Shown: positions 1-23,684 of the stretch, piece by piece | Numbering within the stretch: position 1 is the first letter of the stretch | Layout of the letters: every line of letters starts with the position of its first letter | From: a virus | DNA length: 23,684 bases | IMG/VR virus record: IMGVR_UViG_3300025736_000208 | Coordinates: 1-23,684 of that record | Reading direction: 5' to 3' (one strand) | Notes under the pieces: model-generated | Told to the model about the DNA's origin: nothing | The model's input: the letters and a program-made list of their open reading frames with translations, nothing else | The model's database searches: none | Position numbers and translations under genes: made by a program

Positions 1-192
1 CCCGTCGTCAACAATGGTTTCACCTGCACTAAATTGCAGATCTTCAGTTATAACAGTACCATAGGCAAGTTCCCCCGATGTTATTTTCCAAGGCATCATA
101 CGTATTGCAATCAAGGCCCCGCCATCGAAAGTCATAGTTAAACCAGTGGCATTAATCATTCGTAACCGCCAATATTTCCCTAACATCTTCAT
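1..192 (-). CDS. Partial small structural-cluster protein (3' end outside window)
   Basis: The reading frame is open from the ATG at 192 to the window edge, giving 64 residues of a longer protein that begins MKMLGKYWRLRMINATG. The start overlaps the stop of the preceding gene as ATGA, which implies translational coupling. The visible part is beta-rich, with the local pattern WRLRMINATG followed by IRMMPWKITSGELAYGT. Short proteins with a similar N-terminus (N-T/S-G, then a P-W-K step and a G-x-L-x-Y-G motif) occur in phage tail gene clusters, but this is remembered similarity and not a search. It is the most distal gene seen in the leftward virion operon. Function unknown; probably a virion or assembly component. 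Confidence 0.7.
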   Translation of the reverse strand, partial: MKMLGKYWRLRMINATGLTMTFDGGALIAIRMMPWKITSGELAYGTVITEDLQFSAGETIVDDG

Positions 193-491
193 TGTAGATC
201 ACTCCTTTCTGAAAGATAAACATGTAAGTTTGTTTTATAAGCACAAACAACTAAAGCTTCGGCATTATTTTCTGGCAAATCAGCTAAGATCATATCGCCT
301 AACTCTACAGCCATAGATTCAATAGCTGGGGTGTTATCACCCGTGACCCACTTAATAACTTCCTTGCTTATAATTGAGCCTGTTACATCATCTGTGCGAG
401 TAGCTGACATTCTAAGTTTGCGGGATATTTCTTCATCTTCAACGACTTTACGTTGAAGTACTTCAATATTGTCCTTAAATCCTATTGCCAT
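189..491 (-). CDS. Hypothetical protein, 100 aa, virion operon
   Basis: The 100-residue protein is preceded by a strong AAGGAG site that overlaps the stop region of the fibre gene upstream. Its stop overlaps the next start by four bases. The sequence is mixed alpha/beta and acidic, with no signal peptide, membrane segment or cysteine cluster; the N-terminus (MAIGFKDNIEVLQRKVV) looks helical. I do not recognise the family. Position after the fibre genes and coupling to the next gene suggest a small tail or assembly protein, which is inference only. Confidence 0.75.
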   Translation of the reverse strand: MAIGFKDNIEVLQRKVVEDEEISRKLRMSATRTDDVTGSIISKEVIKWVTGDNTPAIESMAVELGDMILADLPENNAEALVVCAYKTNLHVYLSERSDLQ

Positions 492-502
492 AAGTTTACT
501 CC

Positions 503-2335
503 TTAAGAAGTTGGTTCATAATAAAATACTGTTATATTAACCCAGTCGATGTCTGTAGCTGGAATGTCAAGCATGATAATCTGGCCGGCTGCGATAGTCG
601 CATAAGTTATAGTCGAGTCAGTAACTTCGCCGTCATTGCCATTTGTATAAGCTGTTGAATTGATCGACGGGTTAGCTCCGTTTATCGTATCGAAGTCATC
701 CCAATTCTCAACGTCAATGGTATAATTACTGTCAGTCCCGACAACCATGTGAACCTCAGTAATTACTATACCGTGTGGGAACTCTGTAGCAGTGATCGGT
801 TTCATTGGAATAACATCATTTACCGCGTCAGGTGCTATGAAAGTCGCTGCGAACGAACGAATCATCTTACCAATGACAATATCAGTAGAAGCCGCAAGTT
901 CCGTATGAGCAGAACCCATTTGAACTACCAACGACCCATCAGTAAAGTCAACCTCAACTTCACCGTCAACATCAGGAGCAGCCGGGGATGCTTGCGGTAG
1001 CTCCAGGTCTGCCCCGCCAAAGTCGTGATTATTAGTGTAGACGTCCCCGTCAGCTTCGGCAAAATCTGAAACATCTGCGATCAACGCTTCAAGCTCTGAC
1101 TTTGCATCAACCTCAACAGTAGTGTTCGCACCGGAAATTCCGATCAGCCCGGTAAAAGTACTTATGTCAAGTTGTAACCCGCCCCATTCATGTTCGATAG
1201 TTCCAGCGTCAAAGAAAGCGGTTGCGCTATCGCCTGACGTAGCGACTGTGTTATCGCCTGTATTACCGCCTGTGTTTGTCCCTGAACTTGTCCCTGAGAA
1301 TGAGGACGCACCCCCGCCGATAGTCAAGACTGAATCGTTGCCGGCGTCCGCTGTAAGCGTAAGCGTTCCTGTATTGACTGTTAGGGCTGTTGTGAGAGTT
1401 GCGTTTGTTACCGTGTCCGCATTGCCTATCAAATCGCCTTTAAACTCAACAGCGGTAATGTCATATAAGCTATTCCCTGCATCCCAATCCGCAGTAAGCG
1501 AAACGGAACCATCTGCAAGTAAATCGCCAGCACCAGCCGGAGTTGCCCATGTGTTATCACCACGCCAGAAGGTTGTTCCACTTGCCAAAGTTCCAGTGTT
1601 CATCATTCCGGCAGTAACGGCTATTTCGGACGCTCCACCATCTTCCAGGAACGATTGCACGATAGTCGCAGTATTGCCTACGCTCGTAACCTCTCCGGTA
1701 AGATTAGCGTTTGTCGTGACTGTGTCTGCGTTGCCCGTCAATGTTCCGACAAAACTTGTCGCTGTCAGGATATTTATCGTGCCTATATCCAGGCTTGCAT
1801 CAAGAACCAAAGCCTTAGATGCCGCCGCCGTACCCGCTGTAATGCCGTCAAGCTGTTCAAGATCGGTTTCTGACATACTTGCCGCCCCTATAACGAATAG
1901 CGAGCCGGCAGTGATATCGCCGTCAGAGGTTATATTCCCTATCCCCGTCATTATGCCTGTTACTCCAATATCCCAGTCAGAACTATCAATTGCGATGGTC
2001 TGTCCATTATTGCCGAATGTCATCGCCGTAGTACCAACAAGGCTTTGACTTGTGCCAAGGTTGATACCTGCCGAAAACGTACCAAGTGAATCCCATGTAA
2101 CCGCGTCCGCCTTATTAACCAACGATTCATCAGCGACGATTGTGTCAAGTTTGAGGAACGTATCTATAATATCAAATAGATTCAACGCTGTAATCTGTGA
2201 ACTCGTACCGCCATCGACGATATAGAAAATGTCCGTACCTTGTATGTCAGTGGTCGCAGGCAAGTCAGTCGTCTTTGTATTCGCCGCAAAAGCAACCGCC
2301 GAAAGCAGTAAGAGTATTACAATTAGTTTTTTCAT
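503..2335 (-). CDS. Secreted-type tail fibre-like repeat protein
   Basis: This 610-residue protein starts with a textbook signal peptide: MKK, a hydrophobic run (LIVILLLLSAVAFA), then a likely cleavage after AFA. The rest is Gly/Thr/Ala/Asn-rich, low in Lys, Arg and Cys, and predicted all-beta. It carries imperfect repeats: SFVGTLTGNADTVTTNANLT near residue 195 and EFKGDLIGNADTVTNATLTT near residue 300. Such GNADTVT-type repeats are common in phage fibre and appendage proteins. The C-terminal 120 residues (from about FAATFIAPDAVNDVIPM) look like a separate globular beta domain. It follows another fibre-like gene by one base. A fibre or tail-surface protein is the best reading; a host-exported adhesin-like moron is the alternative because of the signal peptide. 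Confidence 0.8.
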   Translation of the reverse strand: MKKLIVILLLLSAVAFAANTKTTDLPATTDIQGTDIFYIVDGGTSSQITALNLFDIIDTFLKLDTIVADESLVNKADAVTWDSLGTFSAGINLGTSQSLVGTTAMTFGNNGQTIAIDSSDWDIGVTGIMTGIGNITSDGDITAGSLFVIGAASMSETDLEQLDGITAGTAAASKALVLDASLDIGTINILTATSFVGTLTGNADTVTTNANLTGEVTSVGNTATIVQSFLEDGGASEIAVTAGMMNTGTLASGTTFWRGDNTWATPAGAGDLLADGSVSLTADWDAGNSLYDITAVEFKGDLIGNADTVTNATLTTALTVNTGTLTLTADAGNDSVLTIGGGASSFSGTSSGTNTGGNTGDNTVATSGDSATAFFDAGTIEHEWGGLQLDISTFTGLIGISGANTTVEVDAKSELEALIADVSDFAEADGDVYTNNHDFGGADLELPQASPAAPDVDGEVEVDFTDGSLVVQMGSAHTELAASTDIVIGKMIRSFAATFIAPDAVNDVIPMKPITATEFPHGIVITEVHMVVGTDSNYTIDVENWDDFDTINGANPSINSTAYTNGNDGEVTDSTITYATIAAGQIIMLDIPATDIDWVNITVFYYEPTS

Positions 2336-2336
2336 T

Positions 2337-3026
2337 TTAAATCTCCAAAATCAAATAACTGCTGCCATCTTCGAGTAAAAGGAAATCGCCGGTTTCAAGC
2401 AGCAAGTAAGTATCTACGGTTGACCATGTTGATATTGCGGTTCTTTTCCATACATCATCAGCAATGCAAACATACATATAATTACTATCCCATGTTATAG
2501 TCCCTGTCGTTCCGGTAGAGGTTGGCGAAGCAGGTGCATCACTTGTAACGATGATTGTGTTTGTCGTGGTAATACCACCAATAGTAATGTTTCCGGTGGA
2601 AGTATAGTCGCCAGTTCCGGTTATATTCCCCATTGCAGTGATATTGCCGCCCGTTAAAGACATAGTTCTGTCTGTGAACGTCCCGCCTGTGATTGTGCCA
2701 CTGGAGGTTAAATTCGTAGCGTAAAGTGTATCAATGAGAAACGTCAGATCAGCATCATCGCTAAGGAGTCCATCTGCACCTGCGAAAATTACACTTGTTA
2801 TCGTAAGGAGCGATACGGTTATGCTATCTGTGGTTAAACTATCTACATCAAGATCACCAGCGTTAAGAATATCATAATTGTTCATATCAAGATCACCCTG
2901 CATGGGATACGATCCTATTATTTTAAGGTTTTTTTTCAGGCTACTTCTCAGGGTGTAATTAGTACCAGACGTGTCCGCTGAAGCAGAAGCAGCAAGAAGC
3001 AATAATATTAAGAGTATCTTTTTCAT
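2337..3026 (-). CDS. Secreted-type short tail fibre-like protein
   Basis: I place the start at the ATG at 3026 (229 aa), because the codon before it is TTG and the ATG overlaps the upstream stop as TGATG. The N-terminus is a signal peptide (MKKILLILLLLAASASA, likely cut before DTSG). The body is beta-rich, with short Gly/Thr/Asn repeats such as LTGGNITAMGNITGTGDYTS. Near the C-terminus is GTITWDSNYMYVCIADDVWK, a pattern often seen at the ends of phage fibre and tip proteins. It sits between the tail adaptor and the larger fibre gene, so an accessory fibre or tail-surface role is likely. Confidence 0.75.
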   Translation of the reverse strand: MKKILLILLLLAASASADTSGTNYTLRSSLKKNLKIIGSYPMQGDLDMNNYDILNAGDLDVDSLTTDSITVSLLTITSVIFAGADGLLSDDADLTFLIDTLYATNLTSSGTITGGTFTDRTMSLTGGNITAMGNITGTGDYTSTGNITIGGITTTNTIIVTSDAPASPTSTGTTGTITWDSNYMYVCIADDVWKRTAISTWSTVDTYLLLETGDFLLLEDGSSYLILEI

Positions 3027-3877
3027 CAATATTCCAGACCGTCTATTTCATTGTGCGCACCAAAGGCCCAATCGTTATTGGATTCATCTTCGTAATAAAA
3101 ACTATCGCCGTTCTTTTCTCTCGCAGTCAGGTAGGCATCGTTAAATTCTATTTCAGACTTCGCCTCTCGTTTCTGGTTTTCTGTGATATTCGGTGCCAGG
3201 ATATAAGCCAGTCTTGCAGATATAAGTCTATGAAACCATACAGGCATTTCGGTTACATCGCTGACAGATGCACTTCCCTCATATCCAATCCACTTATTGT
3301 ATCTGAGATATGCGTCAACCTGGTTAGTAAAGATGACCTGCCCTTCTGGTGCGTATCGAAAGTTTACCCTGTCACATCCAAGGTCACTGTTTTTTAATAG
3401 ATAGAGCAGGTCAGTAGGTCTTTTGAATCCGTACATCCATGAACCATGCTCTAAGTCGTCGGTATCGTCAGGGTAGCCCGTTGCAGTATCGATAGAGTTT
3501 GTGCCGTCTCTTATTACCTCACCGTCTGTCCAGTCGCCTGATGGTTCTGTTACGAGATATACGGTAGGCGATAGAGCCTCAACAACAGTACAGGTGACTG
3601 TGCTTGAATCACCTGTAAGCGTAGCTCCTTGGACCCACGCTGCCGGGGCCGGAGTGGTATCGACAGTAAGTTTATAAACCTGCGTCAAATCCTCAAACTT
3701 CACCCGTTTTCTGCTAAAGAACCAGTCCTCCGCCAATAACTCTTTTACAACGCCCTCGAAAATCGCGGCTACCTTTACGGCGTTCGGCTTCTTGGATGTC
3801 AGGGACTCTATGACGCTTTCGCCTATGATCAATAATCCGATGTTTGCTATTGCAGTTTTGTCGGTTGCGTTTGACAT
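3026..3877 (-). CDS. Tail adaptor, T7 gp11-like (tail tubular protein A family)
   Basis: The 283-residue protein has the layout of podovirus adaptor (gatekeeper) proteins, which attach to the portal and start the short tail. The N-terminal helical segment (ANIGLLIIGESVIESL, then a helix up to LLAEDWFFSRKRVKFEDL) resembles T7 gp11. So does the C-terminal helical part (EMPVWFHRLISARLAYILAP followed by an Asp/Glu-rich tail). About residues 78-140 look like an inserted small beta domain containing GATLTGDSSTVTCTVV and GDWTDGEVIRDG, which typical gp11 proteins of about 200 aa lack. A similar domain occurs in the neighbouring 278-aa protein. There is no signal peptide, unlike its neighbours. Family assignment rests on pattern recognition. 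Confidence 0.7.
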   Translation of the reverse strand: MSNATDKTAIANIGLLIIGESVIESLTSKKPNAVKVAAIFEGVVKELLAEDWFFSRKRVKFEDLTQVYKLTVDTTPAPAAWVQGATLTGDSSTVTCTVVEALSPTVYLVTEPSGDWTDGEVIRDGTNSIDTATGYPDDTDDLEHGSWMYGFKRPTDLLYLLKNSDLGCDRVNFRYAPEGQVIFTNQVDAYLRYNKWIGYEGSASVSDVTEMPVWFHRLISARLAYILAPNITENQKREAKSEIEFNDAYLTAREKNGDSFYYEDESNNDWAFGAHNEIDGLEY

Positions 3878-3879
3878 AA

Positions 3880-4716
3880 TTAGAAACCTTTGATAAGAAG
3901 CTTGCTATCAACACTGCTTGTCGTTGTTACGATAACCATGAAATCTGCGCCCTTGATGTCGATCTCTGCTTCTGCGTTTGTATTGTCGGCAGGGCTAACC
4001 GCTGTCACCCAGATTCCCGTCTTTGCTGTTATGACAAGCGTGTCGGCGAACTCGAAGTCTATTAGGTCTGAGGCGGCATGAGTATAGGCATCTGGCGTTT
4101 TAACACTATTGCCTTTCAGAATACTTATCGTTTCCGAATCACCAAAAGTACCATTAGCAGATCGATACGTAATAGTACCCGCTGCGGTTCCTGCCGCCCA
4201 TGTTCCGCTTGACAAATCCGATATTGCAACAATGACCGCAGTTTTACCGCTTGAGTTGCCTCTTATAGTATCGCCGACCTGGGGAACGTATGTCCCGCCA
4301 CTGGTGAAGGTTATCTGATCGTAGATAGTCTGTTGGGTCCCTAGTGTCCAAGCTAATTGACCAGCATGGCTCAACTCGCAATCATCACCGTTGCCCAAAG
4401 TACCTAAGTATATTTGGTGGATAACCGATCCGCCGTCTGTTATGCCGATGCCTCGAAGCCTTACGGCGTTCCACTTTGGAGGGATCTGGAATATGGATAT
4501 TTGATCCTCTTCGTTTGCATTAGCGGCAATCAGTAAATCGACTAAATTTTTAGTACGCTCAGTAATACTGAGAGCATCAGTCTGGGTAGATGCCGAAGTC
4601 TCAGACTCCGCTATTTGCCATACTGCCTGCGTTGTTTCCAGAACTTCGCCGGTTGCGCCGTATACACTGACCGCTGAAAACGTAACCATTAAAATTAAAA
4701 GAATCATTTTCTTCAT
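3880..4716 (-). CDS. Secreted-type structural protein, 278 aa
   Basis: An AAGGAG site precedes the ATG. The protein begins with a signal peptide (MKKMILLILMVTFSAVSVYG, likely cut before ATGE). The mature part has an N-terminal region containing PPKWNAVRLRGIGITDGGS. Then comes a beta insertion at about residues 140-200 with VPQVGDTIRGNSSGKTAVIV, SGTWAAGTAAG and GTFGDSETISI. This VGDTI...SGTWAxGTAAG module recurs in phage structural proteins and resembles the insertion in the adjacent adaptor. The last part (ADFMVIVTTTSSVDSKLLIKGF) is beta-rich. It lies between the beta-helix protein and the tail adaptor, which fits a head or tail surface protein. No enzymatic motif seen. Confidence 0.7.
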   Translation of the reverse strand: MKKMILLILMVTFSAVSVYGATGEVLETTQAVWQIAESETSASTQTDALSITERTKNLVDLLIAANANEEDQISIFQIPPKWNAVRLRGIGITDGGSVIHQIYLGTLGNGDDCELSHAGQLAWTLGTQQTIYDQITFTSGGTYVPQVGDTIRGNSSGKTAVIVAISDLSSGTWAAGTAAGTITYRSANGTFGDSETISILKGNSVKTPDAYTHAASDLIDFEFADTLVITAKTGIWVTAVSPADNTNAEAEIDIKGADFMVIVTTTSSVDSKLLIKGF

Positions 4717-4734
4717 TTGAGTTCTCCTTAAATA

Positions 4735-4760
4735 TGGGGTGAGCCGTTAAGCCCACCCCG
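4735..4760 (-). promoter_or_regulatory. RNA hairpin between beta-helix gene and 278-aa gene
   Basis: Positions 4736-4744 and 4751-4759 form a 9-bp stem with a 6-nt loop. Read as the minus-strand transcript the single non-Watson-Crick position is a G-U pair, whereas on the plus strand it would be A-C. It lies seven bases past the stop of the upstream gene and ahead of the SD of the next. There is no U-run after it, so an mRNA processing or stability element is more likely than a terminator. Confidence 0.5.
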
Positions 4761-4766
4761 TTAAAA

Positions 4767-5768
4767 TCAGTCACTATCGATAGCGGGATTGATAACGCCA
4801 CTTGCGCCAGGAGCACCAGTGTCATAATTCTCCCAACAGTACATTGCGTCATCGTTGATAACGGTTAGCAATATCGTAGTTGTACTACCTGCGAAGTTGT
4901 GAGCATAAATGCCAGTTGTATCAGCCTTTAGCGTAACAGCAGCAACCGCAGCCGTGGTAACGAATATATTGTCTGTTACCGTCAAGTTTACTGAGAGAGC
5001 GGCAGAAGCGAGTAAAGCCCCGGCAGAATAAGTCCCATACGCTGTATTACCGGCAATAACAGAGTTGTCAGACCCGCCAGCCAATACAATGGCATTTGCA
5101 CATCCACCAGCCGCAACCGTAGAGAATTTGTTATTGACTATGGTGATATTGTCACAATTAGCCGTAACATTTATACCGATCACAAGCTCTAAGGCTACAG
5201 CCCCGTCCGTGAATATGCAGTTGTCAACCACAAGCCCATCAGCGTCTGCCGTAGGGTCGACCCCCTCGGCAACGTCCGCTAATGCAGAAATTATCTTCAA
5301 GTTGCTCAGGCGGACATTTGCAGCCGTTACGGAAATCTTGGCGGTGACCAATGTTCCAAGAGAAATTGTTGGAATCTGGCTACCATTGCCAATACCGATA
5401 ATTGAAATTCCAGCAATATCACAAACAAGACCAGTTGCACTTGCTACTGTTTCAGCGTGACCTGGAGCGACATAAATATAATCGCCCCTGCTTGCAGTAC
5501 AGAGACCAACACCGGCATCTATTGTAGTAACAGCGTTAGTCCAACTTGAACCTGAGCTATCACCGCCAGTCGCTACACCGCTGTCAACATAGAATTTGCT
5601 ACCAGTACCGATAGAGCCGCCTTCCATGTCTTCAGCCCACGCTCTAAGCGTATTTCCGGGCAGGTTGGAGTAAGTTTCCTGACTCCACCACTTAATATCA
5701 AATGCAGACGCGCCAAAAACGCTCACAGTCAGCATCATCACAATTAAAAAAACAATAAACTTTTTCAT
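4767..5768 (-). CDS. Secreted-type parallel beta-helix protein
   Basis: I use the ATG at 5768 (333 aa), six bases after a GAGGTG SD; the codon at 5777 is a GTG that forms part of that site. A signal peptide (MKKFIVFLIVMMLTVSVFGASA) precedes FDIKWWSQETY. The segment GGDSSGSSWTNAVTTIDAGV, then DYIYVAPGHAETV, is the typical entrance of right-handed beta-helix (pectate-lyase-like) proteins. It is followed by repeating coils such as ISVTAANVRLSNLKIISA, LVVDNCIFTDGAVALE, ITIVNNKFSTVAAGG and LTVTDNIFVTTAAVA. No catalytic residues can be assigned. Known roles of this fold in phages are tailspikes, depolymerases or head fibres. Its place directly after the capsid cement gene makes a head-fibre or spike role plausible. 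Confidence 0.75.
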   Translation of the reverse strand: MKKFIVFLIVMMLTVSVFGASAFDIKWWSQETYSNLPGNTLRAWAEDMEGGSIGTGSKFYVDSGVATGGDSSGSSWTNAVTTIDAGVGLCTASRGDYIYVAPGHAETVASATGLVCDIAGISIIGIGNGSQIPTISLGTLVTAKISVTAANVRLSNLKIISALADVAEGVDPTADADGLVVDNCIFTDGAVALELVIGINVTANCDNITIVNNKFSTVAAGGCANAIVLAGGSDNSVIAGNTAYGTYSAGALLASAALSVNLTVTDNIFVTTAAVAAVTLKADTTGIYAHNFAGSTTTILLTVINDDAMYCWENYDTGAPGASGVINPAIDSD

Positions 5769-5803
5769 TATATACACCTCATAAACTTAAGGATTACTTA
5801 TTA

Positions 5804-5832
5804 GGTGGTGAGCGACCGATTCGCCCACCACC
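5804..5832 (-). promoter_or_regulatory. RNA hairpin downstream of capsid cement gene
   Basis: Positions 5804-5814 pair with 5822-5832 in an 11-bp stem with a 7-nt loop. On the minus-strand transcript every position pairs, with one G-U. It lies between the cement gene stop and the beta-helix gene, and shares the stem core GGTGGGC/GCTCACC with the hairpin at 4736-4759. No U-run follows it, so a processing or stabilising element or weak attenuator is more likely than a strong terminator. Confidence 0.5.
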
Positions 5833-5857
5833 AGGGCAAAAAAGAAAACGATAAAAC

Positions 5858-6313
5858 TTACCTTGAAGGAAGTTTCTGAAGCGTGCCATTCTCTGTCAAG
5901 GGTGCTATGCTAAAGTGTGCGTCAACCGTGTTGCCGGTTGTTATCGTGGTGCTATGAGCTTTATACCACAAACCGACGAACTTCTGCGTCAAAGTTGCAA
6001 GAACCTCAATGTTCTTAACACAGCCTGCGACCAACTCAGCCATTGATACAAATACCGTACCGAGGATAACTTCGTCGCCGGTTGTCATATCGGCGTTGTC
6101 GTTGGACAGAAGATCAACATACAACCCCGTAGCAACAATCTGATTAGCGTTTGGCGGGAACGTTAGGTTCACAATCGCTTTAAGCTGATCGTTTGTCAAT
6201 ATGGTATCGCCGCCAGACTTGGATAGTTCCATATCAAATACATTGTCACTCACTTCACCTGTGCTATCAAGTCCCCCAAGTGCTTGAGCATTACTAAATT
6301 CAATATCGTGCAT
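5858..6313 (-). CDS. Capsid cement (decoration) protein, Bbp16-like
   Basis: The 151-residue protein is encoded directly downstream of the major capsid gene and has an AAGGAG site. Its N-terminus (EFSNAQALGGLDSTGEVSDNVFDM) matches the pattern of Bbp16 of phage BPP-1, in which FS-x-x-QAL is followed by a stretch ending in an Asn-x-hydrophobic-Asp element. The body alternates beta strands (ATGLYVDLLSNDNADMTTG, VILGTVFVSMAEL) and closes with TGNTVDAHFSIAP. Bbp16-type proteins bind at capsid three-fold sites as dimers and stabilise the shell. Length agrees with the family (about 140 aa). Assignment is by remembered pattern and synteny. Confidence 0.7.
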   Translation of the reverse strand: MHDIEFSNAQALGGLDSTGEVSDNVFDMELSKSGGDTILTNDQLKAIVNLTFPPNANQIVATGLYVDLLSNDNADMTTGDEVILGTVFVSMAELVAGCVKNIEVLATLTQKFVGLWYKAHSTTITTGNTVDAHFSIAPLTENGTLQKLPSR

Positions 6314-6370
6314 TTTTAAACTCCTTAAATAAACTTATTTATGTTTCAACTACTGCCTACAAAGCAGTTA

Positions 6371-7399
6371 TTACTCAACCACTGCCTGGCTGTCGGTCAA
6401 GATTGTGTCGTCAACAATACGGATAGGTATCTGACTTTGGAAAGCTGTTACTTCCCTGCCGAATACTTCCATTGGAGACCACATGACGTTAGCCTTATCC
6501 AGGCCGTAAATTTCCATCTGTGTCTTGACGGTAGGATTAACGTAGATTCGCGTCCTGTTACGGTTGAACTTGCCATTGTTAAGCAGCTTGATCAGGTTCT
6601 GCGTGCCACCATCTTCAAACGACTTTGACGCTCCCTGAGTCGGGTTGATGTTACAAAGTCTTGCGATCTTGAGATTGTTTTCAACGCAAAGACCGGCGAA
6701 CGCTTTAAACTGGGCTACATAACCATAGAATTTGGCCGTAACATTGTCATCTTCGCCTATCACTTCTTTTCCCTTATCGCGGATAGACACACCAAACGGT
6801 GCATTTCTTGCATAACTACCTACTGGATAAAGCCCATAAGCTCCGCCGCTCATGTTTGTATTCCACTCAACTACCAGAACACTTGTTCCGACTCCTGCCG
6901 TATAGCCGTTGGACTGTACGTTGTTCAAGCCGGTAGGATTGAGAGCACTAAGCCTTTGAATCAGACCGTTCATGTTCTCACTACCATCATCCTGGTCGCC
7001 GTTGATAAACTCGTTGACTATATCTTCGCCGAGTTTGCGAACGTGACCTTCATCTTCCTGACGCAGCTTGAATCCTGGATTTGCGAGGGTGTCAATCTCG
7101 TCCTCATCGATCTCCCTGCGACGTTCCTGAAGCGTAACGTCTTCATATACGACCTGTTTGTTACGCTTGGAAGCGTTTACGCCTTTGTAAAAGATTCTTT
7201 TTGTGCTTGAGACCATTCCGGTATCACGCATAATCTTATGCTTGAGGCCCATATTGGCCTCCATGAACGGAACGTCCATAAAGAAATCGTCTACGTCTTC
7301 GTTCATTACACTGATGATGGGCAGGACGGTTTTGCCGTCCGAAGTTTCTTTGGCCCTATCTAGAAGTGTGTACTTGCTGTTAATGTATTTCGTTGTCAT
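6371..7399 (-). CDS. Major capsid protein, epsilon15 gp7 / BPP-1 Bbp17-like
   Basis: The 342-residue length fits epsilon15 gp7 (about 335 aa). The N-terminal segment TLLDRAKETSDGKTVLPIIS, then VPFMEANMGLKHKIMRDTGM, has the pattern of this HK97-fold subfamily. After it come VVYEDVTLQERRREIDEDEID and a long helix reaching VNEFINGDQDDGSENMNGL. GVSIRDKGKEV and FKAFAGLCVENNLKIARLCN form the later part. The scaffold is a separate gene upstream and the cement gene lies downstream, as in BPP-1. The gene ends in tandem TAA codons. The AGGGAG SD at 7408-7413 is buried in a long predicted hairpin of the leader, so capsid translation may be controlled by RNA structure. Confidence 0.85.
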   Translation of the reverse strand: MTTKYINSKYTLLDRAKETSDGKTVLPIISVMNEDVDDFFMDVPFMEANMGLKHKIMRDTGMVSSTKRIFYKGVNASKRNKQVVYEDVTLQERRREIDEDEIDTLANPGFKLRQEDEGHVRKLGEDIVNEFINGDQDDGSENMNGLIQRLSALNPTGLNNVQSNGYTAGVGTSVLVVEWNTNMSGGAYGLYPVGSYARNAPFGVSIRDKGKEVIGEDDNVTAKFYGYVAQFKAFAGLCVENNLKIARLCNINPTQGASKSFEDGGTQNLIKLLNNGKFNRNRTRIYVNPTVKTQMEIYGLDKANVMWSPMEVFGREVTAFQSQIPIRIVDDTILTDSQAVVE

Positions 7400-7583
7400 G
7401 CTGATAACTCCCTAAAATAAACAATATAAACTATTATTTTTCGGGAGTTATCCGCACTTTGCGGCTTCCCTGACACTTAGCGGTGGTTTACACCGGTCTG
7501 CCCTTTGCAGACTAAGCATCAGATCTCTTTCGAGGTTGTCTGAACAACTATTTTAAATCACTGAGTTACCCTTGCGGGTTCAG
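7400..7583 (-). promoter_or_regulatory. Highly structured RNA leader of the major capsid gene
   Basis: The leftward transcript between the Cys-rich gene and the capsid gene folds almost completely. In transcript order there is (1) CTGA/TCAG (7583-7580:7564-7561) around an ACCC-GCAA-GGGT tetraloop hairpin. (2) GTTGT/ACAAC (7548-7544:7539-7535). (3) A 3-bp GAAA-tetraloop hairpin (7534-7525). (4) An 11-bp helix 7522-7512:7480-7470 with two G-U pairs, closing a three-way junction with hairpins 7511-7507:7501-7497 and 7495-7491:7485-7481. (5) CCGC/GCGG (7464-7461:7455-7452). (6) A perfect 10-bp helix 7452-7443:7412-7403, plus 7 inner bp (7440-7434:7420-7414), that buries the SD. GGGA at 7470-7467 could instead pair with TCCC at 7446-7443 and free the SD. 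Confidence 0.7.
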
Positions 7584-7813
7584 CTTATATGGGTTTTCTT
7601 CGGTTCAAAAAGGATACATCCAAAATCAGGAGAGGTTTCCACTCCATCCACTCCCTCGCCCATTGTATCAAATCTTACTTTGCTCGTATTAACTAAAACG
7701 CTACACCCCCATTGCAATATTCCTCCAGCATTATCTACAAGTGGACCATTATCTTTATTCCAGTGTATACAGTTACTACACTCTGCTTTAATGTTCCGAC
7801 TGCCATCGTCCAT
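7580..7813 (-). CDS. Small Cys-rich protein, possible zinc ribbon
   Basis: The 77-residue protein has a GAAAGG ribosome-binding site. It has a C-x2-C pair near the N-terminus (CSNCIHW), a third cysteine in WGCSVL and a fourth in SPDFGCILFEP; four spaced cysteines suggest one zinc-binding site. Small proteins ending in a PDFGC-hydrophobic-x-E pattern are frequent in phage genomes, with unknown role. It lies between scaffold and major capsid genes, where BPP-1-like phages usually have nothing, and its segment is bounded by a 17-bp direct repeat. It may be a later insertion. Confidence 0.7.
   Translation of the reverse strand: MDDGSRNIKAECSNCIHWNKDNGPLVDNAGGILQWGCSVLVNTSKVRFDTMGEGVDGVETSPDFGCILFEPKKTHIS
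7582..7598. repeat. 17-bp direct repeat, copy 1
   Basis: The sequence agcttatatgggttttc occurs exactly here, over the last codons of the Cys-rich gene, and again at 7840-7856 over the last codons of the scaffold gene. The two copies are read in different frames, so shared protein sequence does not explain them. Confidence 0.75.
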
Positions 7814-7839
7814 GTCTTTTTAACCTTTCCCTTCTTATT

Positions 7840-7856
7840 AGCTTATATGGGTTTTC
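7840..7856. repeat. 17-bp direct repeat, copy 2
   Basis: Exact second copy of the repeat at 7582-7598; the spacing between copies is 258 bp. The copies bracket the Cys-rich gene, as expected from insertion or duplication by short-homology recombination. Confidence 0.75.
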
Positions 7857-8601
7857 CAGCTTCATTATACTTGTACGTTGGAAAACCGTCTGATTCTTTT
7901 GCGTTTGTCGATTCACCGAATACAGTTCTGCCCTCGTTTACCAACGGAGCAATCTCGGCTAACAAATTTCTAATCGCAGGGCTATTGCCGATCCCTAGAT
8001 TGTCGAGAAGGGTCTTAACTTCCGATCCACCCTTAAACTTTGCCAGGGCATCGTCAGTACCCTTGATAAAGGTATCGTATTTCTCTTTGTGCAGCTCCTT
8101 CATTCCGGCAACTTCGGACGCCATAAGAGCCAGCCCTTTGTCTTCCAAGCCTTTGAACTGACCCTGCAAGGTTTCAACTACCTTGCCCCAGATAGACGAT
8201 ACCACACCAGCTGGAGCACCAGCGGCCAAAGCTGCTTCTTTCACAGCCGCGGCAACACCAGTAAAGCTTTCCTTGTCGTCACCGTCTGGAATGTCCATCG
8301 CGTAACCGTCAACAGATTCAGGAACACCAGTCGCCTTGCGGTATGCCTTGATGTCGTCTTCGCTGGCATCTTTACCGGGGATATTGATCATTCCTTTGGT
8401 CCGTTCGGCGAAGTCAGCGTCGCCCTTGCTGATCTGTCGCTGAGCACTGGCGTAATTCTTTACCAGTGTCGCTTGATCGTTCACGTTCTCGAACATCTTA
8501 GTCGGCTGCTGTTTCGTTTCCGGATCGTTGTAATAATCATCTCCGAGATGTTCTTGTACGGTTTCAAGGTTAATCACGCCATCTGTAAATAATTCACTCA
8601 T
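7843..8601 (-). CDS. Capsid scaffold-like protein
   Basis: The 252-residue acidic protein is mostly helical and lies upstream of the major capsid gene, where BPP-1-like phages encode their scaffold. A recognisable phage scaffold motif is IPGKDASEDDIKAYRKATG followed by VPESVDGYAMDIPDG (about residues 74-106). Next come Ala/Lys-rich helices (KEAALAAGAPAGVVSSIWGK, then FKGLEDKGLALMASEV) and a C-terminal helix around NSPAIRNLLAEIAPLV. Scaffolds direct shell assembly and leave before or during packaging. No protease catalytic triad is evident. The last codons overlap copy 2 of the direct repeat. Confidence 0.7.
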   Translation of the reverse strand: MSELFTDGVINLETVQEHLGDDYYNDPETKQQPTKMFENVNDQATLVKNYASAQRQISKGDADFAERTKGMINIPGKDASEDDIKAYRKATGVPESVDGYAMDIPDGDDKESFTGVAAAVKEAALAAGAPAGVVSSIWGKVVETLQGQFKGLEDKGLALMASEVAGMKELHKEKYDTFIKGTDDALAKFKGGSEVKTLLDNLGIGNSPAIRNLLAEIAPLVNEGRTVFGESTNAKESDGFPTYKYNEAGKPI

Positions 8602-8617
8602 CTTTTTTTGCCCTTAA

Positions 8618-8827
8618 TTAAAGTTTTTGTAATTGAAGTTCTTCTCTGACTGCTCCTAAAAACGGACATGGGAAAAGAGGTCCGGCTAAATTCTCATCTT
8701 CCCATCTTTCTAGTGCTTTTCGTTCCGAAGAACCTGCTGCGAAATACAGCCGATCACTATCTAGGTTCTTCTGTTTTTCTTCGCACATTGCATAGACTTC
8801 GTCGTCTGTAAATGCTTTCCTCATCAT
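8618..8827 (-). CDS. Hypothetical 69-aa protein, head gene cluster
   Basis: It is preceded by AAAGGG, and its ATG overlaps the stop of the Bbp19-like gene by four bases, which supports it as real. It starts MMRKAFTDDEVYAMCEEKQK and is charged and helical at first, with two cysteines (MCEEK and PCPF) and no recognisable motif. I cannot name the family; position suggests a minor head or assembly factor. Confidence 0.6.
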   Translation of the reverse strand: MMRKAFTDDEVYAMCEEKQKNLDSDRLYFAAGSSERKALERWEDENLAGPLFPCPFLGAVREELQLQKL

Positions 8828-9093
8828 TTTTTGCCCTTTAAAAGTTTCTTAATCAACATTTTCAATCTACTGGACCTTACAACAGGCCCATGTATCGTAT
8901 TCAATAACTGCTTTGCGTAATTGCATAAAGCCTGCTGTTCAGGTGTTTCGCATTCACGCATGAAATACAGGTCACACAACATATCTTCCAAGACTGCCTT
9001 GCCGTATCCATCCGTGAATACAGCAAGGTACATCCTCTGACGTTCCTGGTCGGTTGCTTCTACATCTTCAATTGGGTCTAGTCCGTTAAGCAT
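8824..9093 (-). CDS. Bbp19-like small head-cluster protein
   Basis: The 89-residue protein contains RQRMYLAVFTDGYGKAVLED followed by a helical LCDLYFMRECETPEQQAL. This resembles the Bbp19-type pattern (a Phe-x-x-Pro/Asp-x-Gly-x-x-Val-Leu-x-Asp-Leu segment). It lies between portal and scaffold genes, the position of bbp19 in BPP-1. Function in the family is not established. Start and stop overlap both neighbours (TAATG and ATGA), so it is translationally coupled. Assignment is moderate and depends on synteny. Confidence 0.55.
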   Translation of the reverse strand: MLNGLDPIEDVEATDQERQRMYLAVFTDGYGKAVLEDMLCDLYFMRECETPEQQALCNYAKQLLNTIHGPVVRSSRLKMLIKKLLKGKK

Positions 9094-9332
9094 TAGTCAG
9101 TCAGTTGCTCCAATGCAAAGATACGCTTTTCGTGGTCGTTGATCGTAGCAACGCCCAAATTAACCTCTGGAGCCTGTGCTGCCAGTTTTGCTGAGCCTGC
9201 GATAGGATTTTCATGCTTTTCCATAGCCTCATCAAGTAACGCCTGAAGCTGTGCGTTTGTCATATCGTCATCGTAGCCAATACTCAATACTTCAAGTTCT
9301 GCGATAATTACTGCATTTGTTTTGTACGCCAT
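9093..9332 (-). CDS. Small protein with HeH/SAP-like N-terminal motif
   Basis: The 79-residue protein begins with VIIAELEVLSIGYDDDMTNA then QLQALLDEAMEK. That is a helix-extension-helix pattern like HeH/SAP/LEM folds, which can bind nucleic acid. The C-terminal part (VNLGVATINDHEKRIFALEQ) is unassigned. It lies just downstream of the portal gene in the head cluster. Role unknown; a DNA- or portal-associated head protein is possible. Confidence 0.6.
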   Translation of the reverse strand: MAYKTNAVIIAELEVLSIGYDDDMTNAQLQALLDEAMEKHENPIAGSAKLAAQAPEVNLGVATINDHEKRIFALEQLTD

Positions 9333-9362
9333 CTTTCTAGCCTCTCTGAATTAAACTATTAT

Positions 9363-11048
9363 TTATGCCGCCGCTATCTGGCTTAATACGCTATCTTTTT
9401 CGATATTCTTCGACAAATTCGGGACCATGCTGGCCGCCTGTTCTAACTGTTGTTCTTGTTGCATCTGCATTTGCTGCTGTGCTGCAATAGCCTTAATCTC
9501 TGCTACGTCATCTCTGCTCAATACTATTTCTTCGGGGGTATTGCCTGATTCTAATATCTTCCGCATAAGCTCATCACCATCAACAACAACATCCGAATCT
9601 GGCGCAACACTCATTACCGCACTCATATTTGCCACGGTTTGAAGCAGATTCCCCGTTTCGTAGTATTGTTTCAATATCTGAGCCAAAGGCCCGATGTACT
9701 GTATATCGATCTTACCGTTCTGAGACTGCATAACCTCGTCTGGTACTTCCGGAGCACGACCTGAGTTTAGCTCGATCTCGTATATCCTGTCAAATTCACG
9801 ATCAGTAATCCCGCTAAGTACACCCAAGAACGGAGCCATCAATACTGCTCTCTCTGCCTGCATACCCCTAACCATGTCGATATTCTGATAAGCAGATGGA
9901 TCAGCACTGTTAAGAGAAAGGAACAAAGACTTGCCAAACCGTTCATTAACAAGATCCTGCCATTTTTCATGGATATTTTCACTAAATGGATAACCACTAC
10001 TGTCTACAAACCGAGATATAAGATCACCCATCTTGAGTCCCTCCATCTCTTTATGACCAACAAAGGTCTTTCCGCCAGCGCCGGTTCGCAGTTTATGCTT
10101 TAGGGTCGATGGAATCAACATTGACGGTCTTGCTGCCTCCTGCGATGCTATGAGAATGTCACGTCCCATATAATTAGCGGTAAGTATTTCAACAAACATC
10201 GAACTCACGATACCGCGTCCGTATGATTCGGTACTGGGTCTATTAAGACTCCAGGGTATTGGGTTCAATGTCTCTGACCCATCATCCTTGATTATCTTCT
10301 TGAACTCAACATTCAAGTATTTGTGCTGCCACTTCATATTGACAACGCCGACCTTACCAGCTTCGTAATCCTTGTTTTTGTATATGGCATGGATTATCTG
10401 GCATTTCTGGTTAGGACTATTCTCAAGTGCCAACTTCTGGCTTTCGCTTAGACTGCCTTCACCGAACTCGTTCTTGATCTGTCTGATAGTCTTGTTAAAT
10501 CTGTGGTGAATAGCAACTATCCTACCCCAGAAATCCCTCCGGATCCTGAATTCGCGTGGGTGTGGACACATAAACATCAGCTTGCCGCTTTCCTGGTCAT
10601 GCTCGATATACATAAACGAATCACCAATAACACCAGCATCATTGATGCTCACAAGCTTCTGATTGTAGTAGTTTGCCTCATCAGGCCCGCTCTGGGTAAG
10701 AACTGATCTTAGATGCTCATCGGTATCTTGCAGCCATTGTCGGACGCGTTTACTATCCATAAGCTTTCTATCTGACATCTGCTGGACCCACCAGTTTGTA
10801 CTTTTAGGCATGTAGTTACCAAGTATGCCGTTGCTCCAAATTTTCCTTCCCTCTATAGCCGTGGGATCATAAATGACACGGGATTTCTTGGTTCTTTGCG
10901 TATCATCGAACGTATTATACCAGTCCATCGCGGACTCGCGATCTGGATATGTCAGTTGGATTGCAAGCTCTTTTGGCTTCTCGCAGTCTTTGAACTCAGT
11001 GTCCATACGCTCTTGCTCGTCGATTATGTTTTTAGGTGTTATGGTCAT
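9363..11048 (-). CDS. Portal protein (podovirus head-to-tail connector family)
   Basis: The 561-residue length agrees with podovirus portals (epsilon15 gp4 about 556 aa). Features include an early Lys/Arg segment (YDPTAIEGRKIWSNGILGNY) and VIGDSFMYIEHDQESGKLMF. CPHPREFRIRRDFWGRIVAI is a segment typical of the head-tail connector family. Then come PWSLNRPSTESYGRGIVSSM and QAERAVLMAPFLGVLSGITD. The C-terminus is Gln/Met-rich (AIAAQQQMQMQQEQQLEQAA), as in many barrel and crown tails. Portals form the dodecameric channel through which TerL packages DNA. Its ATG overlaps the preceding stop as TAATG. Downstream genes follow BPP-1-like order. Confidence 0.9.
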   Translation of the reverse strand: MTITPKNIIDEQERMDTEFKDCEKPKELAIQLTYPDRESAMDWYNTFDDTQRTKKSRVIYDPTAIEGRKIWSNGILGNYMPKSTNWWVQQMSDRKLMDSKRVRQWLQDTDEHLRSVLTQSGPDEANYYNQKLVSINDAGVIGDSFMYIEHDQESGKLMFMCPHPREFRIRRDFWGRIVAIHHRFNKTIRQIKNEFGEGSLSESQKLALENSPNQKCQIIHAIYKNKDYEAGKVGVVNMKWQHKYLNVEFKKIIKDDGSETLNPIPWSLNRPSTESYGRGIVSSMFVEILTANYMGRDILIASQEAARPSMLIPSTLKHKLRTGAGGKTFVGHKEMEGLKMGDLISRFVDSSGYPFSENIHEKWQDLVNERFGKSLFLSLNSADPSAYQNIDMVRGMQAERAVLMAPFLGVLSGITDREFDRIYEIELNSGRAPEVPDEVMQSQNGKIDIQYIGPLAQILKQYYETGNLLQTVANMSAVMSVAPDSDVVVDGDELMRKILESGNTPEEIVLSRDDVAEIKAIAAQQQMQMQQEQQLEQAASMVPNLSKNIEKDSVLSQIAAA

Positions 11049-11242
11049 TAACCAGCTCCCAGTTTCTTTCGTGAAATATTAGCTTCGCCGCTCACCTGGT
11101 TCAGTATCGTAGCACGGCGGCGCTTTGCCCAGGCCTTGCGGGTAGTCTCATCGGCAATGTTGCTCTGCTGTATCTTCTCAATCGGCTGAGCTGTCTGCTG
11201 AACAGGTCTTTTTGGTTTTCCGCCAAATAAGGAGTTTCCCAT
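11048..11242 (-). CDS. Small portal-adjacent protein with RRRATIL motif
   Basis: The 64-residue basic protein MGNSLFGGKPKRPVQQ... contains AWAKRRRATILNQVSGEA near the C-terminus. Many podovirus and siphovirus genomes carry a small gene next to the portal with a Gly/Pro/Lys N-terminus and an R-R/G-R-A-S/T-I-L motif; this matches that pattern. Its function has not been established to my knowledge. It sits between TerL and portal and is coupled to the portal start. Confidence 0.7.
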   Translation of the reverse strand: MGNSLFGGKPKRPVQQTAQPIEKIQQSNIADETTRKAWAKRRRATILNQVSGEANISRKKLGAG

Positions 11243-11253
11243 GTTATTTCCCT

Positions 11254-12825
11254 TTATAAGTTGCTCAAGCCCATCGGCTGATATTCATCTTCACAGTAAT
11301 CATCGTCATGCTTCTTGATCGGCCCTTTGAACCCTAAGACTTGACCGTCTATTTCGCCATATCCATAAACCAGACCAAGGCACTGGAAGGCGTCTGCGCC
11401 GTCACAACTCCAATCATCTTCAGGCTTATCGTTAAATCGCTTCTGGTCATCATTCCATTCAAACCGGTAAAACGATAGGCATTTTATAAGCCTTGTCGTC
11501 TTTTTGGCGTCAAATTGGCATTGCAGGAATATATCGCGGGCTGCTTGAATGCTATCCGCCTTATCCTCTACCCTCGGAACCTTAGTAACCTTGTCTACTC
11601 CCAGTAATTCCTCAACAGTGTCGATCAATGGCGTTGCTGTTACGGCATTCCTCTTGGCTGAGTCATGGGGGAAATAGTGATGTCCGTAGACGTAAGGCTT
11701 ATCGCGGACAACCTTACAGTGATAAACTATGCCGCGATTAGATTCCTCATGATAATCGATGACCCTGATCTCTCTTTTTACGAACTGAACGAATATGATC
11801 GCCGTTGGGTGACCAATCCCCAAATCCCAAAAGGTATAGACAGGTATGCTTTCAGTGTATGGCTGGAACCCGATACGCCCTTCACTTCTTACCATTTCAA
11901 GTTCTTCGCCGAATACAGCGCCTTCGACAGCCTGTTCAAATGCTTCTGCAGGATAACTCGGGTGTTCCCGCTTCATTAACTTGCCAAGTCCCTGGGCCCC
12001 GTCACGTTTCAGGGCATACCAGGCCCGCTGTTCTTCCGATAGTTCAATTGCATGAGTACCAGCTAACTCTGCAAAATACCGCTTTAATTCATCACTAATA
12101 TCTATTCCTGTTGGATTTGTCGCGTTCTTTGCGTCATCGTGCCAGGCGAAGAAATGGAACTTGCATTGCATCTTATTCAGGGCAACATTGGCAGCCTTCG
12201 CCTTTGCGGTGTCTGACTGAGCTTGCGCACACCCATCGTAGAAGTCGCCAGCACCACCTTCGGCGGTTGATTCGTCGAAGAAATAAGAGCCTTCGTGCAG
12301 TGTCGGGATTGTTCCGGTCTTGATCTCAATGGCTTTTTGTGGGTATTTCGCACATATCTTACCGCGTTCAGATATGTGTAGGAATTTAAGCGTTCCGGAC
12401 CGCATTGACAACGCAACCCTTATCCAGCTATTATTAGCAAATCGAAACTCATTAGCGTTTGATTTAATAGTTGGGATCCGTCTGCGTATTGCCTCTGGTA
12501 GATTATCGTAAGGATATTTAACTTTCGTTGCAAAGATATTCTGTACCGCTTCTTTTGTGTGGGCTATAATACCCGCCTCGATATTGTCATTAAATAAACA
12601 CAAATCAAGCCCAATGATGTCTATCTCCGTTGAAAACCCATGTTGTCTTGATTTTAACAGTTCATTCCAGTACCACATCTCATTAAAGAACTCCACCTGA
12701 GCAGGCCGCATCTTGAACTTGACTCGCTCCGAACGCTCATTGATAATCCAGTACAAGTTGTTTAATCGCCAGTACGAGTCTTTGAGGTTCTCTATGAGTT
12801 CAGGTGGTAAGGTGGATTTAGCCAT
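11254..12825 (-). CDS. terL: Terminase large subunit (TerL)
   Basis: The start is placed at the ATG at 12825 (523 aa), which overlaps the TerS stop as TGATG; the codon before it is TTG. The ATPase half has a Walker-A variant (SRQHGFST, residues 59-66), a Walker-B-like FLHISERGKICAKYP (148-162) and FFDESTAEGGAG (182-193). The nuclease half has the three acidic clusters of the RNase H-fold terminase nuclease: VYTFWDLGIGHP (Asp334), HHYFPHDSAKR (Asp388) and WSCDGADAF (about 472-480). TerL docks on the portal, drives DNA into the procapsid and cuts it. The Glu-only Walker B (HISE) is usual for this subfamily. Confidence 0.92.
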   Translation of the reverse strand: MAKSTLPPELIENLKDSYWRLNNLYWIINERSERVKFKMRPAQVEFFNEMWYWNELLKSRQHGFSTEIDIIGLDLCLFNDNIEAGIIAHTKEAVQNIFATKVKYPYDNLPEAIRRRIPTIKSNANEFRFANNSWIRVALSMRSGTLKFLHISERGKICAKYPQKAIEIKTGTIPTLHEGSYFFDESTAEGGAGDFYDGCAQAQSDTAKAKAANVALNKMQCKFHFFAWHDDAKNATNPTGIDISDELKRYFAELAGTHAIELSEEQRAWYALKRDGAQGLGKLMKREHPSYPAEAFEQAVEGAVFGEELEMVRSEGRIGFQPYTESIPVYTFWDLGIGHPTAIIFVQFVKREIRVIDYHEESNRGIVYHCKVVRDKPYVYGHHYFPHDSAKRNAVTATPLIDTVEELLGVDKVTKVPRVEDKADSIQAARDIFLQCQFDAKKTTRLIKCLSFYRFEWNDDQKRFNDKPEDDWSCDGADAFQCLGLVYGYGEIDGQVLGFKGPIKKHDDDYCEDEYQPMGLSNL

Positions 12826-13262
12826 CAACCCACCACCTTAATCGGCAAGCCCACACCTTCGCCGCCTATTTCCTTCATTAAGTCGGCCAGGTCATCAGAT
12901 ACGCCGTATTCTGTTTCATTGCGTTCGTGCATTCCATGATTAGCTGATAATCCAAGTTTAACGATGCTTGCAACATATTCTCCGTTTAAGCCTCGATTAA
13001 ACAGTTGATTCTTGGATATTTGCTTAATTGTCTCGGCGGATAAAGAAAACCGTGGTTTAGTTTTCTTCCATGCCTGGATAGTTTCTTCAGTAATTCCGAT
13101 ATAAACTGCTAACCCACATAGACTTACAACTTCGTCTTCTCTTTTGCAATGGGCTACGAACTTCTTGACGAATGCTTTTGTGCCATATTCGGATTTATAC
13201 TTCGTAGGCCGACCTCCGACATTCTTCTTTTTCGCAACTTTCTTTTTAGGTTTCTTAGCCAT
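12825..13262 (-). CDS. terS: Terminase small subunit (TerS)
   Basis: The 145-residue protein starts with a Lys-rich tail (MAKKPKKKVAKKKNVGGRPTKYKSEY). The following segment CGLAVYIGITEETIQAWKKTK (about residues 50-70) is a helix-turn-helix, and GRPTKY plus that HTH is the hallmark of one phage TerS family. A middle helical region (NQLFNRGLNGEYVASIVKLG) probably forms the oligomerisation part. TerS recognises the packaging site and loads TerL. It lies directly upstream of terL with overlapping codons and follows the spike gene as TAATG. Confidence 0.85.
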   Translation of the reverse strand: MAKKPKKKVAKKKNVGGRPTKYKSEYGTKAFVKKFVAHCKREDEVVSLCGLAVYIGITEETIQAWKKTKPRFSLSAETIKQISKNQLFNRGLNGEYVASIVKLGLSANHGMHERNETEYGVSDDLADLMKEIGGEGVGLPIKVVG

Positions 13263-15802
13263 TATTTGTACCTGCCAATCCCGTTGTATCTACCCCTTAG
13301 CATTCCCCTTAGCATTCTCCTTGTCACTGGTATCAGGTTATTGACTGAATCGAAGACAATAGCTATATCACCAGCACTCAAAACGCTGTCAAATCCTCTG
13401 ATGTTAGCAAATGCTCCTGTTCCTATAACTGAATGATCTTCGTTTGCTCCAAGGTCTATTTGAGTAGGAATGTCTATTACTGAACCGCCTGATTTGCTCA
13501 AAATTGCTGCTGCGTGGACTTCTTTGTTCTCTGGGTTGAAGCAATAAAGAACTGTAGTAGTTCCATCGCTGGTTATACCAAACTTAAGTATATCATTATG
13601 AAGCCACTGCATTGCTTCAGCTTGCTCAGCATCAAGCGACACAGTGTGTGTGCCATCTGTCAGCTTGAATGCCATGCCTCCACCAGCACCATCATAGGCT
13701 GTCCTATCCCAATAGAGTTCGATGTATCCCGTTGCTCCCTGTATCGTTGCGATCGGTACTGTGGTATTCGCTCCGACTTCTGGAAAACATAGATTGCCGT
13801 TTAAGGGCAACCAATCGAATGTAACTGACCAAGATGAGCCTAATCCGGTTAAAGGTGCTATACTGTAATCATCTGCCCTTGGAGTTGCTTTTGGTATGTA
13901 TGATCGCAGGTCAACACGTTCAGTATCAAAGCTGTATTGTACGTTCTGTATTTTTACAACAACATCATCATTGTAAGCATAAGTCCCATCACATATACTT
14001 ACTATTTGTAACGGTCTGGAATCTGTGTCGCTCGTTAGAGTTAGCCATGTGATATAGACTCTTGACCATCCGTTATCTATCGGGTAAGTGTGGACTTCAG
14101 CCGCACCACCAACGCCGGCTATAAACGTTTGTGTTTTGATGTGTGCTCTATTGGCTACTGCTATTTCGTTGTAGCCCTCATATTTAATGTCGTAAGATAA
14201 TGTGCAATAATCAGTGTCTTGAGGTGATAATATTCTCATGGGCTTATCACCTGGGTCGCCACCGGCTAATCTATTTACCGTGGTTGAGTCTTGGGCCTGT
14301 AGAATCCATTGACCTGCATTTGCGTAGCCATTATCATCTGCTGTTATCTTGATACCGGTCTCTTGGTCATAAAGCCTATCGCTATCAGAATAGGCTTCGA
14401 TCGCTGAGTCCCTGCTGGCTGCTCCAGTCAACCAGTTATCGTCCGCTGTGCCATCCCATAAACCGATCAGATTTGTTTGGCCTTTTTCTACTTTTACTGC
14501 GTCTATTGTTCTAACGGTCGGAATATCAAACAATCCAAATTTCTCAACACCAGCGTCATTGAAGATGTTTACAACTATCTTGTTGCCTATAAATCCAATA
14601 ATACGTCTTACACCTTTTGCATTTCGATATATGGTTGTCCAGTTCTTACCATCAGCCGATACCAGTAGTCCCCCACTATCAATATCAGCGCCAAATTTGT
14701 GATTATTAGTAACATAGAAACTGCCCTGCAACTTAACACCATTTCCCATACCATACGCCTTAGACAAATATGGCTTTCCCGCATCTGCGTCTGGTGTCAT
14801 TGTAAGAAATGTGTTGCCTTCAAATGTGTCGTTAGTAACATCGTAGATATAAAGATCAGAGCCATTATAGCCAACAGACTCACGTCTCAAGTATAGCTTG
14901 TCGCCTACGATTGTAAAGCCAGATATTTGTGTCGTTCCGAGTGTTTTTTCCCACGCTACTGTCCATACGTCAGTTCCGTTCCATTCTACCGGCCGAGTAA
15001 GTTTTGTGATTCTAGAGTATATCCCGTCACCATATGTTACAAAGACAGTGTTATCGCCATAAAATCTTGCTGTGTGGCTATGGGCGTTATCTGTTATTGC
15101 CCCATATGTTGTCGTATCAATGACAACCCAATTATCTCCACCATCTTCGCTTAAATATATTGTCTGTGCATCTAACGCACCCCCAGCTTCCACCTGATAA
15201 GTCGGAGCAAGCCACCAGTCCTTTGAGTCGTGCTTTGTTAGCCAAAGTATCCCATTGCTTATACTTAGTTTTTGTGTAAATGTAGCAAAATTGTCATCAG
15301 TGTAATACACCCTGCCAGACGGGTCATGCGAGTTAGTTGTATCCCCTATGGACACCATTGCAGATGTCTTGGATGTCATTACGACCGAATATATCGCCGG
15401 GGTTGTAAGACTTGCCCAAAATGTTGCTATAGTATTACCAGATGGAGTTGCCACTGAACTAAAATCAACTATGGGAGTAAATGTTAAAACATCAATAGTG
15501 TGGCTCAAGACTCCGGCACTTGTTTTACTCAGAATTCTATCATTATAAGTATCAATGCCTCGGGTAAGTGATGTTTGGTTTTCTGCACTAATAGTTGGCT
15601 CAACAACACTACTCAGGACGACTGGTGTTGTATTCTTCTCGAAAGAGGCAAGGTCAGAAAAACCGTTTACGTAATCCTCTTTAACTGCTGCTGAATTTCT
15701 CATACACTGTAAAGCAGAGTCGCTTGAATTGTATTCACATATTGGAACAAGACCTAAACAAACCCCGCAAAGCATCAAAAATACTAAAATCATACGTTTC
15801 AT
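13262..15802 (-). CDS. Secreted-type spike protein: beta-propeller plus LamG-like domain
   Basis: I prefer the ATG at 15802 (846 aa) over the upstream one at 15856, because it follows AAAGGGATGAT and starts a signal peptide (MKRMILVFLMLCGVCLGL). The N-terminal half has sialidase-like Asp-boxes: YYTDDNFATF (167-176), LSEDGGDNW (217-225) and VSADGKNW (381-388). These indicate a BNR-type beta-propeller. The C-terminal third (SWSVTFDWLPLNGNLCF, then GYIELYWDRTAYDGAGGGMA) looks like a LamG/concanavalin jelly roll. Both folds bind or cleave glycans, so a receptor-binding spike or glycan hydrolase is likely; catalytic residues cannot be assigned. It is unusual that this gene precedes the terminase genes, far from the other tail genes. 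Confidence 0.75.
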   Translation of the reverse strand: MKRMILVFLMLCGVCLGLVPICEYNSSDSALQCMRNSAAVKEDYVNGFSDLASFEKNTTPVVLSSVVEPTISAENQTSLTRGIDTYNDRILSKTSAGVLSHTIDVLTFTPIVDFSSVATPSGNTIATFWASLTTPAIYSVVMTSKTSAMVSIGDTTNSHDPSGRVYYTDDNFATFTQKLSISNGILWLTKHDSKDWWLAPTYQVEAGGALDAQTIYLSEDGGDNWVVIDTTTYGAITDNAHSHTARFYGDNTVFVTYGDGIYSRITKLTRPVEWNGTDVWTVAWEKTLGTTQISGFTIVGDKLYLRRESVGYNGSDLYIYDVTNDTFEGNTFLTMTPDADAGKPYLSKAYGMGNGVKLQGSFYVTNNHKFGADIDSGGLLVSADGKNWTTIYRNAKGVRRIIGFIGNKIVVNIFNDAGVEKFGLFDIPTVRTIDAVKVEKGQTNLIGLWDGTADDNWLTGAASRDSAIEAYSDSDRLYDQETGIKITADDNGYANAGQWILQAQDSTTVNRLAGGDPGDKPMRILSPQDTDYCTLSYDIKYEGYNEIAVANRAHIKTQTFIAGVGGAAEVHTYPIDNGWSRVYITWLTLTSDTDSRPLQIVSICDGTYAYNDDVVVKIQNVQYSFDTERVDLRSYIPKATPRADDYSIAPLTGLGSSWSVTFDWLPLNGNLCFPEVGANTTVPIATIQGATGYIELYWDRTAYDGAGGGMAFKLTDGTHTVSLDAEQAEAMQWLHNDILKFGITSDGTTTVLYCFNPENKEVHAAAILSKSGGSVIDIPTQIDLGANEDHSVIGTGAFANIRGFDSVLSAGDIAIVFDSVNNLIPVTRRMLRGMLRGRYNGIGRYK

Positions 15803-15803
15803 A

Positions 15804-15977
15804 TCATCCCTTTGCTTTAATGATCTGCGGTAAATTGTGGTTTTCAAGCTTGGCAAGCGTTGTTTCTGATTGATCGACTGCCAGCCTCATTTCCTTCGAT
15901 GTGCCTTGTTTGAGCCAGACAAGTTCGCCTTTGATGTGTTCGATGTGCGATTTTATTTTGCTTATCGACTCGCTCAT
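15804..15977 (-). CDS. 57-aa coiled-coil miniprotein, first gene of virion operon
   Basis: The likely start is the ATG at 15977 (57 aa, MSESISKIKSHIEHIKGELV...). The longer frame reaching 16046 would run through the promoter. The protein has heptad-like spacing (ISKIKSHIEHIKGELVWLK, then AVDQSETTLAKLENH), so it is probably a helical coiled coil with no membrane segment. No SD precedes the ATG. The promoter at 15985-16012 puts the expected transcription start at or within two bases of this ATG, so the mRNA may be leaderless. The stop lies one base from the spike gene start. Function unknown. Confidence 0.6.
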   Translation of the reverse strand: MSESISKIKSHIEHIKGELVWLKQGTSKEMRLAVDQSETTLAKLENHNLPQIIKAKG

Positions 15978-15984
15978 ATTAAAA

Positions 15985-16012
15985 CTAATAACACAATGAT
16001 GCGTAAAGTCAA
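15985..16012 (-). promoter_or_regulatory. Promoter of the leftward virion operon
   Basis: On the minus strand there is TTGACT (16012-16007), a 16-bp spacer and TATTAG (15990-15985). Seven bases separate the -10 box from the ATG at 15977, so transcription would start at or just before the first codon. The same box, spacer and ATG distance are seen at 22665-22702. Confidence 0.6.
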
Positions 16013-16052
16013 CATACAATTCGGAAATATTGCAAAAAAACATCACAATTCT

Positions 16053-16081
16053 TTCACTTTCTTCGTTAAGCCGCCTATTTT
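16053..16081 (+). promoter_or_regulatory. Weak candidate promoter of the rightward operon
   Basis: TTCACT (16053-16058), a 17-bp spacer and TATTTT (16076-16081), followed by AACAC. It is the best match in the gap between the divergent genes and stands 36 bases ahead of the first rightward ATG. The string TATTTTAACAC recurs at the next promoter (16517-16527). Confidence 0.35.
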
Positions 16082-16117
16082 AACACCCGAAACACAAGCA
16101 GAAAGGAGTTATTTGTT

Positions 16118-16273
16118 ATGGAAACACTTGCATATTGGAATTTAAGGGCGGTAGAAGCCAAGATCGAAGTTGATGATGACGAATCGCCTGGCAATTGTGA
16201 ACAGCTTGCCCTTGCTCGTTGCATGGTCAAGATAATTGAAGGTAAGTTATTTAATCGAAAGGGTTTGAAATGA
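16118..16273 (+). CDS. Hypothetical 51-aa protein, first rightward gene
   Basis: A strong AAAGGAG lies seven bases ahead of the ATG. The product is 51 aa (METLAYWNLRAVEAKIEV..., ending in RKGLK), acidic in the middle with two cysteines and a helical second half. Its stop overlaps the lipoprotein start as ATGA. I do not recognise the family. Being first in the early block, it may be a host-takeover or regulatory miniprotein, which is inference only. Confidence 0.65.
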   Translation: METLAYWNLRAVEAKIEVDDDESPGNCEQLALARCMVKIIEGKLFNRKGLK

Positions 16274-16419
16274 AGACGATGTTAATTTTATTGGTGCTAT
16301 TGATGGCAATGGCAGTGCAGGGATGCGGAACTATCAAGGGGACCGGCCAGTTATTGGGTGGTATCGGTAAGGATCTGCAAGATGTTTCCGATGGATATAG
16401 CAAGGAGGCTAATAAATAG
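16270..16419 (+). CDS. Entericidin-like small lipoprotein
   Basis: The 49-residue product has an n-region (MKT), a hydrophobic stretch (MLILLVLLMAMAV) and a lipobox-like VQGC, predicting lipidation at Cys19 and transport to the envelope. The mature part, CGTIKGTGQLLGGIGKDLQD, matches the entericidin pattern: Cys-Asn/Gly-Thr, a small Gly/Lys repeat and a Gly-x-Asp amphipathic helix. Entericidins are tiny bacterial lipoproteins linked to an antidote/toxin pair and stress lysis. In a phage, membrane stress, lysis help or superinfection exclusion are possible. It is coupled to the upstream miniprotein and followed by a terminator. Confidence 0.7.
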   Translation: MKTMLILLVLLMAMAVQGCGTIKGTGQLLGGIGKDLQDVSDGYSKEANK

Positions 16420-16427
16420 TTTTAAAT

Positions 16428-16470
16428 AATCGCCCTTTGCTTGTGTGTGAGGGGCGATTTGTTTATTTTT
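16428..16470 (+). terminator. Rho-independent terminator after the lipoprotein gene
   Basis: AATCGCCC (16428-16435) pairs perfectly with GGGCGATT (16452-16459) across a 16-nt loop, followed by a T-rich stretch (tgtttattttt). It lies nine bases past the lipoprotein stop and ahead of the next promoter, so it should end the first short rightward transcript. Confidence 0.7.
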
Positions 16471-16541
16471 ACGTTAATTTGAACTTTTTTATTTGACTTT
16501 GTTTTGTTTTGCGTTATATTTTAACACATAGGAATTAACGT
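16471..16541. promoter_or_regulatory. 9-bp inverted repeat bracketing a promoter (candidate operator)
   Basis: ACGTTAATT at 16471-16479 and AATTAACGT at 16533-16541 are exact inverted copies. The first lies upstream of the -35 box and the second just past the expected transcription start, a layout that suits repression by looping or dimer binding. The AlpA-like gene begins 22 bases downstream and is a candidate for autoregulation. Confidence 0.45.
16493..16520 (+). promoter_or_regulatory. Sigma70-type promoter of the AlpA/recombination operon
   Basis: TTGACT (16493-16498), a 16-bp AT/GT-rich spacer and TATATT (16515-16520). It follows directly on the terminator of the lipoprotein transcript and precedes a leader with an AGGAG SD (16553-16557). 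The spacing matches the two other TTGACT promoters in the window. Confidence 0.65.
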
Positions 16542-16563
16542 TATTTTCTCACAGGAGTACACA

Positions 16564-16755
16564 ATGACAGACGAAAAGGATTACACATTACTAAGCAGGA
16601 GTAAGGCAGCGGAATTTTTGGGGTTGTCAATATCGTCCTTTGACACGGCCCGCAAGAAGGATAATTTCCCCGCCCCGGTTGTCTTATTGAACTCTAATAA
16701 ATGGATGCGATGCGACCTTGAACAGTACATCCAAGACTCGAAAGAAGCATCGTAA
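16564..16755 (+). CDS. AlpA/excisionase-like DNA-binding protein
   Basis: The 63-residue protein is a single winged-helix unit of the MerR/AlpA (HTH_17) type: LLSRSKAAEFLGLSISSFDT, then RKKDNFPAPVVLLNSNKWMR and CDLEQYIQ. The order helix-turn-helix, phe-pro, small wing with Trp, then a D-x-x-x-Y/W-I helix is typical. Such proteins act as excisionase-type or transcription regulators. Its promoter is bracketed by an inverted repeat that could be its operator. It overlaps the HNH gene as TAATG. No integrase is visible, so a regulator is more likely than an excisionase. Confidence 0.8.
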   Translation: MTDEKDYTLLSRSKAAEFLGLSISSFDTARKKDNFPAPVVLLNSNKWMRCDLEQYIQDSKEAS

Positions 16756-17252
16756 TGAAAAGGATTGACATCAGCACTCCGAAATACCCAAATACATTTA
16801 CCGAAGTTGACGACTCGGACTTTGAATGGGTCAACGTGGATAAATGGCACGCAGCAGAGCCTCGCAAAGGCAAGCTTTATGCCCGGCGAACCGTCCGTAT
16901 CAATGGCAAGCGGATGGCATTGGGAATGCACGTCGCAATTCTTGGCGAGATTGAAGGCAAAGAGATCGATCACCGCGACGGTAATGGATTGAACAATCAA
17001 CGGAACAACCTACGGCACTGCACGACCGCAGAGAACCAGATGAACAGCAAGAAGCGAGTCGACAGCACCAGTGGCTATAAGGGTGTTTCATGGAGTGAGG
17101 ATAATAAGAAATGGCGACCTGAAATAACACACAACGGCAAAAGAATCCATCTCGGCTATCAGTTTTGTCTTATCAAAGCCGCCAAATGTTACGATAAGGC
17201 CGCAAAAAAATATCACGGCGAATTTGCAAGCCTCAATTTTAAGGAATATTAG
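16755..17252 (+). CDS. HNH endonuclease with AP2 DNA-binding domain
   Basis: The 165-residue protein carries an HNH nuclease core at about residues 59-98 (HVAILGEIEGKEIDHRDGNG, then LNNQRNNLRHCTTAENQMNS). The DH pair, the central Asn residues and the NL-RHC stretch are typical. An AP2/ERF-like DNA-binding domain follows at about 107-162 (GYKGVSWSEDNKKWRPEI, ending HGEFASLNF). This is the free-standing HNH-AP2 homing endonuclease layout, common in phages. It nicks or cuts a target site and can spread its own gene. It lies between the AlpA-like gene and a coiled-coil gene without splitting a recognisable neighbour. Confidence 0.9.
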   Translation: MKRIDISTPKYPNTFTEVDDSDFEWVNVDKWHAAEPRKGKLYARRTVRINGKRMALGMHVAILGEIEGKEIDHRDGNGLNNQRNNLRHCTTAENQMNSKKRVDSTSGYKGVSWSEDNKKWRPEITHNGKRIHLGYQFCLIKAAKCYDKAAKKYHGEFASLNFKEY

Positions 17253-17253
17253 A

Positions 17254-17610
17254 ATGAGTATAAACAAAAAAATACGGAGATTTTTAAAGGCTTTGCGGTT
17301 TTGGAAATGGAGTGCCAAAGATTTCCGCAAAGCCGGTGTTGATACAAGGTATGCCAGCGAAATCGTTAAACCGGATTCGCCGGGAACCCCGGAAAGGGAT
17401 AAGCCGATCCAAACCAAGCTTTTTGTCCCGATTCCCGAATGGAATAAACTTGTTATACAAAAGCTGGCACTTGCAAAGCAGCTTAAAGCCGCCAGACACG
17501 CCCTTAGTGTGATCGAAAACATGACGTATGAACGCACACGGCTTTTGACTGGAGAAATCGAACGAATCCACAAACTCGCCCATGAAGATTGTCGCGAGGC
17601 AACGAAATAA
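17254..17610 (+). CDS. Hypothetical basic protein with C-terminal coiled coil
   Basis: I start it at the ATG at 17254 (118 aa), eight bases after AAGGA; the earlier in-frame ATG at 17224 lies inside the HNH gene. The N-terminus is strongly basic (MSINKKIRRFLKALRFWKWS). The middle (DTRYASEIVKPDSPGTPERD) looks unstructured. The C-terminal 50 residues (LALAKQLKAARHALSVIENM, then ERTRLLTGEIERIHK) form a probable coiled coil. No family recognised. It precedes the SbcC-like gene and may assist recombination or DNA binding. Confidence 0.7.
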   Translation: MSINKKIRRFLKALRFWKWSAKDFRKAGVDTRYASEIVKPDSPGTPERDKPIQTKLFVPIPEWNKLVIQKLALAKQLKAARHALSVIENMTYERTRLLTGEIERIHKLAHEDCREATK

Positions 17611-17631
17611 TACTTTACGAAAGGCAAAAAG

Positions 17632-19692
17632 ATGAAGATAGAACTAATGAGTTTGGAAGTCAAGAACTTCAAAGGTCTGAAATCCTTTGATTTAGTCCTG
17701 AATGGTGAGGACGTTTGCGTCTACGCCGAGAATGGCGTGGGTAAAACTACGCTGAAAGATGCGTTTCGCTGGTGTTTAAGCGGAAAAGACAGCAATGGCG
17801 ATACTGATTTTGGTTTGCGGCCGGTTGACGGAAAGAATAACCCGATAAAGGGTTTAGTCACCTCTGCGGAGCTTTGTATCGCCACAGACGGTACTGAGCA
17901 TGTTTACTTGCGTGAACATCACGAGAAGGTTGCTAAAGATCAATCACGATCCTATACAACCAAATGCTGGATCGATAAGGTTTCCATGCCGATTGGTCGC
18001 TATAAAGCTTCTGTCGCTGAATTACTGCCTGATGAGACTTACAAGCTACTGACGGACCCAGGCCACTTCTTTGATGAGGCGAAATTCCACTGGACCAAAC
18101 GCCGCGAGGTTCTGACTTTGCTTCCTGGCGAGATTAGTTCTCCTACGGGGTTCGAGGATCTGCTTAAAGAGATCAATGGTCGCGGTATTGCCGATTACAA
18201 AAAGATACTCCGTGATCGCATCTCCGGATATACTGCCGAACGGGATGAGATCAACCCGAGACTTGATGAATGCCAGCTTAAGCTCAAGGATTATGCCGAA
18301 AATGGTCATGATGATGCTACGTTGATGGCAAACCGACATGAAATCAGTAACGACCTTGCTGCTCTTGACATCAAAAGGGGTGTACTTGTCGAAGATCAGA
18401 CCGCAAGACAAAGTAAAATCGACAACCTGAACACTCTTAAAGACACCCTCGCCGCCCAAAAGCGAGCACTTAAGAACGACACCAGCCATATTCAGCACTT
18501 GATCGATGAGAAAGCCAAGATAGCGGCCGGCGTTGCAGATAAACGCGAGGTAATCGCTGCTATTGAGAACACCATCAAGCTGCAAGAATCCACGCTTATC
18601 ACCGATAAGGCTGTGCTTGAAAGCCACATGCACAGTCTGTCTAAGGCTCGCGAGCATTTTGCGGCAGTTAAAGCAAATTTGCCGGTTAAACGTGAATTGA
18701 CTGAATTCGACAAAACCTGCCCACATTGCAAACAGGATCTTCCGAAAGAATTGAAGGCAGAACTTATCAATACCATCGAATCAGACCACGCTACAGCCAT
18801 GGCGAATTACAAGATCAAACTACAAGAAGCATCTGTATCTGGCAACAAGCTCAGTGCACAGACCGCCCAGGACCAGAAGATCATTGAGGCCCATGAAGCC
18901 GGTCTTATTGACCTCAAAGAGCAGCTTGGCAAAGCTGGCATTGAATGGGACGAAGCCGAGGCTTACCGTATTAAGCGTTTTGCCGAAATCGCCGAGCAGG
19001 TCAAAGAGAATCCCACAAAATCACCTGCTGACGATGCCGTCTGCGTAAAGCTCAATGAGAAAATCAAAGAGGCCTCTGGTGACATAGGATCGCCGGTAAC
19101 AGAGCAGCTTGAGACTATCGAGACAAGCCGCTCACAGTTCGCCGAGCAAGTTAAAACCCTCAATGACCTTTTACGTCAAGCAGATACCGCGAAGGAGATA
19201 CAGCCGCGTATCAACCAGCTTAAGGACAGCGAGAATGATCTGGCACAGAAGATCGCCGATACTGAGAAAGAAATGGATGAGGTCAAAGCTTACGAAAAGG
19301 CTGAATGCACCATTATCGAAGATGCTGTTAATGGAATGTTCCAGTATGTCAAGTTCCGTTTGTTTAAAGAGCAGCTTAAGACAAACGAAAAGGGAGAGAT
19401 TCAAACGGTTCTTTGTTGTGATGCCCTTTTAAATGGCGTTCCTTACCGGGATATGTCGGACGGGCAGAAGATATTTGCCGAGATTGATGTGTTTAACGTG
19501 CTTTCTGAGCACTATAACGTTGATATCCCGCTGTTTGTCGATCATGCCGAAGCTTTGACGCTGGCGGTAGAGACTGATTCGCAGGTAATCATGCTTGAAG
19601 CCAAGACGAATGATTACGAGCTTGACGATCCGGATTTCAACATAAACTTGCCGAAGGATTATTACAGCCAGCTTCGGGTTGTTGTGCTTTAA
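17632..19692 (+). CDS. SbcC/Rad50-like AAA ATPase of phage recombination module
   Basis: The 686-residue protein has the split ABC-type ATPase design of SbcC/Rad50/SMC proteins. The N-terminal lobe has VKNFKGLKSFDL and a Walker A AENGVGKTT (residues 32-40). Long coiled-coil arms meet at a zinc-hook-like CPHCKQDLPKEL (near residue 363). The C-terminal lobe has the signature MSDGQKIFAEID (near 606) and Walker B IPLFVDHAEALT (near 631). Such proteins act with a nuclease in end processing, and phage versions are often encoded beside RecT-like annealing proteins, as here. No SbcD-like nuclease is seen; the MBL protein downstream is a candidate partner (inference). Its stop is ten bases from the structured RNA. 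Confidence 0.85.
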   Translation: MKIELMSLEVKNFKGLKSFDLVLNGEDVCVYAENGVGKTTLKDAFRWCLSGKDSNGDTDFGLRPVDGKNNPIKGLVTSAELCIATDGTEHVYLREHHEKVAKDQSRSYTTKCWIDKVSMPIGRYKASVAELLPDETYKLLTDPGHFFDEAKFHWTKRREVLTLLPGEISSPTGFEDLLKEINGRGIADYKKILRDRISGYTAERDEINPRLDECQLKLKDYAENGHDDATLMANRHEISNDLAALDIKRGVLVEDQTARQSKIDNLNTLKDTLAAQKRALKNDTSHIQHLIDEKAKIAAGVADKREVIAAIENTIKLQESTLITDKAVLESHMHSLSKAREHFAAVKANLPVKRELTEFDKTCPHCKQDLPKELKAELINTIESDHATAMANYKIKLQEASVSGNKLSAQTAQDQKIIEAHEAGLIDLKEQLGKAGIEWDEAEAYRIKRFAEIAEQVKENPTKSPADDAVCVKLNEKIKEASGDIGSPVTEQLETIETSRSQFAEQVKTLNDLLRQADTAKEIQPRINQLKDSENDLAQKIADTEKEMDEVKAYEKAECTIIEDAVNGMFQYVKFRLFKEQLKTNEKGEIQTVLCCDALLNGVPYRDMSDGQKIFAEIDVFNVLSEHYNVDIPLFVDHAEALTLAVETDSQVIMLEAKTNDYELDDPDFNINLPKDYYSQLRVVVL

Positions 19693-19701
19693 AAGTTAAT
19701 A

Positions 19702-19871
19702 TGGGGCAGCGGCCCGGTAGTGATTATCGGGGCGGCGGCAAGATGAACGAGACTTGCCCTTCAGAGCGACCTGTCTATACGACTGTAAGCGAATGCAGTT
19801 AATATCCAGGAGCAGCGTTCTTTGCAAGAACGAAAAGGACTGACGCCGATGTGGAAGATCGGAATGCCCCA
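19702..19871 (+). ncRNA. Structured RNA of unknown class, upstream of the tRNA
   Basis: A perfect 7-bp closing helix (19702-19708:19865-19871) encloses several hairpins. They are 19714-19719:19725-19730 (one G-U), 19737-19742:19753-19758 and 19770-19773:19807-19810 around 19782-19785:19796-19799. Two more are 19816-19822:19826-19832 (7 bp, 3-nt loop) and 19846-19850:19858-19862. There is no open reading frame of note. The 3' end of the closing helix is three bases from the tRNA, so the two may be cut from one precursor. I do not recognise a known class: no tmRNA T-arm, RNase P core or hammerhead core. Confidence 0.55.
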
Positions 19872-19874
19872 CCC

Positions 19875-19947
19875 GTCCTCGTGGTGTAATGGTAGCAGTC
19901 GCCGTGTTAAATCGGCGTTGGCGCTGGTTCGATTCCAGCCGAGGACA
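19875..19947 (+). tRNA. tRNA, probably Asn (GTT), with 8-nt anticodon loop
   Basis: The acceptor stem is GTCCTCG/CGAGGAC (19875-19881:19940-19946), with A as discriminator base and no encoded CCA. The T-arm is GCTGG-TTCGATT-CCAGC and the D-loop contains AATGGTA. The anticodon stem is CGCCG/CGGCG (19900-19904:19913-19917), which leaves the loop TGTTAAAT, eight bases instead of seven. TGTTAA is the usual context of anticodon GTT (Asn). TAA (Leu) would be the other T-preceded triplet, but the short variable loop argues against Leu. The D-stem has one mismatch, so reduced or altered function is possible. Confidence 0.75.
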
Positions 19948-19983
19948 TTTATAGAAAGTTAATTTAATTCAGGAGTAGTAAAA

Positions 19984-20793
19984 ATGGCAAAAACTAACAA
20001 GAAAGTTGCAAGCAAAGTAACATCCAAAGTAGAGAAGGAACCAGAAGCAAAGTTAGTCAATAAACCCGATAGTCCTGCAACTCAATTAGTTGCAACCGAC
20101 AATTCGGAATTTGCTAATTTTCTGGACACAGCCAAGTTTCAGCAGTTGTATAAAGCAGCAACACTCTTTTCGCAGACAGACCTCATCCCGACACAGTACA
20201 GAGGCAAGCCAGCTAATTGCTTCGTAGCAATACAAATGTCTGTAAGGCTCGGGGTTGACCCGTTAATGTTTATGCAAAACACTTATGTTGTCAATGGTAA
20301 GCCGGGCATGGAAGCCAAACTTGCCATAGCCCTGATCAATAAGAAGGGACCATTCAAGGATCCGGTTCAATGGGAGTTTGCTGGTGAAGGTGCAACCAGA
20401 GAATGCTCCGCGATCGGTGTATTAAGAAACGGTGCGACATGTAAAGCGACTGTAACGATGGCAATGGTCGTTGCTGAAGGATGGATCAAAAACGCTAAAT
20501 GGAAAAACATGCCTGATCTGATGTTCCAGTATCGGTCCGCCGCTTTCCTTGGTCGGCTATATTGCCCAGAAGTTCTTATGGGTATGCAGACCCTTGATGA
20601 GATCGTTGATGTAGGCGACAAAGAGCCGATCACATTCAGTGAGGCTCAAACCCAAGCACAACAGCAAATTAAAGAAGACACTGCCAGCCAAGAGGTCGCT
20701 GCTGAATTTGAACCGGACAACCAGGACGAACGGCATGACCAAATGGGCGATGAGGTTGAAGGTGTTGACGAATCGTTTATGAATGAAGGTTAA
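19984..20793 (+). CDS. recT: RecT-family single-strand annealing protein
   Basis: The 269-residue protein holds the RecT core at about residues 35-215. It includes TDLIPTQYRGKPANCFVAIQ, MSVRLGVDPLMFMQNTYVVN, GKPGMEAKLAIALIN, TRECSAIGV, and MPDLMFQYRSAAFLGRLYCP followed by EVLMGMQTLDE. RecT anneals complementary single strands and drives recombination of phage ends or broken forks. The N-terminal 35 residues are Lys/Ala-rich linker, and the C-terminus is acidic (EFEPDNQDERHDQMGDEVEG), as in many single-strand-binding or annealing proteins. It has an AGGAG SD and lies between the tRNA and the HD hydrolase gene. Confidence 0.9.
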   Translation: MAKTNKKVASKVTSKVEKEPEAKLVNKPDSPATQLVATDNSEFANFLDTAKFQQLYKAATLFSQTDLIPTQYRGKPANCFVAIQMSVRLGVDPLMFMQNTYVVNGKPGMEAKLAIALINKKGPFKDPVQWEFAGEGATRECSAIGVLRNGATCKATVTMAMVVAEGWIKNAKWKNMPDLMFQYRSAAFLGRLYCPEVLMGMQTLDEIVDVGDKEPITFSEAQTQAQQQIKEDTASQEVAAEFEPDNQDERHDQMGDEVEGVDESFMNEG

Positions 20794-20819
20794 TTTTAAC
20801 AGTATTTGAAAGGAAGCAG

Positions 20820-21515
20820 ATGTTAACGAAAGAAGTAATTTTATTTAACAGGAACCGCTTTGTTGCTTTGCTCGAATCAACTGAGCGAAAAGGGATCCCC
20901 GAGCTTATAACCTATTTGGATGATGAAGGCTTTTTTGAGGCCCCTGCTGCACCAGGCCCACCTAAAGTATTCCACGGTTGCTATTACGGTGGGCTTTGTA
21001 AACACTCACTGGACGTTTACGATAAGCTTGTTGAGCATGTCGGGATTTACAAACCGCAGATAAAATCCGGTTTCGGCCAGATGCAACTCAAGTTTACCGA
21101 TGAAAACCTGATCATCGCCGGTTTATTGCATGATGTATGCAAGATTAACGCCTACCAGCGGACCAAGGCTGATGATGGTTTCACGAATAACCGCAACAAA
21201 GAAAAGGGTCATGCCAGATTATCCCTGATGCGGATCCAGAAGTTTATCAAGCTGGATAAGATCGAAATGCTTATGATTAAGTTCCACATGGGCGTTTACG
21301 GTTGCATCGAATTCCAGGACGAAGGCAAGGAGGACAAAGGCGAATACAACATTCGCGGCGATCACTCAGCTTGCGAAGGCATGACCAAAGAAGCCTCCAA
21401 GAAATTCCGCTATGGTAAATCTATGTCGAACGTATGGTATCACAACCCGGTCTGTAAAGTGTTCTCACTCTGCGATGAACTTGCTACTTTGAAGGAAAAA
21501 GCAGATGAAGCTTAA
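20820..21515 (+). CDS. HD-domain phosphohydrolase
   Basis: The 231-residue protein has FHGCYYGGLCKHSLDVYDKL (about 51-70), which supplies the first His, and the HD motif LLHDVCKIN (102-110). Then come KGHARLSLMRIQKFIKL and a late metal or core segment SLCDELATLKEK. This resembles HD hydrolases such as YhaM-type 3'-5' exonucleases and the nucleotide phosphohydrolases encoded by phages. It may trim nucleic acid ends or act on nucleotides; the substrate cannot be decided. It overlaps the MBL gene by 11 bases, which implies co-expression with the recombination module. Confidence 0.8.
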   Translation: MLTKEVILFNRNRFVALLESTERKGIPELITYLDDEGFFEAPAAPGPPKVFHGCYYGGLCKHSLDVYDKLVEHVGIYKPQIKSGFGQMQLKFTDENLIIAGLLHDVCKINAYQRTKADDGFTNNRNKEKGHARLSLMRIQKFIKLDKIEMLMIKFHMGVYGCIEFQDEGKEDKGEYNIRGDHSACEGMTKEASKKFRYGKSMSNVWYHNPVCKVFSLCDELATLKEKADEA

Positions 21516-22257
21516 TCAGCTAAATTCAGGAAGCAGTGGCAATTTATATGAAGTCACTGCTTCCAACGGAAAGCGGATCATGCTGGAGTGCGGCGTAACG
21601 TGGCCGAAGCTCCAAAAGGCACTTGATTACGATATCAGCCGTTTCGAGGGTTGTCTGGTCACTCACCAGCACAAAGATCATTCTAAGTCACTTGCTGAAA
21701 TCATGCAAGCCGGGATTGACACTTATGCCGTTGAGGATGTTTTTGAGTCGCAAGACTTATCCGGCCATCGGCGGGCGAAGGTTATCCGCAACAAGGATAT
21801 GATCAAATTCGACAGCTTCCAGGTGTTCGTTTTCGACCTAAGCCATGATGTGCCGATAGTCGGCTTTATTATCCACGAGAACCAAACCGGCGAGAAGTTG
21901 CTATTCTGTACCGATACGTTTTATGTTATGCGCAAAAACGATGACGACGATGACTTCACCACCTATAAATTTAAACACAAATTTGACATCATCGCCTTGG
22001 AATGCAGTTATAACCGCGACATATTGACCAAGCTGGTCGATACCGGCGAAGTAAACGAGGTTGTCGCTAAACGCCTTTTGACAAGTCACATGGAGAAAGA
22101 GAACACTAAGACATATATCCGCGATTACTGCGATCTTTCTAAATGTAGAGAGATCCACTTGCTTCATCTTAGTGGATTGAATATTGATAAATGGCAAACA
22201 CAGAAAGAGTTCCGGGAAGAATTCTTTATAAAGACAGTTATTGTTGGAGATGAGTAA
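21505..22257 (+). CDS. MBL-fold metallohydrolase, nuclease-like
   Basis: The 250-residue protein has the metallo-beta-lactamase metal motif THQHKDHSK (residues 53-61, with His54, His56, Asp58 and His59). Further metal and core segments are FDLSHDVPIVGFII, FCTDTFYVM, ALECSYN, and LLTSHMEKENTKTYI followed by LLHLSGLN. The N-terminal LNSGSSGNLYEV is typical of the YycJ/VicX-like branch, whose members include nucleases. Phage copies are often near RecT-type genes, so end resection is a reasonable role but is inferred. It is coupled to the next gene as TAATG. Confidence 0.85.
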   Translation: MKLNQLNSGSSGNLYEVTASNGKRIMLECGVTWPKLQKALDYDISRFEGCLVTHQHKDHSKSLAEIMQAGIDTYAVEDVFESQDLSGHRRAKVIRNKDMIKFDSFQVFVFDLSHDVPIVGFIIHENQTGEKLLFCTDTFYVMRKNDDDDDFTTYKFKHKFDIIALECSYNRDILTKLVDTGEVNEVVAKRLLTSHMEKENTKTYIRDYCDLSKCREIHLLHLSGLNIDKWQTQKEFREEFFIKTVIVGDE

Positions 22258-22661
22258 TGCTCTACCCAAACCTGAACGATATCCCCGGTAGACCGCCGCG
22301 ATTCAAGGATACCACCTTCGCTGATATTATAATGTCGGTTCCTCCAGGCGGCGCTTTGCAGGTTTTGACCCCTTTAGAGTATCACACGAAGCGTCAGCGG
22401 AATTGGTACAAGGGAATAGCCGTTCGGGAACTTTCAGGGCTAACCGGATACACTGAGTTGGGGTGGGATGGTTACTGGAAAAAGAATTGTCACGGTAAAG
22501 AGCTACTAAAGATTGAACATAAAGGCACTAAATTCGAGAGACTAACCACAAAAGGCGTGGGTAAACGCAATATGACGCAGTTTATAATAGAAATATGTGA
22601 CCTGGCCCGCGATAAAAACATACCGCTTACGTCACCAGATCCGAAGCTGCGGAAAAAATAA
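22257..22661 (+). CDS. Recombination-cluster protein, possibly NinB-like
   Basis: The 134-residue basic protein contains LTPLEYHTKRQRNWYKGIAV, LGWDGYWKKNCHGKELLK, and ERLTTKGVGKRNMTQFIIEI followed by LARDKNIPLTSPDP. Its size, the T-P-x-x-x-K-R-Q-R-x-W-Y-K start and the late S/T-T-K-x-x-K-R-x-x-x-F-I-x-x-I helix resemble phage NinB/Orf-type recombination mediators, but only loosely. It ends the recombination operon and overlaps the MBL stop. Calling it hypothetical is the safe alternative. Confidence 0.6.
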   Translation: MLYPNLNDIPGRPPRFKDTTFADIIMSVPPGGALQVLTPLEYHTKRQRNWYKGIAVRELSGLTGYTELGWDGYWKKNCHGKELLKIEHKGTKFERLTTKGVGKRNMTQFIIEICDLARDKNIPLTSPDPKLRKK

Positions 22662-22664
22662 CAT

Positions 22665-22692
22665 TTGACTTTTACCAAGGATGGTGTATTAT
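22665..22692 (+). promoter_or_regulatory. Promoter ahead of the replication-initiator gene pair
   Basis: TTGACT (22665-22670), a 16-bp spacer and TATTAT (22687-22692), seven bases before the ATG at 22700. Box sequence, spacing and ATG distance match the leftward virion promoter. Confidence 0.6.
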
Positions 22693-22699
22693 TTACATT

Positions 22700-22813
22700 A
22701 TGAAGTTCGCCATTAAAACAATCAATTATAATCCTTGGCACTACCATGTCTGTGGCGGGCTTCTGGTGCTGGGGATTTTTTTATGCGCAGAAAGAGGAAA
22801 ATTATGGAATTAA
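22700..22813 (+). CDS. Possible leaderless 37-aa leader peptide
   Basis: The frame from the ATG at 22700 codes for 37 aa (MKFAIKTINYNPWHYHVCGG..., with a hydrophobic LLVLGIFLC near the end). The ATG has no SD but lies where the promoter should start transcription. The frame runs through the terminator-like hairpin and its stop overlaps the start of the next gene, as expected for coupling or attenuation. It could also be chance, since nothing else supports translation. Confidence 0.3.
   Translation: MKFAIKTINYNPWHYHVCGGLLVLGIFLCAERGKLWN
22733..22782 (+). terminator. Terminator-like hairpin in the leader (candidate attenuator)
   Basis: CCTTGGCAC (22733-22741) can pair with GTGCTGGGG (22766-22774) as nine pairs, three of them G-U. 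It is followed by one A and seven T. It lies between the promoter and the gene at 22804, so it could stop part of the transcripts. The stem is weakened by its wobble pairs and a 24-nt loop. Confidence 0.4.
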
Positions 22814-23187
22814 AAAGACAAGACTTAATAAGATTGGTGGCGTCAGAAAAAAAAATTAGTGACTACATCGCAGATTGCTTTGATGTCGACATCCAGTTTT
22901 CGGGCAGATTAAGCGATATAGGTTTTTTAAGTTCCCTTGACGTTTTACTGGATATTATGGGTTTGCCAGCAGATAATTCTATAGAAACGAATGTTTGTGC
23001 AATAATGAATGAAACAGGTGAATGGCCGGAATGGGGGTTCTGTAGAGATAGCTGGATTAATTTAGTGGGCGATACAAACCCAGAAGATTACGTAGACCAT
23101 GTATTAGAATACGTAAACGGCATAACCACTGAACAAATGGAATCCTTCAAAACAGCTCACATTAAACACCCCGCGAACAAGGACTAA
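22804..23187 (+). CDS. Hypothetical acidic protein, 127 aa
   Basis: I start it at the ATG at 22804 after AGAGGA (127 aa); earlier in-frame ATGs fall in the leader hairpin region. The protein is acidic and helical, starting MELKRQDLIRLVASEKKISD. It has a Trp-containing middle (ETGEWPEWGFCRDSWINLVG) and ends KTAHIKHPANKD. No motif or family recognised. It is co-transcribed with the replication-initiator-like gene three bases further on, so a role in early DNA metabolism or its control is possible. Confidence 0.7.
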   Translation: MELKRQDLIRLVASEKKISDYIADCFDVDIQFSGRLSDIGFLSSLDVLLDIMGLPADNSIETNVCAIMNETGEWPEWGFCRDSWINLVGDTNPEDYVDHVLEYVNGITTEQMESFKTAHIKHPANKD

Positions 23188-23190
23188 TCA

Positions 23191-23684
23191 ATGCAAGGAT
23201 GGATATTATTACATCGTAAATTTCTTTCTAATTTTTTATGGACCGAAAATAGAACTTTCTCGAAAGCCGAAGCTTGGATTGATATTTTATTTGAAGTAAG
23301 ATTTTGTGAAGAACAGGACGAAGTTATGATTAAAAACGCTTTTATTACTTGCGACAGAGGCCAAAGCCTTAACTCCCTTGAAACTTGGGCGAAACGATGG
23401 AATTGGTCAAAATCAGCGACACGGCGTTTTTTGCTTTTGTTAAAAAGACAGAAAATGGTCTTAATAGAGAATGTTAAAAAAACGACACGGCTAACTGTCT
23501 GTAACTACGAGACTTACCAATCTTTGCGAATCGCAGATGAACCGCAGTTGAAACACAAACGAAACGCAGTTGAACCGCAAGTGAAACCAGAAGAAAGAAG
23601 GGTAAAGAAGGAAAAGAAGGAAAAGAAAACTACCCCCCTACCCCCAAAGCTTGATACTCCTGAATTCAAAAAGGCTTGGGCGAA
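23191..23684 (+). CDS. Partial replication initiator / DnaD-like helix-turn-helix protein
   Basis: The frame is open from the ATG at 23191 to the window edge (164 residues seen). The N-terminus (MQGWILLHRKFLSN, then FSKAEAWIDILFEVRF) and the winged-helix region have the form of phage replisome organiser proteins: GWI-x-L-H-R, a helix, then DRGQSLNSLETWAKRWNWSK, RFLLLLKRQKMVLIENVKKT and RLTVCNYETYQSL. A Lys/Glu-rich linker (KPEERRVKKEKKEKK) and PPKLDTPEFKKAW follow, starting a C-terminal domain that is cut off. Such proteins bind the origin and recruit the helicase loader. Family name uncertain. Confidence 0.7.
   Translation, partial: MQGWILLHRKFLSNFLWTENRTFSKAEAWIDILFEVRFCEEQDEVMIKNAFITCDRGQSLNSLETWAKRWNWSKSATRRFLLLLKRQKMVLIENVKKTTRLTVCNYETYQSLRIADEPQLKHKRNAVEPQVKPEERRVKKEKKEKKTTPLPPKLDTPEFKKAWA

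Follow-up and report, generated by a model that had tools for sequence, protein, structure and literature searches.

No product of a tailed phage is made in larger amounts than the capsid protein, whose timing relative to scaffold and portal is usually ascribed to operon order and the strength of ribosome-binding sites. The leader in front of the major capsid gene of an uncultured virus raises the question of whether this gene is also controlled by the fold of its own RNA and, if so, by what. The window, meaning the whole stretch of DNA that was analysed, is a 23.7-kb IMG/VR virus record of which the minus strand is the transcript of the late block. An earlier note on this DNA had interpreted the leader as a riboswitch or protein-responsive RNA that buries the Shine-Dalgarno (SD) sequence of the capsid gene. 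The structures it described were confirmed at the coordinates it gave, its interpretation as a whole was partly supported, and two features absent from it were found: a duplicated P0/P4 module and a competition between P0 and P1.

Genomic setting

The window capsid gene matched the GP7 profile with an E value of 3.8e-43 and its capsid type is epsilon15-like. Portal, terminase and scaffold/protease genes lie 5' of it, in the same order as in epsilon15. Downstream genes in the related loci L007, L009, L019, L023 and L025 also match Pfam GP7. The features of the region, in the order of the transcript, are:

7843-8601 (-): scaffold/protease-like gene upstream of the leader (PHROG 3742/458)
7580-7813 (-): 77-aa Cys-containing ORF between the scaffold/protease gene and the leader
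7561-7583 (-): P00, hairpin CUGA-A-CCC-GCAA-GGG-UAAC-UCAG with a GCAA loop (sequence and fold)
7519-7543 (-): P0, hairpin UCAG-ACAA-C-CUC-GAAA-GAG-A-U-CUGA with a GAAA loop
7470-7522 (-): P1, 10 bp, 7522-7513 with 7479-7470, closing a three-way junction (covariation)
7496-7512 (-): P2, hairpin (compensatory changes at every pair)
7481-7495 (-): P3, hairpin (covariation)
7465-7470 (-): strand a, anti-anti-SD GGGAAG; its pairing with strand b is P4, with the SD freed
7452-7464 (-): P4b, apical hairpin CCGC-AAAGU-GCGG (covariation)
7443-7451 (-): AUAA loop strand (7451-7448) and strand b (anti-SD CUCCC, 7447-7443)
7403-7413 (-): strand c, SD AGGGAG and its 3' extension
6371-7399 (-): major capsid gene, the regulated gene (Pfam GP7, PF20911; PHROG 212)

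The stop codon of the 77-aa ORF (UGA, 7582-7580) is where P00 begins. This ORF has a CxxC motif and further Cys residues, is apparently present in L015 too and is lacking in the other leader carriers; a Pfam search with it gave no match and it does not look like the ligand of the switch. Elsewhere in the window an HNH endonuclease with an AP2-like domain, possibly a free-standing homing endonuclease, is encoded between the late and early gene blocks (16755-17252, +). A metallo-beta-lactamase-fold protein (21505-22257, +) matched anti-Pycsar Apyc1 weakly, at 24 bits against a cut-off of 50, and is a possible counter-defence gene.

Structure of the leader in the window

Folding of the minus strand from 7380 to 7600, the check proposed for the leader (7400-7583, -), gave a minimum free energy of -68.9 kcal/mol compared with -43.4 +/- 4.1 in 200 dinucleotide shuffles (z -6.2), none of which was as low. 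Both GNRA tetraloop hairpins that had been described were located on the minus strand, P00 at 7583-7561 (GCAA) and P0 at 7543-7519 (GAAA), as was the three-way junction, in which P1 encloses P2 and P3. The junction-closing helix had been drawn with 11 bp; ten of these stand as P1, including the in-register tandem U-G/G-U wobble on the minus-strand RNA, but the eleventh pair (7512-7480) fits P2 better in the alignment. The SD is hidden as described by a perfect 10-bp helix (7412-7403 with 7452-7443) plus inner pairs, and the alternative pairing of 7470-7467 with 7446-7443 exists, so that G7470 has two roles, the other being to close P1.

P00 is variable, being present in only some relatives, and is a possible third copy of an internal-loop module. 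P0 is the first copy of this module, which has a 1x4 internal loop that in the window is drawn as 2x5, and the AUAA strand (7451-7448) is the module loop of the second copy. The 3' strand of P0 (CUGA, 7522-7519) is common to P1, and P0 and P1 are therefore mutually exclusive. The P2 loop letters AAAG (7506-7503) are strongly conserved. When the SD is hidden (OFF) the SD helix covers the AUAA loop and G7452, the end of P4b. No intrinsic terminator was found in the leader on the transcript strand. A group I or II intron or a ribozyme was rejected, there being no Rfam match and the flanking reading frames being separate genes.

Relatives and distribution

Relatives were gathered from viral contigs by capsid-based and pattern-based searches, then with a covariance model (R1); one capsid alignment (A5) was too divergent to scan with and was split into two (A6 and A7). 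Besides the window, 27 uncultured phage contigs carry a related leader, and all of these 28 distinct leaders lie directly 5' of a GP7 capsid gene with one copy of the leader core per genome record. A second covariance model (R2), built from 25 leaders, recovered the three left out of it, L315 (E 4e-12), L288 (6e-5) and L311 (1e-3), each match sitting just 5' of a capsid gene. R2 also matched Vibrio phage MZH0603 (L298:3120-3218, E 0.014) within the gene that follows the capsid gene; this match was treated as chance. A loose DNA pattern hit at least 119 stretches of the viral contigs and R1 scored all the new ones as chance; a tighter pattern over the viral contigs found no additional member. 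Pattern searching of genome contigs gave only matches that the model scored as chance, and hence no prophage or host assignment.

In the leaders found via capsid genes, the upstream ORF and the start of the capsid gene lie about 140-250 nt from each other, a few spacings being longer; at leaderless loci the gap is about 30 nt or less. These leaderless relatives can be translationally coupled. Coupling to the upstream gene as the sole control of the leader-bearing genes was rejected, because the upstream stop and the SD helix are separated by considerably more than 100 nt and a terminating ribosome cannot open the helix from there.

The leader was sought in the cultured or isolate GP7 phages epsilon15, BcepC6B, BPP-1, phiV10 and HU1 and was absent; it was likewise absent from Jess A, MZH0603, Ab31, PfDIW6, cyanophages and the other isolate GP7 records examined. 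In cultured epsilon15-like phages the gap is about 30 nt or shorter. In the capsid tree the carriers fall into three separate deep groups (three changes), a scatter that represents either one gain with losses or transfer. Carriers' capsids diverge to 18-25% identity, and to 18-24% when compared with the window's, and the RNA core stays alike: CUGAUGC, the AAAG loop and a CCGA that follows the anti-SD persist across diverged carriers.

This distribution bears on the idea that the leader is bound by free capsid (or scaffold) protein, which thereby lowers or raises its own translation. Each genome has the leader at one place only, in front of the capsid gene, and autogenous control has phage precedents in T4 gp32 and gp43, both named for it in a review of T4 (PMC3014915). 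However, the RNA core is unchanged in kind over such divergent capsids, the capsid family is the same in leaderless relatives, and binding to P4 would free the SD and not hide it. Autoregulation of this type is unlikely.

Three further loci were noted. L007:2745-3001 is a GC-rich leader from the window's capsid clade in which an SD helix (CCACCUCU/AGAGGUGAG) and a P0-like hairpin can be seen by eye; its core scores marginally with the model (E 1.1), its b-c helix is clear by eye and it is probably a degenerate member of the family. At L324:1280-1513 the gap in front of a GP7 capsid gene is 232 nt long and contains a strong GC-rich hairpin with Ts after it, which is terminator-like and unrelated to the switch. 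In the 100-nt gap before the GP7 capsid gene at L280:2870-2971 a different fold covers the SD too, and neither model matches it.

Evidence that the element acts as RNA

A lack of conservation or covariation in homologous leaders had been set as the finding that would tell against the fold; the helices clearly show both. Standard pairs were kept in 96.9% of the base-pair cells of 25 aligned leaders. Double-changed compensatory cells numbered 102 in these leaders, as against 23.3 +/- 4.1 when shuffled and 22 or fewer in slid controls, and compensatory change was seen at 23 of 26 pairs, including every pair in P2, P3 and P4b. On the transcript strand G-U cells far outnumber A-C cells (63 versus 6), from which it follows that the constraint is on RNA and not on DNA. 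Fold z scores averaged -4.3 across the 28 leaders compared with -0.7 for the matching stretch in 23 leaderless relatives. Well-folding outliers occurred among these controls (z -3.0, -3.6 and -5.4); the outliers, L320, L273 and L299, fold within coding sequence and the motif is absent from them.

The whole window gave no Rfam match at the gathering score, and relaxing the search to E 10 for the leader gave chance-level sub-threshold matches only, none of them credible. A 2017 survey is said to have reported 224 candidate RNAs, the families of which should be in Rfam 15. Capsid genes are never mentioned in the main text of two surveys of structured RNAs (PMC2864571, PMC8040213), and further queries of open-licence papers returned no such capsid-gene element. 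The statement that no leader of this kind had been described thus withstood both the Rfam and the literature searches. Judged by its sequence, the leader is a new structured-RNA family that uses a known kind of mechanism and lies outside every catalogued family.

Competition for the anti-SD strand

Strand b can pair either with the upstream, SD-like strand a (P4, SD free) or with strand c (SD hidden). Both pairings covary, and these compensatory changes on both sides uphold the claim of a switch-like, SD-sequestering capsid leader that is real as RNA. The a-b helix has 3-6 bp with compensatory changes from GC to AU and from AU to GC, as in the variants GGAAG:CUUCC, GGAGA:UCUCC and GGAGG:CCUCC. 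The b-c helix reaches past the SD core in a leader-specific manner (GAUAACUCCC:GGGAGUUAUC, GUCUAUUCUCC:GGAGAAUAGAC; also CUUACUCC:GGAGUAAG and GAGUUCUCC:GGAGAACUC). The matching score of b and c was 155.5 for own partners versus 111 for swapped partners, with a permutation p of 2e-4 that, like the other permutation values, is optimistic since the leaders are related and not independent. The helix is short or mismatched in L002, L005, L025, L305 and L309.

In predicted folds the SD lies within the b-c helix, with a probability of being unpaired of about 0, in 26 of the 28 leaders. Both states could be compared in 27 leaders, and in 26 of these the OFF fold is 4-20 kcal/mol below the ON fold; the two energies are about equal in L025, and L272 was outside this comparison. 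The leaders therefore have a conserved SD/anti-SD pairing, as an RNA switch that controls translation should, and, conserved as well, a competing anti-SD pairing that excludes the first and leaves the SD free. That the two folds exist, exclude each other and form a switch architecture is well supported by these comparisons.

A long perfect helix located between two late genes might also be an mRNA protection or processing structure, such as an RNase III site or a stabiliser, with the pairing of the SD incidental. The complementarity to the SD extension is matched leader by leader, though, and conservation extends to the competing a-b pairing, so that this explanation is exceedingly improbable.

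A second competition and a duplicated module

CUGA, the 5' strand of P1, can pair either upstream (P0) or downstream (P1). Changed letters retain P0 and P1 pairing alike in L289 (CUAG three times), L315 and L311; P1 is fully kept in L306 and P0 in L308, and the P1 strand of L006 was not parsed. P0 and P4 share an internal loop in which one nucleotide (mostly C) stands opposite N-N-N3-N4, followed by C or U. N3N4 were identical in P0 and P4 of 19 of 20 distinct leaders where shuffling expects 5.95 (p < 5e-5), an optimistic p value given that related leaders are not independent and some P0 partners were set by hand, as the nearest UCAG (L002, L018, L023, L025 and L306), or by best helix (L278 and L288). 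The sole mismatch was in L018, and the variants seen were AA, AC, GA, UA, UC, AG and UG. N1 agreed in 15 leaders (7.3 expected) and N2 in 9 (8.05 expected), the latter being no signal.

The modules still match in L278 (AG/AG) and L288 (UG/UG), which belong to a separate capsid clade and have long P0 insertions. The same letters recur in separated leaders (UC in L272 and L309; AA in the window clade, L306 and L311), which argues for several independent concerted changes. L311 is without P2 and P3, and the P2/P3 junction is therefore conserved but dispensable; the core function appears to be that of P0, P1, P4 and the SD helix. A scan of six loci for extra copies of the module elsewhere gave nothing clearly above shuffles. 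In L307:1300-1380 P0 is preceded by a further P0-like hairpin (UCAGUUUACCCGAAAGGCCCUGA), which repeats the UUUA loop as a third module copy.

These observations suggest that P0 and P4 are two copies of one candidate binding site for a coevolving phage protein, which suits a loop that differs between phages and changes in concert in both hairpins better than an invariant small molecule would. A small-molecule riboswitch, with the P1-P2-P3 junction and P4 as the aptamer and a host metabolite or ion choosing between P4 and the SD helix, would share the layout of anti-anti-SD, anti-SD and SD, and an unseen pocket would fit the strongly conserved junction and P2 loop. Against it, concerted variation of the switch-placed loop at two places is unusual for a fixed ligand pocket, the junction is missing in L311, no Rfam riboswitch matched and the controlled gene is structural, not metabolic. 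The combination of an invariant pocket with a metabolic or transport gene, the mark of a metabolite riboswitch, was not found, and we consider a riboswitch rather unlikely.

Two explanations dispense with a ligand. In a co-transcriptional timer nascent P4, being upstream of the SD and so bound to form first, would allow early translation until the longer SD helix replaced it; the greater stability of OFF in nearly all leaders agrees with this, but the duplicated, covarying module is left unexplained, and such a timer is improbable. In T4 the SDs of genes e, soc, 49 and I-TevI are buried in RNA stems, a burial that late promoters inside the stem relieve for gene e (PMC3014915). By analogy, early read-through RNA would hide the capsid SD and late transcripts starting within the leader, lacking the anti-SD, would be translated. 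However, a search of 7300-8000 gave no sigma-70-like promoter (late promoters of this phage may be of another type), no common promoter-like box is evident by eye in the 20-60 nt spacers, and P0, the a-b covariation and the paired module letters would go unexplained; we give this little credence.

Proposed mechanism

The favoured reading, which we hold to be probable, is that the leader is a default-OFF, protein-responsive, cis-acting bistable switch of capsid translation. In the OFF state, the thermodynamic default, P1 and the three-way junction would be formed and strand b would pair with the SD in strand c, leaving ribosomes unable to start on the capsid gene. In the ON state b would pair with strand a (P4), CUGA would leave P1 for P0 and the SD would be free. 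Through this sharing of strands every ON hairpin would exclude its OFF counterpart, and ON would present P0 and P4 together as two copies of the 1x4 internal-loop hairpin. Most likely a phage-encoded RNA-binding protein would bind both modules and stabilise ON, so starting high-level capsid synthesis at the right time. We infer that the ligand is a protein, and likewise its identity and activation as the direction of control; binding that stabilises P4 implies activation instead of the usual negative feedback. As predicted energies strongly favour OFF, a change to ON would require about 10 kcal/mol from the ligand or a contribution from kinetics.

Comparison with known systems

In riboswitches that control translation, mutually exclusive anti-SD pairings set access to the SD below a conserved upstream junction. 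The capsid leader resembles them in its SD, anti-SD and anti-anti-SD layout and its upstream junction, and differs in having no Rfam match, a loop varying in step in two hairpins and a virion structural gene. The autoregulatory leaders of ribosomal proteins such as L20 and S15 are structured, have a protein ligand and sometimes two similar sites. The capsid leader is like them in being structured, in its putative protein ligand and in its two similar sites, but precedes a non-ribosomal gene and has no sequence or Rfam relation to them. In the coat-protein operator of the MS2 type a hairpin with unpaired A/Y-rich letters is read by a viral protein and translation is controlled; the capsid leader, by comparison, belongs to dsDNA phages and has, in two copies, a 1x4 internal loop between two helices, which is a candidate site only.

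Among phage RNAs, manA and wcaG are structured RNAs from phages and marine metagenomes near host-metabolism genes of T4-like cyanophages (PMC2864571). The capsid leader is similarly a structured RNA of phages, with a different gene context and no covariance-model match. A further comparison is with the T4 leaders of e, soc, 49 and I-TevI, where the SD of a phage gene is likewise buried in a helix and burial of the SD and/or AUG gives timed translation. Unlike the capsid leader these are simple hairpins opened by late internal promoters, in other phages and before other genes; the conserved three-strand switch and the duplicated module are described for none of them in the T4 review, according to which T4 has no characterised riboswitch (PMC3014915).

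Implications

The leader may represent a class of phage regulatory RNA that is new, namely a double three-strand switch through which a single protein, by reading P0 and P4, opens the capsid SD, although we put this forward only tentatively. The concerted change of the two loops gives a direct handle on the ligand, and the switch could serve as a genetic part. Its retention across carriers whose capsids share as little as 18-25% identity, together with its absence from the cultured relatives checked, points to a dedicated post-transcriptional control of the capsid gene. If true, the double switch would mean that a lineage of tailed dsDNA phages has a positive control dedicated to capsid translation.
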